Positions 1 to 63,415 of a DNA stretch of 63,415 nucleotides are shown one piece after another. Both the position numbers and the translations under genes were made by a program. Origin of the DNA: a bacterium. Lineage in GTDB: Bacteria; UBP15; UBA6099. The notes beneath the pieces are model-generated. The model was not told the DNA's origin. It searched no databases and worked only from the letters and a program-made list of their open reading frames with translations. How positions within the stretch are numbered: position 1 is the stretch's first letter; the number at the start of each line of letters is the position of its first letter. The DNA lies in contig JAKQPS010000050.1 in assembly GCA_029564595.1 (NCBI GenBank), positions 1 to 63,415 of the forward strand. Direction: 5' to 3'.

Positions 1-399
1 ACCCCCGAACAGGCGCGCAACTGGGCGGGCGGGTTCGACCGCGTCGAGGACGCCGCCCTCGCGTACATGTACGGCGGCATCCCCCTCAGCCAGTCGTTCG
101 CCGCAGGCGGCGGGAAACTGCGCGCGCTCCGCATCGAGCACGTGTGGGCCGAAGCGTGGCTGAGCCGCGACCGCTACATGGGAGCCGCAGAGAACTATCC
201 CCCGTGCGACTATGACCCCGCCGCGCCTCACAAATGCGCACGCGCGTGGTTCGCGCTTGACCCCAGCTTCAAGGAATATGACATCATCGCCCCGCCGGAC
301 ATCGTCTCCGACATGGGGTTCGACCCCGAAACGACCGCGCAACAGATAGCTGTCGGCGCGAAATCATCCTGTGTCTTTGTTGATGAGAGCCATATTTAA
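1..399 (+). CDS. Transglutaminase-like domain protein, C-terminal fragment (RHS/YD-repeat type)
   Basis: The reading frame is open from base 1, so the gene begins outside the window. The visible 132 residues match the second half of a bacterial transglutaminase-like fold as found near the N-terminus of large RHS/YD-repeat surface proteins. They contain a GGIP segment, then IEHVWAEAW with the catalytic His, then LDPSFKEYD with the catalytic Asp; the catalytic Cys would lie upstream. In such proteins the chain normally continues for hundreds of residues after this domain. Here it stops after a short tail (FVDESHI), exactly where base composition falls from very GC-rich to AT-rich. The gene is therefore probably truncated at its 3' end. 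Family assignment is by motif order only. Confidence 0.6.
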   Translation, partial: TPEQARNWAGGFDRVEDAALAYMYGGIPLSQSFAAGGGKLRALRIEHVWAEAWLSRDRYMGAAENYPPCDYDPAAPHKCARAWFALDPSFKEYDIIAPPDIVSDMGFDPETTAQQIAVGAKSSCVFVDESHI

Positions 400-418
400 A
401 AGTATATCAACGCATATT

Positions 419-441
419 GTATGCATAAAAATTATGCATAC
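419..441. repeat. Perfect inverted repeat, 10-bp arms
   Basis: GTATGCATAA and TTATGCATAC flank a three-base loop, 20 bases after the stop of the truncated gene. No T-run follows, so it is not a standard intrinsic terminator. It may be a recombination or operator site. Confidence 0.6.
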
Positions 442-764
442 GGTAGGTCGTTAGCAAATATGATAAGCAGTAAAAAGCATTATACAAAGGGCATATATGA
501 TAGAATTGGGGGCGCGCGAGGAGGGGTGCAATATTTCGGGAGGTTGACAATAACAAGAAAGCCGTAATGGCTAAATATAACTATAACAACAGCAATATTT
601 GTCGATTTGCGGAGTCGGACGAGAGCGGCAATTTTTGCGTCTGAGCAAACGGCATGATTGCCGTTACATGGCGCGGGTTCGATTTGGGAAAATCAGCAAG
701 GGATAGGCGTGAGTCGAGGGGAGAAGTTTTTCCGGCGCGTGGAGGGATGGGGGCGTTTCGTTCA

Positions 765-773
765 TGGTATAAT
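765..773 (+). promoter_or_regulatory. Extended -10 promoter candidate for the M23 peptidase gene
   Basis: TGGTATAAT is a perfect extended -10 element (TG, one base, TATAAT) 72 bases before the chosen start codon. No good -35 box is seen, which is usual for this promoter type. Confidence 0.5.
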
Positions 774-844
774 TGTGACGAGAGTTGTAAGACACCGCGA
801 AAGTGGCGGGCGCCGCTAGGGCGGATTGCGACCGGGGATGGGGA

Positions 845-1831
845 ATGATGCTCGGCGCGAAGAGAATATTTCTAGCGATAGCGATGTGTGTGTTGGCGAC
901 GGCGGGCGCGATGGCTCCGGCGCGCGCCGCGCGGCCTTATTACACGTTTGACGATTCGCAATTGATGGTCGAGGTTGAAAACGTCTCGCGGAGTTTCGCG
1001 AGGCATCTTGATAGGATTGTGTTCAGCGAGGGGTTCATGAGGCTGGAGTCCCGCGAGGCGCTGAACAGGATGGCTAAATGGCTACAGGAAAACAAGTATC
1101 CGCTTATTAAAGAATTTCTAGACGCTCTGACGCTTGAGGACGCGAGAACTCTCTTCGAGGTGTTCAAAAAGGGAGAGCAGGTCGGCTCGGACGGGTTTCT
1201 GCCCGTGATCGAGGCCAGTTCGGCGACAGGTCAAAGCACGGCTCTGAGCCTTCCGTTCCGAGGGGACTACTATGTGGTGCAGGGCAACCGGGGGAGCATC
1301 TCTCACATCGTCGGGACATCCAACGAATACGCGTGGGATTTCGTGGTGATGAGGGACGGGCAGATGCAGAAGGGGGCGTCGCACAAGAACGAGAATTATT
1401 ACGCGTGGGGGCTTCCCGCGGTGTCTCCGGCCCCCGGCACGGTTGTCAAAGCGCAAAACGGCCAGCCGGATCACCGTCCGCTGACGACTGACATGAAGGG
1501 GGCGAACTTCGTGGCGGTAAGGCACGAAAATGACGAGGTCAGCCTCGTTTATCATCTTATGAACGGCTCGGTGGGGGTGTCGCCCGGAGACCGGGTGGAG
1601 CGGGGCGGGGAACTTGGCAAGGTGGGAAACAGCGGGATATCGATGTTTCCGCATATCCACTATCAGTTCGACCGGGGCATTGACGAAAAAAGGAAAACGG
1701 GGCCTGCTGTGTTCGCCTGCTACTTCGCCCGCGTCGAAGGGGAAAGCGACTGGGCTTTAGTGGTTTCTGGCAGCCCGCAACTGAAACAACACGTGATAAA
1801 TGTGGACGACTATCTTCGCGATATTGAATAA
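845..1831 (+). CDS. Secreted M23-family (LytM/DD-endopeptidase-like) metallopeptidase
   Basis: A protein of 328 residues with a signal peptide (KRIFLAIAMCVLATAGAMA, cleavage near ARAA) and a C-terminal peptidase M23 domain. The domain shows an upstream His...Asp pair (HIVGTSNEYAWDFVV) and the closing PHIHYQF motif (HxH), plus the GDRVERGGELGKVGNSG strand that precedes it in the family. Members cleave peptidoglycan cross-bridges or serve as non-catalytic activators of amidases; the metal ligands here look intact, so an active periplasmic hydrolase is likely. The 150 residues before the domain are helical and unassigned. The start at 845 follows GGGGATGGGG and gives a clean signal peptide; an upstream in-frame ATG at 803 would add an uncharacteristic leader. 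Confidence 0.85.
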   Translation: MMLGAKRIFLAIAMCVLATAGAMAPARAARPYYTFDDSQLMVEVENVSRSFARHLDRIVFSEGFMRLESREALNRMAKWLQENKYPLIKEFLDALTLEDARTLFEVFKKGEQVGSDGFLPVIEASSATGQSTALSLPFRGDYYVVQGNRGSISHIVGTSNEYAWDFVVMRDGQMQKGASHKNENYYAWGLPAVSPAPGTVVKAQNGQPDHRPLTTDMKGANFVAVRHENDEVSLVYHLMNGSVGVSPGDRVERGGELGKVGNSGISMFPHIHYQFDRGIDEKRKTGPAVFACYFARVEGESDWALVVSGSPQLKQHVINVDDYLRDIE

Positions 1832-1886
1832 CGCATAAAAAAATATACGCAAAGCGGGTGTGTGTGGGCCTCCGGCGGCCAAAGAG

Positions 1887-1977
1887 TAACTTTTGAAAAA
1901 GTTTCTCTTTGGAATCTCTTCAAAACGTTTCAATAGTCGTCGCGAAGGGCGCGCTGTCGCGTGCCTCTTCGCGACGA
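1887..1977 (+). repeat. 3'-end hairpin repeat, copy A
   Basis: This copy follows the M23 peptidase stop. An imperfect hairpin around TTTTGAAAAAGTTT is followed by a TCAAAACGTTTCAA segment, then by a GC-rich inverted repeat (TCGTCGCGAAG and CTTCGCGACGA). The same order occurs in the copies at 2045-2140 (inverted) and 9964-10060. Confidence 0.6.
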
Positions 1978-2044
1978 CCTATGTAAAATCGTTTATGAAC
2001 ATGATTCCACTGAATACCCTTTCTCAATATCTTTTCGCTGATAC

Positions 2045-2140
2045 GCGCCGATGGCGCAGGCGAAGCCGCGACATCGGCGCTAGCTTGAAAAGTTTTGAAA
2101 GGGATTTTAAGGGAAAACTTTTTCAAAAGTTTTCCCTTAA
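2045..2140 (-). repeat. 3'-end hairpin repeat, copy B, acting as terminator of the minus-strand pair
   Basis: Read on the minus strand directly after the zinc-finger gene, GGGAAAACTT pairs with AAGTTTTCCC (loop about 6) and is followed by TTAAAATCCC. A TTCAAAACTTTTCAAGC segment and a GC-rich inverted repeat (GCGCCGAT and ATCGGCGC) come next. It faces copy A, so the 1832-2150 gap is essentially two converging terminator-like repeats. Confidence 0.65.
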
Positions 2141-2150
2141 TAACAATCAT

Positions 2151-2333
2151 TCAAGCGGAGTCTTTTATCCAAGCGTCGGGCAAAGACCTGCGCGCCCAGA
2201 TGAGACATCGGGGTCTGTTTTCGCAGTGAGATTTCGGAGCCGCGCAAACAGCGCATTCGTCGCAAAGGCGCACGCCGCGCTTAGCGCATTCAAGAGAAGC
2301 TTCTCTTCCGGGGTGGTTGACGCATTCCGGCAT
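2151..2333 (-). CDS. Small B-box-like zinc-finger protein
   Basis: A 60-residue cysteine-rich protein opening MPECVNHPGREASLECAKR and continuing with paired cysteines (LCDEC, CAAPKSHC, RPRC, LIW). The arrangement CxxH...C...CxxC...C is that of the short B-box-type zinc-binding proteins common in deltaproteobacterial and related genomes, whose role is unknown. A GAGAGG site lies 10 bases before the ATG. It sits 53 bases downstream of the thioredoxin-like gene on the same strand and is followed by a terminator-like hairpin repeat, so the two genes probably form one transcript. The opposite-strand open frame over this region is a shadow. Confidence 0.6.
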   Translation of the reverse strand: MPECVNHPGREASLECAKRGVRLCDECAVCAAPKSHCENRPRCLIWARRSLPDAWIKDSA

Positions 2334-2386
2334 TGTCGTCTGCCTCTCGGAGCGTTAGTACTGACAGCGGGTTATACGGGGCTTGC

Positions 2387-2758
2387 TCAGCGTTTGACTC
2401 TGTTGTTGGCTCGGACCTGAGAGCGGCCCATGGAAACGCGGCGGCTGTAGCACGCGTTTTCTGCCACTTCCGCGGCGACCTTAACGGGGTCGTAAACCAT
2501 CTGGGACAGTTTTTTGACTATTCCGCTTCTCATTACGAGGGTCGCCGGAAACACCGCCGCCCCGTACCGCTTCGCCAGCTCCGGGCTTTTGTCCACATCG
2601 ACCATAGCAAACTTAACCTCTTCGGCATACTTCCCTTCGGAGGCGAGCTTGATAAGGCCTTCGGAGTCCTTGCCGTTGCTGCTTGAGTAGAACAGCACCA
2701 CGACAGAGCCGGTCCGAGTCTTTTCGTCAAAATCCTTGCTTGTCAATTCTATAATCAT
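2387..2758 (-). CDS. Thioredoxin-fold protein lacking the redox cysteines
   Basis: A 123-residue cytoplasmic protein with a thioredoxin-like fold. A beta strand VVVLFYSS leads into the active-site loop, then VKFAMVDVDKSPELAKRYG, and the cis-proline strand VFPATLVMRSG is retained. The usual WCGPC is replaced by a segment aligning as NGKD, so both catalytic cysteines are missing. It therefore cannot act as a dithiol oxidoreductase and may bind a partner or act as a scaffold. The ATG follows AAGGAA at good spacing. The C-terminal 25 residues (after ACYSRR) are basic and not part of the fold. It is the first gene of a pair with the B-box-like protein. Confidence 0.7.
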   Translation of the reverse strand: MIIELTSKDFDEKTRTGSVVVLFYSSSNGKDSEGLIKLASEGKYAEEVKFAMVDVDKSPELAKRYGAAVFPATLVMRSGIVKKLSQMVYDPVKVAAEVAENACYSRRVSMGRSQVRANNRVKR

Positions 2759-2916
2759 GCTAGTTCCTTCTAACGCCCTTTCCTATTGAACAAAATTTCG
2801 TTTAAATTAGTTCCGCCGCGAAAACGCTTCGAGGCAAGCGCCCCGATCACAACATGCTCCGCGTTCCGTTTTCCGTTCCGGAGTGTCAGGCTTTCGCCCG
2901 GTTTTTCCGCTTTCTA

Positions 2917-2944
2917 TTGCGGCGGAAAGATAACAAGATATACT
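2917..2944 (+). promoter_or_regulatory. Sigma70-type promoter candidate upstream of the phosphofructokinase gene
   Basis: TTGCGG and TATACT are separated by 16 bases, inside the 268-base divergent gap between the thioredoxin-like and phosphofructokinase genes. The 5' leader would be about 80 bases. Confidence 0.4.
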
Positions 2945-3026
2945 ATACTTGTTTTGGAATTGCAACTAATTTTTTTCCGCGCCCCGGCGCGGGAAACTCA
3001 CAGGAGAAAGGCGGCGCAAGAAAGAA

Positions 3027-4172
3027 ATGAAAAAAGAGAGAGTGGGAATACTTACGGGAGGCGGAGACTGCGCGGGGCTGAACCCGGCGATCAAGTGGGC
3101 CACGAAAGGACTTCTGGACGAGGAGCTTTGCAGAGGTTGCGGGCGCAAGTTCGAAGTCGTCGGAATCAGAAACGGCTGGGGCGGACTGCTCAACTATAAC
3201 CCCGGCAAGAGCGGGGCCGACCCCGACAACATCCAGCCGCTCGACGCGGCCATGGTGCGCACTTGGGACAGGCTCGGCGGAACCAATCTTTATTCCTCCA
3301 GAACCGATCCTCTTAAAACCCCGGACCGCGAGAAGAAAACAATCGAGAACATCGAGAAGCTAAAGCTGGACGCCATCATAGCCATCGGCGGCGAAGACAC
3401 GCAGAGCGTCTCTCACGCGCTCGTGCAGCGCGGCATCCCGGTGGTGGGCATACCGAAAACCATCGACAAAGACCTGATGGGAACCGACTACAGCCTCGGC
3501 TTCGCCACCGCGGTCGAAGTCATAATGCAGGAGATAGGACGCCTGCGGACGACGGCCGGCTCGCACAAGCGAATATTCGTAGTCGAGACGATGGGCCGCC
3601 ACGCCGGACACCTCTCCCTTCAGGGCGGCATCGCCGGCGGAGCCTGCATGATCCTCATCCCCGAAGTCGTCTTCGACATCAACAGAGTCCTTCAGATAAT
3701 GGAGAACAGGAAGAAGAACGGAGCCAGATACGACATACTGGTCGTCGCCGAAGGGGCGCTGGAGAAAAAGCGCGGCGAGTTCAAGGACACGGACAAACAC
3801 CTCGACGTCGATTTCGGCCACGTCACGCTCGGCGGAGTCGCCAAGTTCATCTCCAACAGCATCGCCAAGGAGAAGTTCGCCGAAGTCCGCTCGGTCTCGC
3901 TGAGCCACCTGCAGAGAGGCGGAGAGCCTTCTCAGATGGACGTGCGAATGGGCCGCGCTTTCGGCCTCGCCGCCGCCGAACTGGTCATCCAGCGCAAATA
4001 CGGCAATATGGTCAATCTGCGCAACAACTTGATTTCTTTCGTCCCTCTAACGGACGCCATCAGAAAAGACAATCATGGGAAAACGATTCTCAATCTCGTC
4101 GATGTCGAACTGGAGTATGACACCGAGCGCTATATAGCAAAAAGACAGTCGCTCGGCATGAAGATGAACTGA
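3027..4172 (+). CDS. pfp: 6-phosphofructokinase, pyrophosphate-type signature
   Basis: A 381-residue phosphofructokinase that phosphorylates fructose 6-phosphate in glycolysis. The N-terminal phosphate-binding loop is GILTGGGDCAGLNPAIKW. The phospho-donor loop reads GGEDT, with Asp where ATP enzymes have Gly, and the substrate loop reads PKTIDKDLMGTDY, with Lys where ATP enzymes have Gly. Both replacements are established markers of PPi-dependent enzymes, and MGRHAGH is also conserved. The pattern resembles the group III enzymes (for example Amycolatopsis PPi-PFK). The Asn of the usual TIDND motif is Lys here. The reaction would then be reversible. The next gene begins 11 bases downstream, so they are probably cotranscribed. 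Confidence 0.88.
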   Translation: MKKERVGILTGGGDCAGLNPAIKWATKGLLDEELCRGCGRKFEVVGIRNGWGGLLNYNPGKSGADPDNIQPLDAAMVRTWDRLGGTNLYSSRTDPLKTPDREKKTIENIEKLKLDAIIAIGGEDTQSVSHALVQRGIPVVGIPKTIDKDLMGTDYSLGFATAVEVIMQEIGRLRTTAGSHKRIFVVETMGRHAGHLSLQGGIAGGACMILIPEVVFDINRVLQIMENRKKNGARYDILVVAEGALEKKRGEFKDTDKHLDVDFGHVTLGGVAKFISNSIAKEKFAEVRSVSLSHLQRGGEPSQMDVRMGRAFGLAAAELVIQRKYGNMVNLRNNLISFVPLTDAIRKDNHGKTILNLVDVELEYDTERYIAKRQSLGMKMN

Positions 4173-4183
4173 CCGGAGCGCCT

Positions 4184-5437
4184 ATGTCCGTATCAGTGCG
4201 CGAAAAAATCAAAACAGGAGCCGCAGCGCTCCTGTTTTTGTTGTCCGCCTTTTTATCGCCAGGAGCAGCGCGGGCGGATTTTTCGGATTTCTTTTTAGTC
4301 GGAGACGACATCGGCTCCGACAAGACACCCCGGTTCGGCTCCTCCCGCGTCCTAGTCGTTTTCGCGATATCGGACCCGTCATCCGCGCCGACGCGCCTGC
4401 TGGACTTGTTCAGCCTAGACGCGCCCGGCCCCACGCTGCGAGACTACTTCCGCGCCGCTTCCATTTCGCAGTACGACCCCAAGCCGGAAATAGTGTTTGT
4501 CGCCGCTCCGAGCGGCGTCGCCCCGTCCGGCTTTCCTTCGTTCAACGAAGCCAGCCCGTGGCGCGGCTTTACGAAGGAAATCCTTGAAAGTCTCTCCTCT
4601 TCCGGCTCCTTCGTTCCCGCGGAGTTTGATATTAACGGCGCGGAGGGATTGCCGGACGGATACCTTGACGGATTGATAATCATCGCGGACGGAGTGGAAG
4701 GCGCGCACGCGTTTCCCGGCGGAGTTCTCCCCGGAGCGATGTTCGGAGCGGTCGCGCCCGGCCCGTTCGCGCTCGCAGGCCCCGACGCTTCCGAATTCGA
4801 AATCCTGCGCGCCTTCGCGCGAATGCTCGGATTCGCCCCCATCCTGTCCGGCCCGGACGGTCGCGGCGGCATCGTCCTTTCCCTTATGGGCGCGCCCGAC
4901 AAAGGCATCCCTCTCATAGACGGCTACAGCCGCCTTCGCGCCGGCTGGGCGAAACCCGTCCTTATCGCCGACCCGCCCCGCCTCTTCTTTCTCCTCCCGG
5001 CTCTCGATTCCGGAGAGATATACATCACCGGCGGCGCTCACGAATTCTTCCTTGTCGAAAACCGCCGCCCCGCTTCCGGCTTCGACACCGCCCTTTCCGG
5101 CCCCGGCCTAGCCGTATTCCATATCGACGAGACAAGGCTTGTCCCTCCCGGCTCTGAACCCCCGGATGGCGACCCCGTCTGGCGGCCCGTCATCATGAAC
5201 AAATGGCCCGACGCCTCTTACCCTTTGCAAAAAGGCATTCCCGCATCGTCCGACGACGCGCTCTTCAGAGACGGGGCCGTATTCAAATCCGACTACTCCG
5301 CCCAAAATCCCCTCTCGGACAAAAGACATCCCATCAACTCCAACTACCACGGCGGCGAGCCTTCGGACTTCGTTATTAAAGACATCGACGTTTCCGCCCA
5401 CTTCCCCATGATAACCGTCACTTTGGGAATGGAATGA
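4184..5437 (+). CDS. Secreted M6-peptidase-like protein without the HExxH zinc motif
   Basis: A 417-residue exported protein (signal peptide about residues 10-32, ending GAARA). The C-terminal half has the hallmark of M6/immune-inhibitor-A-type peptidases: EFFLVENRRPASGFD followed by GPGLAVFHIDETR. The region where family members carry HExxHxxG reads EILRAFARMLGF, so all zinc-binding histidines and the catalytic Glu are gone. It is best viewed as a pseudo-peptidase, perhaps a binding or structural protein in the periplasm or on the surface. It directly follows the phosphofructokinase gene and precedes a DUF2804 gene, with no evident functional link. Confidence 0.65.
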   Translation: MSVSVREKIKTGAAALLFLLSAFLSPGAARADFSDFFLVGDDIGSDKTPRFGSSRVLVVFAISDPSSAPTRLLDLFSLDAPGPTLRDYFRAASISQYDPKPEIVFVAAPSGVAPSGFPSFNEASPWRGFTKEILESLSSSGSFVPAEFDINGAEGLPDGYLDGLIIIADGVEGAHAFPGGVLPGAMFGAVAPGPFALAGPDASEFEILRAFARMLGFAPILSGPDGRGGIVLSLMGAPDKGIPLIDGYSRLRAGWAKPVLIADPPRLFFLLPALDSGEIYITGGAHEFFLVENRRPASGFDTALSGPGLAVFHIDETRLVPPGSEPPDGDPVWRPVIMNKWPDASYPLQKGIPASSDDALFRDGAVFKSDYSAQNPLSDKRHPINSNYHGGEPSDFVIKDIDVSAHFPMITVTLGME

Positions 5438-5483
5438 AGGCGCGCGCCGCGCGCGCAGAATGTCGCTGATTGGAGAATATGCC

Positions 5484-6503
5484 ATGAACATCCCGACAGA
5501 AAAAGAAATCGTTTCGCCCGTGAACCTGTGCGACGACAGCGGCCTGCTCAACAGAGCAGCCGTCGGCTGGTCGAGAGTCCCCCTCCAGAAGGGCAACCTC
5601 AAAGGCGCTTTCCTTAGAAAAAAACGCTGGGACTACTGGTGCATAACCTCGGACGAGTTCATCTTTTCACTCACCATCGCGAACGTGGACTATGTCGGCC
5701 TGTGCTCGTTCTACATCATCGACTGCGCGAAAAAAGAGATGTATGAGAAGACAGTCGCCACCCCGTTCGGCGCGGGCGTCGATCAAGGCGAACTCGTCGA
5801 CTCTCCCGCCCGCTTCTCTTGGGGCCGCTCCTCCGCCTCCTTCGTCCACGACCCCTCCTCCATCCGCATGAAAGCCTTCATGCCCGGACACAAACTCGGC
5901 GACTTCTCGTGCGACCTGACGATCTCCAAACCGGCGGGCCACGAAACTCTCAACGTCGTCGTCCCGTGGGACGACAGGCGCTTCCAGTTCACCTCCAAAC
6001 AGAACACCATGCCCGCCTCCGGCAAAGTCACTCTCGGCGGCATGTCAATCGAGTTCGACGCCTCCAAGTCGTTCGCCTGCCTCGACTACGGGCGCGGCAT
6101 CTGGCCGTACTCCATCTCATGGAACTGGGGCTCCTGCTCAGGCCGATCCGGCGCGGACATCATCGGCCTCAACCTCGGCGGCAAATGGACGGACGGCACT
6201 GGCTCCACCGAAAACGGCATCTGCCTCAACGGACGACTGTATAAAATCAGCGAAGAGCTCGTCTGGGAATACGACACCAAGAACTTTCTCGCCCCGTGGA
6301 AAATCCGCACCCCGCTCTCGAAAGACCTCGACCTGAACTTCGTCCCGTTCTTCAACCGCCGCGGGCACACGGACGCCGTCGTCCTCAAGATGTGCGCCGA
6401 CCAGACATTCGGGCGCTACTACGGAACAGTCCGCGCCGACGGCCGCGACGTCCCCCTCGACGGCGTCCTCGGCTGGGCCGAACACGTCGTCAACCGCTGG
6501 TAG
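5484..6503 (+). CDS. DUF2804 family protein
   Basis: A 339-residue protein matching the DUF2804 family through LDYGRGIWPYSISWNWGS and the surrounding beta-rich pattern; the function of the family is unknown. It contains many Trp and Tyr residues and repeated beta strands, compatible with a lipocalin-like or carotenoid-isomerase-like fold (inference). It has no signal peptide. The ATG at 5484 follows TTGGAGAA at an 8-base spacing and is preferred over the in-frame ATG at 5460. A GC-only palindrome (GCGCGCGC twice) fills the 46-base gap from the preceding gene. Confidence 0.75.
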   Translation: MNIPTEKEIVSPVNLCDDSGLLNRAAVGWSRVPLQKGNLKGAFLRKKRWDYWCITSDEFIFSLTIANVDYVGLCSFYIIDCAKKEMYEKTVATPFGAGVDQGELVDSPARFSWGRSSASFVHDPSSIRMKAFMPGHKLGDFSCDLTISKPAGHETLNVVVPWDDRRFQFTSKQNTMPASGKVTLGGMSIEFDASKSFACLDYGRGIWPYSISWNWGSCSGRSGADIIGLNLGGKWTDGTGSTENGICLNGRLYKISEELVWEYDTKNFLAPWKIRTPLSKDLDLNFVPFFNRRGHTDAVVLKMCADQTFGRYYGTVRADGRDVPLDGVLGWAEHVVNRW

Positions 6504-6612
6504 CCCCGCCCTTATTCGCCCCGCAAAATAACCGGCCTGCCTTCCCGGTTTTGCCGAAATTGAATTTGCGACCCCGCAAAACAACTCTAACACAATTGCG
6601 TAAAAATGCTTC

Positions 6613-6642
6613 TTGTCATTACCCCGCGCGGGATGTTACAAT
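6613..6642 (+). promoter_or_regulatory. Promoter with palindromic spacer upstream of the ABC exporter
   Basis: TTGTCA and TACAAT are separated by 18 bases. The spacer carries the self-complementary sequence CCCGCGCGGG, which would be a natural repressor or MerR-type operator site. The transcript would have a leader of about 90 bases before the ATPase gene. Confidence 0.5.
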
Positions 6643-6736
6643 AAACAATCAGATGATGACCTTGTGACAACACGGATTATTTGCTGCAGGCCTTTGTCTG
6701 CGCCTATGGGTTGATGGAAAAGGAGACGACAAATCG

Positions 6737-7672
6737 ATGAGATGCGCGATTAAGACCGAAAAACTTCGAAAAGAATACGACTCCGTGGTGGCTCTCAAAT
6801 CTCTCGATATGGAAATTCCAGCGGGAGAAACTTACGGGTTGATCGGGCCGAACGGAGCGGGCAAAAGCACGCTTCTAAAACTTCTCGCCACAGCCATAAA
6901 GCCTGATTTCGGATTCGCTACGGTGGAAGGCGCAAACATAGAAACACAGCCGATTGAGGCGAGGAAAAAGGCGGGCTTCATGCCCGATTTTTACGCTCTG
7001 TACGAACAAGTCGTCGCCGAGGATTTCCTGACGTATTTCGCGCTTGCTTACGGCGTCAGCCGGGAATCGATTCCGGGCTTGGTGGATAAACTTCTCGCTG
7101 ACGTCAATTTGACGGAAAAGAGAAAGGCCAACATATCCGAGTTGTCGCGCGGGATGCGGCAGCGGCTGGTGTTCGCTAAAACTCTGATCCACGACCCGCC
7201 TGTGTTATTGCTTGACGAACCGCTCTCCGGGCTTGACCCTAAAGCGCGAGCGGAAATGATTGAGATACTTCGACTCTTGCGCAAATCAGGCAAAACCGTC
7301 GTCATCAGCTCTCACATTCTCTCCGAACTATCCGCTTTATGCACATCCATTGGGATAATCGAAAAAGGCGAAATGAAAATAACCGGAACGATAGACGAAG
7401 TGAGGCAGGCCGCGCGCGGAGCTGGAAAAGTCGAAATAGAACTGATTTCCAACGCTGCCCAAGCCGCGAACATCATCTCAGGATTCGAGTTCGCGGAGAT
7501 GCGCGCAGTTGTGGGCAACACCATCGTTTTCGACCTTAATGGCGACCGTTCCGGAATAGCTCTCATTAACGAGGCTCTTGTGCAGTCCGGCTTCCGCGTG
7601 GTTTCTATTAGCGATGAAAGACTTAACCTTGAGGACATTTATTTCAAGGTTTCGTCTCACGAGGTGCAATGA
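6737..7672 (+). CDS. ABC transporter ATP-binding protein (export type)
   Basis: A 311-residue nucleotide-binding subunit. It has Walker A (GPNGAGKST), the signature LSRGMRQRL, Walker B (VLLLDEPLSGLDP) and the H-loop (VISSHILSEL). The first 215 residues form the ATPase domain; the rest is the C-terminal extension typical of CcmA/NatA-type ATPases that work with a separate six- to twelve-helix permease. The stop overlaps the start of the next gene by four bases (ATGA), so the two are translationally coupled. The substrate cannot be read from the sequence. Confidence 0.92.
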   Translation: MRCAIKTEKLRKEYDSVVALKSLDMEIPAGETYGLIGPNGAGKSTLLKLLATAIKPDFGFATVEGANIETQPIEARKKAGFMPDFYALYEQVVAEDFLTYFALAYGVSRESIPGLVDKLLADVNLTEKRKANISELSRGMRQRLVFAKTLIHDPPVLLLDEPLSGLDPKARAEMIEILRLLRKSGKTVVISSHILSELSALCTSIGIIEKGEMKITGTIDEVRQAARGAGKVEIELISNAAQAANIISGFEFAEMRAVVGNTIVFDLNGDRSGIALINEALVQSGFRVVSISDERLNLEDIYFKVSSHEVQ

Positions 7673-9234
7673 TGAAACTACGTTTCGCAATGGGTCTTCC
7701 CGAGGCGTGGCGGTTGCTCCGCGTAAGCCTTCGTCCGTCAAGAATGACAGCGATGGCCTTCGCTTCCTGTTTCATCTGCTTGCTTGTCGTGGCTTTCAAC
7801 TATATAAACATCGAAATTACCAAAGAGCAACAATTTCCCGCCGTTCTGTTTTATACCAGAATAGCGAAGGCAATGTTTTTTTATCAGTTGATTATCTGGG
7901 TGGTGGCGATTCCGGTTTATGCTTCCGGCGCTCTGTCGCAGGAATTTTCTCGGGGAACATGGGTTTTTCAGAAGACGACTCCTCAGTCGGCAAACAAGCT
8001 ATTGCTCGGAAAACTATTAGGCTCCGGCGGCGATATGTATGTAGCTTCATTCGCAGGATTTCCTTTTCTTGCTTTTTCCGTTCTAAAGTGCGGCATACCT
8101 ACTGTTGACGTCTTTTTTGTTTTTTTAGTCTTCTTTTGCCTGAGCGTTTTATTGTCCTGCTTTTGTTTCTTCCTGATATTGTCGATTTATTCAGAAAATA
8201 AGCAGTATGGCAACTCGTGGGTCGCTTTTGCCGTTCTAATCCCTCTGATTTTAATCTATAGCGCGATTCCTGTTTTAAACGGTGAATACGGGAGAAACTT
8301 TTGCTCGATACCTTGCTTGAGTCCGGTGTTTGTGATTTTCACAAAGCTTTATCCGGAACTCTGCCCGTTGAATAAAATCTGTTTTTATTCCATGAAATTT
8401 CCGCTTATCCCTTTTGCTCTTTTGTTTTACATCGGCCTTGCTTTCGCTTTCTTCAAGGCGGCGGCGGCAAGAATGAAAAGGCTCGCAAGCGAAACAACTA
8501 GTTGCTGGCCGACGGCTGTTCTGATGATAGTTTTCAATCTCTTTTTTATTGGGTTTCTCATGAACAGGCTCTCTTGCGACTATTGCAGGTTGAGTGTCGA
8601 TCAAGACGATGATTCGTTCGCTATTCTTGCTTTCGCCAACCTCGTCTTTATTTATTTGGCAATGCCGCAACACACGCGCTCTATCGCTGAAATCAGGCCT
8701 TGGCTTTACAAGCTCGATTCGCAGAGAAATAAGACGGCCTTTTTTTTCAGGGACGACGCTCCAATGTTTTTCACAACTATTCTCCTTCTGCTTGTTTTTA
8801 TAGCCACTTCTGTTATTTTTCACGCAGTTTATTTTGTTCGGTTTTCCATTTTGGATTCATTGTTACTTATATCGGGATTTTTGTTGTTGGCTCTTAGAGA
8901 CGCGTTGTTTTTTCAGGGCGCGGGACTGATTCTCAAAAAGAGCGCGCTTCAACGCGCCGCGATTGTTTATCTTTTGCTTTTCATAGCTCCGACAATGCTA
9001 TTTTTCAACATGCGCAATTTCGGCGTCGGCAAGGAGCAGCAGGATTTCTTTGGCTTTATTGATCTCACTCCGCTTACTGCTTTTGCCGCGTTGGATTCTT
9101 CATTTACGGGATTTCCAGCTTCTTATATCCTCGTGAATGGGTTGCTGACGACGCTGTTCGGGATTGTCAACTTCCGTTTAATGTCCCGCGCGAAGGCTGG
9201 AATATCAGGCAAATCCGCAAAGATCAATGGTTAA
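7669..9234 (+). CDS. ABC-2-type transporter permease
   Basis: A 521-residue integral membrane protein with about ten to twelve hydrophobic segments, starting near residue 24 and ending near residue 500. The first half has the layout seen in ABC-2 permeases, with ALSQEFSRGTWVFQKTTPQS in the first cytoplasmic stretch. It pairs with the ATPase encoded immediately upstream to form an exporter or membrane-remodelling complex. Base composition is visibly lower in G+C than neighbouring genes, partly because of the many Phe and Leu codons. No family more precise than ABC-2-like can be supported. Confidence 0.8.
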   Translation: MMKLRFAMGLPEAWRLLRVSLRPSRMTAMAFASCFICLLVVAFNYINIEITKEQQFPAVLFYTRIAKAMFFYQLIIWVVAIPVYASGALSQEFSRGTWVFQKTTPQSANKLLLGKLLGSGGDMYVASFAGFPFLAFSVLKCGIPTVDVFFVFLVFFCLSVLLSCFCFFLILSIYSENKQYGNSWVAFAVLIPLILIYSAIPVLNGEYGRNFCSIPCLSPVFVIFTKLYPELCPLNKICFYSMKFPLIPFALLFYIGLAFAFFKAAAARMKRLASETTSCWPTAVLMIVFNLFFIGFLMNRLSCDYCRLSVDQDDDSFAILAFANLVFIYLAMPQHTRSIAEIRPWLYKLDSQRNKTAFFFRDDAPMFFTTILLLLVFIATSVIFHAVYFVRFSILDSLLLISGFLLLALRDALFFQGAGLILKKSALQRAAIVYLLLFIAPTMLFFNMRNFGVGKEQQDFFGFIDLTPLTAFAALDSSFTGFPASYILVNGLLTTLFGIVNFRLMSRAKAGISGKSAKING

Positions 9235-9301
9235 AACAGGGCAAATTTTTGTTCGATATTGAATGCGGGAAGCGGGGCGAGAGCGTCAATCGGAAATTGC
9301 T

Positions 9302-9631
9302 TCAGCCAGCGGCTTCTTCAACGCTGTCATACACTTTTATGCGTTTGTCCAGATTCACGAGTTTTATCATTCCCGCGATATTCTTCGGAACGTTCACCAG
9401 AGAAAACTCCATTCCGGAGGCGTCCGCGGATTTCCAAAGCTTTGTTATGGTTCCCAGTCCCATGCTATCGATGTGGCTTACGTCAGACATGACGACGGCT
9501 ATTCTGTCGGCCAGTTTTTTTTCAATGACCGCAGCCGCCGCCCTGTTGAAATCTTTGTATGTGTTGTAATCAAGCTCGCCGGTCAGGCTTATCACAGCGA
9601 CATTGTTTATCTTTTCGTTTTTGATGTCCAT
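9302..9631 (-). CDS. STAS-domain anti-sigma factor antagonist
   Basis: A 109-residue single-domain STAS protein of the SpoIIAA/RsbV type. The phosphorylatable serine sits in DVSHIDSMGLGTITKLW (DS(M)G loop), near residue 60. These proteins release a sigma factor or another partner from a kinase/anti-sigma factor when unphosphorylated. The start at 9631 follows AAAGGAGC at 7 bases and gives MDIKNEKINN; an upstream in-frame codon would add nine unlikely residues. No anti-sigma kinase or phosphatase gene lies beside it, so its partner is elsewhere. It diverges from a small coiled-coil gene across a region with facing extended -10 promoters. Confidence 0.88.
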   Translation of the reverse strand: MDIKNEKINNVAVISLTGELDYNTYKDFNRAAAAVIEKKLADRIAVVMSDVSHIDSMGLGTITKLWKSADASGMEFSLVNVPKNIAGMIKLVNLDKRIKVYDSVEEAAG

Positions 9632-9659
9632 TTTCCCGCTCCTTTGTTTAAGCGACACG

Positions 9660-9668
9660 ATTATATCA
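9660..9668 (-). promoter_or_regulatory. Extended -10 promoter candidate for the STAS gene
   Basis: Read on the minus strand the sequence is TGATATAAT, a perfect extended -10 element about 30 bases before the STAS start codon. Confidence 0.5.
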
Positions 9669-9675
9669 CAAAAAC

Positions 9676-9700
9676 CGGCGCGAGCGCTATTTTCGCGCCG
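9676..9700. promoter_or_regulatory. Inverted repeat between divergent promoters
   Basis: CGGCGCGA and TCGCGCCG (8-bp arms, 9-base loop) lie between the two facing extended -10 elements at 9660-9668 and 9721-9729. The position suits a shared operator. Confidence 0.4.
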
Positions 9701-9720
9701 ATGCCGCGCGGCGGGGTTTC

Positions 9721-9729
9721 TGCTATAAT
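9721..9729 (+). promoter_or_regulatory. Extended -10 promoter candidate for the small coiled-coil gene
   Basis: TGCTATAAT is a perfect extended -10 element, 34 bases before the chosen GTG start. Confidence 0.5.
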
Positions 9730-9762
9730 TTTCATGCGGCGTCGAGCCGACGGGAGCGCGTG

Positions 9763-9948
9763 GTGAATAAGAAAAGCGTCAAAATGGAAACCGGCAGAAT
9801 CTCCGAACTAATCAACAATGGCGAACTCGCCGGGATCGAACGGGAACTGGGCGACTGTATGCATGAACTGGAACGAATGAAAAAGGCGCTCGAAAACAAA
9901 GAAAACGGTTTCCCGCGCGTTAATGATTCCTCGGATGTATCAGAATAG
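9763..9948 (+). CDS. Small coiled-coil protein, function unknown
   Basis: A 61-residue acidic/basic protein, largely one amphipathic helix (IERELGDCMHELERMKKAL) with heptad character, likely to dimerise. I do not recognise a family. Support for it being real: an extended -10 promoter 34 bases upstream, GGGAG six bases before GTG 9763, and a terminator-like hairpin 16 bases after the stop. An alternative start is GTG 9760 or ATG 9784. It is transcribed away from the STAS gene; a functional link is possible but not shown. Confidence 0.5.
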   Translation: MNKKSVKMETGRISELINNGELAGIERELGDCMHELERMKKALENKENGFPRVNDSSDVSE

Positions 9949-9963
9949 ATTTTAGTTTATTGA

Positions 9964-10060
9964 TGGAAAACTTATGAAAAGTTTTCCTTAAAATCCCATT
10001 CAAAATCTTTCAAGCCAGCGCCGAAAGCGAGGCTGCGCCTCCGCCTTCGGCTCGTATCGC
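9964..10060 (+). repeat. 3'-end hairpin repeat, copy C
   Basis: GGAAAACTT pairs with AAGTTTTCC over a short loop and is followed by TTAAAATCCC, a TCAAAATCTTTCAAGC segment, and a GC-rich inverted repeat (GCCGAAAGCGAGG with CCGCCTTCGGC). It closely matches copy B. It probably terminates the small coiled-coil gene. Confidence 0.6.
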
Positions 10061-10573
10061 TTGAAAGGGGAGGGGAAATAAACCCGTATTCGTCGATAGA
10101 GCCGACGAACCGGGGCGATTTTTATAGCGGCGAACTGCTTTGTTGCCGCCGCATTTTTAGTAGGGGGGCGGTTTCCGCGCCCGATAACTACGACAATTTG
10201 GGGCGGGGCAACCCCGCCCCTAGTTCAAAAAAGCGCCTTGCGCCTCGTATTTCATCCGCTCTGAACAATCGATCCCGAATCTTAACGACGGGTTCGGGAT
10301 AAAAGAGGAAAAGCGGCGGATATTGTGGCCGCCCGCGGCGGTTGGGAAAATCCCTTTGAAAAGGGTTTTTCCCCAAACCCCAGCAAAAACTCTCAGGTTT
10401 TGTTTTGGCGATTGCGATCGCGAGGCTGCAGGGGCGGCCCGGTTCTTGGCTCAAGCGCGCGAAGCTGCGGCGCTGATATCTTATGTGGGAATCAGGTTTT
10501 ATTGAAAAAGGTTGGGGATTATACTATTCGGGATGTCCGGAAGGCATAAAAGGTTTCGGACGGAGCGGCGGAG
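10061..10573. other. Hairpin-rich intergenic region before the MATE gene
   Basis: No reading frame is supported. Five separate inverted repeats occur in 300 bases: TTCGTCG/CGACGAA (10089-10109), GCGGC/GCCGC (10127-10149), GGGGCGGGG/CCCCGCCCC (10200-10220), ATCCCGAA/TTCGGGAT (10272-10300), and a long imperfect hairpin TTGGGAAAA...TTTTTCCCCAA (10342-10376). The last is another member of the 3'-end repeat family, with a downstream CAGCAAAAACTC segment. The cluster looks like stacked REP-like elements. Confidence 0.5.
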
Positions 10574-11995
10574 ATGGCGGCGTTAAAAGGGGATGTGACA
10601 AGCGGCGGAATCTGGCGGCACATCATAACGATGAGTCTGCCGGTTATGCTGGGCATGGGATTGCAGAACCTTTATACGGTGGTGGATTTGTTTTGGGTGG
10701 GCAGGCTGGGGATGGAGGCTGTCGCGGCGATAACGATAGCCGGGACGCTGTTTTTTTTCTTTTTTTCGCTGGGGCAGGCGATAGGAACGGGGGCGCTGGC
10801 GATAGTGTCGCGGGCGTTCGGCCGCCGGAACTTTGAAAGCGCGGCGCACACAGTGCGCAACACGCTGTTTGCCGGCGCCGCCGTAGGGCTTGTGTTTGGC
10901 GGAGTGTCGTACATCTTCGCGGAGCCAATAGTGACGGCGCTTGGAGGCAGGGGCGAGGTGGTCGCGCTCGGAGCCGCCTATCTTCGGCCATACGCTTTCG
11001 GGTTCGCTTTTCAGATAGTGTCCCTCGTTCTTGGTTTCGCGTTGCGCGGAAGCGGGGACATGAAAGCGCCGACGTATTCGATGATGATCGCCACGGTGAT
11101 AAACATCGCGTTGGATCCGCTGATGATATTCGGCTGGGGGCCGATACCGGCGATGGGAGTGGCGGGAGCCGGGCTTGCCACAATGATCTCGACGATGTTT
11201 TCCGCCGTTTATGTGGTGGTAGTGATATCTTCCGGCAAATCCAATTTACGAGTTCCGCTGTCGAAGGATTTCAAACCTGACTGGCAGTTGATAAAGGAAG
11301 TGTTCAAAATTGGAGCGCCGTCCGGGGCGCAGTTCATGCTGTTGAGTTTCAGTTTCATGGTGATAGTGTGGATAGTGGCGGACAAAGGGGCCGGGCCGGT
11401 GGCGGCGGCGGGCATCGGCTGGCGGCTGATGCACATGTCGCTTGCTCCCGTCATCGGCGTTGGGACAGCCGTCGCCACTCTGGTCGGGCAGAACTTGGGC
11501 GTCGACAAAGTGTCCCGCGCGACATCTTCGGTGAAGAAAGGCGTCATGGCGTCCGTGATTTGCGCGGGAGCCATAGCGGTGACGTTCGCGGCGTTCCCGG
11601 ATTTTTTCATCGGATTTTTTTCTGATTCTAGCGAGGTCGTCGCGCACGGCAGACAGGTGATGCGGGCGATGGCGTTCAACGGAGTCGTGTTGGGAGTGGT
11701 GATAGTGCTGAACAGCGCTTTCGGGGGCGCGGGAGACAATGTTCCGTCCATGATAGGCGCTTCAGTCCGCTCGTTTTTCAGCGTCGGGTTGGCGTTTTTG
11801 CTGCCGGCGGTCACGCCATTCGGGCTTTCGGCGGTATGGGCGAGCATCCCAATCGCTTCCTTCGCAAACATGCTGATTATGTTGCACATGTACCGAAAAG
11901 GCTCATGGAAGACGCGGATGAAAGAGCGGGAGGCGAAGTATTGCGCTACGGGGTCGGCCATAGCGGGGCCGTGTCCGCTTCCGCCGCCGGATTGA
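10574..11995 (+). CDS. MATE-family multidrug/organic cation efflux transporter
   Basis: A 473-residue inner-membrane transporter with about twelve transmembrane helices in two similar halves. The MATE signatures are visible: LPVMLGMGLQNLYTVVDLFWVG in helix 1-2, and the loop FALRGSGDMKAPTYSMMI followed by NIALDPLMIFGWGP; the second half repeats the pattern at AFGGAGDNVPSMIGAS. MATE proteins export drugs or metabolites using a Na+ or H+ gradient; the substrate is not predictable. The ATG follows a GGAG-rich stretch. Downstream, a GCGCCG/CGGCGC hairpin (12027-12043) may terminate it before the trp promoter. Confidence 0.92.
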   Translation: MAALKGDVTSGGIWRHIITMSLPVMLGMGLQNLYTVVDLFWVGRLGMEAVAAITIAGTLFFFFFSLGQAIGTGALAIVSRAFGRRNFESAAHTVRNTLFAGAAVGLVFGGVSYIFAEPIVTALGGRGEVVALGAAYLRPYAFGFAFQIVSLVLGFALRGSGDMKAPTYSMMIATVINIALDPLMIFGWGPIPAMGVAGAGLATMISTMFSAVYVVVVISSGKSNLRVPLSKDFKPDWQLIKEVFKIGAPSGAQFMLLSFSFMVIVWIVADKGAGPVAAAGIGWRLMHMSLAPVIGVGTAVATLVGQNLGVDKVSRATSSVKKGVMASVICAGAIAVTFAAFPDFFIGFFSDSSEVVAHGRQVMRAMAFNGVVLGVVIVLNSAFGGAGDNVPSMIGASVRSFFSVGLAFLLPAVTPFGLSAVWASIPIASFANMLIMLHMYRKGSWKTRMKEREAKYCATGSAIAGPCPLPPPD

Positions 11996-12053
11996 TTTCA
12001 AAACAATCAACGATCAGACATGCGGAGCGCCGGGATGCGGCGCGCCGTTTCTG

Positions 12054-12082
12054 TTGTGGATAGTTTTTCGCTGTGATAAAAT
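12054..12082 (+). promoter_or_regulatory. Sigma70-type promoter of the trp operon
   Basis: TTGTGG and TAAAAT are separated by 17 bases, with trpE beginning 34 bases after the -10 box. The short leader has no room for a leader peptide or attenuator hairpins, so regulation by classical attenuation is unlikely if this is the main promoter. Confidence 0.6.
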
Positions 12083-12116
12083 AACCGTTTAAAGAATGTG
12101 AAAGGAAGGGCCGGCT

Positions 12117-13601
12117 ATGAGTGTCGCTGTTCAACCGGATTTCGCGAAGTTCCGCGCGTTGGCAAAGAAGGGAAACATAGTGCCCGTGTGGAGCGAGTCG
12201 CTGGCGGACCTGCTGACTCCGGTGTCGGCCTACATGCGGATATCTCGCGGGAAGAAGTATTCGTTCCTGCTGGAAAGCGTTGTGGGGGGCGAAAGGGCGG
12301 CGAGGTATTCTTTCCTCGGCGTGTCTCCTTATTCGGTGTTCAAGAGCAAAGGGGACACCTATGAGGTGGACGGAGCCAAGCACAAGGGAGACCCGCTTGC
12401 GGCGATCGAGCGGATATTCTCGCGTTTCAAGGTGGCCGGGGCGGAATCGCTTCCGCCGTTCATCGGCGGCGGGGTGGGCTTCTTCGGGTACGACGTCGTC
12501 CGCCATGTCGAAGACCTTCCGATGAAGGCGAAGGACGATCTCGGATTTCCGGACGTCTGTTTCATGTTCACCGACTCCATTCTCATATTCGACCACCTGA
12601 AGCACAAGGTGAAGATAGTGTGTTGCGCGAGGATAGAGGAGGGCAGGTCGCTGCGGGAGACGTACGACGAGACGGTGGCGCGGATAAACAACCTGCACAA
12701 GGAGTTGTTCGACGAGACGCCGAGGAGGGCGAAGGCGCCGGAGGCGAAGAGGAGCAAGGGCGGCGCGCGATTCAAGGCAAACATGACGCCGGAACAGTAC
12801 AAGAAGATGGTGAAGGTTGCCAAAGAGCATATCAGGGCGGGAGACATCTTTCAGGTGGTGTTGTCGCAGAGGTTTTCGGCGAAGGTCGGGGCGCCGCCGC
12901 TGGACATCTACCGGGCGCTGCGCTCGCTGAACCCGTCGCCGTACATGTTCTTTCTGCATCTGGACGACATAACTTTAATCGGGGCGTCGCCGGAGATACT
13001 GGCGACGGTGAGGGACAGGGTTGTGACGTACAGGCCGATAGCGGGAACGAGGCCGAGGCCGGCCGACCCGGCGCGGGAACAGTCTGTCATTGAAGACCTG
13101 TTGTCAGACGAGAAGGAGCGCGCCGAACACATAATGCTGGTCGATCTGGGCCGGAACGACGTGGGCAGGGTCGCCGCTCCCGGCTCGGTCAAGGTCACCA
13201 GCCTGATGGAAATCGAAAAGTATTCGCATGTGATACATATAGTGTCGAACGTGGAAGGAAAGCTGGCGAGGGGGAAGAACGCGGTGGACGCGCTGAGGGC
13301 GTGTTTTCCCGCCGGGACGGTGTCGGGAGCGCCGAAGGTGAGGGCGATGGAGATAATCGAGGAACTGGAACCGACCCGGAGAGGGCCGTACGCGGGCGCA
13401 ATCGGATACCTGAGCTTCACTGGTTTTTTCGACACTTGCATAACCATCCGCACCGTGTTTATGAAGGACGGAGTCGCCCACATCCAAGCGGGCGGCGGCA
13501 TAGTGGCCGACTCGTCTCCCGAAGGCGAGTATCAGGAATCGGTGAACAAGGCAAAGGCCTTGAGGCTCGCCATCGAGGCGGCGGAGGGGGGAGAGCTTTG
13601 A
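12117..13601 (+). CDS. trpE: Anthranilate synthase component I
   Basis: A 494-residue cytoplasmic enzyme converting chorismate and ammonia/glutamine into anthranilate. The N-terminal regulatory part has the tryptophan-binding region (LLESVVGGERAARYSFLG). The catalytic part carries IRAGDIFQVVLSQRF, IGASPEIL, the YRPIAGTRPR motif, ERAEHIMLVDLGRNDVGRV and PAGTVSGAPKVRAMEII, all conserved in TrpE/PabB. Neighbouring trp genes settle the TrpE assignment. It is first in a tightly packed operon and its TGA overlaps the TTG start of trpG by four bases. Confidence 0.95.
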   Translation: MSVAVQPDFAKFRALAKKGNIVPVWSESLADLLTPVSAYMRISRGKKYSFLLESVVGGERAARYSFLGVSPYSVFKSKGDTYEVDGAKHKGDPLAAIERIFSRFKVAGAESLPPFIGGGVGFFGYDVVRHVEDLPMKAKDDLGFPDVCFMFTDSILIFDHLKHKVKIVCCARIEEGRSLRETYDETVARINNLHKELFDETPRRAKAPEAKRSKGGARFKANMTPEQYKKMVKVAKEHIRAGDIFQVVLSQRFSAKVGAPPLDIYRALRSLNPSPYMFFLHLDDITLIGASPEILATVRDRVVTYRPIAGTRPRPADPAREQSVIEDLLSDEKERAEHIMLVDLGRNDVGRVAAPGSVKVTSLMEIEKYSHVIHIVSNVEGKLARGKNAVDALRACFPAGTVSGAPKVRAMEIIEELEPTRRGPYAGAIGYLSFTGFFDTCITIRTVFMKDGVAHIQAGGGIVADSSPEGEYQESVNKAKALRLAIEAAEGGEL

Positions 13602-14167
13602 TCGCCGTCATAGACAATTATGATTCTTTCACATACAACCTCGTTCAATACCTTTACGAGTGGGACTTGAACGTGCGCGTGTATCGCAATGACAAGGTGA
13701 CGGTGGAAAAAATCGCCGCCATGAAGCCGGACTGCCTGTTGATATCTCCCGGCCCCGGAAACCCGGAGGACGGAGGGGTGAGTCTGGAAGCGATAGCCAA
13801 GCTGTCCGGGAAGATACCGATATTCGGCGTCTGTCTCGGACACCAGTGCATCGTGCAGAGTTTCGGCGGCCGCATCGTCAGGGCGAAGAACTTGATGCAC
13901 GGCAAAGTGTCTCAGATACATCACGATGGAAAAACGATATACGCGGGGCTGCCGAACCCGTTTACCGCCACTCGGTATCACTCGCTGCTGGCAGAGCCGG
14001 AATCGCTCCCGGACTGTCTCGAAGTGACGTCGAAGGCGGACAGCGGGGAGATAATGGGAGTGCGGCACAAGAAGCACAGGGTGGAGGGAGTGCAGTTCCA
14101 TCCGGAGTCCATCCTGACGGAGTCGGGAAAGAAGCTGTTAAAAAATTTCTTGGACGGTAAGAGATGA
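13598..14167 (+). CDS. trpG: Anthranilate synthase component II (glutamine amidotransferase)
   Basis: A 189-residue class I glutamine amidotransferase that delivers ammonia to TrpE. The oxyanion strand LLISPGPGNPED, the nucleophile elbow GVCLGHQCI (catalytic Cys about residue 77) and the His-Glu pair in VQFHPESI are present. The start is TTG at 13598, overlapping the trpE stop (TTGA) and preceded by GGAGGGGGGAG; it gives the expected N-terminus IAVIDNYDSFTYNLVQYL. The protein stops after this domain, so it is not fused to trpD. It overlaps the next gene by four bases. Confidence 0.95.
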   Translation: MIAVIDNYDSFTYNLVQYLYEWDLNVRVYRNDKVTVEKIAAMKPDCLLISPGPGNPEDGGVSLEAIAKLSGKIPIFGVCLGHQCIVQSFGGRIVRAKNLMHGKVSQIHHDGKTIYAGLPNPFTATRYHSLLAEPESLPDCLEVTSKADSGEIMGVRHKKHRVEGVQFHPESILTESGKKLLKNFLDGKR

Positions 14168-14841
14168 AAGAGAGGGTCGGGGAAAGAGCGAAAAAGGCGG
14201 CGGCGGCGAGAGCGTATGCGACGTCGGCGATGCTTGCCATTCTGCTTTTTGCCGGGGCGGCCGTATTTGCTCAAACGCAACCTGCGCAGCCCGCCGGGCC
14301 TTCCCCGGAAGCGGTGAAAGACCATCTGGACAGCCTGTCGACGGCGGAGAAATACAAGCTCTACGTGGACAACCATGACCTGTCGGAGCTTGTCACGGCG
14401 CTCACGGGCATAGCGATGGTTTTCGCCATAATAATATTCACGATACTTTTCCTGCGCAGATGGAATGTGCCCCGGATGGGTTACTTCCTAGTGACGCTCA
14501 CGACATTGGCTTCAAGACACATGGCCCCGGAAGTGGTTTTCTGGAGCGTCGTGGCGTTCGTGGCCGGACTGTTCTCGATATTCATGTTCTTCTCTTCGAA
14601 AAACACGGTCAACTTCGACTCGAAGAAGGAGCCGCTTTTCTATCTTTTCAACGCTTTTTCATTATTGCTGATCGTGTATAGCGTTGATTTTTACTATGTG
14701 ACATTTTCGGCGTTGTCGCTGGCGACGTCGTTGTTTTTCGTGATAAGCAGAGCCAACACGCCGCGAGGAAAATTTAAGAAGCACGACGCTGACGAGATGA
14801 TATTGAAGACGCTCGAGAAGCGGGCCGGGAGAGAGCGTTGA
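14164..14841 (+). CDS. Unknown membrane protein inside the trp operon
   Basis: A 225-residue protein with an N-terminal signal or anchor (about residues 20-37, ending VFAQ), a polar stretch of about 40 residues, and four further hydrophobic segments (near 78-98, 107-118, 123-143 and 156-195), then a basic tail. I do not recognise the family. It starts at an ATGA overlap with trpG and ends in a TTGA overlap with trpC, so it is translated with the tryptophan genes. Being embedded between trpG and trpC, it could be a transporter, a membrane tether or a passenger; no motif decides this. Confidence 0.75.
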   Translation: MKERVGERAKKAAAARAYATSAMLAILLFAGAAVFAQTQPAQPAGPSPEAVKDHLDSLSTAEKYKLYVDNHDLSELVTALTGIAMVFAIIIFTILFLRRWNVPRMGYFLVTLTTLASRHMAPEVVFWSVVAFVAGLFSIFMFFSSKNTVNFDSKKEPLFYLFNAFSLLLIVYSVDFYYVTFSALSLATSLFFVISRANTPRGKFKKHDADEMILKTLEKRAGRER

Positions 14842-15647
14842 GCGGTCTTCTTGCGAAGATAATGGAAAACCGGCGCCGCGAGTTGGAAGAGGCGAAGGCG
14901 TCGGTCTCGCCGGAGGCCGTCAAAGCGGCTGCGGAAGAGGCCGCGAGGGAAGCGCCGGCGCGCGGGTTCGCCGCCGCGTTGCGCAAGCCCGGAGCGAGTT
15001 TCGTGGCGGAGTTAAAAAAGGCGTCTCCCGTCAAGGGGCTGTTGCGGGCCGATTTCAACCCGGCGGCGATTGCGGCAAGGTATGAGGAGGCGGGGGCCGC
15101 CGCCGTTTCGGTTCTCACCGAGAAGACGCATTTCATGGGGTCTCTGGAAAACCTTCCAGCCGCGCGCCGCGCGTGCTCCCTTCCCTTGCTGCGCAAAGAT
15201 TTCATGTTCGACCCGTATCAGGTTTGCGAGGCGAGGGCGGCAGGAGCGGACGCGCTGTTGCTGATAGTGGCCGCGCTGGAGGTTTCCGAGCTTGCGGACT
15301 TGATGGCTCTGGCCCATTCGCTCGGCATGGACGCGCTGGTGGAAGTTCACGACGAGGCTGAGCTTGAGACGGCCTCAAGCCTGCCGTGCGACGTTATCGG
15401 AGTGAACAACAGAAACCTTAAAACCGGGGAGGTGGACATAGCGACCAGCGTCAGGCTAGCGCCGATGTTCGCCGCCGGAACTTGCAAAATAAGCGAAAGT
15501 GGAATAAAAAGCAGGGCTGACGTCGCACGATTGGAAGCCGCGGGTTACGACGGTTTTCTGGTGGGTGAAACGCTGGTGACAAGGCCCGACCCCGGAGAGG
15601 CGCTGCTCGAACTCTCCGGCGTATCGGGGGAACGGCGAGCGATATGA
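14838..15647 (+). CDS. trpC: Indole-3-glycerol-phosphate synthase
   Basis: A 269-residue TIM-barrel enzyme that closes carboxyphenylamino-deoxyribulose phosphate to indole-3-glycerol phosphate. Visible motifs are [12 protein letters not shown] (catalytic Lys and phosphate-binding Ser), [27 protein letters not shown] (second catalytic Lys), [21 protein letters not shown] and ISESGI. The length is that of the monofunctional enzyme; no TrpF domain is attached. The start is TTG in a TTGA overlap with the membrane-protein gene, preceded by GGGAGAG. The end overlaps trpB by four bases. Confidence 0.95.
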
Positions 15648-16846
15648 TAGAATTGCCGGATTCAAAAGGACACTTCGGAGTCTTCGGAGGACGCTATGTC
15701 CCCGAGACGCTTTTCTCCGCGCTTCAGGAGTTGGATGAGAAGTATCGAGAGGTGAAGGGCGACCCCGAATTCAGGAACGAGTTCCTGTATCATCTACGGC
15801 ACTATCTGGGGAGGCCGACCCCGCTGTATCTTGCGCGCAACCTCTCCAAGAGGGTCGGAAACGGAAACAGGATATACCTGAAGAGGGAAGACCTGAACCA
15901 CACCGGCGCGCATAAGATGAACAACACGATAGGTCAGGGGCTGTTGACGAAGCGGCTGGGAAAGAAGCGCGTGATAGCGGAGACGGGGGCGGGGATGCAC
16001 GGCGTGGCCACCGCGACCGCCGCGGCGCTGCTCGGCTTGGAATGCGAGATTTTCATGGGAGAGATCGACATAGCCAGACAGGCCCCGAACGTGGACAGGA
16101 TGAAGATGCTTGGGGCGACGGTGACGGCGGCGATGTCCGGGACCCGAACGCTGAAGGACGCGGTCAACGAGGCGTTCCGTTGCTGGACGACGAATGTGAC
16201 CTCCACGAACTATATAATGGGCTCGGTTGTCGGGCCGCATCCGTTCCCTGCGATGGTGCGGGATTTTCAGAGAGTAATCGGGGACGAGGCAAGAGAGCAG
16301 ATTATGGAGCTTGAGGGACGGCTGCCGGACATGGTGACGGCCTGCGTCGGAGGCGGCAGCAACGCGATGGGCATTTTCTACCCGTTTATCGGCGACGAGG
16401 CCGTCGAGCTGGTGGGAGTCGAGGCCGCCGGCAAGGGATTGGACACCGCGCTCCACGGAGCCTCCATCAGCAGGGGATCCATCGGAGTTCTGCACGGAGC
16501 TATGTCGTTCATGCTGCAGGACGAGGGCGGACAGGTGCTGGAGACGCATTCGGTGTCCGCCGGACTCGACTATCCGGGGGTAGGCCCGGAACACGCGTGG
16601 CTGAAAGCCAACGGGCGCGCCCGCTACGAGTCGGCCACGGACGACGAGGCGATGGAAGCTTTCTATCTGCTATGCCGCGAGGAGGGCATCCTGCCCGCGC
16701 TCGAAAGTTCTCACGCGATAGCGTGGCTGCTGAACAACGACATCGGCGAAAATAAAACGGTGATACTCTGCCTTTCCGGGCGCGGAGACAAAGACATGCA
16801 GTACGTGTCGGGGCTGAGACAGTCTCCGGCGGGCGCAAAAAAATGA
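15644..16846 (+). CDS. trpB: Tryptophan synthase beta chain
   Basis: A 400-residue pyridoxal-phosphate enzyme that condenses indole with serine. The PLP lysine is in [14 protein letters not shown], the phosphate loop is [10 protein letters not shown], and [13 protein letters not shown] and [13 protein letters not shown] are the expected TrpB1-type motifs. It acts as an alpha2-beta2 complex with TrpA encoded immediately after it. The gene starts with an ATGATAG overlap with trpC and ends with an ATGA overlap with trpA. Confidence 0.97.
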
Positions 16847-17640
16847 GCATAGAAAAAACGCTTGCGGATTTGAAAAAAAGGGGCGAGGGGGCGCTGGCGG
16901 CGTTCGCCACTGCGGGCGACCCGGACCGCGAAACGTCGCTGGATATCTTCAGAAGCCTCGGCGCTTGGGGCGCGGACATAATCGAAATAGGAATACCATA
17001 TTCCGACCCGCTGATGGACGGGCCGGTGTTGCAGCGCTCGTACACTCGCGCGCTCAAGCGTGGATTCAAACTCGACGCGCTGCCCGCGTTCGTGGAAGAA
17101 ATCGGGAAGACATCAAGCGCCCCAATGTTGATTATGACCTGTTGCAACCCCGTGCTGAGATACGGGGCTTTGCGGTTCTTCCGCGATATTTCGTCAGCCG
17201 GGGCCGACTCCGTGCTGATAACGGACATGCCGCCGGAGGAATGGGGCGAGAGCCTCGACCTTGCCCGGCAGTTCAACCTCGGCACGATTTTTCTTCTCGC
17301 CCCGACGACGCCGATGAGCCGGATGCAACTAATAGACGGAGTTTCGACGCCGTTCGTCTATTGCGTCTCCAAGATGGGAGTCACGGGAGCCGGGGAACTG
17401 GACCTAGAAAGGCTGAGAGATTACGTGAGGTTCGTCCGCGACTCGGTGAGCAAGCCGGTGATGGTGGGCTTCGGGATATCCGAGCCTGAGCAGGCGAAGG
17501 CGATCGGCTCGATGGCGGACGGAGTGGTGGTCGGCAGCGCGGCGGTGGCGATAATCGAAAGGCATCTGGACGACCGGGCGAGGATGTTCGCGCTGCTCGA
17601 GAAATTCATAGGCGGCCTGAAGACGGCTCTGAAACCTTAG
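16843..17640 (+). CDS. trpA: Tryptophan synthase alpha chain
   Basis: A 265-residue TIM-barrel subunit that cleaves indole-3-glycerol phosphate. It carries FATAGDPD, the catalytic Glu in [19 protein letters not shown] (with the catalytic Asp of SDP), the phosphate-binding GFGIS and the GVVVGSA loop. It is the last gene of the trp run; the following PilT-type gene starts 18 bases after the stop with its own strong ribosome site, so it may be cotranscribed. Confidence 0.96.
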
Positions 17641-17658
17641 AAGAGGGCGGAGGAAACG

Positions 17659-18816
17659 ATGGAAACAATCAATGATATGTTGAAGAAGATGGTGGAGCTA
17701 GGCGGCTCGGACCTTCACCTGAAAGTGGGCGGCCCGCCCATCGCCCGCATCGACGGCGACCTCAAGCAGCTCTCCCGCGACCGCCTCAGCGCCGACGCCA
17801 TCAACCAGATGGTCTTCGGCATCCTCAATGAAAAACAGAAAAAGGATTTCACAACGCATAAAGAGCTGGACTTCGCCTACGGCGTGCCCGGCGTCGCAAG
17901 ATTCAGGACCAACCTGTGCGTGCAGCGCGGCACGACGCGGGTCACCATGCGCATAGTCCCGTTCGAGGTTAAGAACTTCAACGAGCTGAACCTGCCCGCC
18001 GAGGCCCTGATCTATCTGTGCAGCCTAAACAGGGGGCTGGTGCTCGTCACAGGCCCCACCGGAAGCGGTAAATCAACCACGCTCGCCGCGATGATCGACT
18101 ACATCAATAACACCCGCAACACCCACATAGTAACCGTCGAGGATCCAATAGAATTCCTGTACCGCGACAACAAATCGATAATCACGCAGAGGGAAATCGG
18201 AACGGACACAGAGTCGTTCTCGGTGGCTCTGAGGCACGTTCTAAGGCAGGACCCGGACGTTATTCTCATCGGCGAAATGCGAGACCTAGAGACGATATCC
18301 ACCGCGCTCACCGCCGCAGAGACCGGGCACTTGGTGTTCAGCACGCTGCACACCACGGACGCCCCCGGCACGATCGACCGCATCATCGACGTTTTTCCGC
18401 CGCACCAGCAGTCGCAGATCCGCATCCAGTTGGCCAACGCCCTTCAGGGCGTCGTCTGCCAGAAAGTGTTGCCGCTGTCGAAGGGCGCGGGTCGAATCCC
18501 GGCTACCGAAGTCATGATGGCCACGCCCCGCATCAAACAGCTAATCAACGAAAAAGGCAGCGCAATGGCTTTCTACGAGGCCATTCTCGGCTCGCCGGAA
18601 TTCCTGCACATGCACACTATGAACCAAGACCTCGTAAGGCTGAAAAAAGCGGAAATCGTCACTATGGAGTCAGCGTTGGCCAACTCGCCGAACCCGGACG
18701 AATTCAAACTCAACCTGCGCGGAATCTACGCGGGCGGCACGAAGGACGATATGCGCGGCCCCGGAGCCAAAGACGGCAAGTTCGAAGGCAGATACAAAGC
18801 CGGCGGCCCTGCCTGA
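17659..18816 (+). CDS. pilT: PilT/PilU-type type IV pilus retraction ATPase
   Basis: A 385-residue hexameric secretion ATPase of the PilT family, which depolymerises type IV pili and powers twitching. It has GGSDLHLKVGGPPI at the N-terminus, Walker A (GPTGSGKST), the Asp box VTVEDPIEFLY, Walker B (DPDVILIGEMRDLETI) and the His box (AAETGHLVFSTLHT). The C-terminal part ends in a glycine/lysine-rich tail of about 30 residues. PilT and PilU cannot be separated with certainty; the C-terminal HTMNQDLVRL region fits PilT-like proteins. GGAGG lies six bases before the ATG. No other pilus gene is in the window. Confidence 0.9.
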   Translation: METINDMLKKMVELGGSDLHLKVGGPPIARIDGDLKQLSRDRLSADAINQMVFGILNEKQKKDFTTHKELDFAYGVPGVARFRTNLCVQRGTTRVTMRIVPFEVKNFNELNLPAEALIYLCSLNRGLVLVTGPTGSGKSTTLAAMIDYINNTRNTHIVTVEDPIEFLYRDNKSIITQREIGTDTESFSVALRHVLRQDPDVILIGEMRDLETISTALTAAETGHLVFSTLHTTDAPGTIDRIIDVFPPHQQSQIRIQLANALQGVVCQKVLPLSKGAGRIPATEVMMATPRIKQLINEKGSAMAFYEAILGSPEFLHMHTMNQDLVRLKKAEIVTMESALANSPNPDEFKLNLRGIYAGGTKDDMRGPGAKDGKFEGRYKAGGPA

Positions 18817-18901
18817 CCGCTGCTAATATCGAAAATAATGTCGCCGCGCATGTGCCGGCGCGAATGGGTATTCCCTTTTAACACATCAAGTATGAGTTGA
18901 C

Positions 18902-18932
18902 AAAAAAAAGCGGGCCTTGCGGCCCGCTTTTT
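18902..18932. terminator. Bidirectional intrinsic terminator
   Basis: AAGCGGGCC and GGCCCGCTT (9 bp, TTGC loop) are flanked by an A-run and a T-run, between the convergent pilT and cytochrome genes. Confidence 0.9.
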
Positions 18933-18967
18933 GTTTTCAATTAGCGCGCGGCGTTCCGCGCGATTCA

Positions 18968-20089
18968 TCACATATCCGGCTTCATAGCGGGGTAGGTTAT
19001 GCCCTCGTGGCAGGACTCGCATTCGACTTTTTTATCGAATCCGCCGACGTGGCAGTCGCCGCAGTCGAAGGAGCCGTGAACATCGCCGAGCTTGACGCCG
19101 GCGCTCTTGGAGTGGTTGAAGTTGTCCGCCGACCACTTGCCGTGGCAGGCGCTGCACTTGCGGCTGATCTTCTTGTCGAACCCGTCTTTGTGGCAGGAGT
19201 CGCAGGAGAGTTTCGCGTGGTATTTCTTAAGCGGGAATCCGGTCTTGGCGTGGTCGAAACCGCCGCCCTCAACCTCTTTGTCTTTATGGCATTTGTCGCA
19301 GGCAGCGTTCGCGTGGCACTTGAAGCAGGAGTCGGCGTCGTGGTTTGCTTTTGCCACAGGCTCGCCCTTCTTCTCGCCGGCTACGCGTTTGACGTCGTGG
19401 CAGGCCGCGCAACTTGCTCCGGCGTGGCAGGCGTTGCAGTCCAGACCGTAGAATTCCACGTGCGAGTTATGGAAGAAGGTTACTTTAGTGTTGCTGTATT
19501 TGGGAACTGAGTACACATATTTTTCAGATGACTTCGGGCTTTGATAGATATTGGCGGCAGGCTTCTGTCCCTTGCTGACGTGGCAGCCGGCGCATGTGGT
19601 GTCGCCCGTCCAGCCTTTGTGGCAGTCGAGGCACTGTTGATGGTAAGCGGCTTTGAGAGTGGGGACTTTTAGGTCTTCCCTGACCAGTTCTTGTTTGTGG
19701 CAGGAGGCGCAGGAGGGAATGGGTTTGTTGGGAGAGGAGTGGTGGTGGCAGGTCCAGCAGCCGTTCTGCATCTGCGCGTGGTCGGCGTGTTTTAAATGGT
19801 CGAACTTGACGGGAGCGTATTTGCCGTCGATTTTGTCGAGCGCCATCATGCGGGGGCCGTCTTCGGGCCGGAGCATGTTTTCAGGGCTTACTTTCGGCGG
19901 ATGGTAAACGGGGCATTTGCGAAGGGCGCTGTCGCTTGGAGTCGGAATCGAATTTACGTGACAGGTTTCGCATTTGCCGGGGAGAATCTGTTTGCCTGCG
20001 GAAGGTTTTTCCGCGGAGGCGAAGATCATCGCGGCGCCGAGGGTGACGACCAGCGCTGTGATTCCCGGGATTTTGAATTTGCTCAACAT
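18968..20089 (-). CDS. Periplasmic multihaem c-type cytochrome, 13 CxxCH sites
   Basis: A 373-residue exported cytochrome (hydrophobic signal segment about residues 10-26). I count 13 CxxCH haem-attachment motifs: CETCH, CWTCH, CASCH, CLDCH, CAGCH, CNACH, CAACH, CFKCH, CDKCH, CDSCH, CSACH, CGDCH and CESCH. A fourteenth site near residue 59 reads CPVYH and has lost its second Cys. Many extra His residues can serve as distal ligands. Paired sites (CNACH..CAACH, CFKCH..CDKCH) recall cytochrome c3/c7-like repeats. It is the last gene of hybA-like/hybB-like/cytochrome, so it probably accepts electrons from (or passes them to) the membrane quinone module. AGGAG precedes the ATG. Confidence 0.9.
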   Translation of the reverse strand: MLSKFKIPGITALVVTLGAAMIFASAEKPSAGKQILPGKCETCHVNSIPTPSDSALRKCPVYHPPKVSPENMLRPEDGPRMMALDKIDGKYAPVKFDHLKHADHAQMQNGCWTCHHHSSPNKPIPSCASCHKQELVREDLKVPTLKAAYHQQCLDCHKGWTGDTTCAGCHVSKGQKPAANIYQSPKSSEKYVYSVPKYSNTKVTFFHNSHVEFYGLDCNACHAGASCAACHDVKRVAGEKKGEPVAKANHDADSCFKCHANAACDKCHKDKEVEGGGFDHAKTGFPLKKYHAKLSCDSCHKDGFDKKISRKCSACHGKWSADNFNHSKSAGVKLGDVHGSFDCGDCHVGGFDKKVECESCHEGITYPAMKPDM

Positions 20090-20131
20090 TGTATCGGTCT
20101 CCTGATCGTGTAAGTTTTCCCGCTTAGCGAG

Positions 20132-21349
20132 TTATTTCGCGTGGGCGGGCGGCTGGTCGACTATCGGGAAGATGAAGCAGATCAGCCTGAACAGGAACAA
20201 AATGGCCGCGCACTGAGCGGCGCAAACCATAATCTCTCCAAATGTCGGGAAGTAGCCTCCGATGGCGTTGGGCGGCATGAACGAAGTGATGTAGGTGTTC
20301 ACGCGGTTCGCCGAGACGCCGAGGATGAACAGGAAAGAGGCAAAGAAAAGCGCGCGGGGCGACTTTCTCACTGCTTCGAACCAAGTAAGCACGAAGGGGA
20401 GGCAGACGCCGATGAAGAACTCGACCTGAAAGGCTGTGGCGCGGTAGGTTCCCTCGAACATGAGGCCGAGGTTGCCTCTGAGAGCGAGGTCGACGACCCT
20501 AAGGGCTATGTACGCGCCGATGAACAGCGGAAGCGCGCGGGAGAAGGGGGTGACTGCCTGCATCTCGTATTTCGTGCCGAATGCTTTAGATGTCCACAGG
20601 GAGGCGGCGACCGCGGCCGCAAGCCCGACGGCGATGGCCGACAGGTAGAATAGAACGGGAAGCAGCGGGGTCCACCACAGGCCGTGAACTTTTTCGGGGC
20701 CGGGTATGACCATTATGGTTCCCAGAGTCTGCTGGTGAAGGGTGCAGAGGACGATGCCGAGGATCATGAACAGGCTCATGAGCCTGCCGAGAACGGTGTC
20801 TCCGACTTTAAATGAGAATTCGAGAAGCCCGTTGAACATCTTGAGCGGGCCGGGAAGGTTGACTTTTCCGATGAAGCGCTTGAAGAGGATGGGGGCAAAC
20901 TCGATGTAGAGAACGGTCAAGTAGCTCATGACGCACATGGCGACTTCGAACAGAGCGGAGTTGCCCTGCCACATCGAGGGGAGCATCGGATGCCATATCA
21001 CGTAGTATTTGCCGAGGTCGACCACGAGGGCGACGCCGACGAACGTGTATGACAGGAGCGCGAGAACCAGCCCCGGGCGCATCATAACGTGGTATTTGTG
21101 TTTGTGGGCGACGTGCACGATGGCCGTGAGAGTGAAGCCCGACGAGCCTATGGCGGCGATGGCGGCCACGTTGATGGCCTTCCAGATGCCCCATGGATAG
21201 TCGTGCGACAGGTTGCTGGCCGGGCCGAGGCCCAAAGCGTACCTGTACGCCGCGAACCCGGCTCCGACCGCCATTACGGCGACCAGCAACAGAGTGCCGG
21301 GAGTGAAAAATTTTCCTTCTATCGGTCTTGCCTCAGAGTGTCCGCTCAT
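20132..21349 (-). CDS. HybB/NrfD-type quinone-interacting membrane subunit
   Basis: A 405-residue integral membrane protein with about ten helices, related to HybB/NrfD-type polytopic subunits. The DYPWGIWKAINVAAIAAI segment near residue 50 is the family hallmark. Such subunits exchange electrons or protons with menaquinone and pair with a ferredoxin-like subunit. The start at 21349 follows AAGGAG at proper spacing; longer in-frame starts would overlap the upstream gene heavily. It lies 14 bases after the ferredoxin-subunit gene and 42 bases before the cytochrome gene. No hydrogenase or molybdopterin catalytic subunit is encoded here. Confidence 0.85.
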   Translation of the reverse strand: MSGHSEARPIEGKFFTPGTLLLVAVMAVGAGFAAYRYALGLGPASNLSHDYPWGIWKAINVAAIAAIGSSGFTLTAIVHVAHKHKYHVMMRPGLVLALLSYTFVGVALVVDLGKYYVIWHPMLPSMWQGNSALFEVAMCVMSYLTVLYIEFAPILFKRFIGKVNLPGPLKMFNGLLEFSFKVGDTVLGRLMSLFMILGIVLCTLHQQTLGTIMVIPGPEKVHGLWWTPLLPVLFYLSAIAVGLAAAVAASLWTSKAFGTKYEMQAVTPFSRALPLFIGAYIALRVVDLALRGNLGLMFEGTYRATAFQVEFFIGVCLPFVLTWFEAVRKSPRALFFASFLFILGVSANRVNTYITSFMPPNAIGGYFPTFGEIMVCAAQCAAILFLFRLICFIFPIVDQPPAHAK

Positions 21350-21363
21350 TGCGCCGACTCCTT

Positions 21364-22257
21364 TTATTCGTGGTCTTCGCCGTCTTTGGGTTTGAACAGC
21401 CACATCGCCGCGCCCACAAGCGCGTACAGCGATATCGGCGGTATCCAGTGCTTGAACATTCCGTGCATAATCGTCTCGCTCGTCTGCGCGTTGCTTATGC
21501 CGGCGACTTTCGGGAACCCTATCTGGTCGAACGGAAGCCCGGCCAGATACATCCAAGAAGTCCCTCCGGCGTCATGCTCGCCGAACACGTGCTCGACGTA
21601 GCGGGACGGATTTCTCATTATTCTTTCGTGGGCAATCTCGATAAGCTCTTCGCGTTTGCCGAAAGTCATCACGCCCATCGGGCAGGCGTCCGCGCAGGCG
21701 GGGACTCCGCCCTCTTCGACGAACTCGAAGCAGAACGTGCACTTGCGGATCGACGGCGTAAACGCGTTGTCGAACTCGTTAGCCGGAACCTGAAACGGGC
21801 ACGCCATCATGCAGTACCGGCATCCGATGCATTTGCCGTAGTCGTAATGCACAGCGCCGTTCTCTTTTTTGCTGAGAGCGCCGACGATGCACGCGGACAC
21901 GCACGGAGCGTGGTTGCAGTGCATGCACTGGTTCTTGACGTACACCGGCTCTCCGGTCTCCGGATTGTCGAACTTATTGACGACGGTGTACGACTGAGGC
22001 GAATACTTCCGGTACGAGCCGAAAACGCCTTTGTCCTGAAAACTTTCTTCCGGAGCAGGGGGCTTTGTTAGGTTGTTCCGCCTGTCGCAAGCCAGTTCGC
22101 ACTCCCGGCAACCGATGCACAGCGTGGTGTCCACCAGAACGCCGAGGGTGTTGGGCGACAGTTCGGGGCCGTGAGCGGCGGCGGCCGTCTGCGCGCCCGC
22201 CAGCGTCCCTCCGGCCAGAACCAGTCCCGTGGTTTTTAAAAATTCGCGTCGGTTCAT
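21364..22257 (-). CDS. HybA-type periplasmic ferredoxin subunit with Tat signal and C-terminal anchor
   Basis: A 297-residue iron-sulfur protein. It begins with a twin-arginine signal (MNRREFLKTTGLVLAGG), so it is exported folded. Four cysteine clusters follow: CIGCRECELAC, CMHCNHAPCVSAC, CIGCRYCMMACPF and CTFCFEF with a later CADACP; these would hold four 4Fe-4S clusters. A hydrophobic segment near the C-terminus (HWIPPISLYALVGAAMWLF) anchors it, as in HybA. It should relay electrons between the HybB-like subunit and the multihaem cytochrome. The start at 22257 follows AGGAAG and restores the Tat motif at the N-terminus. It is the first gene of the operon. Confidence 0.9.
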   Translation of the reverse strand: MNRREFLKTTGLVLAGGTLAGAQTAAAAHGPELSPNTLGVLVDTTLCIGCRECELACDRRNNLTKPPAPEESFQDKGVFGSYRKYSPQSYTVVNKFDNPETGEPVYVKNQCMHCNHAPCVSACIVGALSKKENGAVHYDYGKCIGCRYCMMACPFQVPANEFDNAFTPSIRKCTFCFEFVEEGGVPACADACPMGVMTFGKREELIEIAHERIMRNPSRYVEHVFGEHDAGGTSWMYLAGLPFDQIGFPKVAGISNAQTSETIMHGMFKHWIPPISLYALVGAAMWLFKPKDGEDHE

Positions 22258-22392
22258 CTTTCTTCCTCCGCTTTCGCGCCTGTGGGGCGCCTGCGTGTGA
22301 TGCTGTTTTTCCTCTAGGACTTCCCTTGTCGTCCGCCTTATTAAAGCGCTCGCTGGGGGCGCAAGGCGGCAACGCAATCTAAGAGCTTGTTA

Positions 22393-22422
22393 TTTTTATC
22401 ACAAGCGCGGCGCGGATGTCAA
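22393..22422 (-). promoter_or_regulatory. Sigma70-type promoter of the HybA/HybB/cytochrome operon
   Basis: On the minus strand a consensus TTGACA is followed after 18 bases by TAAAAA. The leader to the hybA-like start is about 130 bases, long enough for regulation, but I see no known riboswitch. Confidence 0.55.
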
Positions 22423-22508
22423 TTATTATTAATAAGTAGCGATGCGAAAATGGCGGGCAATTTATTAGACGGAGCGGCGACGCGCGGGCGCGCCCGGCGC
22501 TAATATAT

Positions 22509-24968
22509 ATGCGTCGGGGGGTGTCGCGGGTGGACAGTCAAAACTGGAGAGACCTTCCGCCGCAGGGCATGGATATAATCGCGGCGGTGGCGGACGCCGT
22601 CAAATCCGGCCGCGGGCTGGAATCCATTCTGGACAACATTATTGACCTCGTGCTTGAGATAATGAGCGCGGACGCCTGTTCGATATGGCTATATGAGCGG
22701 GGCGCGCTGAGGCTCAAGGCCGGACGCGGCCTGAATATGGCGGCCGCCGACGCGTCTTCAATCGAGCTTGGAGACGGGGTCACTGGCAGGGTCGGGCTGC
22801 ACAGGGAACCGATTGCCATCTCCGACGTGCGCGAGGACAACAGGTTCAAACCCATCCCCGAACTAGGCAATGAAGCGTATATGTCCATCCTCAGCGTCCC
22901 GATGACGGACCAAGACAGGCTGGTCGGCGTGCTTAATGTGAGGACGGTCGAGCCGTACAGCTACACCGAAACGGAGATGAAGTTCGCAACGTACATCGCG
23001 GCGCAGCTTGTCGGCGCGATACGCAACACGCAGTTGTACGAGGAAGTCATAAAAGGTTTCAGAGAGATAGCTATCATCCATCTGGTTAGCGAGATAATCA
23101 ACTCGGTTCGGGATATCGACGAGATGACGGCGGTGATAGCGCGGACGTGCGCGGAGCATCTTTCCACAAGGGGATGCGTGCTTAGGATGCTGGACCCGGC
23201 CACCGGGTTGTTGGAGATAAAAGGCTCGCACGGGGTTCCGGCGAGCGCGGCGGCCGCGGCGGCGCTTCGGATGGGGGAAGGCCTCGCGGGCAAGTGCGCG
23301 GCAGAAAAACGCGCAATACTGCGGAAAGACTTGCTGAACGATCCCGGGGAGTTCGCGGACGCTTTGGGCCTCGGCATGAAATCGGCCATCTGCGCGCCGC
23401 TGGTTGTTAAGGACAGGGTGGTCGGCACTCTCGGCGTGTTCGACAAGATGCCGGAGGACGGAGGCGAGCCGATTTCCTTCGAGGAGGAGGACGCGGGCCT
23501 AGTGACCATCATCGCGAATCAGGCGGCGATGGCCATTGAGAACGCCCGCTTATATGCCGAGAAGGACGCCCGCATCAGCGAACTTCAGCTCCTGTTGGAG
23601 ATAAGCAACATCATGCGCGGGACGCTCGATTTCGAGTCCCTGCTGTACATAATCCTCACCAGCGTGACGATGTCTCAGGGATTCGGGTTCAACCGGGCGC
23701 TGTTGTTTCTGCACGACGAAAAGAGCGGGACGCTCAAGGGGGAGATGGCGGTGGGGCCGCTGAGGGCGGCGGACGCCTCGCGGCACTGGCACTCGTTCAC
23801 GCCTAAAGGAAAGACCCTTCAGGAAGTGGTTCTCGAATACGGGAAGTTCAATCGCGAGGCGGGTTTCGAGATAGACATGCTGGTGAAAAAGATGTCGGTT
23901 CCGGTGAAGCCGGATAAAGGGGCTTTAGCTCGAACGGTGTTGGAAAGGACGTCGTTCAATGTGGCGGACTACAATCCGGCGGAGGGCGGAGAAGAGGCGG
24001 CGCTGACCGCGATGGGATTCTCAACTTTCGCGACTGTTCCGCTGATAGCGCGAGAGAAAGTGGTCGGGATAATGGTGGTGGACAATCTGGTGACTCGCGC
24101 GCCGATAACCGACGAGCAGCTTGAATTCGTGCAGCTTTTCGCCAACCAAGCGGCCAGCGTTCTGGAGACCAGCCGGCTGTACAAGAACATAGAGCAGGCG
24201 AACCGGAGGCTGGTCGACGCCAGAGAGCTGCTGGTGCGCTCGCGGACGCTGGCCACTCTCGGCGAGTTCTCGGCGGGCATAGCGCACGAGCTTCGCAATC
24301 CGCTGGTGTCTATCGGCGGTTTCGCCCGGCGGCTGGCCCGCAAACTTCCTGCCGACTCGGAGGAGGCGAGGCACGCACGCATCATATTCAATGAAGTCGA
24401 GGGCATGGAAAAGATACTCAGCCAGATACTTGAATTCGTGGGCGGCGCGAAAACGGAAACGCAGCAGGTGGACATCATAGGCGTGTTCGAACAGGTGTTC
24501 GTCCTGCTTCACGACGCGATAAACTCAAAGAACATATCCGTGAACACCGACTTCGACGAGCGCGCCCGGACGCTGCTTGTTGACGAAGTGCAGATGCGGC
24601 AGTTATTCATTAACCTTATTAAAAACGCGGTGGAGGCGATGAAGGGCGAGGGCGGCTCTCTCAGGGTGAAAACCACTCTGATGGAAACGGAAGAGGGCGG
24701 CGTCGGGCTTGAAATTAGCGACACCGGCGTGGGAATATCATCGGAAGACCTCGAACACGTGTTCGACCCGTTCTTCACCCGGAAAAGTTCAGGGACAGGG
24801 CTTGGGCTTTCCGTCTGCGCGAGAATCGTCGAGGGAAACCACGGCGGAAAAATGTTCATAGACAGCCGCAAGGGAGAGGGCACGAGCGTGCTGATATGGC
24901 TCCCGCCGGAGACGCTGGCGGGAGGCGAAGGCGGCGGCGGGCGGGGGCCGCTCTCCGCAAACGGATGA
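22509..24968 (+). CDS. Soluble sensor histidine kinase with three GAF domains
   Basis: An 819-residue protein with no transmembrane segment. Three GAF-type sensor domains are visible at about residues 25-175, 190-350 and 360-565; the second and third are joined by an apparent helix. The dimerisation box AGIAHELRNPLVSIGGFARR holds the phosphorylatable His near residue 593. The ATPase domain has the N box NLIKNAVEAM, DTGVGIS and FFTRKSSGTGLGLSV. It would sense a cytoplasmic ligand or redox state and phosphorylate a response regulator. None is adjacent; the DUF342-receiver and HPt proteins about 14 kb away are possible partners (inference). GTG codons at 22521 or 22530 are alternative starts. 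Confidence 0.9.
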   Translation: MRRGVSRVDSQNWRDLPPQGMDIIAAVADAVKSGRGLESILDNIIDLVLEIMSADACSIWLYERGALRLKAGRGLNMAAADASSIELGDGVTGRVGLHREPIAISDVREDNRFKPIPELGNEAYMSILSVPMTDQDRLVGVLNVRTVEPYSYTETEMKFATYIAAQLVGAIRNTQLYEEVIKGFREIAIIHLVSEIINSVRDIDEMTAVIARTCAEHLSTRGCVLRMLDPATGLLEIKGSHGVPASAAAAAALRMGEGLAGKCAAEKRAILRKDLLNDPGEFADALGLGMKSAICAPLVVKDRVVGTLGVFDKMPEDGGEPISFEEEDAGLVTIIANQAAMAIENARLYAEKDARISELQLLLEISNIMRGTLDFESLLYIILTSVTMSQGFGFNRALLFLHDEKSGTLKGEMAVGPLRAADASRHWHSFTPKGKTLQEVVLEYGKFNREAGFEIDMLVKKMSVPVKPDKGALARTVLERTSFNVADYNPAEGGEEAALTAMGFSTFATVPLIAREKVVGIMVVDNLVTRAPITDEQLEFVQLFANQAASVLETSRLYKNIEQANRRLVDARELLVRSRTLATLGEFSAGIAHELRNPLVSIGGFARRLARKLPADSEEARHARIIFNEVEGMEKILSQILEFVGGAKTETQQVDIIGVFEQVFVLLHDAINSKNISVNTDFDERARTLLVDEVQMRQLFINLIKNAVEAMKGEGGSLRVKTTLMETEEGGVGLEISDTGVGISSEDLEHVFDPFFTRKSSGTGLGLSVCARIVEGNHGGKMFIDSRKGEGTSVLIWLPPETLAGGEGGGGRGPLSANG

Positions 24969-25074
24969 GCGGGGCCTGCGGGGCTTTTCAGCGCTCCGGT
25001 CTTTCTAAATATCCGCTCGCGGGTTAAAATGAAAGACTGCCGGCGGGCGACGACAATCTTCACGGAAGGCCGAA

Positions 25075-26769
25075 ATGGCGATACCCGAACAGTTTGTGCC
25101 GGATTTTTACAAAAAATACGTGCGTATGACGGCGGTCGCTTCCGTTTTTTTCAAGCACGGGTTTTTCTGGGCCGCCGAGGCGCTTGAGCTTACCCGCCTG
25201 TTTCCCCGCAAGATGCGCGAGCGAGTGCTCGCATCCGACGAATATCAGCTTCCCCTCCCGGTCCGGCTCCGCAGGGTAATAGAGGAACTCGGCCCCACGT
25301 ACGTAAAATTCGGCCAGATTTTAAGCACCCGCCCGGACCTTATTCCGCCGGACATCGTTAAAGAGCTTTCAAAGCTTCAGGACGAAGTGTCCCCGTTCCC
25401 GTTCGAGCAGGTTCAGGAGTGCGTCGAGGAAGAACTCGGCAGGCCGTTAGATCAGGCGTATAAGTCGTTTTCTCGCGCGCCCATCGCGTCGGCTTCCATC
25501 GGGCAGGTTCACGAGGCGGCGCTCGCGGACGGGCGCGAAGTCGTCGTGAAAGTTCAGCGCCCCAATATCGAAAAAATCATAAAAATCGACACTGAAATAA
25601 TGCTTGATCTGGCGGTGAAAGCCGAAAAGAGGTTCGAAGAGGCTCGCCTGTTCAATCTCGTCGAGCGCGTCGAGGAGTTCACAAAAACCATTCATCAGGA
25701 GTTGGACTACACGAACGAGGGCCAGAACGCGGACAGGTTCCGAGTCAACTTCGAGGACGACGACTCCATCCACATTCCGTTCGTGTACTGGGACTACACC
25801 ACGCGCAGAGTCCTCACGATGGAATACATTCACGGGATAAAAATTAAGGACAAGGAAAAGCTTGTCGCCAGAGGATACGACCTGACGTATCTGACGGAAG
25901 TGATTGCGAACGCGTATATAAAGATGATACTGCTGGACGGGTTTTTCCACGGGGACCCGCACTTCGGGAACATATTCGTGACCGAGGGGCAGGTGGTGGC
26001 GCTGATAGATTTCGGCATGGTGGGCGTGGTGGACCCGATAATGAAGAAGAACATGGCGAGGTATTTCATATCGCTTGTGAACAAGGACGCTACGGCGCTG
26101 GTCGAAGTGCTGGAAGAGATAGCGACCATCGCGCCGGACGCGGACCGGGACGCGCTGACGCGCGAGGCCGGAAGGATGATGCAGAAATATTCGGACGTCT
26201 CGCTGGGACAGATAAAGCTCGAAGACCTTGTGATGGAGTTGTACAACCTCGGAATGAAATACAAGATAACGCTGCCCGGCGAGTTCACTCTGATGGACAA
26301 GACGCTGGTGACGCTCGAAGGGCTTGGAAGGCATCTGGATCCGGGGTTCGACCTAGTGGGGACGGCGGCGCCGGCGGCGCGGATGCTGTTCAGGCGCGAA
26401 CTGGACTTCCGTCAGTTCGGCGGCGACATGGTGCGCACGTTCCTTGACCTGCGCGACCTCATGGCCGCGCTCCCGCGCAGGCTAGACAGAATTTCGAAAA
26501 ACATCGAGCAGGGTCATCTTAAAGTCAGGATCGAGATGGACAGCTACGTGGAGACGGCGCGCTCGATGGTGGACCGCCTGAGCCAGAGTTTCAACCGGCT
26601 GTCGATGTCGATCGTGCTGGCGGCGCTGCTGATAGTGGTGGCCCTCATCCTGCCGGACAGGGATTCGGCCGTCGCGTTCGGCATGTCTCTGCGAGAGATA
26701 GCGCTAGGATGCGTTCTTCTGCTGTCGGCGGCATGGATAATCTCCCTGTTCCGCTCCGGCGGCAAATAA
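25075..26769 (+). CDS. UbiB/ABC1/AarF-family atypical kinase
   Basis: A 564-residue protein of the ABC1/UbiB family, which supports isoprenoid quinone synthesis or membrane lipid homeostasis. The KxGQ motif is in YVKFGQILSTRPDLIP, the Ala-rich nucleotide loop is ASIGQVHEA, and VVVKVQRPN, MEYIHGIKI, FFHGDPHFGNIFV and LIDFGMVG are the expected kinase-like motifs. Two hydrophobic helices at the C-terminus (about residues 515-555) anchor it in the membrane, as in UbiB. It is followed 24 bases later by rsmI on the same strand. No other quinone genes are adjacent. Confidence 0.92.
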   Translation: MAIPEQFVPDFYKKYVRMTAVASVFFKHGFFWAAEALELTRLFPRKMRERVLASDEYQLPLPVRLRRVIEELGPTYVKFGQILSTRPDLIPPDIVKELSKLQDEVSPFPFEQVQECVEEELGRPLDQAYKSFSRAPIASASIGQVHEAALADGREVVVKVQRPNIEKIIKIDTEIMLDLAVKAEKRFEEARLFNLVERVEEFTKTIHQELDYTNEGQNADRFRVNFEDDDSIHIPFVYWDYTTRRVLTMEYIHGIKIKDKEKLVARGYDLTYLTEVIANAYIKMILLDGFFHGDPHFGNIFVTEGQVVALIDFGMVGVVDPIMKKNMARYFISLVNKDATALVEVLEEIATIAPDADRDALTREAGRMMQKYSDVSLGQIKLEDLVMELYNLGMKYKITLPGEFTLMDKTLVTLEGLGRHLDPGFDLVGTAAPAARMLFRRELDFRQFGGDMVRTFLDLRDLMAALPRRLDRISKNIEQGHLKVRIEMDSYVETARSMVDRLSQSFNRLSMSIVLAALLIVVALILPDRDSAVAFGMSLREIALGCVLLLSAAWIISLFRSGGK

Positions 26770-26793
26770 CCCCGCCGGGGCGCAAAGCCTTAT

Positions 26794-27681
26794 ATGACAA
26801 AGACCGAACCCGCTCCCGGAACGCTGTACGTCGTGGCCACCCCGATAGGCAACCTAGAGGACGTGACATTGCGCGCGCTGAAGGTGCTCGGCGGGGCTGA
26901 TTGGATAGCCGCCGAGGACACTCGCCGGGGCAGAATACTGCTCGAACGCCACAAGATAAAAACGCGCCTTGTCAGTTTCGGCGGCGACATGGAGGAGAGG
27001 AAGACGCCGGAGCTGTTGGAACGGCTGGCGGCGGGAGAGAGCGGGGCGCTGATAAGCGACGCGGGAACTCCGGGCGCTAGCGATCCCGGCGCGCGGCTCG
27101 TCGCGGCGGCCGCCGCCGCTGGCATTCCCGTCTGCCCCATCCCCGGCGCGTCCGCGGTGGCGGCCGCGTTTTCGGTGTCCGGCCTTGAAAGCCCCCGGTT
27201 CGTGTTCGAAGGTTTTCTTCCTCGCTCCGGGGAAAAGCGAAGGCGCGCGCTGACCGCTTTAAAAAATGAAGAACGCGCTGCGATTGTTTTCGAATCGGCA
27301 AACAGGATGCCGGCAACGATGGCGGACTTGTTCTCGGAACTGGGCGACAGGCGGTTGTCGATAATGCGCGAGATGACGAAGTTCAACGAGGAAATCATAA
27401 GGACGACTCTCGGCGAGGCTGCCGGGGGCGCGGTTAAACTGAACCCGAAAGGGGAATATACTATAGTGATCGACGGCGCGCGGGAGCGGGACGCCTCCGC
27501 CGTGGACGACGACGGGGGCGAGCGTTTGCCGCGTCTTCTGAGGATACTGGCGGGAGCGGGGATGTCCGCCCGGGACGCGGCGAAGGCGGCATCCGAGTTT
27601 CTCGAAGTTCCCCGAAACAAAGCTTACGCGGAAGCGACGCGGCTGAATCAAAGCCCGGAGCCTGAGCGCGAGGAGGATTGA
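26794..27681 (+). CDS. rsmI: 16S rRNA (cytidine1402-2'-O)-methyltransferase
   Basis: A 295-residue SAM-dependent methyltransferase of the tetrapyrrole-methylase fold that modifies C1402 in the ribosomal P site. The family opening LYVVATPIGNLEDVTLRAL is followed by AAEDTRRGRILL, ALISDAGTPGASDPGARLV, PIPGASAVAAAFSVSG and FEGFLPRSGEKRR. The length is usual. The ribosome site is weak. The stop (TGA) overlaps a possible TTG start of the giant downstream gene. Confidence 0.93.
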   Translation: MTKTEPAPGTLYVVATPIGNLEDVTLRALKVLGGADWIAAEDTRRGRILLERHKIKTRLVSFGGDMEERKTPELLERLAAGESGALISDAGTPGASDPGARLVAAAAAAGIPVCPIPGASAVAAAFSVSGLESPRFVFEGFLPRSGEKRRRALTALKNEERAAIVFESANRMPATMADLFSELGDRRLSIMREMTKFNEEIIRTTLGEAAGGAVKLNPKGEYTIVIDGARERDASAVDDDGGERLPRLLRILAGAGMSARDAAKAASEFLEVPRNKAYAEATRLNQSPEPEREED

Positions 27682-27728
27682 AGTTCCGGAGCGGGCCGGT
27701 CAGCGCGGCCCCGATTCGGACTGCGGCG

Positions 27729-30700
27729 ATGAAAGCGGGATTCGGCAAAGCGGCGAAGTGGATTTCCGCGCTTGTTGTGGCGCTAGCCGCGGCGCGCGCG
27801 CTTTCGCCCGCGACGGCGCTAGCGGCGGTGTTCGAGCTTGAAGTCGTGGGCGGCGCGGCGGCGAGGGTGGGCGAGGTTGCCTACCTTAAGATAACGATGG
27901 AACAGGGGACGGACCCGGCCGTCGGCGCTCAGTGCTCGCTTAGCGCGGATCCGGCGATGATAGAGTTTTTGCCCGACCGCAACCTTTACGCCGCCGACGC
28001 TCTTTTCAGCATGGTCGAGAAATTCAAGGTGTCGCCTGAAACGGGCACAGTGGTTTTCCACGCGCGCGCAAACGAGCCTCCCGGCGGCAGGGTGGTTTTT
28101 CTCAAAGCTCCGTTCAGGATGAAAAGGCCGGGGGCGACGTTCGTGAGTTTCTCTTCGACCGCCTTGTTCGGGGAGGAGGAGAAGCGCGCTTCGAATCCCG
28201 GATATATCAGGTTGCTGGGATACGAAGGAGAGAGCGCCGACCCGCTGTTGTACGCGACGCTGGCGGGCGACAACGCGCTGCTGCGGACGGGCGCGCGGGA
28301 GAGCCTGTTCGAGACGTCCGCAGCCGGGCCGCGAGGCTCCTCGCTCGATCAGGAGCTTGCCCTTATGGATATGGGCATGCGCGCGCTAGACAAAGCCCAA
28401 GACGAAAAATCCGCGGACGTCGTCATCGGGTTCAGCAAGAGACAGGTCCGAATCGGAGTCAACCAGTGGACCCGGCTGGACATCGTGATAGACAAGTTCC
28501 CGGAATACGAAACCATGACCGGGATCGAGGTGACGATAAAATACGACCCCAGATATCTCATGCTGACTGACAGGCTGGGAAGGGAGACGACGTCCGTCGA
28601 AGTGCTTGAGCCGCTGGACGACATGACGCGCGCGCAGTTGCTCAAGATGATGGAGGAGATGGGGATTGCCGCTCCGCAGGACGCGGACGCGGACACGCTC
28701 CGCTCCATAATTGACGGCGCGCGAAGATGGGACTACCGCAGCATCTTCAGTCTGCCTTTCTCAAACAGAGTGGACAAGGCGAAGGGAGAGATTAAGCTAG
28801 CGCTTCTGGCCAACTTGACATCGGCGGCGGGAGAGACGAAGGCCCCTATGACGGTGGCCACGCTCCTGTTCAAAGGCCTGCGCGCGGGTCAGAATCTCCC
28901 GGTTGAGATGATCGACGCGATGGTCCCGGTGAGCAAAGGGACCCAGCACGTTCGAAACGCATTGATAACCATAGACTCCTCGCAGAAGGGTTGCGACGAG
29001 TCTCTTCCGCCTTCGCTTTGCACAGGCACTTTCAAGATGACCGGAAACATGCAGTTGACCCTCGACAGAGAGAGCATAGACAGGAAGGCGCTGGTTGGCT
29101 CCGGCAAAGAAGATCACACCACGGTGGACACCAAAGTTGAGAAGTTGAACCTGCAACAGGCGTGGAACGTCTATCTCGACGGGAGCTTTCGAAACGGGAT
29201 GACCGTGAATGGGAACTTGAGCGACAGCCCCGGCCAGTTGGAACAGCATCTGGACGTGGAAGTGGCGAGCAAATTCGGCACGGTCAGGTTCGGCGACTTC
29301 AACACGAACTTTGAAAGCGGAACGATGGTCAGCATGGACCGCCAGAAGATTAACGGAATGCAGTTCGACTACAAATCCGGGGGAGTGGAGTTCGCGGCTC
29401 TATTGGCCGAATCCAGATCGAGCACCAAGTTCTCCGCTCTTCCAGACGGGCAGAACATTACCGGCCCGTACAAATTCAACGCCGGCATGATAATCCCCGG
29501 GACGATTCACATATTCAAATCCGACGGAACCGAGATTCCTTCCTCGCAGTACACCGTCAATTATAGGACCGGAGAGATATACTTCGTCGAACCAGTCCCG
29601 TCCGGCGAAAAACGCTCGATAAGCTATGAAGAGACATCTTTCCTGTTCTCCACCGGAAACCTGCGGGCGTACAGGCTGTCATACAAAAAGACGGACGCGG
29701 CCGGAAGGAGCGACAAGTTTAAAGTTGGGGCGGTGTACCGTGTCGCTTCCGCTCCGAAAAGCACGTCGGTCATCCTCGACGGCGAGGAACTTGTGGATGT
29801 CTCTCACAGTTCTATCGAACAAGTTCCCTGCCCCTACAACTCCGCCAAGACCTGCGCGGTGGTGAACCTGACGCAGGCGTTTATAATGAAAGGCTCGGTG
29901 ATAGTTACGGCGGGAGTCAAAACGTACAATCCGAGCGTGAGCGGCGGGCCTGTCTACGCAAGCCACAGAAGCTACCTGAACGGAAAATTCCTCATAGAGA
30001 GAGGCGTTTCCGGAACAGGCATCACTGGACAGATAACGATTAAATACTCCTACTACAATCCGGAACAGGTTTCTTCTCAAGGATACATGGTCTACAGGAT
30101 ACCAGACAACGGGTTTGACACCGCGAGCAGTTCCACGATGGGAACGTACTGGTCGTGGCCGTCCAACGCGTTTCCCGGAAGCGAGACCGTCCTGCTGTCG
30201 AACACGGACTCATACGAGGACAAGTGGGACGACGTGGCCATCTGCAACGGGATGACTCAGGCGACAACTTCGGGAGGAACCACGATAGTTCGCTCTGACG
30301 ACACCGCGTTCTGTCCCGGAGACTACGACAAAACAATAGACAACTTGGGCGTATTCTATCAATTTTACGACGCCGGAACCGATTCGTTCCTGAAGTTTTC
30401 GCAATGGGTGAACCTGACAAACACTGATCCGAGATATAAGGATTACAAATATTTGAAGATAAGGTATTTCACCACGCCGATGGAATCCTCGGCGTCGTCG
30501 GAGTTCGACAAGACGGCGCTGGGGCTGACGGCGTCGGCCAACCTCGGCAAGAGGCTGACCGTCGAGGGAGAATACGCCCTCACCAACTCCGACTTGGCCG
30601 CGTCCTACGGAACGGGAGAAGAGACGATAACGGTGGACGCCGACTCTTTCTCTCTCGGCGGCACGGACGCGGGAAGCCTTTGCGTCTACGATGGAACCAA

Positions 30701-32498
30701 CGCCGCCGACAGGACGCTGACTTGCAACCTGCCGAACGGAAACATCGTCGGCGCGGTCAAGGTGTTCGTCCGCCACTGCGAACGGCTGGACGACAACCCG
30801 ATCAACTCCTGCCTTTGCGATCAAGAGGGTCTGGACCCCGGAAATGAATGTTACGACGCGACGACAAGAACGCATAGAATTAAGTATCAAGCCCAGACGT
30901 TCGAGGTCGGCAGAATTTATGTCAGGGAAGACAGGGGAGCCGGAAGAGTCGTTCTCGTGCGGCGCGCCGTCGGGTTTCTCCCCGGCGGTTTCACTTACGA
31001 CCTCGGCTTCGCCGACAGCGGCCATTATTTTCCCCGCAAGTTCGACCAACTCGAAGTCAGCTACATCTACAACCGCGTTCTCGGCTCGATCGTCGAGGGA
31101 AGCAAACACAACCTGAAAGCGAACTACAACGGAAAACTATTCAAAATGAGCCTGACGAAAGGCTTCACGGACCCCTTTTTCGACACTAGCGTGGGCGGCT
31201 CGAAAACGGCTCTTGCAAATACGGACTCGACTCTGTTGACTTTGAACACCACCCTGAAGAAATGGCAGTTGACTTTCACAAGAAACGAAACCGAGACGGG
31301 CAGCATAAACGCAAGCACTCTCGAACAGACCTCCCTGAGTTCGTCGGTGACCAAAGGCGTGGACGCCTCGTTTTCCGGTCGAAAACACATAAGAGCCTTT
31401 ACGATAAAGACGAGCATCGTTGACAGGATAAACGCGACCTCAATGGGCACGGCCTCGGAGACCGTGGCGGAAACCACGGAGAACTCGACGTCGGTGGCGA
31501 TGACGAACAGCTTCATGAAAGACCTTCTGGCGATAACTTCGGGGTTAAGCCTGCTGGACAAGAAGAACGCGGACAATAGCGATCTCGACACCAGCGCGAT
31601 AGGAAAGTCGCTGAACATAAACTTCAGGCCGCGCAGAAACATCGGGCTGATTATGGACTTTAAGGATAACCGCACGAGGTCTGAGCAGGAGTCCGTAAAG
31701 GACGTGGTGGGCCGCACGAACAATTACACGCTCAACTACAGGCCGCTTGAATTGATGGACATAAACGCCACGCTGGCCAGAAGCGCTTCCGGCAGCGCCG
31801 GCAAGACCACCGTTCAGGAAACATCGAACTACAACTTCAAAGTGTTAAAAGATTGGCGAAGGTTCAGCGGAGTCAACTTGACATTAAGCAAAACGCGCAC
31901 GCCGACTGAAACTTACTCAAGCTCAAGCGACTCCAGAAACTTTACTATGAGCGTCCGCCTCCCGTGGAAAATGTCTCTGGTTCCAACCTTAACTCAAAGC
32001 GTGTCGGGATCCGGCGCGGGATTGAACAAATCAAACACCCGGAATCTGCGGCTGACATATTCGCCGACAAGCGGGAAAATAAAGAGCGCAAGCTGGATAA
32101 ACAACAACCAGAGCAACGAGCAACCGGCCACGACAACATCCACGGGAACTAAAACAAGAACGGCAACGGACACGCTTTCGATGACAGTGGCCCCGTCTTC
32201 GAAAGGGACGGTCGCGCTCAGCTACAATAGAACGCCCGCAAGCTCCAACCATAAGTTCTCCATGACCGGCAACTACCTATGGCGAAACAACGTGAACTTG
32301 GGTTTCGACATGAGCCAAGACCATAAAGGCGGCGACATACCGAAGCGGACGACATCGCTGGGCTTGAACACGTCGTATCAACTCAACAGCTTGACAAGTT
32401 TCAGCCTGACTTTCAAAAGAGACTTGGTGAAGAGCGAGACGCCGGGAACCAAATCGACGACAAATCTAAGAGCGACGCTGAACACTAGGTTCGATTGA
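27729..32498 (+). CDS. Very large exported protein: cohesin-like N-terminus and outer-membrane beta-barrel-like C-terminus
   Basis: About 1589 residues with a signal peptide (KAGFGKAAKWISALVVALAA). Two cohesin-like beta-sandwich stretches follow (about 35-160 and 235-430; note TGIEVTIKYDPRYLMLTD). Next comes a region with VRFGDFNTNFESGTMVSMDR and GEIYFVEPVPSG, resembling domains of large SprA-like or gliding-type surface proteins. The last 600 residues are alternating polar/hydrophobic strands rich in Thr and Ser, with charged turns, ending LRATLNTRFD, as in a large outer-membrane barrel. It could be a surface assembly or secretion channel. ATG 27729 is chosen for the signal peptide; a TTG at 27678 in a TTGA overlap with rsmI is the alternative. 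Confidence 0.75.
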   Translation: MKAGFGKAAKWISALVVALAAARALSPATALAAVFELEVVGGAAARVGEVAYLKITMEQGTDPAVGAQCSLSADPAMIEFLPDRNLYAADALFSMVEKFKVSPETGTVVFHARANEPPGGRVVFLKAPFRMKRPGATFVSFSSTALFGEEEKRASNPGYIRLLGYEGESADPLLYATLAGDNALLRTGARESLFETSAAGPRGSSLDQELALMDMGMRALDKAQDEKSADVVIGFSKRQVRIGVNQWTRLDIVIDKFPEYETMTGIEVTIKYDPRYLMLTDRLGRETTSVEVLEPLDDMTRAQLLKMMEEMGIAAPQDADADTLRSIIDGARRWDYRSIFSLPFSNRVDKAKGEIKLALLANLTSAAGETKAPMTVATLLFKGLRAGQNLPVEMIDAMVPVSKGTQHVRNALITIDSSQKGCDESLPPSLCTGTFKMTGNMQLTLDRESIDRKALVGSGKEDHTTVDTKVEKLNLQQAWNVYLDGSFRNGMTVNGNLSDSPGQLEQHLDVEVASKFGTVRFGDFNTNFESGTMVSMDRQKINGMQFDYKSGGVEFAALLAESRSSTKFSALPDGQNITGPYKFNAGMIIPGTIHIFKSDGTEIPSSQYTVNYRTGEIYFVEPVPSGEKRSISYEETSFLFSTGNLRAYRLSYKKTDAAGRSDKFKVGAVYRVASAPKSTSVILDGEELVDVSHSSIEQVPCPYNSAKTCAVVNLTQAFIMKGSVIVTAGVKTYNPSVSGGPVYASHRSYLNGKFLIERGVSGTGITGQITIKYSYYNPEQVSSQGYMVYRIPDNGFDTASSSTMGTYWSWPSNAFPGSETVLLSNTDSYEDKWDDVAICNGMTQATTSGGTTIVRSDDTAFCPGDYDKTIDNLGVFYQFYDAGTDSFLKFSQWVNLTNTDPRYKDYKYLKIRYFTTPMESSASSEFDKTALGLTASANLGKRLTVEGEYALTNSDLAASYGTGEETITVDADSFSLGGTDAGSLCVYDGTNAADRTLTCNLPNGNIVGAVKVFVRHCERLDDNPINSCLCDQEGLDPGNECYDATTRTHRIKYQAQTFEVGRIYVREDRGAGRVVLVRRAVGFLPGGFTYDLGFADSGHYFPRKFDQLEVSYIYNRVLGSIVEGSKHNLKANYNGKLFKMSLTKGFTDPFFDTSVGGSKTALANTDSTLLTLNTTLKKWQLTFTRNETETGSINASTLEQTSLSSSVTKGVDASFSGRKHIRAFTIKTSIVDRINATSMGTASETVAETTENSTSVAMTNSFMKDLLAITSGLSLLDKKNADNSDLDTSAIGKSLNINFRPRRNIGLIMDFKDNRTRSEQESVKDVVGRTNNYTLNYRPLELMDINATLARSASGSAGKTTVQETSNYNFKVLKDWRRFSGVNLTLSKTRTPTETYSSSSDSRNFTMSVRLPWKMSLVPTLTQSVSGSGAGLNKSNTRNLRLTYSPTSGKIKSASWINNNQSNEQPATTTSTGTKTRTATDTLSMTVAPSSKGTVALSYNRTPASSNHKFSMTGNYLWRNNVNLGFDMSQDHKGGDIPKRTTSLGLNTSYQLNSLTSFSLTFKRDLVKSETPGTKSTTNLRATLNTRFD

Positions 32499-32565
32499 CC
32501 GAAGGCCGCCTCGGCCCGGAATGTCAGCGCGTCAGACGCGCGCAGCCGCCGCGAAAGGAATGGCC

Positions 32566-34395
32566 ATGAATCTAACTGGAGAAAAAATCAACCGACAGCT
32601 TCTAAAGCTCGCGGACAGGCCGCGTCCGGACTGGTCCCGCGAAAGCCTGCTTTTGCTGAACGGCGAATGGGAATATCGCGAGGACGGTCTTGGCGTCGGG
32701 CGGCTCGACCGATGGAGCGACGCGCGCGCGTTCGACAAGACCATCGAAGTCCCTTTCTGCGTCGAGTCTGAGGCCTCCGGCGCTGCGGTAAAGAATCCTT
32801 CCCGCGTCGTCTGGATGAAAAAACGTTTCAGGGTGGACTCGGCTTTCAGGCGGGGGCGCTCTCTCATCCTTAACTTCGGCGCCGCCGACTACGAAGCGCG
32901 CGTTTGGCTTAACGGCAAATACCTCGGCTCCCACAAGGGGGGCTACTCCCCGTTCAGCTTCGACATAACCGAGACCGCGAGCGCGGGCGAAAACGCGCTG
33001 GCAGTCAGGATATCCGATTCGCGCGACCCGCGCATCCCGCGCGGAAAACAGACTTTCCTACACAAGCCTTTCTCGATTTTTTACTCCACCGTAACCGGGC
33101 TGTGGCAGCCTGTCTGGATAGAGGCCGCGGGACTGACTCGCGCGGCTGGAGCGCGCGTCGATTCGGATCCGGACGAAGGGCGCGTCAGATTATCCGTCGA
33201 TCTGGAAGGTCCAGAGCCGCCCGCGGCGCTCCGCGTCTCATCGACCCTCCCTTCTGGAAAGGCCTTCTCGCGGACGTTCGCGGGAGGCGAGCTGCGGATG
33301 GAGGGAAAAAAGGCGCAAGTCGAGTTCATAGTTCCGGAAGTCGAGACATGGTCGCCTGATCGGCCCCGGCTCAATCCTATGAAAATCGAGCTGATGGACG
33401 CGCGTTCGCGGGTCGTGGACGCCGTGGATTCGTACTTCGCCTTCAGAACCGTCGCGATATCCGGCGGGCGCATATTGCTAAACGGCAAACCGCTCTATCA
33501 GAAGCTGCTGTTGGATCAGGGCTTCTTCCCGAGCGGCCATTACACGCCTGTCGACCCGGCGGAGTTCAGGCGCGATGTCGAACTGGCAAAGGCGATGGGA
33601 TTCAACGGCGTCCGCAAACACCAGAAAATCGAGGACCCTAGGTCGCTTTTCTGGTGCGACGCGCTGGGACTGCTCGTCTGGGAGGAGATGCCGTCGGCGT
33701 TTCTGTGGTCGGCGAAGATGCGCGGCGCGCTCGAATCTCAATGGCGCGAGATTGTCGCGCGAGACCGCAACCATCCCTGCATAATCGCATGGGTTCCCCT
33801 TAACGAAAGTTGGGGCGTGAATAATTTGATATTCTCATCCGCCGCCCGCGATTTCGTCGCGCGAATGTATGACATTACGAAAGAGATGGACCCGACTCGG
33901 CTCGTCGTGGACAACAGCGGGTTCGAGCATGTGAAGACGGACATCGTCGATCTGCACCATTACCTCGGCACGGCGCAGAAGGCGAGGGAATGGCACGCGA
34001 AATTGCGCGACCCGAAAAACATGGAGTTCGACTACGCGAATCTTTTGCGCAGGCTGAACCCGGCGGAAAGCGCGGTGTGCCCGCTTGCTCCCGGCGTGAA
34101 ATACGAAGGGCAGCCGATGCTGGTAAGCGAATACGGCGGTTTCGGTTTTTACAAAGCCGAAGACAAGTCGCTTATCGAAAACTTCCGCGATTACACCCTT
34201 GCCATAGCCGAAGAAGACATATTTCAGGGATACTGTTACACGCAGTTCTACGACACCGAGCAGGAGCGCAACGGGCTTTTAAATTTCGACAGGACGCCGA
34301 AAATTCCGCTGGAAGAAATCAGGGCTGTGAACGAGGAAGCGGGCCGCATCGCCGCCGAGAGAGACAAAGAACGCGGGAGAAATCGGAATGGATGA
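32566..34395 (+). CDS. Glycoside hydrolase family 2 protein (beta-galactosidase/beta-glucuronidase type)
   Basis: A 609-residue enzyme without a signal peptide. The sugar-binding jelly roll (about 20-190) has LNFGAADYEARVWLNGKYLG and the immunoglobulin-like middle domain follows. The TIM barrel carries the acid/base Glu in IAWVPLNESWG (about residue 414) and the nucleophile Glu in MLVSEYGG (about residue 521), so it looks active. The exact sugar cannot be assigned; beta-galactosidase, glucuronidase and mannosidase share this layout. AAAGGA six bases before ATG 32566 decides the start over ATG 32521. Its end overlaps the next gene by eight bases. Confidence 0.88.
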   Translation: MNLTGEKINRQLLKLADRPRPDWSRESLLLLNGEWEYREDGLGVGRLDRWSDARAFDKTIEVPFCVESEASGAAVKNPSRVVWMKKRFRVDSAFRRGRSLILNFGAADYEARVWLNGKYLGSHKGGYSPFSFDITETASAGENALAVRISDSRDPRIPRGKQTFLHKPFSIFYSTVTGLWQPVWIEAAGLTRAAGARVDSDPDEGRVRLSVDLEGPEPPAALRVSSTLPSGKAFSRTFAGGELRMEGKKAQVEFIVPEVETWSPDRPRLNPMKIELMDARSRVVDAVDSYFAFRTVAISGGRILLNGKPLYQKLLLDQGFFPSGHYTPVDPAEFRRDVELAKAMGFNGVRKHQKIEDPRSLFWCDALGLLVWEEMPSAFLWSAKMRGALESQWREIVARDRNHPCIIAWVPLNESWGVNNLIFSSAARDFVARMYDITKEMDPTRLVVDNSGFEHVKTDIVDLHHYLGTAQKAREWHAKLRDPKNMEFDYANLLRRLNPAESAVCPLAPGVKYEGQPMLVSEYGGFGFYKAEDKSLIENFRDYTLAIAEEDIFQGYCYTQFYDTEQERNGLLNFDRTPKIPLEEIRAVNEEAGRIAAERDKERGRNRNG

Positions 34396-34789
34396 GCGCC
34401 CGCCGCGCGAAGTCGCCGGTTTAGGCAAGCCGAGTCGCGAAGACGCGCCCGGAGGCCCGGAGCCTGAGATGTCTTCGTTCTCTTTCAGCTTCGGATCAGG
34501 CGCTCAGGGCAAGGCTTTTCTCCCGTTCGCGATAGTGTTGTTCCTTGTCAGTTGCGCGTCGATGTCGGCGATTGCCGTTATCGGCCTGCTCGGAGCGGGC
34601 GCAGGCTTGTTGCTCCGGCTGATTCGCGGCTCGAACCGCCCTCTTTCTTTCGCCGATCGCTCTTTTAAACGAAAAGAAACGAGCAACGAAGAAGCGATCG
34701 ACATCGAAGCCGTAGAGATTCATAGATGCCATTCGACAGCAGCCCCGGATAACGCGGACTTTCAACGCCGAGGCGGCATCGCTGATTAG
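34388..34789 (+). CDS. Small single- or double-pass membrane protein, unknown
   Basis: A 133-residue protein with a Pro/Gly-rich cytoplasmic head of about 40 residues, a strongly hydrophobic stretch at about 43-80 (AFLPFAIVLFLVSCASMSAI and following) long enough for two helices, and a polar tail. I do not recognise it. It overlaps the GH2 stop by eight bases, so coupling is likely. The last 40 residues have less regular codon usage, and a frameshift near the end cannot be excluded. Confidence 0.5.
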   Translation: MDERPPREVAGLGKPSREDAPGGPEPEMSSFSFSFGSGAQGKAFLPFAIVLFLVSCASMSAIAVIGLLGAGAGLLLRLIRGSNRPLSFADRSFKRKETSNEEAIDIEAVEIHRCHSTAAPDNADFQRRGGIAD

Positions 34790-34942
34790 ACAATCCATAT
34801 CCTGTGTCGGACATTAGACTTCCGCTTGATTGAAATCAGCCACACTAAAGAATAATCATGAATGGTCGCCGCGGGGAAACCGCAAGCGCCGCAAAAATAA
34901 CATTACGGCGAAAACATGATCGCGGGATGTTTGCGGCGGGAT

Positions 34943-36379
34943 TTAGAATTTGATCGCCGAGCCGTCCATGCTTGAATCGGAAATGTTGAAGAATGACAAC
35001 ACGGTGGGGGCGATGTCGATGATGGAAGCTTGTTCGACGACGCGGCGGGGGATGCCGGGGCCGGAGAAGACGATAGGGATTCCCGCGTTTTCGGATGAGA
35101 GGCCGCCGTGCGTGCGCGAGTCCGGGTTGTCCGATATGTAGCAGCCATGTTCGGAGGCGGAGAATAGGACGACGTCTCCGCTCCTCGGACAGTCCAGCCC
35201 CCGGATGTTGTCGATGGCTCGCGGGAACCTGTCCAGCTTGTCCCAGAAGAAATCGTCCGGCGCTGACACGGAGCCGCGTTTGTAGATGAAGTAGCCGGAG
35301 CCGGGAGCGGCTCTGACGAGGATTATGGAGTTGGAGTCCTGTCTGCCGGCGGAATCTTCGGTGCGGCAGACGGATTCGACGGCTTCGGCGAGAGGAAGGA
35401 CGTCGCGTTCGAGGGATGGCGCGGCGCCCCAGTCTCCGGAAGCCCCGTCGAGGGCGTAGAACTGCGCGCAGCCCCCGATGATAGACACGTGGCAGTTGCG
35501 GCCGGGCAATAACTTTGCGCCTAGCGACGCGCGGAAACCACGAGCCTCAAGCGACTCCCGCAGCCTGCCGGTGGTTATCATGTTCGAGCTTTGGAGCCAT
35601 GTCTGGCCGTGGTCCGAGCAGAGGACGAGTCGCGTGGAATCGCGCGCGCCCGACTGTTCCAGCAACCGGACGAGCGAAGATATATGCGGGTCGACGGCTT
35701 CTTTCAGGTAGGCCGCTTGGCCCGCCGCGCCCGTGTGGTGGCACCATGCGTCAAGCCCGCTGAAATAGAGCGTGTAGATGTTAGGCAGTCCGTTGCGGCG
35801 GATATCCGAAGCGGCAGCTTGCCATGTGCGCAGGTCGATCCGTTTGAAATCCAGCAAGCCTTTCGAACTGAGGGCGAAATACACCATATCGCCGCGGTTA
35901 GGCCGCACCCATCTGCCGGCTCCCCGGCTGACTTGGTTGAAGACGACCGCGCTGGTCAGGCCGTGGTCGGCCGCGATTTCGTATATCGTTCGAGCGGGGG
36001 GATACAGGCTGTCGTTTATCAGCCCTCTCGGATTCTTCATCGGCAGCAGAAGGGTGGGCCAGCCGAACAGCTTGTAACCGAACACCCCCGCCGCCGTGTC
36101 CGCGCTGGTGAAGTCGAGGACGCGCGCGGGCGCGGCGGAGCGCTCCACCCATCCGTTTCCGACTATGCCGTGCCGCCTGACTTCCAGCCCCGTGAACAGA
36201 GAAGTCTGCGCAGGCAGAGTTTCTGTGGGATAAACCGTCGAGCCGAACCTGACTTTGGCTCCGTCGGCGAACGCCTCGGCAAATCCGGGCAGTTCCCCGT
36301 CGGCGAGCATGTTGTAGAAAACCTCGCGCTTGAGCGCGTCCACAACCACTATGATGACGGAAGATATGGGCCGGGACAT
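34943..36379 (-). CDS. Alkaline-phosphatase-superfamily phosphodiesterase (NPP/PglZ-like)
   Basis: A 478-residue member of the alkaline phosphatase superfamily similar to nucleotide pyrophosphatase/phosphodiesterases. The first metal Asp is in IIVVVDALKREVF and the nucleophile Thr is in YPTETLPAQTSLFTG. Later metal ligands appear in YFSGLDAWCHHTG, LCSDHGQT (Asp-His) and DSRTHGGLSSENAGIP (His). No signal peptide is present, so a cytoplasmic phosphodiesterase or phosphonoacetate hydrolase-like role is possible. The start at 36379 overlaps the stop of the small Cys protein (TGATG), showing translational coupling. Confidence 0.8.
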   Translation of the reverse strand: MSRPISSVIIVVVDALKREVFYNMLADGELPGFAEAFADGAKVRFGSTVYPTETLPAQTSLFTGLEVRRHGIVGNGWVERSAAPARVLDFTSADTAAGVFGYKLFGWPTLLLPMKNPRGLINDSLYPPARTIYEIAADHGLTSAVVFNQVSRGAGRWVRPNRGDMVYFALSSKGLLDFKRIDLRTWQAAASDIRRNGLPNIYTLYFSGLDAWCHHTGAAGQAAYLKEAVDPHISSLVRLLEQSGARDSTRLVLCSDHGQTWLQSSNMITTGRLRESLEARGFRASLGAKLLPGRNCHVSIIGGCAQFYALDGASGDWGAAPSLERDVLPLAEAVESVCRTEDSAGRQDSNSIILVRAAPGSGYFIYKRGSVSAPDDFFWDKLDRFPRAIDNIRGLDCPRSGDVVLFSASEHGCYISDNPDSRTHGGLSSENAGIPIVFSGPGIPRRVVEQASIIDIAPTVLSFFNISDSSMDGSAIKF

Positions 36380-36567
36380 CACGCGTCTCCGGCGGGGCCT
36401 GTTTTTTTCCGGTCGCGTTTTTTGGGGACGGGTTTGACGTTGCCCGCCGAATCGAACAAATCGAGGTTGCGGGACGCCCTTTCGTATTTGGGGCAGGAGA
36501 CCACGTTCACGCCGGAAGGCTGTTTGCAGTCGCGAGCGCATGAAGCGCACACCGGATTGACATTCAT
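36379..36567 (-). CDS. Small four-cysteine protein coupled to the phosphodiesterase
   Basis: A 62-residue basic protein: MNVNPVCASCARDCKQPSG then VVSCPKYERASRN, followed by a Lys/Arg-rich tail. The CxxCxxxC plus later Cys pattern suggests a zinc or iron-sulfur knuckle. GGAGG lies 10 bases before the ATG, and the stop overlaps the phosphodiesterase start by one base (TGATG). I do not recognise a named family. Longer in-frame starts would run into the divergent promoter and are unlikely. Confidence 0.6.
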   Translation of the reverse strand: MNVNPVCASCARDCKQPSGVNVVSCPKYERASRNLDLFDSAGNVKPVPKKRDRKKTGPAGDA

Positions 36568-36654
36568 TTTCCGCGCCTCCGCGCCGCCCGGCGGCTCGAC
36601 CGAAACCCTTAGAACGCGGGGTTTCGACGCCGCGCCGCGCGCGTCAAATACTAT

Positions 36655-36683
36655 TTTACACCCGCGCGCGCTTTCTGTATAAT
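36655..36683 (+). promoter_or_regulatory. Strong sigma70-type promoter of the DUF342/HPt/HD-GYP operon
   Basis: TTTACA and TATAAT are separated by exactly 17 bases, giving a leader of about 95 bases before the start at 36786. It diverges from the small Cys protein gene at 36567. Confidence 0.7.
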
Positions 36684-36785
36684 AACTTATCATGTTCTCG
36701 AAGAGAATTAATTCAACTGAAAATGAGCCGCCGGGCGCGGTCGCAGCAATCGCGCGGTCGGTCTCGCCCACGGAGGTCTTCTTCT

Positions 36786-38567
36786 ATGGCTAAAAACGCC
36801 GGTCCCGGCGGGGCTGTCGAGATAGAGATATCCCGCGACCATTTCAACGCCTACCTTCATATCAGAAGCAAGATCCCGCCCGCCGCCGAAGAGGTCTTCG
36901 AGGTCCTCAAGGCGGAGAAGATCACGAGCGGCATCAAGAGCGCGGACAAGCTCAGGATCTTCCTCGAAAACATGGAACTGTATAACAACACGCTCATTAT
37001 CGCCGCCGGACAGCCGTTCACATACGGCACGGACGCGCGGATAGAGTACATGTTCGAGACTGACGACCGCACCCGCATGGAAGACGAGCTTGCCGGAGCC
37101 GACTCCGTGGATTTCAGGTCGATCGGCTCCATCGCCAGCGTCAGGAAGGGCGACGTGATAGCCAGAAAGATACCGGCCACGCAGGGCGAGGCGGGCCTGA
37201 CAGTGTTCGGGCTGAAGCTTCCCGGCGAGTGGGGAATGGACGTAACGCTCAAGGCCGGCAAGAACGTCTCGATGTCCGAAAACAAACTCGACTTTATCGC
37301 TGACATAGACGGCGCGCCGATAGTTTCAAAAGGAATGATCAGGGTCGATCCCGTTCTGATAATCGAGGGGGATGTCGACTACTCGACAGGCAACGTGGTC
37401 TTCGACGGAACTGTGGCGGTGAAGGGCAGCGTGCTGGATGGGTTCACGGTTGACGCGAGGGGCGACGTGATAGTGGAGAACACCATACAGAGCGCGCGAG
37501 TCAGCGCCGGCGGCGACATCGTGGTCAAACGCGGCATCCTCACGCGCGGCAAAGGCATAGTGACGGCCGAGGGCAACATATACGCCAAGTTCATTGAGAA
37601 TTCGACCGTCGAGTGCGAGAGCAACGTGGTGGTAGAAAACGCGATTATGAACAGCTTCGTCAGCGCGAACGGCAAGGTTCTGGCGATGACGAACGAGGGC
37701 GCGATAATCGGAGGCAGGACGATGGCCTTCGACCGCGTCGCCTGCCGCAACCTCGGAACCGCCACGCACCCGACCACAGTCGTCCAGTGCGGATACCGGT
37801 TCGAGGTCCAGCGCAAATACCTTGAAGGCGTCGCCAAGCTACAGGCTGTTCAGAAACAGATAAAAGAGCTTCAGAAGAACTATGAATTCGTGTCGAGGAC
37901 GAACTTCGACGACATAGACAGGCTTGGCGAAATCCGCGGCAAGATGATGAAGATGCTAAAAATTCAGGACCAGATGAAGGAAGAGTTGACTGATTTGAAC
38001 GCGACGCGGATATTCAACCAGTTCGCGATGGCCGAGGTGGAGCAGGCGGCGTATCCGGGCGCGGTCATATTCATCGGGGACGCGCGTTTCAACGTAAAAA
38101 AGGAAACGAAGTTCGCCAGCTTCAAATGGGACGCCGAGGAGAAGACGATTTACATGTCTTCATTCGACGAGACGGCGCAGGGCATGAGGAAGTCCGGAGC
38201 GCGCGCCAAGACCGTCCTTGTCATCGACGACTCGAAAGCGGTGAGGAAAACGCTGCGGCTCATCGTTGAAAAGATGGGCCTGCGCGTTGCGGGAGAAGCG
38301 GAAGACGGCTCGGAAGGCGTCGAGCTTTACAGGCAGCTCCGCCCCAGCCTCGTCACCTGCGACATAGCGATGATCAACATGAACGGCGTGGAAACTCTGA
38401 AGGCGATTAAAAAAGACAATCCGAAGGCCCGCGTGGTGATGATTTCTTCCGAGCGGGACAAATCGCAGATACTCGACTGCGTGATGGCCGGAGCAAAGGA
38501 CTACATCCTGAAGCCTTTCGTGCCGAGCCGGGTCGTCACTGTAATAAGAAGCGCGTTGGAAAACTGA
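36786..38567 (+). CDS. DUF342 (FapA-type) protein fused to a C-terminal receiver domain
   Basis: A 593-residue cytoplasmic fusion. Residues about 10-370 match FapA/DUF342: an N-terminal part (IPATQGEAGLTVFGLKLPG, the family GxxG-type motif) and a right-handed beta-helix of repeated strands (GDVDYSTGNVVFDGTVAVKG). A coiled coil follows (about 340-420). Residues about 470-593 are a complete receiver domain: acidic pair VLVIDDSKAVRKT, phospho-acceptor Asp in LVTCDIAMINMNG (about 525), MISSE, and the conserved Lys in DYILKPF. DUF342 proteins are linked to surface motility and polymer assembly; phosphorylation could switch it. CGGAGG nine bases before ATG 36786 decides the start. HPt and HD-GYP genes follow. 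Confidence 0.88.
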   Translation: MAKNAGPGGAVEIEISRDHFNAYLHIRSKIPPAAEEVFEVLKAEKITSGIKSADKLRIFLENMELYNNTLIIAAGQPFTYGTDARIEYMFETDDRTRMEDELAGADSVDFRSIGSIASVRKGDVIARKIPATQGEAGLTVFGLKLPGEWGMDVTLKAGKNVSMSENKLDFIADIDGAPIVSKGMIRVDPVLIIEGDVDYSTGNVVFDGTVAVKGSVLDGFTVDARGDVIVENTIQSARVSAGGDIVVKRGILTRGKGIVTAEGNIYAKFIENSTVECESNVVVENAIMNSFVSANGKVLAMTNEGAIIGGRTMAFDRVACRNLGTATHPTTVVQCGYRFEVQRKYLEGVAKLQAVQKQIKELQKNYEFVSRTNFDDIDRLGEIRGKMMKMLKIQDQMKEELTDLNATRIFNQFAMAEVEQAAYPGAVIFIGDARFNVKKETKFASFKWDAEEKTIYMSSFDETAQGMRKSGARAKTVLVIDDSKAVRKTLRLIVEKMGLRVAGEAEDGSEGVELYRQLRPSLVTCDIAMINMNGVETLKAIKKDNPKARVVMISSERDKSQILDCVMAGAKDYILKPFVPSRVVTVIRSALEN

Positions 38568-38587
38568 AAACACAGGGCGGCAGCATC

Positions 38588-38944
38588 ATGAGCGAAGACT
38601 TTTTCACCGAGGGGGAGAAAATGGACATCAGAGAGATAGCGCTTGAGGAAATTGGGGAGATAGTGGACGGGATAAAGGCCGACTGCGCGCGGCTTGAGGG
38701 CGGTTGCGACGCGGCGGAGTTCGTCAAGTCGGCCGCGATAAGGGTGCACACCATCGCCGGGAGCGCCGCGCTCGCCGGCCTTATGGAAATCAGCAAGGTG
38801 GGCGCGGGGGCCGAATCGTTCATCAGAAAATACGAAGGCTCGGACGCCGCCCTTCTGCTGGAAAAATTCAGGGTTTGCGCCATGGAGATTGAGGAAATGC
38901 TCCGCGACGCCCGCCAAGACGCGCGAGGTGAGAACAATGTTTGA
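38588..38944 (+). CDS. Histidine phosphotransfer (HPt) domain protein
   Basis: A 118-residue, all-helical single-domain protein. The phospho-His lies in IRVHTIAGSAALAGLMEISK (near residue 53), matching the HxxKGxA-type HPt helix, though the usual Lys is Ala. HPt proteins shuttle phosphoryl groups between receiver domains. It sits 20 bases after the DUF342-receiver gene and overlaps the HD-GYP gene by eight bases, so all three are one operon. An in-frame ATG at 38621 with GGGGGAG just upstream is a possible alternative start. Confidence 0.75.
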   Translation: MSEDFFTEGEKMDIREIALEEIGEIVDGIKADCARLEGGCDAAEFVKSAAIRVHTIAGSAALAGLMEISKVGAGAESFIRKYEGSDAALLLEKFRVCAMEIEEMLRDARQDARGENNV

Positions 38945-40586
38945 CAAAAATCAGTCCGCTCTGGACCTTGAAATCGAACTCAAACTAGCGAACTTCAAAC
39001 TGGACATAGTTCAGGAAATCACCCGCATGCTCCCGCGCTCCGAGACTCCCCTTCAGACGCTCAATTTCATCATGGACCGCATATTCAGCCTAGTCGAGAT
39101 GGAGGGCGCTTCCATACTCCTGCTCGACGCTTCAGGCGACAAACTCGAATTTTTTATGGTCAGAGGCGAGAAAGAAGGCGAACTCACCGGCGTCAAAATG
39201 GACGCCGCAAAGGGCATAGCCGGAAAAGTCATCGCCTCAGGCGAAACCGTCCTCATCGAAAACACCGAAAAAGACAGGGACTTCTACAAAACCATAGACG
39301 AGACGGTCGGCTACAGCACTCGGTCTCTAATCGCCGTGCCCCTTAAATCCGGAGACAGAGTGATAGGAGTGCTCGAAGGCGTCAATATCGACGACGAGGA
39401 AGTTAAAAGTCCCGCCCAGTTGGCAGAGGTGTTCGAAAGCCTCGCCGGGGTCATCTCGATGACCCTCGAAAACGAGCGCCTCATAGAGGGCATGAAGAAT
39501 GACGTCGAAAGAACGCAGCGGCTCTTGGACATCAGCCACGCCGTCAACAGCAGTCTTTCTCTGTCGGACGTTCTGTCGGCTGTGATGAACGCCGCAAAGG
39601 ACATACTCGAAGCAGAGGCCGCCTCGCTATTGCTGTTTGACAACGAAAAAGAGAACTTGGTTTTCCATGTCGTCACAGGCGAAAAGAAACGCGATCTGGA
39701 GAAAGTTTCAATCTCAGCCTCGACGGGCATAGCCGGGGCCTGCGCGACGTCGGGCGCGCCCATCATCTGCAACGATGTCCATAGCGATTCCCGATTCGAC
39801 GGTTCGCTGGATAAAAAGACGGGATTCGTAACCCGCTCCGTGCTGTGCGTTCCTCTGCGCTCGGACAACGAGGTTTCAGGCGTGCTGCAGGCGATAAACA
39901 AAAAAGGGGAGACGGAGTTCGACGAAGACGACCTTGCCCTGCTGGACATGATATCGAGCGAGTCCGCAGTCGCCGTAAGGAACTCGTTGCTCATGAACCA
40001 GAAGAACGAGATGTTTATGGGCGCGGTCGCCTCGCTGTCGAAAGCCCTTGAATCAAAAGACCCTTGCCACGCGGGGCACGCCGAACGGGTGGCCAAACTT
40101 GCCGAATGCGTCGCCGGCTTCATGCGCCCGGACGATATCGATCTTCGGGAAATACTGCGCGTCGCCGGATTGACACATGACGCCGGAAAACTCGCTGTTC
40201 CCGACGCAATTCTGCTTAAATCATCCGCAGTCGATTCCTCGGAAATGGATATTATAAAGAAACACTCCGCGCTGTCATGCGAAATAATAAACCCCATCGG
40301 CGTTGAGAAAGAAGTCAGCGCCGCCGTCCTCCGCCACCACGAACGTTGGGACGGAGCCGGATATCCCGAAGGGCTTGCCGGGGCGGATATCCCCTTAGCG
40401 TCCCGCATTCTAGCCGTCGCGGACGCCTTTGACGCCATGACTTCCCCGCGCCCGCACAGAGAAAAGCTTTCCACCGCCGAAGCGGTCGAGGAAATCAAGC
40501 GCAACTCCGGCTCTCAGTTCGACCCGGCGGTGGTCGAATCGTTCGTCATAGCTTGGGAAAACGACATGCTCGATATCGCAAAATAG
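38937..40586 (+). CDS. GAF-GAF-HD-GYP protein, probable cyclic-di-GMP phosphodiesterase
   Basis: A 549-residue cytoplasmic protein. A short helix leads into two GAF sensor domains (about 25-190 and 195-365), which share a GIAGKVIASGET/GIAGACATSGAP-type strand and a SLIAVPLK/SVLCVPLR strand. An HD-GYP domain follows (about 365-545) with HAGHAERVAKLA, the metal pair in LTHDAGKLAVP (near 414), and HHERWDGAGYPEGL carrying the GYP signature (near 466). HD-GYP enzymes hydrolyse c-di-GMP to GMP or pGpG. AGGTGAG precedes ATG 38937. It is the last gene of the DUF342-REC/HPt operon and ends before a convergent gene. Confidence 0.92.
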   Translation: MFDKNQSALDLEIELKLANFKLDIVQEITRMLPRSETPLQTLNFIMDRIFSLVEMEGASILLLDASGDKLEFFMVRGEKEGELTGVKMDAAKGIAGKVIASGETVLIENTEKDRDFYKTIDETVGYSTRSLIAVPLKSGDRVIGVLEGVNIDDEEVKSPAQLAEVFESLAGVISMTLENERLIEGMKNDVERTQRLLDISHAVNSSLSLSDVLSAVMNAAKDILEAEAASLLLFDNEKENLVFHVVTGEKKRDLEKVSISASTGIAGACATSGAPIICNDVHSDSRFDGSLDKKTGFVTRSVLCVPLRSDNEVSGVLQAINKKGETEFDEDDLALLDMISSESAVAVRNSLLMNQKNEMFMGAVASLSKALESKDPCHAGHAERVAKLAECVAGFMRPDDIDLREILRVAGLTHDAGKLAVPDAILLKSSAVDSSEMDIIKKHSALSCEIINPIGVEKEVSAAVLRHHERWDGAGYPEGLAGADIPLASRILAVADAFDAMTSPRPHREKLSTAEAVEEIKRNSGSQFDPAVVESFVIAWENDMLDIAK

Positions 40587-40632
40587 CCACACAACGATTG
40601 AACCCGAATCCGTAGTTAGGATTCTGGGGCGA

Positions 40633-41574
40633 TTAAGCCAGCTTGAATAATTCGTTTGCGACGCGCCGGATTTCCGCCGAGCCTTCCACCTGCTCGACCC
40701 ATCTTCGGGGTATGCCCCAAAGGCCGTTCCACGCTCCCGATATCGCGCCCGCCACCGCCGCCGTGGTGTCCGTGTCTCCGCCGCCCATGACCGCCTCGAC
40801 CACCGTCGTCTCGAAACTCTCTGGTGTTTTTAGGAAACAGAAGACGGCGCTCGCGACCGTCTCGACAACATAGCCGCTTGTGCCTAGCGCGTAAACGGCG
40901 GCCTCGGCCGGAGCGCCTTCGATCAAAAGCTTTCGCGCTCTTTCGAGCGCCCGCGACACCTCGCACGGCCCTATGTATTCAATGCATTCCGACACAAGCT
41001 CAGGCTTCGCTTCCAGCAGGTCGCTCTGAGTCACCCCGCGCGCGATGAAGAAGCACACCGCCCGCGAACCCGCCACAGCCTCGTCGTTGTTGTGAGTCAC
41101 GACCGCGTCCAACCGGCAGTCTTCCTTCATCTTTTCAGGGCGGCCGCAATTAAGCAGCCCGATGGGCGCGCAACGCATCGCCGAACCGTTGCCGGCGGCG
41201 AACTCGCCGCGCTTCCCGCTCTCGTTCCATGGTTTTCCGCTTTTAAGGTTGAGGATAGCTTCGAGCGTCGCGCGGCCTATGCCCCGCAGGTCGCCGGAAT
41301 CGTACCACTCGACGTAAGCGCGGGCGATGTCCGCCGGGTCAACCTTTCCGTTTTTGCGCGCGATGCTTTCGGCCAGCTTGAGAGCCATCTTCGTGTCGTC
41401 CGTCCACTGGCCGGCGCGCAGCCCGCGGTCGCGGCAGGGCATGAACTCGCCCGCCTTGCCGCCGAGCATGCTCTTTATCGTCGAGGTGCGCATCCCCTCG
41501 AACGGCATCCCCAGCGCGTCGCCTATCGCCAGCCCCAGAAGGCATCCCTCGAACTTTGTGGAATCAGCGTTCAT
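40633..41574 (-). CDS. ADP-ribosylglycohydrolase (DraG/ARH family)
   Basis: A 313-residue enzyme that removes ADP-ribose from modified proteins or other targets. The dinuclear-metal motifs are present: GCLLGLAIGDALGMPFEG at the N-terminus, GQWTDDTKMALKLAESI (the TDDT ligands), and GGDTDTTAAVAGAISGAWNG near residue 260. No matching ADP-ribosyltransferase is encoded nearby, so the target is unknown. It is a single gene, separated by 52 bases from the upstream beta-propeller gene on the same strand. Confidence 0.92.
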   Translation of the reverse strand: MNADSTKFEGCLLGLAIGDALGMPFEGMRTSTIKSMLGGKAGEFMPCRDRGLRAGQWTDDTKMALKLAESIARKNGKVDPADIARAYVEWYDSGDLRGIGRATLEAILNLKSGKPWNESGKRGEFAAGNGSAMRCAPIGLLNCGRPEKMKEDCRLDAVVTHNNDEAVAGSRAVCFFIARGVTQSDLLEAKPELVSECIEYIGPCEVSRALERARKLLIEGAPAEAAVYALGTSGYVVETVASAVFCFLKTPESFETTVVEAVMGGGDTDTTAAVAGAISGAWNGLWGIPRRWVEQVEGSAEIRRVANELFKLA

Positions 41575-41626
41575 CGTTGTCGCTTTCCGGCAAATATTAT
41601 CGGCCGGGGCGGCCCGCCCCGGCGTC

Positions 41627-42580
41627 TCATCTCAAATCGAACACCTTCACGGACACGCTCGCCGCGTCCAGCGCGTACAGCCTGTCTTCAGAGTCCACTA
41701 TCAGTTGGACGGGCGAAATGAAGCGGGGGCCATCGGACGACTGCCGCGCCACCCGCGCAACCGGCGTCCCGAACGCGTCCCGCGCTTCTAAGGCGTCCTC
41801 GTATTCGTTCATCAGCCATACCCGGCCTCTGGTGTCAGCCGCTATCGCCGGAGAGTCCCACGGGAACGGCGCGTCCGAAAACGCGCTGCCGGAAATCGGC
41901 GTCATCGGCCTGCCCGACTCGTCAAACGGTATCGCCGCCCGCGACTTCGGGTCCAGCGCGTACACCCTGCCGAAATAGTCCGTGGCGATATCCGCCACAG
42001 ATTTCAGAGGAAACCGCGCAGCCTGTTTCGCGTCCTTCGGCGGGGCTATCCTCAACTCAGCAGCGCCCTCCGCGTCGAACCGCGCTATCCGCGCCGCCTT
42101 CCGGTCTGCCATCAGCAGCCTGCCGCGCCTGTCGCACAGCAGTATGTCCGCCTTGAAACCCTCTTCCGCCGCCGCCGCGCCGTACTCCGTCAATTCTCCG
42201 CTCTCCGACGCCGCGAAGACCTTTCCCCCGCGCGACGCCAGAATCTTTCCGCCGCACGCCGCCGCCCGGCCCCAGTCTCCGCCTTCCGGGCCTGACTTGA
42301 AAAGAACCTGTTTCACTGGCGAACCGGAGCCGCGCCTGTAAAAAAACATCCCCGCCGGCTCTCCCGCCACAATCGCCAGCGTGTCTCCCGTCTCGTCTAT
42401 CGATATAGAAGATATCCACTGGAAGAACCCCGTGTCGGGATAGTCCCGAATCTCGAACAGAAGGCGAGGCTCAAGTTCCTCAGGTTCGGCGAACGCAGCG
42501 GAGCAGACGAAAACAGAGGCAAGCGCGGCGACAGCCGCCGCCGCGCGCATCGCCCGCGTAATATTTCGCATAAAACCCAT
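41627..42580 (-). CDS. Exported beta-propeller (NHL/SMP-30-like) protein
   Basis: A 317-residue protein with a signal peptide (about residues 1-29, ending CSAAFA) followed by five to six repeats of the kind D.xGrlyvlD: RGRLLMADRKAARIARFD, FGRVYALDPKSRAAIPFD, RGRVWLMNEYEDALEARD and EDRLYALDAASVSVKVFD. This is the NHL-type propeller pattern, usually a binding scaffold in the periplasm. The start at 42580 is chosen because it directly precedes the signal peptide; there is no strong Shine-Dalgarno site. It may be cotranscribed with the ADP-ribosylglycohydrolase gene. Confidence 0.7.
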   Translation of the reverse strand: MGFMRNITRAMRAAAAVAALASVFVCSAAFAEPEELEPRLLFEIRDYPDTGFFQWISSISIDETGDTLAIVAGEPAGMFFYRRGSGSPVKQVLFKSGPEGGDWGRAAACGGKILASRGGKVFAASESGELTEYGAAAAEEGFKADILLCDRRGRLLMADRKAARIARFDAEGAAELRIAPPKDAKQAARFPLKSVADIATDYFGRVYALDPKSRAAIPFDESGRPMTPISGSAFSDAPFPWDSPAIAADTRGRVWLMNEYEDALEARDAFGTPVARVARQSSDGPRFISPVQLIVDSEDRLYALDAASVSVKVFDLR

Positions 42581-42751
42581 GATAACTATTTTAACCCAAC
42601 AACAACCGAAGTTCAAAACCGCCAGAGGTTTCGTTTTGTGACTAAGAATGAACTTGATATTTACAGATGACGATATCGTTCTAGGCAATCCTGCTTCAGC
42701 AACTGTGGTTGTTTTATTTTTTTAATATTCTCCGCGTTGTATAATCGAGAC

Positions 42752-43072
42752 ATGGACAAGTCGGCGAGAATGATAGGGTCGCAGGGAGAGATTGCGACAT
42801 CGGAAGCGCCCGGCGGCGAAGCGGCGGAGCTTTGCGAGCATCATGATCATCATATCCCCGGCTGGAAAAAAAGAATACTTCAGTTTTTCGGATTGTGGGG
42901 AGGCGCGGCGGCGATGTATGCGGGAACGAGCGCGGCGTGCCCGTGTTGCGGCCAACCGGGGTGTCCGGTCGGAATAGCGGGCGCGGGCTTTGTGGGGCTT
43001 GTCGTCGCCGGAATCGTCCACCTGTTCCGCCGGCGGCCAAAAAAAGACGTTTTAACCAGAAAAAACCGATAG
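42752..43072 (+). CDS. Small Cys/His-rich membrane protein, unknown
   Basis: A 106-residue protein with an acidic head containing CEHHDHH, an amphipathic stretch (GWKKRILQFFGLWGGAAA), the metal-binding-looking ACPCCGQPGCPVG, and a C-terminal helix (GAGFVGLVVAGIVHLF) before a basic tail. I do not recognise the family; the cysteines could bind a metal at the membrane. A TATAAT box at 42740-42745 ends only six bases before the ATG, so the transcript may be leaderless; there is no Shine-Dalgarno site. It is flanked by minus-strand genes. Confidence 0.55.
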   Translation: MDKSARMIGSQGEIATSEAPGGEAAELCEHHDHHIPGWKKRILQFFGLWGGAAAMYAGTSAACPCCGQPGCPVGIAGAGFVGLVVAGIVHLFRRRPKKDVLTRKNR

Positions 43073-43188
43073 AAGAATTTTTGCCAAACCCCGAAACTTC
43101 TCGCTTTTTTTGTTTGGTCAATGTTAAAAACTTTGCGGCGTTCGCGGTGAAACTTTCGAATATTTCATATATTCACGCGCATGGCGTT

Positions 43189-44361
43189 CTAGCCGGGGAG
43201 AGCGGGCAAGGAGCCGGGGGAAACTTTCGGCTCATATCCTCCGCGAGCAAAAGTTTCAGGCGTCATGAGGTATCCGAGATAGCCGCCGCAATAGCTGAAA
43301 AGCAAAGAAACCGGGGGTTTGCGCTCAAGCCAGCTTTTGCCGAGGCAGGTGAGAATTTCGCCGGGCGCGGCCAGACCGGGAATCCCGGCGATTGAGAATC
43401 GGCGGAACCGAAGCCTGAAACCGAACGCGGGATGCGCGCCCCGGCCGGACCACCACGGAACTCGGAAAGCGGCGCCCGCGGGCGTTGTGACGGGCAAAAC
43501 CATTTCCAGTCCGTAAACAGGCTCCGACTCGCGCGCGGGCGGGATTTCGTTTGAGAGTCGCGCCGCCTCCTGAACAGCTTCAAGGCCGAGAGCCGCGAGG
43601 CGCTCAAGTTCCGACGCGTTGCCCGCCTGTTCGTATGGGTCGTCTCCGGGAATCGCTGGATTCACGTCTCCCTGCGCTCGCGGCGCAAACAGGGTTGCTC
43701 CCCCGAAAGCGCGGTCCGCCGCGATGCAGATTGCGCCGGGAAGGTCCGCGCTCAACACGCGGGAATATTTGGAATACACCACGCCGTGGCAGCCGATGTT
43801 TACAAGGGTCGCAATCACGCGGTCTCCGGTTTTCCATTGCAACACGACCACGCTGTTTTCCAAGCTTTGCTGGCCTCGGGACTTGCGGCGCGGAATGCCC
43901 AAGGCGTGCCGCGAAACACCCGCGAACAGGGTGGCGGGCGCGCGGTTATGCCACGCGGCAACGGCGGCGCGCACAACTGTTTTCTGAAAAAAATTGAAAT
44001 ACGCGGGAGGGACGCCGCCGAACAGACCGCAAAGGTCCGGTCCTGAATGAGTGTGCGTGGTAATGATGAAAATGCGGTCCCGGTTCAACCCTGTCTCGCG
44101 AGCGATGCCACAGGCCCAGTCCGAGGCAACGCGCGGGCTGAGCAGACAGGTGTCCGCAGACACGAAAATCATGCCGTCCCGGCCTGAGCCGGTGGCGATG
44201 GCGCGGACCTGAATCGGGCCGCTTTGCGCGCGCGCGTAGCGCGTCGGCATATACCCGCTCATCCAGACGCGCGCAGGGCCTAACGACCGGGGCGACGCGT
44301 CTAAAACCGCAGCGCCACAGAGATGCTGGAATTCGGGAACTCTCACAGTTTGGACCGACAT
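43189..44361 (-). CDS. Neutral/alkaline ceramidase-like protein, N-terminal domain only
   Basis: A 390-residue protein resembling the N-terminal catalytic domain of neutral/alkaline ceramidases. The zinc-ligand motif IITTHTHSGPD follows a strand DGMIFVSADTCLLS, and NIGCHGVVYSKYSRVLSADLPG and GDVNPAIPGDD match the second half of the domain. True ceramidases are longer and exported; this one has no signal peptide and lacks the C-terminal domain. A sphingolipid substrate is therefore doubtful. It is last in a minus-strand run with gmhA and the nicotinate phosphoribosyltransferase. Confidence 0.75.
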   Translation of the reverse strand: MSVQTVRVPEFQHLCGAAVLDASPRSLGPARVWMSGYMPTRYARAQSGPIQVRAIATGSGRDGMIFVSADTCLLSPRVASDWACGIARETGLNRDRIFIITTHTHSGPDLCGLFGGVPPAYFNFFQKTVVRAAVAAWHNRAPATLFAGVSRHALGIPRRKSRGQQSLENSVVVLQWKTGDRVIATLVNIGCHGVVYSKYSRVLSADLPGAICIAADRAFGGATLFAPRAQGDVNPAIPGDDPYEQAGNASELERLAALGLEAVQEAARLSNEIPPARESEPVYGLEMVLPVTTPAGAAFRVPWWSGRGAHPAFGFRLRFRRFSIAGIPGLAAPGEILTCLGKSWLERKPPVSLLFSYCGGYLGYLMTPETFARGGYEPKVSPGSLPALPG

Positions 44362-44393
44362 TAAATATTTTCTTTAAAAGCTTTTCTTAACAA

Positions 44394-44984
44394 TTAATTA
44401 TCCGCGAGCATTTGTTCAACGAGGCCGCAGAGGGCGTGGACGATGAAGCTGTGGGTTTCCTGAATGGTGGGAGTATGGGAGGAATCGGCGTCGAGCAGGA
44501 TATCGACGAGCGAGGCCATTTTTCCGCCGCCTTTGCCGGTGACGCCGATGGTTTTCATGCCGATGGTCGCGGCGGCCGCTATGGCGCGCAGGACGTTCGG
44601 AGAGTTTCCGCTTGTCGAAATAGCCACGAGGCAGTCGCCGACGCGTCCGAGGGCGAGGGTCTGGCGCTCGAAGACGGCGTCGAATCCATAGTCGTTGGCG
44701 ACGCTGGTTATGGTCGAGGTGTCGGTTGAGAGGGCGACGGCGGAGTAGGGGCGGCGTTCAAGCAGGAACCGGCCCACGAGTTCTGCGGCGAGGTGCTGAG
44801 CGTCGGCGGCGCTGCCGCCGTTTCCGCAGACGAGGATGCGTCCGCCGGAAGAAATGGAATCGGCCATCGCGCGGGCCGCAGTCACGATGCCGGGCGCGAG
44901 TCTGTCGACGGAAGATTCGAGCGAGCGGGCTGATTCGCGCGCCGCTTCGGTCAGTTGTTTATGTATGTCGGAAGGATTTGTCAT
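44394..44984 (-). CDS. gmhA: Sedoheptulose-7-phosphate isomerase (phosphoheptose isomerase)
   Basis: A 196-residue SIS-domain isomerase that makes D-glycero-D-manno-heptose 7-phosphate for LPS core heptose. GGRILVCGNGGSAADAQHLA, the SIS serine-rich loops (ALSTDTSTITSVANDYG and AISTSGNSPNVLRA) and IQETHSFIVHAL with the catalytic Glu and His fit GmhA closely. It supports a Gram-negative envelope. No other heptose genes (hldE, gmhB) are nearby. It starts 25 bases after the upstream gene on the same strand. Confidence 0.93.
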   Translation of the reverse strand: MTNPSDIHKQLTEAARESARSLESSVDRLAPGIVTAARAMADSISSGGRILVCGNGGSAADAQHLAAELVGRFLLERRPYSAVALSTDTSTITSVANDYGFDAVFERQTLALGRVGDCLVAISTSGNSPNVLRAIAAAATIGMKTIGVTGKGGGKMASLVDILLDADSSHTPTIQETHSFIVHALCGLVEQMLADN

Positions 44985-45009
44985 TTTTCACTCCGCGAGC
45001 GAGGGCGGT

Positions 45010-46041
45010 TCACAGGATGCGTTCCAGTCCTTCGCCCGCCTGCGGGCCGGGCAGGCGTCCGCGTTTGGCCGCCGCTTTTCCCTCGATTTCCTTTATGTCC
45101 ATTGTCATTTCAATAGGTTTTGCGGTGGATATGTGGCTGCCGACGCCGAAGATGTCCGCGCCCGCCGCTTTGAGAGTGACGATGCGTTGGGGCGTCAGGC
45201 CGCCGGACACCACGATGCGGACCGCGCCGCGCCCCTCGTTGTCCAGCCGTTTTCTCACTTCGGCGACAAGTTGGGGAGTGACGCCGCCGCGTTCCGACGG
45301 CGTGTCCAGCCTGACTGCGGCCAGTTTGTCCTTTAGAGCGGCCGCGACTCGCAATGATTCTTCCGCTTCGTCCTTGAACGTGTCAACGAGGATGATGCGG
45401 GGCACGTCGTCGTCGAAAACCTCGTCGAACGCCTCGGCTACCCTTACGGTGTCTCCGGCGATGAGGATGGCGGCGTGGGGGACTGTTCCGGTGGGGTTCA
45501 GGCCCGACAGGAGGGCGCCGAGGATGCAGCTTGAGCCGGACACTCCGCCGATGACCGCCGAGCGTTCCATCACGGGGGCGACGGCGGGGTGGATGTGGCG
45601 CGCTCCGAAGCACACTACGGGAGCGCCTTCGGCGGCGGCGACGCACTCGCGCGCGGCGGTAGACCAGCCTGTGGCGGAAGAAAGCATGCCCAGCAGGGCC
45701 GTCTCAAAAAGCCCGAACTCTCCGTAAGGGCCTGAAACGCGCATCACCGTCGCGCCCGCCTCGAATACTTTTCCTTCGGGGAGTGAATACAATTCGATGT
45801 CGCGTCCGGTTAGAAGGTTTTTCACTTCCGCCGAGCCGCAGAATACGCCGGAATGGCGGCAGAAGACATCCGCCACCACGCGGGTATCGAGCAGTCCTAG
45901 TTTTTTCAGGATGTCGCGCGCGCGCAGGAAATACACATCGGAAGTGGCTCCCGAAGCGATTTCCTCGTGGGTCGCCGAGAAGAAAGGGCGGTCGTCGGCT
46001 ATGGAGATTTTCCGGATGTCGCCGGATATGTCAAGCCTCAT
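45010..46041 (-). CDS. Nicotinate phosphoribosyltransferase, short type
   Basis: A 343-residue type II phosphoribosyltransferase that makes nicotinate mononucleotide from nicotinate in NAD salvage. It has an N-terminal sandwich (ATSDVYFLRARDIL, the TSDxYF substrate motif), FGARHIHPAVAPVME, and the barrel motifs VDTFKDE, AVRLDTPSERGG, IVVSGGLTPQRI and FGVGSHIS, the last binding the PRPP phosphate. The length fits the compact archaeal/bacterial form rather than PncB. It is followed by gmhA. Confidence 0.88.
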   Translation of the reverse strand: MRLDISGDIRKISIADDRPFFSATHEEIASGATSDVYFLRARDILKKLGLLDTRVVADVFCRHSGVFCGSAEVKNLLTGRDIELYSLPEGKVFEAGATVMRVSGPYGEFGLFETALLGMLSSATGWSTAARECVAAAEGAPVVCFGARHIHPAVAPVMERSAVIGGVSGSSCILGALLSGLNPTGTVPHAAILIAGDTVRVAEAFDEVFDDDVPRIILVDTFKDEAEESLRVAAALKDKLAAVRLDTPSERGGVTPQLVAEVRKRLDNEGRGAVRIVVSGGLTPQRIVTLKAAGADIFGVGSHISTAKPIEMTMDIKEIEGKAAAKRGRLPGPQAGEGLERIL

Positions 46042-46056
46042 CTGGCCCGCCGAGAG

Positions 46057-46080
46057 CCGGCCGGGGCGGCCGGTTTTTTT
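46057..46080 (+). terminator. Intrinsic terminator on the plus strand, antisense to the local genes
   Basis: CCGGCC and GGCCGG around a five-base loop are followed by seven T. It sits in the 69-base gap between secG and the phosphoribosyltransferase gene, both minus-strand, so it would stop antisense transcription rather than these genes. Confidence 0.5.
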
Positions 46081-46110
46081 GCAGGCAATCCGCCGTGGCG
46101 GACTCCCGGA

Positions 46111-46338
46111 TCAGAACACCACGATGTAGCACAGAAGCGAAACGCCGAGGAAAGCATAGGCGATGTAAACCATCCATTTATCGACAATCGCCTGAAATCC
46201 TTTCGCCGAGTTGCCTCTGTAGACTTCGCTGCTGCCGCCGAGGGCGCCGAGGCCCTCGCTTTTGGCCGCTTGAAGTATCGAGCCGCCTATAAGCGCCACC
46301 GTGATAAGAAATTGAATCAGAAGAATTACGGTTTTCAA
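46111..46338 (-). CDS. secG: Preprotein translocase subunit SecG
   Basis: A 75-residue inner-membrane protein with two helices (about 3-23 and 54-75) joined by a loop containing SEGLGALGGSSEVYRGNSAKG, the family loop rich in Gly and Ser. It stimulates SecYEG translocation. The gene begins one base after the stop of mrdA, so it is expressed with the cell-shape operon. Confidence 0.88.
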   Translation of the reverse strand: MKTVILLIQFLITVALIGGSILQAAKSEGLGALGGSSEVYRGNSAKGFQAIVDKWMVYIAYAFLGVSLLCYIVVF

Positions 46339-46339
46339 C

Positions 46340-48052
46340 TCAATCGTCTCCTCTACCAGAAATTGCCGTGTCCGGTTCCGGGGCGGGCGGAGGCTCGCCT
46401 AGATATCCGAGTTGCTCGGCAAGTTTTAACACCCTCAAAGCCACCGGCAGGGCTTCGGCGGAGCCGCCTCCGGCGTTCTCGACGAACACCGCGTAGACAA
46501 GCTCCGGATTTTCATACGGCGCGAAGCCCACAAACCACGCGTGAGACATAGGCCGGGGCGGGTCCTGCGCCGTTCCCGTTTTGCCCGCCGATGTGGCGGA
46601 CAGTTGCCCGAACCTCGCGGCGGTCCCGCCGTCCACCGCCGCCCTCATGCCCTGTCGCACTATCTCTATCGTTTCGGGCGACAGGCCGTTGACGCGCGCC
46701 GACTTCGTCTTTCCGTCCAGATAGAGCCTCGGAGCGACGAGCCGGCCTCTTGTGGCGTAAACATTCGCCAGAACGAGCGCCTGAACGGGAGAGACCTGAA
46801 CGTATCCCTGCCCGATGCTCATGTTGATGGTCTCGCCTTCAAGCCATGCGACGCGGCGGAACATCTGTTTCCACACCGGGTCGGGAATCAGGCCGATTGC
46901 CTCGCCGGGCACGTCGATCCCGGTTCTCGAACCGAGACCCAGCATTTTAGCATATTTGTGAAGATTTGTAACCCCCGCCTGCCGTCCGGCGTTGAAGAAA
47001 TAAACGTTGCATGACTGGGCGATGGCCTGAACCATGCCCAATGTGCCGTGTCCGCCGCCTTTCCAGCATTTGAAGGAATGCGAGCCGAGGCGGAATGCGC
47101 CCCGGCAGGTGAAAGTGTTAGCGGGGGTCAGTATATGTTCGTTGAGAGCGGCGGCGGCGGTGACGAGTTTGAACACCGAACCTAGGGGAGCGGCCACGCT
47201 TACCGCCCGGTTCATCATCGGGTGGGAAGGGTCTTTGTGGAGGCCGCTCCAGACTTCGGGGGAGAACCCGCCGGTGGACAGATTTGCGTCGAACGAGGGG
47301 TTGGTCGCCATGACCAGAACTTCGCCCGTGCGGGCCTTCATCACAAGGGCGGCTCCGGGCCGGCCTCTTTCGATCAGCGCCTCGTAAGCTTCCTTCTGAA
47401 GGCGCATGTCTATCGCGCAGACGAACGGCTCTCCGCCGAGCGCTTCCTCCTTTTCGGCGTCCCGAAGGAACCTGCCTTTTGAATCGACGCGCAGTTTTCT
47501 TCGGCCCTTGCTGCCTGTGATTTTCAGTTCGTACTGGCGTTCGAGGCCGCTCTTTCCCACTCTGTCTCCGGCGCGGTAGCCTTTGTGCCTGAAGCGTTGA
47601 AGGTCTTCCGGGGAAATCTCGCCGACGTAGCCGGTAACGTGCGCGGCGACAGCTCCGTGAGGGTATGTCCTCATCGGGTTGGCCTGAACGTAACTGCCCG
47701 AGCCTGAACCTTTCTCCTCGATCTCGGAAGCCTCCTCGAAAGTGACGCGCCGGGAATCCCATAGCCCGTTGCGCTTGAGCGTCACCAGACTGTAGCCCGG
47801 AGCGTCGTAGGCCATCGTCACGCCGTTTCTGTCCACGATAGGAGATCTGACTGCGGGCATCGGAATGTTTTTAAAACTGTTTTTTTCAGATTGGAAGGCG
47901 TACTCGCGTCCATCGCGCAACTGCATGTGCGCCAGCCGCAGAAGCAGCGCGGCTAAAACGGTAGCAGAGAACAGCGCCAGCGCGCTGAGCCGGAACGCGC
48001 CCGTTCGGCGCGCCCTTATGTTCGTGCGATTTTTTTGGTTGTATCTCGTCAT
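46340..48052 (-). CDS. mrdA: Penicillin-binding protein 2, elongasome transpeptidase
   Basis: A 570-residue class B penicillin-binding protein. The order is a short basic cytoplasmic tail, one membrane helix (about 19-42), the dimerisation domain with MPAVRSPIVDRNGVTMAYD, and the transpeptidase with the SxxK serine in PLGSVFKLVTAAAAL, the SxN motif in AQSCNVYFF, and KTGTAQ. It cross-links side-wall peptidoglycan with RodA and MreBCD. The gene is 24 bases after mreD. No rodA is present here. Confidence 0.93.
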   Translation of the reverse strand: MTRYNQKNRTNIRARRTGAFRLSALALFSATVLAALLLRLAHMQLRDGREYAFQSEKNSFKNIPMPAVRSPIVDRNGVTMAYDAPGYSLVTLKRNGLWDSRRVTFEEASEIEEKGSGSGSYVQANPMRTYPHGAVAAHVTGYVGEISPEDLQRFRHKGYRAGDRVGKSGLERQYELKITGSKGRRKLRVDSKGRFLRDAEKEEALGGEPFVCAIDMRLQKEAYEALIERGRPGAALVMKARTGEVLVMATNPSFDANLSTGGFSPEVWSGLHKDPSHPMMNRAVSVAAPLGSVFKLVTAAAALNEHILTPANTFTCRGAFRLGSHSFKCWKGGGHGTLGMVQAIAQSCNVYFFNAGRQAGVTNLHKYAKMLGLGSRTGIDVPGEAIGLIPDPVWKQMFRRVAWLEGETINMSIGQGYVQVSPVQALVLANVYATRGRLVAPRLYLDGKTKSARVNGLSPETIEIVRQGMRAAVDGGTAARFGQLSATSAGKTGTAQDPPRPMSHAWFVGFAPYENPELVYAVFVENAGGGSAEALPVALRVLKLAEQLGYLGEPPPAPEPDTAISGRGDD

Positions 48053-48076
48053 CTTGATGTCGAAAAGCTCAGGAAG

Positions 48077-48565
48077 CTATCTCCTCATTCTGTAGGCCAC
48101 AGCGCGTCTGCGGTCTCTGAACCCGGCGAGCATAAAAAGAAACACGGCGAAGTCCGCCGCGCTCCACGCCGCTACGAACGCCCACGCGGTTCCGGAAGGG
48201 AATTCGCCCGCCGAAGCTCCCAGCAGCAATATGGAATTCGCGCAGGTTATTATGAGCCAGTATGACATCACATGGAACGCGGATCCCGGCCTGAACATTG
48301 CGGACTTGACTGAATGCGCCGCCGGAACCGCCGCCGCGAACACTACAAGAGGAACCGCCGAGCCTGAGATAGCTCCTGCAACGACGCCTGCGGCAACCGC
48401 CAAAACTCCCGCCCGCTTTTCTCCCAGCATCTCTGCCGCCAGAACGAAACACAGGCTCAGGTTCAGCCCTGTCAGCCACGCAAGCGCTCCCCGGAACGGA
48501 TATGTTTGCAGCCACAGAAGCAGCAACAAAAGGAACGCCAGCCCCGGTGTCCCGATTCTTTTCAT
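48077..48565 (-). CDS. mreD: Rod-shape-determining protein MreD
   Basis: A 162-residue inner-membrane protein with five to six hydrophobic helices and little else, overlapping the mreC stop by four bases and followed by mrdA. MreD sequences are poorly conserved, so the assignment rests mainly on gene order, size and hydrophobic pattern. Confidence 0.75.
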   Translation of the reverse strand: MKRIGTPGLAFLLLLLLWLQTYPFRGALAWLTGLNLSLCFVLAAEMLGEKRAGVLAVAAGVVAGAISGSAVPLVVFAAAVPAAHSVKSAMFRPGSAFHVMSYWLIITCANSILLLGASAGEFPSGTAWAFVAAWSAADFAVFLFMLAGFRDRRRAVAYRMRR

Positions 48566-49335
48566 AGTTTTGCCAGTATAAGATAGTAAAGATTAGTCAT
48601 ATCGACCGCCGGTTTGACGGTGACTGTCGGAGAAAGCTTTTTGCCCGCCGGAGCCACGCGCGCGACGCGCCCGACAGGCAATCCCTCCGGGTAGTTGCCC
48701 CCATAGCCGGACGTCGTTACTCTGTCGCCCGGAGATACGCCCGCTTCGGTCGGCAGCATGTCCACGCGTATCATTCCGGAACCGTCGCCTCTGGCGATGC
48801 CGAATGTCCCCTTGTTTTTTATTGAGACGCTGGTGGCGGAGTTCGCGCCCGTCACGAGCAGAACCGACGCGGTGGAGTCCGTTACTGACACCACTCTGCC
48901 GGCCAGCCCGTCGCCGGTCAGGGCCGCGAAGCCGGGGCTGACGCCGTCCCGCGCGCCTGCGTCAACCGTGACTTCTTTGTGCCATGAGCCGATGTCTCTG
49001 ACGACGACGCGCGCGACAATCCCGGCGGTGGCGGTGGCGAAATCTATCTCTCGCGTTTCAAGCCGCGCCTCAAGTTTTCGGACGGCGTCCCTGCTATGAG
49101 CTAGGTCGATAAGGAGGCGGGCGCGTTCGGCGTCGGCATCGGCGAGTTTTCGCCGCGCGTCCGACTTGCCGCCCACCGAATATGACAGCGCGTCGCCAGC
49201 GTCCGCTATGATTGAGTTCACCGCGGCGGCAGGCGCTCGCGTGATTCCAGACAAATCAAAAAAATGAAATAGCAGGGCGGCCGCGGCCACCGGAACCGCG
49301 ATGAATGCCATCCTGATTATCTTGAATCTTTTCAT
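48562..49335 (-). CDS. mreC: Rod-shape-determining protein MreC
   Basis: A 257-residue bitopic protein. It has one N-terminal helix (about 8-26), a coiled coil (ADAERARLLIDLAHSRDAVR, about 60-100), then the beta-rich periplasmic domain with GARDGVSPGFAALTGDGLAGRV and VSPGDRVTTSGYGGNYPEGLPVG, the latter being the characteristic MreC strand pair. It links MreB to PBP2. It lies 19 bases after mreB and overlaps mreD. Confidence 0.92.
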   Translation of the reverse strand: MKRFKIIRMAFIAVPVAAAALLFHFFDLSGITRAPAAAVNSIIADAGDALSYSVGGKSDARRKLADADAERARLLIDLAHSRDAVRKLEARLETREIDFATATAGIVARVVVRDIGSWHKEVTVDAGARDGVSPGFAALTGDGLAGRVVSVTDSTASVLLVTGANSATSVSIKNKGTFGIARGDGSGMIRVDMLPTEAGVSPGDRVTTSGYGGNYPEGLPVGRVARVAPAGKKLSPTVTVKPAVDMTNLYYLILAKL

Positions 49336-49354
49336 CGATTGGCGTTCGCCCCCG

Positions 49355-50434
49355 TCACCCTGTGAACTGTCGGCTGCCCGGGGAGGTCGTGAATCTGTCG
49401 TATTTCCGCATGTCTCCCGAAACCTTCTCGGCGCCTTGAATGCAGGCGTGCTGCGGGTTGCCGGATATCGAGCATGACAGCCCGGTCACATGGCTGATCA
49501 GCGACCCCATTCCTTCGAGCTGCGCTGTTCCGCCGCAAAGGTAAAGGCCGTGTCTTTTAATGTCCGCCGCCAGATCCGGGGGCGCTTTTTCCAGCGACGC
49601 CTTTATCGCGTTCGCTATCCTGTTCAGCGGCCCTTCCATCATCTCCCGCAGTTCCCAGTTCGATATGAACTGGGCGCGCGGCAGTCCGTCCATGACGCTC
49701 TTGCCGTATATCTCGCGCGTCTCGTCCCTGTCCGAAGGATACGCGCTTCCCATCGCTGTTTTCAACTGTTCGGCGGTGTGCGCGCCGACGAGTATCCTGT
49801 GTTTTTTCCTTATCCCGGAAATAACCGCCTCGGTGAGGTCTTCCCCGCCGACCGGCTCCGACACGGAGAACATCAGTTCGCCCTCGCTGAACACCGCCGC
49901 CTGAGTGGTTCCGCCGCCGAGATAGACGCATACCAGCCCTCTGGCCTTGTCTATGGGCAGCCCCATTCCCACCGCCGCCGCCACTGGAGCCTCGACCAGA
50001 AAAACTTCCCTTCCTCCCACCTGTATCGCCACGTCCTCGAACGCTTTCTTCTCCACATCCGTTGCTCCTGTGGGCGACACCACGCATATCCTCGCGCCGA
50101 GCAGAGCCTTCTTCTTGAACAGGTTTTCGAGCAGCCCGTTCAACATCGCTTCGGCCAGTTCGAAGTTCTCTATCACCCCGCGCTCGACAGGCTTGAGTAT
50201 CTCCAAGTGGGGCGGGCATCTGCCGAACAGCTTGTACGCTTCTTTGCCCACAGCCTCCGTCTCGCCGTCCCGGTAGTTCACCGCCACGAAAGAAGGCTCG
50301 TCTAGGGCAACCCCGCTCCCGCGCACGAATACCCTCGTCCGCGTCGTCCCCATGTCGATTCCCATATCGACGCTCAACAGATTTTTCACAGACCTGAACA
50401 GCGACTTCAACTTGAGCGCCTCCATAAACAGCAT
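49355..50434 (-). CDS. mreB: Actin-like MreB protein, divergent
   Basis: A 359-residue actin-fold ATPase. Phosphate 1 reads DMGIDMGTTRTRVFVRGSG, followed by DEPSFVAVN. Other expected parts are EAPVAAAVGMGLPI and the phosphate 2 segment, here VCVYLGGGTTQAAVF where most MreB have D[IV]GGGT; the adenosine loop is LCGGTAQLEGM. The C-terminal region (GNPQHACIQGAEKV) aligns with the usual DP...V..G...AL but differs at several places. The replacement in phosphate 2 and the changed C-terminus suggest altered nucleotide handling. Gene order with mreC and mreD supports the assignment. Confidence 0.88.
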   Translation of the reverse strand: MLFMEALKLKSLFRSVKNLLSVDMGIDMGTTRTRVFVRGSGVALDEPSFVAVNYRDGETEAVGKEAYKLFGRCPPHLEILKPVERGVIENFELAEAMLNGLLENLFKKKALLGARICVVSPTGATDVEKKAFEDVAIQVGGREVFLVEAPVAAAVGMGLPIDKARGLVCVYLGGGTTQAAVFSEGELMFSVSEPVGGEDLTEAVISGIRKKHRILVGAHTAEQLKTAMGSAYPSDRDETREIYGKSVMDGLPRAQFISNWELREMMEGPLNRIANAIKASLEKAPPDLAADIKRHGLYLCGGTAQLEGMGSLISHVTGLSCSISGNPQHACIQGAEKVSGDMRKYDRFTTSPGSRQFTG

Positions 50435-50503
50435 ATAGCCCGCATGAAATATAAACGGACTATCTATAATATCTTAATAACCGGCTTGAAAATTGATAAC
50501 ATC

Positions 50504-50534
50504 CGAAAGAAGCCCGCGCGCGCGAACGCGCGGG
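50504..50534 (-). terminator. Hairpin after pgi, possible weak terminator
   Basis: On the minus strand CCCGCGCG pairs with CGCGCGGG over a short loop, followed by CTTCTTTC. The T-tract is poor, so termination before mreB may be partial. Confidence 0.35.
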
Positions 50535-50564
50535 AGGCTCTTTTCTCAACCGACGGCGCGCGCG

Positions 50565-51986
50565 TCAGACGACGCGGCGTTTCATCGCTTTTGCGGCCTT
50601 CTCGATTTCGGCGCGCTGTTTTTCGTAGCCGGGCCGTCCCATAAGCGCGTAGGTGGACACTTTTCCGCTCTCCACTCCCGGCTGGTCGAACGCGTTCACG
50701 CCGTATAGCGCGCCCGCGTACGCCGTCTGAATTTCCAGCATATAAAGAAGCTGCCCGACGGAGCCGGCGTTGATTTCCGGCAGGATTATCGAGCAGTTCG
50801 GACGTCGCGCCGCAGCAAGCGCCAACTCTGTCGCCTTCTGTTCCGCGTTCAGCAATTCGTCCATCCCCCGGCCCGCCAGATACGCCAGCCCCGGCATGTC
50901 GGCGTAAACTTTAGGGATTTTCACCGTCCGGCGGAACTTCTCCACGCGCATGAATGTGACCGCCTTGTCCGCGGGGCCTTCCATGTAAAGCTGTAACTGG
51001 GAATGCTGGTCGGTGGCTCCGATAGCTTTCACCGGCGTCTGCCCGGCGCAGACCGTCCGGCCGTCGGTCGAATGCTTTTTGCCGAGGCTTTCCGCCCATA
51101 ACTGCGCAAACCAGTCCGCCACACCTCCCAGCGCGTTCGCATACGGCATCATCACCTGAATGTTTTTTCCCTTCGCGGTGTCCATAAGGAAATGCAGAAC
51201 GGCTCCCGCCAGCGCGGGATTAGAGGATATCGAGCCGGAAGAGCATCGCTTATCCATCGCGGCGGCCCCGGACAGCAACCCCCGAATGTCTATGCCCACT
51301 ATCGCGGCGGGCAACAGCCCGACTGCGGTCAAAACCGAGAACCTTCCGCCGACGCCGTCCGGCACGACGAAACTGCTCAGCCCCTCGCGGTCCACTATGG
51401 CGCGCAGGTTTCCCTGCTTGATGTCCGTGGTGGCGACCAGATGCTCCTTGAGCGCGCTCTTGCCGAGTTTTTTCACAATCATGTCGCGGGCTATCATCAG
51501 GGCGGACATCGTTTCGGCTGTTCCGCCTGATTTCGTTATCACGTTGAAAAGAGTCTTTTTGGGGTCGAGCAGGTCGAGCATAGCGGCGATGCGCTCCGGG
51601 TCAACGTTGTCCTCGACGAACAGCCGGGGCGCGCGCCGCTTAGAGGCGTCCAACAGGTTGTAGTGCGCGGGATTCAGCGCCGTCTGAAGCGCGGTCATGC
51701 CCAGCGCCGAACCGCCTATGCCGAGAACCACGAGGTTTTCAAACTTTCGGCGCGCCCCGGCGGCGTACTTCTCGATTGGCCCTGCGGACATCGTGTATGG
51801 AAGGTCCATGAACGGAAGCTTCCCTGCCTTGCGCTGTGCGGAAACCGACGCGAACGCTCCCGCCGCCTGTTTCTCCCCGCTCTTCAACTGGTTTGCCGTC
51901 AGGCCGTCCTTCGCCCCGACTGCGTCCGACATCATGTTCGTGTAATCAAGCTTAATGCCGCCGACAACATTCTTCTTCGCCGCCAT
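50565..51986 (-). CDS. pgi: Glucose-6-phosphate isomerase
   Basis: A 473-residue glycolytic isomerase. It has LVVLGIGGSALGMTALQTAL (first SIS domain), NVITKSGGTAETMSALM, the catalytic region PDGVGGRFSVLTAVGLLPAA, GATDQHSQLQLYMEGP with the ring-opening His, and a C-terminal Lys-containing stretch (ALYGVNAFDQPGVESGK, the catalytic Lys). The start follows AGGAGG. It is expressed from its own extended -10 promoter and lies upstream of the mre operon. Confidence 0.95.
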   Translation of the reverse strand: MAAKKNVVGGIKLDYTNMMSDAVGAKDGLTANQLKSGEKQAAGAFASVSAQRKAGKLPFMDLPYTMSAGPIEKYAAGARRKFENLVVLGIGGSALGMTALQTALNPAHYNLLDASKRRAPRLFVEDNVDPERIAAMLDLLDPKKTLFNVITKSGGTAETMSALMIARDMIVKKLGKSALKEHLVATTDIKQGNLRAIVDREGLSSFVVPDGVGGRFSVLTAVGLLPAAIVGIDIRGLLSGAAAMDKRCSSGSISSNPALAGAVLHFLMDTAKGKNIQVMMPYANALGGVADWFAQLWAESLGKKHSTDGRTVCAGQTPVKAIGATDQHSQLQLYMEGPADKAVTFMRVEKFRRTVKIPKVYADMPGLAYLAGRGMDELLNAEQKATELALAAARRPNCSIILPEINAGSVGQLLYMLEIQTAYAGALYGVNAFDQPGVESGKVSTYALMGRPGYEKQRAEIEKAAKAMKRRVV

Positions 51987-52060
51987 GTGCGCCTCCTGTT
52001 TGTGGTTAACTTGTTTTTATAATGATAATCTTTGATGGACTCATGTTTTCACCGATAACA

Positions 52061-52069
52061 ATTATAGCA
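52061..52069 (-). promoter_or_regulatory. Extended -10 promoter candidate for pgi
   Basis: On the minus strand the sequence is TGCTATAAT, a perfect extended -10 element about 75 bases before the pgi ATG. Confidence 0.5.
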
Positions 52070-52236
52070 AAGCATAATTCAAATTTGCCACCTACAGGCA
52101 TTTTCTAGAACCGGAACCGGCTGTTTAATTGTTATTGATAAATACGGGTCAAGAGGAGGCATACATGCGCGAATCGGCTGTTTTGTCTAAAAAAGCTTTG
52201 TTGTTGAAAGAATTTTTGATTTCCGGCGCGGATAAA

Positions 52237-52265
52237 TTGACTTTGCCTTGTTTATGTGGTAAAAT
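52237..52265 (+). promoter_or_regulatory. Sigma70 promoter of the carD-like gene
   Basis: TTGACT and TAAAAT are separated by exactly 17 bases, 65 bases before the ATG. This is one of the best promoters in the window. The rest of the 52022-52330 gap holds only the pgi promoter and no supported gene. Confidence 0.75.
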
Positions 52266-52330
52266 GCGGGTCATGTGTTTTGTTATCATACAAACCATTA
52301 TCTCAAACAAATACTATATAGGAGGACGGC

Positions 52331-52810
52331 ATGTACAAATGCGGCGATAAGATTCTGCATCCTTTGCACGGAGTGGGCGTGGTAGAGTCCATTCAGGACC
52401 AAGAAGTGCTGGGAATGACCAAGAAATACTATATAGTTAACCTGACGATGAAAAAAATGACGGTCATGATCCCGATGGAGAGTTGCGAAGAGATAGGTGT
52501 AAGGAAGATTATCAAAACGCAGGTGATAGACGAAGTGCTGGACGGGCTGAAGTGCAAAAAGACATCCGACATGCCGTCGAACTGGAACAGGAGATACAAA
52601 CATAATCTGGACAAGATACGGACGGGAGACGTTCACGAGGTGGCGGACGTGCTCCGAAATCTGTATATCAAAGACAAGAGAAAAGGGTTGTCCATGGGCG
52701 AGAAGAAGATGATGGACAACGCGATGAACCTGATAGTCGGCGAGATAGTATGCGCCAAGAAGATGACGATGGAAAAGGCGAAAGCCTGTGTGATGGAAGC
52801 GTTGCACTGA
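52331..52810 (+). CDS. CarD/CdnL-family RNA polymerase-binding transcription regulator
   Basis: A 159-residue protein. The N-terminal Tudor-like RNA-polymerase-interacting domain (about 1-65) has GDKILHPLHGVGVVESIQDQ and KKYYIVNLTMKKMTVMIPME, as in CarD_CdnL_TRCF proteins. The all-helical C-terminal domain (about 70-159) binds promoter DNA and contains DIKDKRKGLSMGEKKMM-type sequence near residue 118. These proteins stabilise the open complex, especially at rRNA promoters. AGGAGG precedes the ATG by seven bases, and a strong bidirectional terminator follows. Confidence 0.93.
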   Translation: MYKCGDKILHPLHGVGVVESIQDQEVLGMTKKYYIVNLTMKKMTVMIPMESCEEIGVRKIIKTQVIDEVLDGLKCKKTSDMPSNWNRRYKHNLDKIRTGDVHEVADVLRNLYIKDKRKGLSMGEKKMMDNAMNLIVGEIVCAKKMTMEKAKACVMEALH

Positions 52811-52833
52811 CGCGACAGAAACGACAAGGAATT

Positions 52834-52862
52834 AAAAAAGCCCGCCGTCGCGGGCTTTTTTG
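52834..52862. terminator. Bidirectional intrinsic terminator between carD-like gene and rpsT
   Basis: AAGCCCGC and GCGGGCTT (8 bp, CGTC loop) are flanked by A and T runs, serving both convergent genes. Confidence 0.92.
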
Positions 52863-52924
52863 TTTCCGTTGATTTTTGTCCGCCGGAGAGCGAGCGATTC
52901 TGCCACTGGCGGGAAAGCTGCGGC

Positions 52925-53188
52925 TCAGCTCTTCTTGTTGAGCATCTTGACGAGGCGGGATTTCTTGCGGTCCGCCATGTTTTTGTGTACGACGCCCTTC
53001 TGGGCGGTTTTATCAAGGGCCTTGCAGGCATCTAGAACTGCGGTCTTCGCGGCTGCGGCGTCGCTGTCTGAGATGGCGGTTTCGGCTTTTTTGATAGCCG
53101 TGCGCATCTTGGACTTCTCTGCGCGGTTTCTCTCTCTTCTTTTCTCGTTCTGTCTCAGTCTTTTTTCCGCTGACTTTACATTCGGCAT
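52925..53188 (-). CDS. rpsT: 30S ribosomal protein S20
   Basis: An 87-residue, Lys/Arg/Ala-rich three-helix protein: MPNVKSAEKRLRQNEKRRER at the start, MRTAIKKAETAI in the middle and VVHKNMADRKKSRLVKML at the end, all diagnostic for S20. It binds the 5' domain of 16S rRNA. The start at 53188 follows GGGAGAAGG; the longer frame upstream is not translated S20. It is monocistronic with its own promoter. Confidence 0.96.
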   Translation of the reverse strand: MPNVKSAEKRLRQNEKRRERNRAEKSKMRTAIKKAETAISDSDAAAAKTAVLDACKALDKTAQKGVVHKNMADRKKSRLVKMLNKKS

Positions 53189-53250
53189 ATCCTTCTCCCA
53201 AAGCGTATCGCGTAATAAATTAAACAACCGGCGTCTGAGCCGGACGATAT

Positions 53251-53279
53251 AATATAGGACAGCTCCGAAATATAATCAA
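53251..53279 (-). promoter_or_regulatory. Sigma70-type promoter of rpsT
   Basis: On the minus strand TTGATT and TATATT are separated by 17 bases. The leader contains a CCGGC/GCCGG hairpin (about 53226-53242) that could be a site for autoregulation. Confidence 0.55.
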
Positions 53280-53387
53280 TAGGGGGCGGGGATATTTGTC
53301 TTGTGCCTACTCGCGCCCCATAGGCGGGGCAAGAAAGCGAAAAAAAGGATAAAAAAGAGAAAGCGGGGAAGAGCGGGCCGCCTGCTT

Positions 53388-53452
53388 CAGTTGGGGGAAA
53401 CCCTTTGTAAAGAGTTCTCTCCCACCCGCCTTTCCCAAACTGCTTTTCGGAT
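53388..53452 (+). repeat. 3'-end hairpin repeat, copy E
   Basis: CAGTTGGGGGAAACCCTTT forms an imperfect stem with AAAGAGTTCTCTCCC, followed by a CTTTCCCAAACTGCTTTTC segment. The order matches the copies near 2.1, 10.0 and 10.35 kb. It lies just 3' of the AT-rich membrane-protein gene. Nothing else is seen in the rest of 53280-53488. Confidence 0.5.
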
Positions 53453-53488
53453 GTTTTTGATGGCAGACGCCCAATTAATTGAAAAACA

Positions 53489-54271
53489 TCATGCGGCTGA
53501 CGCGTTTTCTCCGTTTTGTTGAATCGCCTTGTTGGCGATTGTGTACAGCAACATGTATGTGATCAGCGTTTTGACCGCGCTGTGAATGACCGAGATATTC
53601 AGATTGAGATTTTGAAAATATTCAATCGAGACGAACTTGCTCAGAAAATAATTCAACAATGTATAAAGAACCAATGAATAAAAGAAAAGCGACTTGGAAT
53701 TCTTTGCGAAATTCAATGAGTATGAGAAGTATAGTTGGATTTCGTTTTGACCTTCGCTGATCGTTACCGGTGAATTTTTCGAATGCAGACTGACGCACGA
53801 TATAGGGAACCAGATGTAATTCAAGAAATTAAAAGGCATTAGCAAGTAAAGTATGTATAAAGATATTTTGAATGTCGCATCAGCGTCCTTTGTCACGATG
53901 TGCGCCAAGTATAATAACAACGCGTTGAACGCGAAAAGGAATATTGTTAAAGGGATGTACATGTAGAATATGAAGCCTTTTAAGTATGAAACAAACCGGG
54001 AAAGATTTTTCGATATTTTTTGTCTATTGTCAATATTGACATATAAGGCGAATACCGCAAACAAATAGGTTAAATAAAATAGAAATCCGAATAAAAAGTA
54101 GATAATGGAATTGAATATATTGCGAATCTGAAAATAAAAATCAGGCGAATGCGCCAAAGTAATGTGGTTAAGCGCAAATATAATCGCAAGCGGGAAATAG
54201 CCGTGTCTTAGAGTCCATAACCATAATGCCTTCTGGTTTTGAAAAAACGTATTGAGCATGTTTGCGCGCAT
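53489..54271 (-). CDS. AT-rich six-helix membrane protein, unknown
   Basis: A 260-residue protein rich in Phe, Tyr, Leu, Ile and Asn with about six hydrophobic helices (near 24-42, 50-75, 95-120, 133-160, 190-210 and 225-248). I do not recognise a family. Base composition is far lower in G+C than all neighbours, including the intergenic bases to about 54420, which points to recent acquisition or a lineage-specific gene. There is no mobile-element hallmark at its edges. Confidence 0.65.
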   Translation of the reverse strand: MRANMLNTFFQNQKALWLWTLRHGYFPLAIIFALNHITLAHSPDFYFQIRNIFNSIIYFLFGFLFYLTYLFAVFALYVNIDNRQKISKNLSRFVSYLKGFIFYMYIPLTIFLFAFNALLLYLAHIVTKDADATFKISLYILYLLMPFNFLNYIWFPISCVSLHSKNSPVTISEGQNEIQLYFSYSLNFAKNSKSLFFYSLVLYTLLNYFLSKFVSIEYFQNLNLNISVIHSAVKTLITYMLLYTIANKAIQQNGENASAA

Positions 54272-54445
54272 AATTAAGCAGTAAAAGTAATTCTTTGATA
54301 ATTATAAGGATTTAGGCGAGGGTTTGGAAGAAAAAAGAAGGGAAGGCGGTGGAAGAGCGCTGATTATTTGTCGGCCAAGGAGATATTTGACCTTTGCGCG
54401 AGGTTAATGTTAGAATCATAAAACTTTAAAAATGAGAGGGACAAG

Positions 54446-56158
54446 ATGAGCGAACTTACCTGCGGAGAAATTCTGATAGAGAGTCTGGCCAATCAGGGAC
54501 CTGCCCCGGTGTTTTCGATACCGGACGGGACATACAACATTCTGTTCAAATGGGCGCACGACAACGCGGAAAAGAGAGGGATGACATTTGTCACTCCGAG
54601 GCACGAGGCGGCGGGAGTCCACATGGCGGACGCGTTCGCGCGCGTGACTGGGAGACCGGCGATAACTGTGCTCGGCGCGGGGCCGGGAGCGGCCAACGGT
54701 CTGGCGGGCGTCATCTGCGCTCACTGCGAAGACATCCCGATGATAGTGGTGTCCACGACGCGGAGAACGGACCTAATCTATCCGCCGAGGGGCGGGATGC
54801 AGGTTTTCGACCAGAAAGCGGTGTTTGAATCGGTCTGCAAATTCAACGCTCGCGTGACCAACGTCGAGCGGATTCCGGAACTGGTGGGGACGGCGTACCG
54901 CGAGGCTCTGACGGGGATTCCGGGGCCTGTCCACATTGAGATACCCGAAGATATCATGAACAAGAAGATAGACACGAAGGGGATAGAGTTTACGCCGAAG
55001 GTGGACGCGGGGGCGTTGCAGAGCGCGGGAGACGCGGGAGCGGTGGAGGAAGCGGCGAAGCTTCTGGTGGAGTCGGAAGAGCCGATGATACACGCCGGGG
55101 CGGCGGTTATCCGGAGCGGAGCGTGGGTGGAGCTGATAGAGTTGGCCGAGTATCTGGGGTGTCCGGTGACTACATCGCCGGGCGCGCGCGGCTCGATACC
55201 TGAGGATCATCCGAACAGCATCCACACGGCGTGCGGGATGGCGCGCGCGGCGCTTTCGCAGTCGAAGCTCGTGCTCGCGGTGGGCTGCAAATTCGGCGAA
55301 CTGGACTTCTTCGGAAAGGCTCCGCTCTGGGGGCCGACCGCGAATCAGAAACTTATTCACATTCATATATCTCCGGAGCGCGTGGGAGTGAACAGGAAGG
55401 CGGACGTTGCGATAGTCGGCTCGGCTCCCGTCGTGCTCAGGCAGTTGCTCGAGGCGGTGAAGTCGCTGACCCCGAAGCGCGAGCCGCACAAGAGGCTCAA
55501 ACAGTACCGCGACATCCAGAACATGTGGGAGCAGGGGCTGCGGGCGAAGGTGGAAAACACCGACGCGCCTATGGCCACCGGGCGTATGATTCTGGAAGCG
55601 CGCGGCTTCTTCCCGCGCGAGGCCATCGCGGTTATGGACGGCGGGAACACCAGCCTGTGGAGCACGCACTACAACAAGATACTTGGGCCGAGGCGTCTGA
55701 TGTGGACGTCCGAGTTCGGCCACCTCGGAACGGGCGTGCCGTTCGCGATAGGGGCCAAACTGGCGTCGCCGGACAGCCCGGTGTACCTGATAAGCGGAGA
55801 CGGGGCGTTCGGGTTCAACCTGATGGAGCTTGAGACGGCGCGCAGGATCGGGACGCCGTTCGTGGCTCTCGTGGCCGCCGATATCGCGTGGGGCATGGAG
55901 AAGACGGCTCAGCAGCGCTGCTTCGGCCACAGCGATTTCTACGTCAACTGCGACCATCATCCGGCCAGATACGACAAGATTGCGCAGGCGCTCGATTGTT
56001 TCGGCGCGTATGTGGAAACTGCGGATCAGTTGAAGACGGCGCTCAAGGAAGCGTCCGCCGCCAACGTTCCCGCCGTCATCCACGTGGCTGTCGACCCGGT
56101 TGCGAACGTGACTCCTCCGGGAGCCGAGCTTTGGGTCGGCTCGCACACGACGAAGTGA
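54446..56158 (+). CDS. Thiamine-diphosphate-dependent enzyme of the acetolactate synthase superfamily
   Basis: A 570-residue enzyme in the order PYR domain, central domain, PP domain. The catalytic Glu that activates the cofactor is present in FVTPRHEAAGVHMADAFARV (about 52). The PP domain has the GDG motif in YLISGDGAFGFNLMELETAR, but the Asn that normally ligands Mg2+ some 28 residues later (ND-AWG in relatives) reads AADIAWGM, with Ala. Gene context gives no pathway. It may be an oxalyl-CoA decarboxylase-, benzaldehyde lyase- or acetolactate synthase-like enzyme; the missing ligand makes activity uncertain. The ATG follows GAGAGG. Confidence 0.85.
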   Translation: MSELTCGEILIESLANQGPAPVFSIPDGTYNILFKWAHDNAEKRGMTFVTPRHEAAGVHMADAFARVTGRPAITVLGAGPGAANGLAGVICAHCEDIPMIVVSTTRRTDLIYPPRGGMQVFDQKAVFESVCKFNARVTNVERIPELVGTAYREALTGIPGPVHIEIPEDIMNKKIDTKGIEFTPKVDAGALQSAGDAGAVEEAAKLLVESEEPMIHAGAAVIRSGAWVELIELAEYLGCPVTTSPGARGSIPEDHPNSIHTACGMARAALSQSKLVLAVGCKFGELDFFGKAPLWGPTANQKLIHIHISPERVGVNRKADVAIVGSAPVVLRQLLEAVKSLTPKREPHKRLKQYRDIQNMWEQGLRAKVENTDAPMATGRMILEARGFFPREAIAVMDGGNTSLWSTHYNKILGPRRLMWTSEFGHLGTGVPFAIGAKLASPDSPVYLISGDGAFGFNLMELETARRIGTPFVALVAADIAWGMEKTAQQRCFGHSDFYVNCDHHPARYDKIAQALDCFGAYVETADQLKTALKEASAANVPAVIHVAVDPVANVTPPGAELWVGSHTTK

Positions 56159-56179
56159 CGAGACGCTAGGCCGTCCGCC

Positions 56180-56200
56180 GCAAATTTGTCGCAAATTTGC
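56180..56200. repeat. Tandem GCAAATTTG palindromes
   Basis: GCAAATTTG and GCAAATTTGC occur as two near-perfect palindromes in direct repeat, 11 bases apart, followed by CATATTTGC. They lie 40-60 bases upstream of the secreted-protein gene. One turn of DNA spacing suits a repressor site. Confidence 0.45.
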
Positions 56201-56240
56201 ATATTTGCCCGCGCCCGCGCGTGGCGCTAGACTATTCCCC

Positions 56241-57359
56241 ATGGTTCGCGATTTGATGAAAATAGCCGCGGCGATGGCGGTTGCCGCTTTGGTCTCGGCG
56301 GGGTCTTTGTGTCTTGCCTCCGATTTCGAATCAGACGATCTATCCTACATGTTCAGCGACGAGGTCTGCCTGAACGTGTGTTTCCCGCGCGCGCGCGACG
56401 GGTTGCTGACCTGCCAGCAGGACTGCAAGCCGGGGGAGAATTTCAAGCTGCCGCCGGGGACGGACTATCTTGTGAGGATGAATAGGGAGAGGACGCCGCC
56501 GCTGGCTTTGAAAGAGATGACGACCGATCCGGCTCCTCCGCGCGCGGGGCAGCCTGTGACGTTTAAGCTGTCGCCGGTTTCGGACGACGCGGACGACAAC
56601 GCCGCGCTGTCAGTCAAGCTTGTTCATTCGTTCGACGCTCCGGGCGGCTGGAAGTCGGTGTCGCCGGCGTTCGGAGTCAGCGGGGGAAAACCGGGATGGA
56701 CGGCGGTTCTTGACGCTCCGCCGGGAGCGCGCTCGGTCTTCGCCGCCGTAAGGATGGGCGATGTCAGGGGAGACACTTACATAGAGGCTCCGTGCGCGGT
56801 CGCCGCGTCCGCTCCGGATTCGCCGTGCTGGTTTCCGCTGTCTGACTCAGACAGCTACGAGGGCGTCAAAGACGTTTTTGTGGACCCCTCTCTGGACCTG
56901 CTGGGCGGGTCGTTCGGGATGGACGAAGGGCGTTATTATTTCAAACTTAGAGCGAGAGCGGACATCTCGCCGGGGAAAGCGCAGCCGCGAAGCGCGTATT
57001 ACTACATGCTGGGATTGTACGATTCAGGCCGCCCGGCGGGAGAGGACTTGTACCACCGAATGCTCCTCGTGTATTACTCTCCTTACATGCTGGATGTGGG
57101 CCGGACGGATTGCCGGCTGAAGATGAGGCTGGGACCGCGGTGGATAAGCGACGCGGGCGCGGTTTCCTGCTCGACGGACGGCAAAGAGCTGACAATCTCG
57201 TTGAAGCGGGGCGCGCTCGGAAAACCGGTGGCGGGAATGATAACGGCGTTTTTCGCCAGCGGCATTTACTTCGACGACGAAACAGGAATCATCTCCGATT
57301 TTTCCCCGGCAACTACTATCCGAATCGACCGCGTCCCGTTCGAACTGGAATCGCGTTAA
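56241..57359 (+). CDS. Secreted protein of unknown function
   Basis: A 372-residue exported protein with a signal peptide (MKIAAAMAVAALVSAGSLCL) and a mature part rich in beta strands and cysteines (ECVCLNVCF-type pattern around CLNVC, CQQDC). A stretch near residues 85-175 (APPRAGQPVTFKLSPVSDDA) resembles an immunoglobulin-like fold. I do not recognise a family. The start at 56241 gives a short basic leader before the signal; ATG 56256 is an equally good alternative. Confidence 0.65.
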   Translation: MVRDLMKIAAAMAVAALVSAGSLCLASDFESDDLSYMFSDEVCLNVCFPRARDGLLTCQQDCKPGENFKLPPGTDYLVRMNRERTPPLALKEMTTDPAPPRAGQPVTFKLSPVSDDADDNAALSVKLVHSFDAPGGWKSVSPAFGVSGGKPGWTAVLDAPPGARSVFAAVRMGDVRGDTYIEAPCAVAASAPDSPCWFPLSDSDSYEGVKDVFVDPSLDLLGGSFGMDEGRYYFKLRARADISPGKAQPRSAYYYMLGLYDSGRPAGEDLYHRMLLVYYSPYMLDVGRTDCRLKMRLGPRWISDAGAVSCSTDGKELTISLKRGALGKPVAGMITAFFASGIYFDDETGIISDFSPATTIRIDRVPFELESR

Positions 57360-57386
57360 TAACCGCGTAAACGGTCTCCCAAGATA

Positions 57387-58904
57387 TCACCCCGTAAATA
57401 AGCTCTTGGTGGCGAACTGTGGGTCGCTGGTCATGCGGACGCCGAGCCGACGCAGGCCCGCCTCGTCTCCGGGGGTGGGGATGTGGGTCATGTGGACGTC
57501 GCATCCCCTGAGCCGCGTGAGCGTCTCCATCGCGTACTGCGCCGCCGGGTTGGATGTGGCCGAAATGGAAAGCGCGATAAGAGTCTCTTCGAGATCGAGG
57601 TTCATGGATTTCATGTTCATTACTTTGTGCTTTAGAGCGGCGATGGACTCGATGATGGCGGGAGGGAGAAGGGGCATGCGGTCGGGTATCTCGGCCATGA
57701 CTTTGATGGCGTTCATGACGAGGCTGGAGGCGGCGTGCATGAGGGGCGAGTTCTTGCCGGTGACTATCCGGCCGTCGTCCAGCTCGATGGCGGAGCCGCA
57801 GTAGATGCCCATGTAGCCTTTTCCGCAGGATTCGGCGGCGGAGGCGGCGGCGCGGGCAGGCGCGACCACAAGCCTGTCTTCCGGCGACGCCCCTATCTCC
57901 TTCATCAGCAACTCGGCCCGCTCGACGGTGTCGCGCGTGGCGTACCCCACCGCGTATTCGCATGAATACTGAAAATATCTCCTGATGATTTCCTGTTTGG
58001 CGGCGTCGCGCACCGCCTCGTCGTCGATGATGCCGAAGCCGACCCGGTTGACTCCCATATCGGTCGGGGAAGAGTAGCACGAGCCGCCGTCCATGACTTT
58101 GTCGAGTATGCGCTTGAGCGCCGGGAACGCCTGAATGTCCCGGTTGTAGTTGACGGAAATCTCGTTGTGGGCTTCGAGGTGGAACTGGTCTATCTGATTG
58201 ACGTCCTTGAGGTCGGCGGTGGCGGCCTCGTAGGCGACATTGACGGGGTGTTTGATGGGGATGTTCCAGACGGGGAAAGTCTCGAACTTTGCGTATCCGG
58301 CGCGGACGCCTCGCTTGTGTTCGTGGTAAATCTGGCTGAGGCAGGTGGCTAGTTTGCCGCTGCCGGGGCCGGGGCCGGTGACTACCACCAGAGGCTTGGT
58401 CGTCTCGATGAACGCGTTCGCTCCGTAGCCTTCGTCGCTTACGATGACGTCCACGTTGGTCGGGTATCCTTTTGTGAACTTGTGGGTGTGGACGCGGATG
58501 CCCCGGCGTTCGAGCTTGTCCTTGAACTGAGCGGCGGAGGGTTGTTCCTCGTAACGGGTGATGACCACCGCGCTGACCTCGACTCCCCACTCCCGCAGGT
58601 CGTCGATGAGTTTCATGGCGTCGGAGTCGTAAGTGATGCCGAAGTCCGCGCGCATCTTCTTCCGCTCGATGTCTCCCGCGTAGATGCAGAGAATCAGATC
58701 CGCGTTGTCCTTGAGTTTTTGCAGCAGGCGCATCTTCACGTTCGGGTCGAATCCGGGGAGCACGCGGGCGGCGTGATAGTCGTACAGGATTTTGCCCCCG
58801 AATTCCAGATAGAGCTTGTTGCCGAAACGCTCCATCCTCTTGAGAATCGACTCGCTCTGTTCCTTCAGATACTTCTCATTGTCAAATCCGACCTTCCTAT
58901 TCAT
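57387..58904 (-). CDS. DUF1846 family protein
   Basis: A 505-residue cytoplasmic protein matching DUF1846 along its whole length: MNRKVGFDNEKYLKEQS at the start, EFGGKILYDYHAARVLPGFD, VVVTGPGPGSGKLATCLSQ (a P-loop-like segment near residue 178) and HIPTPGDEAGLRRLGV near the end. The function of the family is not established; the GPGSGK motif suggests nucleotide binding. It is a single gene, 50-60 bases from both neighbours. Confidence 0.9.
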   Translation of the reverse strand: MNRKVGFDNEKYLKEQSESILKRMERFGNKLYLEFGGKILYDYHAARVLPGFDPNVKMRLLQKLKDNADLILCIYAGDIERKKMRADFGITYDSDAMKLIDDLREWGVEVSAVVITRYEEQPSAAQFKDKLERRGIRVHTHKFTKGYPTNVDVIVSDEGYGANAFIETTKPLVVVTGPGPGSGKLATCLSQIYHEHKRGVRAGYAKFETFPVWNIPIKHPVNVAYEAATADLKDVNQIDQFHLEAHNEISVNYNRDIQAFPALKRILDKVMDGGSCYSSPTDMGVNRVGFGIIDDEAVRDAAKQEIIRRYFQYSCEYAVGYATRDTVERAELLMKEIGASPEDRLVVAPARAAASAAESCGKGYMGIYCGSAIELDDGRIVTGKNSPLMHAASSLVMNAIKVMAEIPDRMPLLPPAIIESIAALKHKVMNMKSMNLDLEETLIALSISATSNPAAQYAMETLTRLRGCDVHMTHIPTPGDEAGLRRLGVRMTSDPQFATKSLFTG

Positions 58905-59014
58905 TAGCGGCGACCGTCCTTAGTAGTAGTGAAAACCAGATAATATAACGAGGCCGGAAATACGGCAACATGTTTCGTGGAATCGGGCCGGGCCGGGCGG
59001 CGGCGCGGCGGAGG

Positions 59015-60334
59015 TCACACCGGGATTGTTTCCACGCCCATTGTGTATTTTTTCAGCGCGTCGGGCACCCGGATGCATTTGGCGTCCGGGTCGTAATGAT
59101 TCTCGGCGATGGCGCAGATTGTCCTCTGCACGGCGGCGGCCGTCGCGTACAGGTTGCGCGTCAGGATTTTCTTTTTCTTCTCAGTTTTGTAGCGGATCAT
59201 CAATTTCTCAGAGACCCAAGTTCCTACGGTGGCGATGGAGTGAGTTTCGCGAAATCTGGCCTGTCCGGGCATCCAAGTCTCGATGTCGATTTGCTTGAGG
59301 GCGCGTTTGTCCATGTCGCCGGCGGCGAGCATGACCGATCTATTTGGGAGACCGAGCGAGTCAAGGAAGTCGCAGACGTCGACGGCCATCCTGTCGAGTT
59401 CGGCGAAGTCTTCTCCCTCTTTGACGATGGAGTGAAGCTCGACTTTGTGGAACTGTTTGACTCTGAAGATTCCGAGGGTGTCCTTGCCGTGGGAGCCTGC
59501 CTCCCGCCTGAAGCACGGGGACCACGCGAGTATCCTCATCGGAAGGCTTTCCTCGTCCAAGATGCTGTCTTCGTAGTACGCGATGATGGAGTGCTCGGAG
59601 GACGGGATCAGCAGAAGGTTGTCTTTTTCCACCTCGAAGATGGTGTCTTGGAACGCCTCGAAATATGTGATGCGCTCCTCGACGTCTTTGCGCATCATGT
59701 AAGGGGTTATCATGATTTTATCGGAGTAGCCCTTGTTTCTGAAGAACTCGACGGTGTACATGCCGAGAGCGAGGTCGAGTATGGCCAGCTCGTCGAACTC
59801 GTAGTAGAAGCGGGAGGACGAAACTTTGCCTGCGGTCTCCTGATCGATGTATCTGCCGACGAGGTTGTAGTGGTGGAAAGGCTCATGGGCGACGGTCTTG
59901 GAGGGGGCGCCGGGATAGATCGAGGCGAACTCGGCGGCGTCTTTCTCGGACACTGCCGGAGTTCCTCTGTAGCCTATTACTTGGGCGTCCTGTTCTCCGC
60001 CGTCAGGCACGCCGTCGGCTATCATGTTCGGCAGCATGACTTCCATTCGGGCCACTTCGTCGGCGAGTTCTTTTTCCTGTTGTTCGCCCGCCTTGATTTT
60101 CTCTTTGATTTCCTGCGACTTCTCGATGAGGGATTTGTCGCGGGTCTTTTCAAACTCCTTGCTTATGGAGTTCACCTCGCGGCGCAGGTCTTCCATCTCG
60201 ATGGAGCGCTGCTTCCACTGTTCGTACAACTTGAGGCCGTCATCGAATTTTTCGATGATGGGGCCGGCGTTTTTGCGCCTCAATATCTCGCGGTAAGCGT
60301 CCGCGTTTTCAACAAGGTCTCTGATTTTCGGCAT
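59015..60334 (-). CDS. serS: Seryl-tRNA synthetase
   Basis: A 439-residue class II synthetase. The N-terminal coiled coil (about 30-105, with EMEDLRREVNSISKEFEK) binds tRNA(Ser). The catalytic core has LLLIPSSEHSIIAYY (serine-binding TAE-like motif), motif 2 in SPCFRREAGSHGKDTLGIFR followed by VKQFHKVE, and motif 3 in NLYATAAAVQRTICAIAENH. Motif 2 has KDTLG where most have RDTRG, and motif 3 differs from the usual NGSGLAVGR, so it is a divergent subtype, but the catalytic Arg residues are present. Confidence 0.93.
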   Translation of the reverse strand: MPKIRDLVENADAYREILRRKNAGPIIEKFDDGLKLYEQWKQRSIEMEDLRREVNSISKEFEKTRDKSLIEKSQEIKEKIKAGEQQEKELADEVARMEVMLPNMIADGVPDGGEQDAQVIGYRGTPAVSEKDAAEFASIYPGAPSKTVAHEPFHHYNLVGRYIDQETAGKVSSSRFYYEFDELAILDLALGMYTVEFFRNKGYSDKIMITPYMMRKDVEERITYFEAFQDTIFEVEKDNLLLIPSSEHSIIAYYEDSILDEESLPMRILAWSPCFRREAGSHGKDTLGIFRVKQFHKVELHSIVKEGEDFAELDRMAVDVCDFLDSLGLPNRSVMLAAGDMDKRALKQIDIETWMPGQARFRETHSIATVGTWVSEKLMIRYKTEKKKKILTRNLYATAAAVQRTICAIAENHYDPDAKCIRVPDALKKYTMGVETIPV

Positions 60335-60502
60335 GGCGGTTCTCTCTTTTCAATAAAGTCACAACAAAAGGAATATACGAGCGGCAAAAAGCGTTGTCAA
60401 CAGCCGGGGCGGCCGGGGCGCGCCGCGAGCGGGCGCGGAAAACGGGCGGGAGCGCGGAGCCGCGACGCGCGTGTTTGCCATGCGGCAACTTTGCGCGTTT
60501 CT

Positions 60503-60982
60503 TCAGGCGTGCGGGAAACCTAGCTGGCGCAGCGCCTCGAAGACCGCTATGCCCGTGGCTGTGGCTAGGTTGAGGCTGCGGACGGCGGACGCGTCGATTG
60601 GGATTCTGAAACAGGATTCCTGCGCGCTGGCGGTGAGTTCGGGGGGCAGCCCTTTGGTTTCCGACCCGAACACGAGGAAGTCTCCTTCGGCGTATTTGGC
60701 CTCGGTGTAGAGGCGCGACGCGGATTTGGAGAAGAAGAGAAATCTGGCGTTCGGGAACTCCGCGCGGAGGTCGTCGAAGCTCTTGTGGCGGCGCGTGTCG
60801 ACATGTTCCCAGTAGTCGAGGCCGGCGCGGCGCACTGCCCGGTCGTCTATCCTGAATCCCAGCCTGCCGACCAGATGCAAGGTGACGCCGGTGGCGGCGC
60901 ACAGTCTGGCCGTGCTCCCCGTGTTCTGCGGTATCTCCGGGTTCACGTACACGATGTTGAGCGGCGGCCTCTCGTTCTGCAT
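60503..60982 (-). CDS. trmL: tRNA (cytidine(34)-2'-O)-methyltransferase
   Basis: A 159-residue SPOUT-family methyltransferase with the trefoil-knot motifs: IVYVNPEIPQNTGSTARLCA at the N-terminus, FLVFGSETKGLP in the middle and IPIDASAVRSLNLATATGIA at the end. It methylates the wobble nucleotide of tRNA(Leu). The start at 60982 gives the standard family N-terminus with TAAAGG upstream. It is the last GC-rich gene before the AT-rich end of the window. Confidence 0.93.
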   Translation of the reverse strand: MQNERPPLNIVYVNPEIPQNTGSTARLCAATGVTLHLVGRLGFRIDDRAVRRAGLDYWEHVDTRRHKSFDDLRAEFPNARFLFFSKSASRLYTEAKYAEGDFLVFGSETKGLPPELTASAQESCFRIPIDASAVRSLNLATATGIAVFEALRQLGFPHA

Positions 60983-61423
60983 GGCCTTTATTCTACAACT
61001 TTCCTCCGCCGATTGCGCGCAACGCCCGGCGAATGTTTCATCGGCGGCGTCCGTCATGTCCCTGCGGTTTTTTGTTCGAAGTCGATGTCATTGTTAAGAA
61101 TAATGGAATAAATGTAAATCAGATTTAATAAAATGCAAAAATAAAAACAAATTATATGATTGTGATTTAATGTTATTTGTTGTGATATAAGACTGTGATG
61201 GTTTTTATACTGTCTGGAATGAATACTAATTTGTTAAAACAACATGAACCTTAATCTCCATGCAAAATATTTTTATATTATATTTGAAACGAAATTCGTC
61301 ATTGGTGTAAAATTACCTAAAGGCCTTTTTGGCATTTTTTTATTGCATACGTTTTTTAGATATGCTCGTTGCGCTTAGACAAGACTTGCGAAATAGCGAT
61401 GTCGGCTATAAAAACCGCAGATC
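60983..61423. other. Intergenic region, AT-rich from about 61085
   Basis: From about 61085 the sequence becomes very AT-rich and stays so to 63060. No gene, tRNA or clear promoter is seen before 61424, although scattered TATA-like hexamers are unavoidable in such sequence. Confidence 0.5.
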
Positions 61424-62572
61424 ATGAGTAAACGTTTAGAGAATATCGTTTGTGTTTTTGTCTGCACCGTCTTTGCGATATTGGCGTTTTTATTTATTGC
61501 AAATAATTTATCAACGTTTGAGCCAGCAATAAAAAGCTTTTTTGCTTTCCGAAGCAAGCCAGCTAAGATTTCATTCAGCACAGGAACTGAGATAGATAAA
61601 TGCTTTGATGCAAGTAAAGGGCCACTTTCATGGTCGGTTGATTTAGACAAACAAGTTGGCACAACTAATGTTGATTTGATTTGGTCGTATGAATTGGATG
61701 GTTCTGAATCAGTTATACAAAGAGAACGCCTTTACATAGGCAATGTCAGAGCCACAACCTTGAGCCGGAATGAATGGATAAACACGTGGGAGTTATTTTG
61801 GAGCACTTTTTTTTCAACAGCAATGACATCGAACATGGATTATCAGAATATCGAAAATATAAAGTTAAAGCTTAGAATCAGCAAGAAAGATAAAATCATT
61901 GCGGAAGGAGAAATCCCCTTTTGCTTCAATGAGGATGAAGAGAAAAACATCGAATATGAAAACAATACGCATAATAGAATAGGAGAATCTTTTACTTCAT
62001 ACAAAGACCCATCAACAGTGAGCCAATATGAAAACGATGAATTAGACACCGAAGTAAAAAAGAAAATAATCAACGAAGAATATTTAGAAAATAAAATGGA
62101 GAAAATAGAAAATGACTACATGGCTGTTGTGAAGCACTATAATAAATCATTAAATGATGAACAGGCGCGTTTTATATCACGTGCCATACTGCACTATTCA
62201 ACGAAATATTTAATAGATCCAAGATTAACAGTTGCTCTGATAGCGGTTATTTCAAAGTTTAATCCTGACGAAGCATCTAATGACGGAAAAAAAGGACTAG
62301 GCCAACTTGGACCACTTCTTATAGAAAAATATGGTGTTGAGAATGCGTATGACACTAATGATAATATCCGTGTAACCGTGGAACATGTTAGACATTTGTT
62401 TGATATATTTAGCGAAGAGAACAATGCCCAAGACTTTGTGATTGCGGCATATTTGACCGGTGAAGAAAACACGCAAGTGCTACGAAAAACAATGAAAAAA
62501 AAGCACGTAAATGATTTTGTTATAGATGTTAAAAATCTTTACGCATATCTTGTGCGGGGTGAAACTAGATAA
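61424..62572 (+). CDS. Membrane-anchored protein with a lytic-transglycosylase-like domain lacking the catalytic Glu
   Basis: A 382-residue AT-rich gene product. One N-terminal helix (about 8-30) is followed by a beta-rich region (about 40-175), a charged helical linker (about 180-245) and a C-terminal SLT-like domain. That domain has DPRLTVALIAVISKFNPDEA, GKKGLGQLGPLLIEKYGV, DTNDNIRVTVEHVRHLF and FVIAAYLTGE, matching the fold order ES..., G.MQ.mP, DP..N and AAYN. The catalytic Glu position reads Ile (AVIS instead of VES), so it probably binds rather than cleaves glycan. The following gene is a nuclease-like protein. Confidence 0.6.
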   Translation: MSKRLENIVCVFVCTVFAILAFLFIANNLSTFEPAIKSFFAFRSKPAKISFSTGTEIDKCFDASKGPLSWSVDLDKQVGTTNVDLIWSYELDGSESVIQRERLYIGNVRATTLSRNEWINTWELFWSTFFSTAMTSNMDYQNIENIKLKLRISKKDKIIAEGEIPFCFNEDEEKNIEYENNTHNRIGESFTSYKDPSTVSQYENDELDTEVKKKIINEEYLENKMEKIENDYMAVVKHYNKSLNDEQARFISRAILHYSTKYLIDPRLTVALIAVISKFNPDEASNDGKKGLGQLGPLLIEKYGVENAYDTNDNIRVTVEHVRHLFDIFSEENNAQDFVIAAYLTGEENTQVLRKTMKKKHVNDFVIDVKNLYAYLVRGETR

Positions 62573-62660
62573 TGTTATATATTGTGATTGAAAAATCATA
62601 GGATTAAGGCAATCAAATGGACATTGGCAATAATGACAATGCTTATTCATGGAGGAACCA

Positions 62661-63104
62661 ATGGTGAACACGGGAAAAGAATTCGAAAACATCTGTGGCG
62701 AAATATTAAAAAGTAAATTTGGAATATCTGCAGAAAAAACGAAGATAATGATAGGCTATCCCCCAAAGTATCACGAATACGATCTTGTATCTGATGATCA
62801 AGGATATATCTGTGAATGTAAGGATATTAGATGGACAAAAGAAGGAAATGTGCCAAGCGCGAAAATCCACTCGCTCAACGAAGCTGTTTTATTACTGCAA
62901 CACTTGCCTAATTACGAAGATGCTAAAACTATCATCTTTTTGCCGAAAGATATAAAAACATATAAATCAGGAAAGCAGGTTGCTTTAGCGGATTATTACT
63001 TCGGAAGATTTGCCCATGTATTAGGAAGGGTGAAGATAATAGAGGGAACCTCCCCCCATTGGTTGGACAGAAAATGGGGGTTTATAAAGTGGGGTTTGGT
63101 GTAG
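62661..63104 (+). CDS. PD-(D/E)XK nuclease-fold protein (restriction-endonuclease-like)
   Basis: A 147-residue protein. After a helix (GKEFENICGEILKSKFG) comes a strand with the first acid in KYHEYDLVSDDQ and the ECK motif in YICECKDIRW, so the D...E-x-K core of the PD-(D/E)XK fold is complete. The rest forms short strands and helices (AKTIIFLPKDIKTY). It could be a restriction, repair or mobile-element nuclease. GGAGGA five bases before ATG 62661 supports the start. The AT-rich composition links it to the gene before it. Confidence 0.6.
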   Translation: MVNTGKEFENICGEILKSKFGISAEKTKIMIGYPPKYHEYDLVSDDQGYICECKDIRWTKEGNVPSAKIHSLNEAVLLLQHLPNYEDAKTIIFLPKDIKTYKSGKQVALADYYFGRFAHVLGRVKIIEGTSPHWLDRKWGFIKWGLV

Positions 63105-63299
63105 GTTTTAGTCTTTTGCCTTTGACTTTGCCTGTTCCTGACGCACGCATCATGCGTGCGCGCGCGCGTGTACGTGCGCTCACACGCGAGGAGTTTTCCC
63201 AAGTCCCCGCATTCGATTGTTTTGCTTTGCCACCTCCTGTCGCCGGGCGGTTTTTCTCTCTGTAAAACGCCCCTGCATTCCTCTGTGGCGCGTTTTCTT
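63105..63299. other. Non-coding gap with an alternating purine-pyrimidine tract
   Basis: A nearly perfect palindrome CGCACGCAT-c-ATGCGTGCG (63142-63160) runs into a 28-base strictly alternating purine-pyrimidine stretch (63152-63179). No gene is supported. The composition returns to GC-rich here. Confidence 0.5.
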
Positions 63300-63415
63300 T
63301 TACGCCGCCACAATATCACTCGCCGCGCTGTTTCGCAAGCCCTGCGGGCCAATTTCGACGCTCCGGTCAAAGTACACCTGGGCAGGCGTCGCGTAGCCCA
63401 GCGCCTGGTGAGGGC
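63300..63415 (-). mobile_element. IS3-family transposase (integrase core), C-terminal fragment
   Basis: The minus strand from the window edge reads PHQALGYATPAQVYFDRSV and ends after 37 residues at a TAA (63300-63302). The PHQALGY.TPA.VYF ending is characteristic of IS3-family OrfB transposases. The rest of the element lies beyond the window, so its inverted repeats and completeness cannot be judged. It was too short to stand out as an open frame. Confidence 0.75.

Follow-up and report, generated by a model that had tools for sequence, protein, structure and literature searches.

The locus described here raises the question of whether a FapA (DUF342) protein that carries its own CheY-like receiver, and is encoded beside an HPt and an HD-GYP protein, is controlled directly by signalling kinases. 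A preliminary description of the window, which is the whole stretch of 63,415 nucleotides that was analysed, had proposed a phosphorelay of this kind acting together with cyclic-di-GMP. Because FapA is joined to a receiver, the HPt and HD-GYP proteins are encoded beside it and the operon is conserved, direct control of this FapA by signalling kinases is probable, and the relay interpretation as a whole was partly supported by the analysis. The conditions that the preliminary description had named as fatal to the relay (a gene order lost in relatives, a failed HPt fold prediction, a receiver Asp outside a phosphorylatable pocket) were checked, and none of them applied.

Gene organization and domain content

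The three genes, the 20-base gap and the 8-base overlap of the preliminary description were found as described, on the + strand from 36786 to 40586. Domains were called against the curated Pfam cut-offs, and the features are the following:

36655..36683, + strand: sigma-70-type promoter, TTTACA-N17-TATAAT, 11 of 12 consensus positions matched
36786..38567, + strand: FapA-receiver fusion protein, 593 aa (Pfam FapA_N, FapA and Response_reg)
36816..37331, + strand: FapA_N domain (PF20250, 131 bits against a cut-off of 27, 3.4e-38)
37350..38132, + strand: FapA (DUF342) beta-solenoid (PF03961, 200 bits against a cut-off of 31, 7.1e-59)
38214..38546, + strand: CheY-like receiver domain (PF00072 Response_reg, 96 bits, 2.2e-27)
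38361-38363, + strand: codon of the receiver phospho-acceptor Asp526, in a conserved pocket
38588..38944, + strand: single-domain HPt protein, 118 aa (PF01627, 28 bits against a cut-off of 24.6)
38747-38749, + strand: codon of the HPt phospho-acceptor His54, an invariant His
38937..40586, + strand: GAF-GAF-HD-GYP protein, 549 aa (Pfam: two GAFs and HD_5)
40035..40532, + strand: HD-GYP domain (PF13487, HD_5, 133 bits, 1e-38)

The FapA-receiver and HPt genes are separated by 20 nt, and the HPt and HD-GYP genes overlap by 8 nt (38937-38944). The likely start of the fusion gene is the ATG at 36786, preceded by GGAGG; another ATG at 36723 merely lengthens the open frame. The promoter, which had been called strong from the start, recurred with identical hexamers and spacing 5' of the orthologous operon at four loci from three families (L037, L038, L039 and L040), and was present at all five operon copies with upstream DNA to inspect. 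Elsewhere in 492 kb, counting both strands, the pattern was matched one time only. As part of the explanation preferred below, we consider with moderate confidence that these genes make up a single operon and work as one signalling module with a FapA-family output.

The proposed fusion of a receiver to a FapA/DUF342 body was confirmed in its domains and corrected in its order, the receiver being C-terminal and attached through a disordered linker (residues 459-473). The solenoid part was modelled by AlphaFold2 with a pLDDT of mostly 80-92, and the FapA domain contains a long helical hairpin (residues 339-407). The receiver pocket was as anticipated: D481, D482, D526, S554 and K576 are invariant in nine sequences, and the receiver model superposes on CheY of T. 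maritima (4qyw), its best solved match, with a TM of 0.96 and 42% identity. Judged by its residues, the active site of the receiver is intact. Known FapA biology points to the assembly or placement of a flagellum (perhaps a pilus), and flagellar genes are present in the genome. A separate canonical FapA is encoded in the FlhA-FlhF-FlhG-sigma operon of this genome and, therefore, the FapA-receiver may serve a structure other than the flagellum. A surface polymer, the other option raised initially, found no support, as the protein is Flagellar Assembly Protein A (DUF342) and not the amyloid FapA of Pseudomonas; a surface polymer thus does not follow, and the amyloid Fap reading was rejected. A literature link of CpaM/ZitP to DUF342 was also discarded, since a whole-word search dropped the eLife papers, in which the term was the prefix of another DUF number.

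The HPt protein was predicted to be a four-helix bundle (pLDDT 88.6; helices at residues 8-37, 42-62, 66-81 and 87-112), in agreement with the fold initially assigned, and its closest solved fold is the CheA P1 domain of T. maritima (1tqg). It is the sole single-domain HPt detected in the genome, where two further Hpt matches are CheA P1 domains. The claim that it is the only HPt protein of the lineage was narrowed, as a REC-HPt protein also occurs in the siblings G001-G003. The HPt diverges fast (27-31% identity between genera). The Lys at H+3 and the His at H+19 of the CheA P1 pattern, found in 1tqg and in the genome's own CheA on contig C137, are absent from the HPts of the seven genomes of the order, which carry A, T or G at H+3 and A, M, S or I at H+19. 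These two residues are a trait of kinase-linked P1 domains and are not needed in every HPt. The low Pfam score (28 bits), the fast divergence and the absence of the H+3 Lys would fit a non-phosphorylated adaptor that binds and tunes the receiver, a role that certain degenerate Hpt and receiver proteins have. However, His54, Gly58 (H+4) and Glu76 are invariant in those genomes despite an identity of 27%, as expected if the His is used, and we consider such an adaptor highly improbable.

The nearest solved relative of the HD-GYP protein is PmGH from Persephonella marina (4mcw; E 9e-59, residues 189-537 aligned, spanning GAF and HD-GYP), with which it has seven metal ligands in common (H381, H414-D415, H443, H467-H468 and D496). 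The GYP motif is present at residues 475-477. It differs from PmGH in an extra N-terminal GAF and in the position of the third-metal Glu, which is Cys here, resembling two-metal HD-GYPs, and Tyr in the orthologues. It is probably a cyclic-di-GMP-degrading enzyme, with both phosphodiesterase activity and substrate being predictions; some HD-GYPs favour 3'3'-cGAMP. In addition, two other FapA paralogues have an HD-GYP gene next to them or close by, at L049 (33 nt apart) and L044.

Conservation and origin of the fusion

The order FapA-receiver, HPt and HD-GYP, whose conservation was in question, is kept in six of the seven genomes of the order (G000-G005, three genera), down to 52-60% identity and with a downstream flank that is replaced across genomes while the trio stays. 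The HPt gene lies directly 3' of the FapA-receiver gene in all seven, and HD-GYP orthologues directly 3' of the HPt gene in G001-G005. In the seventh genome, G006, the first two genes are present and an adjacent HD-GYP gene is not; HD-GYP is thus not essential to the unit. FapA-receiver orthologues within the order are 59-98% identical. Purifying selection acts on each of the three genes (dN/dS 0.04-0.14; 0.04-0.06 for the FapA-receiver gene) and this, together with the conservation of gene order across genera, indicates that the arrangement is not due to chance.

The FapA-receiver fusions form one clade, found in this order alone among the genomes sampled, and have a single origin. When 386 genomes from across the domain were searched with a profile, full-length fused matches were confined to the order; among the top-ranked matches from 393 genomes of a different phylum rich in FapA there was none. 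A pattern-based contig scan returned mostly plain CheY, and its only FapA-receiver matches were two contigs, one of them fragmentary, from MAGs of this lineage. The idea of a widespread fusion was not supported by these searches. Separate receiver genes adjoin FapA 12 nt on its 3' side at L148 and about 14 nt on its 5' side at L019, which hints at a functional link outside the order.

The source of phosphate for the receiver

The operon has no kinase gene, and the closest one that the window contains, at 22509-24968, encodes a non-hybrid kinase. The genome encodes 25 HisKA kinases, eight of which have a C-terminal receiver and are hybrids, that is, possible donors to the HPt. None of CheA, CheW or MCP was seen among the genes scanned at 34.4-43.1 kb of the window.

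Two sister FapA-receiver clusters (L043 and L044) are chemotaxis operons with MCP, CheR, CheD, CheY and CheX, one of them additionally with CheB. These clusters, the closeness of the receiver to CheY and that of the HPt to CheA P1, including the CheA of C137 (2e-12), are what would be expected if a chemotaxis CheA phosphorylated the FapA receiver and the HPt were a sink or shuttle, draining phosphate or redistributing it between CheA and the eight hybrid kinases. However, no che gene adjoins the operon, the HPt lacks the CheA P1 Lys and His, and the receiver of the operon departs, in helix alpha1 and four residues after the Asp (D+4), from the CheY pattern retained by che-linked copies. We therefore regard CheA as an unlikely donor. 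The differences between HPt-linked and CheA-linked receivers, in helix alpha1 and at D+4, fall where partner contacts lie.

Another sister FapA-receiver locus, in G005, encodes a PAS-HisKA-HATPase-REC-REC hybrid kinase and a REC-HPt protein, and further supports a phosphorelay onto FapA. It also bears on the possibility that the genes are a co-regulated set with no direct relay, in which the HPt would serve other regulators and the FapA receiver would be fed by small phosphodonors or an unrelated kinase. The sole single-domain HPt of the genome could indeed serve many receivers, and in G006 the unit does without an adjacent HD-GYP. Yet the HPt gene follows the FapA-receiver gene in every genome of the order, even without an adjacent HD-GYP, and the G005 locus is a second FapA-receiver near an HPt protein; this alternative is decidedly unlikely.

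The explanation that we prefer, to which we give an even chance, is a relay from hybrid kinase to HPt to FapA receiver, with HD-GYP co-produced, that switches assembly or placement. A sensor hybrid kinase encoded elsewhere would phosphorylate His54 of the HPt by way of the kinase's own receiver, and from there the phosphate would move to Asp526 in the receiver fused to FapA. The phosphorylated receiver would alter binding by the FapA solenoid and helical hairpin, and this could switch the assembly or placement of a polar flagellum (or type IV pilus). The GAF-GAF-HD-GYP protein, under its own GAF signal, would lower the cyclic-dinucleotide level and favour the motile state. We infer the phosphotransfer, its direction, its effect on FapA and the crosstalk between the relay and HD-GYP arms; likewise, cyclic-di-GMP and phosphorylation may jointly switch FapA, as first suggested.

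Counted against this explanation were the fast divergence of the HPt, its lack of the H+3 Lys and the lack of a kinase in the operon, and also the missing HD-GYP beside the G006 pair, the Cys at the third-metal position and the separate canonical FapA. Counted in its favour were the conserved operon and promoter, the purifying selection, the intact receiver pocket, the HPt fold with its conserved His, the single HPt against eight hybrid kinases, the G005 locus, the differences between HPt-linked and CheA-linked receivers, the HD-GYP genes near other FapA paralogues and the phospho-control of Vibrio FapA through EIIA-Glc.

More tentatively, the relay may be lineage-specific and end in a receiver-bearing flagellum or pilus assembly factor, with the HPt pooling several hybrid kinases, the HD-GYP tuning cyclic-di-GMP for the same decision, and CheA-driven and HPt-driven branches having rewired receiver interfaces.

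Relation to known systems and significance

The FapA of Vibrio vulnificus and V. cholerae has the same two FapA domains as the protein of the window. In Vibrio, FapA binds EIIA-Glc only when the latter is dephosphorylated (PMC6877527), and glucose, by dephosphorylating EIIA-Glc, causes FapA to be sequestered from the flagellated pole (PMC11312691). Since it responds to the phosphorylation state of EIIA-Glc, FapA is already known under phospho-control in trans. In contrast, here a CheY-like receiver is fused to FapA and the predicted input is of the His-Asp type instead of the sugar phosphotransferase system. By analogy, the FapA-receiver is best read as a covalent counterpart of the EIIA-Glc-controlled Vibrio FapA.

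All the parts of a hybrid kinase-HPt-response regulator phosphorelay are present (hybrid kinases, a single-domain HPt and an intact Asp pocket). However, the output is a FapA assembly factor and not a DNA-binding or enzymatic domain, and the hybrid kinase lies outside the operon. CheY and CheA P1 of T. maritima provide the nearest solved folds, and two sister FapA-receivers lie in che operons with a CheX phosphatase; unlike that system, the CheY-like receiver is fused to FapA and the HPt has no kinase core attached and lacks the two CheA P1 site residues. The operon is a novel combination assembled from known components.

The FapA family is widespread and poorly understood, Vibrio being the best-studied case. 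The FapA-receiver fusion with its adjacent HPt offers a direct handle on FapA function, through a single Asp or His. If the proposed relay is true, an assembly factor would join the few response-regulator outputs that act neither as transcription factors nor as enzymes. The CheA-linked and HPt-linked branches of one fusion event would offer a natural example of how His-Asp pairing can be rewired.

Organization and conservation of the operon

The preliminary description of this region had proposed a FapA-receiver fusion (FapA being DUF342), a single-domain HPt and a GAF-GAF-HD-GYP protein encoded in tandem, with 20 nt between the first two genes and an 8-nt overlap between the last two, and this arrangement was borne out by Pfam domains and coordinates. 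The features considered are as follows.

36655-36683, plus strand: promoter TTTACA-N17-TATAAT (score 11/12); 36655, the left end of the region as first described, is the first base of the -35 box
36786-40586, plus strand: the three genes; the likely start codon of the fusion is ATG 36786, with GGAGG just ahead
36653-36681, minus strand: weaker promoter-like TATACA-17-TAAAAT, standing back to back with that of the operon
34943-36771, divergent: gene pair for a small Cys-rich protein and a type I phosphodiesterase, which the minus-strand site could serve
22509-24968: three-GAF histidine kinase that lacks a receiver, the sole HisKA kinase of the window; its GAFs are distant relatives of those of the HD-GYP protein
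27678-32498: open frame of 1606 aa with zero Pfam matches at 1e-4

In the first protein, Pfam identified FapA_N (131 bits) followed by the FapA beta-solenoid (200 bits), with a receiver (96 bits) at the C terminus; the second has Hpt as its sole domain (28 bits, cut-off 24.6), and the third has an HD-GYP and two GAF domains. In the AlphaFold2 model of the fusion, FapA_N leads into the solenoid, after which come a long helical hairpin and, just before the C-terminal receiver, a linker modelled with low confidence (residues 459-473).

The three-gene order, whose conservation had been suggested as a check, was kept in G001, G002 and G003 (same genus, 95-99% identity), in G004 (the family's other genus, where the two large proteins are 54-69% identical) and in G005 (another family, 52-59%). 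In G006, from a third family, the first two genes are followed by a convergent gene and no HD-GYP gene comes after the HPt, the best match elsewhere in this genome, only 78% complete, being 34% identical. Downstream lie an ADP-ribosylglycohydrolase gene in the window and genes for a ribosome-associated S30AE protein and LptF in the orthologous copy L037, so the trio is retained while its flank changes. Within-genus dN/dS was 0.04-0.06 for the fusion, 0.12-0.14 for the HPt and 0.07-0.09 for the HD-GYP protein. Upstream of the operon in L037, L038, L039 and L040 (three families) the promoter has identical hexamers and spacing, the rest of the L039 and L040 upstream regions being unlike the window; elsewhere, one further occurrence was found in 492 kb, both strands counted.

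The HPt protein and the receiver

The HPt fold and the receiver Asp pocket, on which the earlier proposal of a phosphorelay had been made to depend, were both upheld. The HPt is predicted as a four-helix bundle (pLDDT 88.6), with T. maritima CheA P1 as top solved match by fold and by sequence. The helix-2 motif HTI[ATG]G[ST]A is retained despite an identity between genera of only 27-31%, and His54 (the putative phospho-acceptor), Gly58 (H+4) and Glu76 are invariant. CheA P1 (1tqg) and the CheA encoded on contig C137 of the window's genome have Lys at H+3 and His at H+19, whereas window-type HPts lack both. Since these residues assist CheA in phosphorylating its own P1, their absence would be more in keeping with a transfer protein than with a substrate of CheA. 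The only Hpt matches in this genome were the window HPt and two CheA P1 domains, the Pfam model and a family-specific profile agreeing. On contig C137 (L206, L198), a GGDEF protein, receiver, CheR and CheA are encoded at a second chemosensory locus, which looks like a diguanylate-cyclase-linked Che system; the P1 of its CheA is the closest relative of the window HPt within the genome.

Among solved proteins, T. maritima CheY comes closest to the receiver, at 42% identity and with a TM of 0.96 when normalised to CheY. The active-site residues of the receiver are intact, D481, D482, D526, S554 and K576 being invariant across nine fusion proteins. Receivers of the HPt-linked group carry xVRxT(L/M) in helix alpha1, and their D+4 position (four after Asp526) is I or V; che-linked sister receivers retain FMRxKL and DITMP. 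As helix alpha1 is a region through which receivers contact their partners, these motifs suggest that the two groups have adapted to different donors.

Sister loci of the fusion

The nine fusion proteins formed one clade (support 0.99), divided into a che-linked clade (1.0), an HPt-linked clade (0.99) and L045. Among the sister loci, L043 comprises MCP, CheR, CheD, CheY, CheB, the fusion and CheX, with CheA on the same contig, and L044 comprises MCP, CheR, CheD, CheY, CheX and the fusion, with an HD-domain (HD_5) protein nearby; CheY, and CheR, CheD and MCP of L044, were identified by sequence and not by Pfam. At L045/L238 (G005 contig C106, L238:3705-12074) the fusion gene is divergent from a second FapA gene, and next come genes for a hybrid kinase (PAS-HisKA-HATPase-REC-REC) and for a REC-HPt protein, possibly a complete relay set adjoining the fusion. 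A REC-HPt protein adjoining a hybrid kinase is also encoded by G001-G003.

Across 386 genomes sampled from the whole domain, full-length fused matches were confined to the window organism's order, and none was among the best matches listed for 393 genomes of another phylum; as such samples are finite, rare fusions elsewhere may exist. In an unrelated phylum (L148:1300-3312), a separate receiver gene lies 12 nt after a FapA gene, an unfused form of the pairing.

A possible relay to FapA

Of the genome's 25 HisKA kinases, eight have a receiver at the C terminus. A hybrid kinase would pass phosphate to His54 of the HPt and this to Asp526 of the FapA-bound receiver, whose phosphorylation would change FapA contacts; this is our best reading, held with belief and doubt evenly balanced. 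A precedent for FapA under phospho-control comes from Vibrio: FapA of V. vulnificus and V. cholerae binds EIIA-Glc only when this is dephosphorylated (PMC6877527), and glucose takes FapA off the flagellated pole in V. vulnificus (PMC11312691).

The preliminary description had suggested that c-di-GMP acts jointly with phosphorylation. Aligned to PmGH, the HD-GYP protein retains seven metal ligands, with the third-metal Glu replaced by Cys. There are seven GGDEF matches in the genome (four with intact GGEEF) and three PilZ domains. Association of FapA with HD proteins recurs at L049 (contig C40 of the window's genome, L049:4123-7238), where a receiver-less FapA paralogue lies 33 nt after an HD_5 gene. 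A c-di-GMP arm, with the HD-GYP protein as a putative phosphodiesterase, is plausible, more weakly so than the relay. Search matches suggest that the HD_5-FapA pair recurs in G002, G005 and G006.

The trio is a combination of known parts, and no description of it was found in a limited library, where by title none of the six papers containing DUF342 as a whole word concerned response regulators. The module is real and conserved, and apparently lineage-restricted. As the genome has both flagellar genes (FlhA, FlhF-like, FlhG-like, sigma factor and a canonical FapA) and PilT/PilC-type genes, the target of the fusion could be either the flagellum or a PilT/PilC-type machine.
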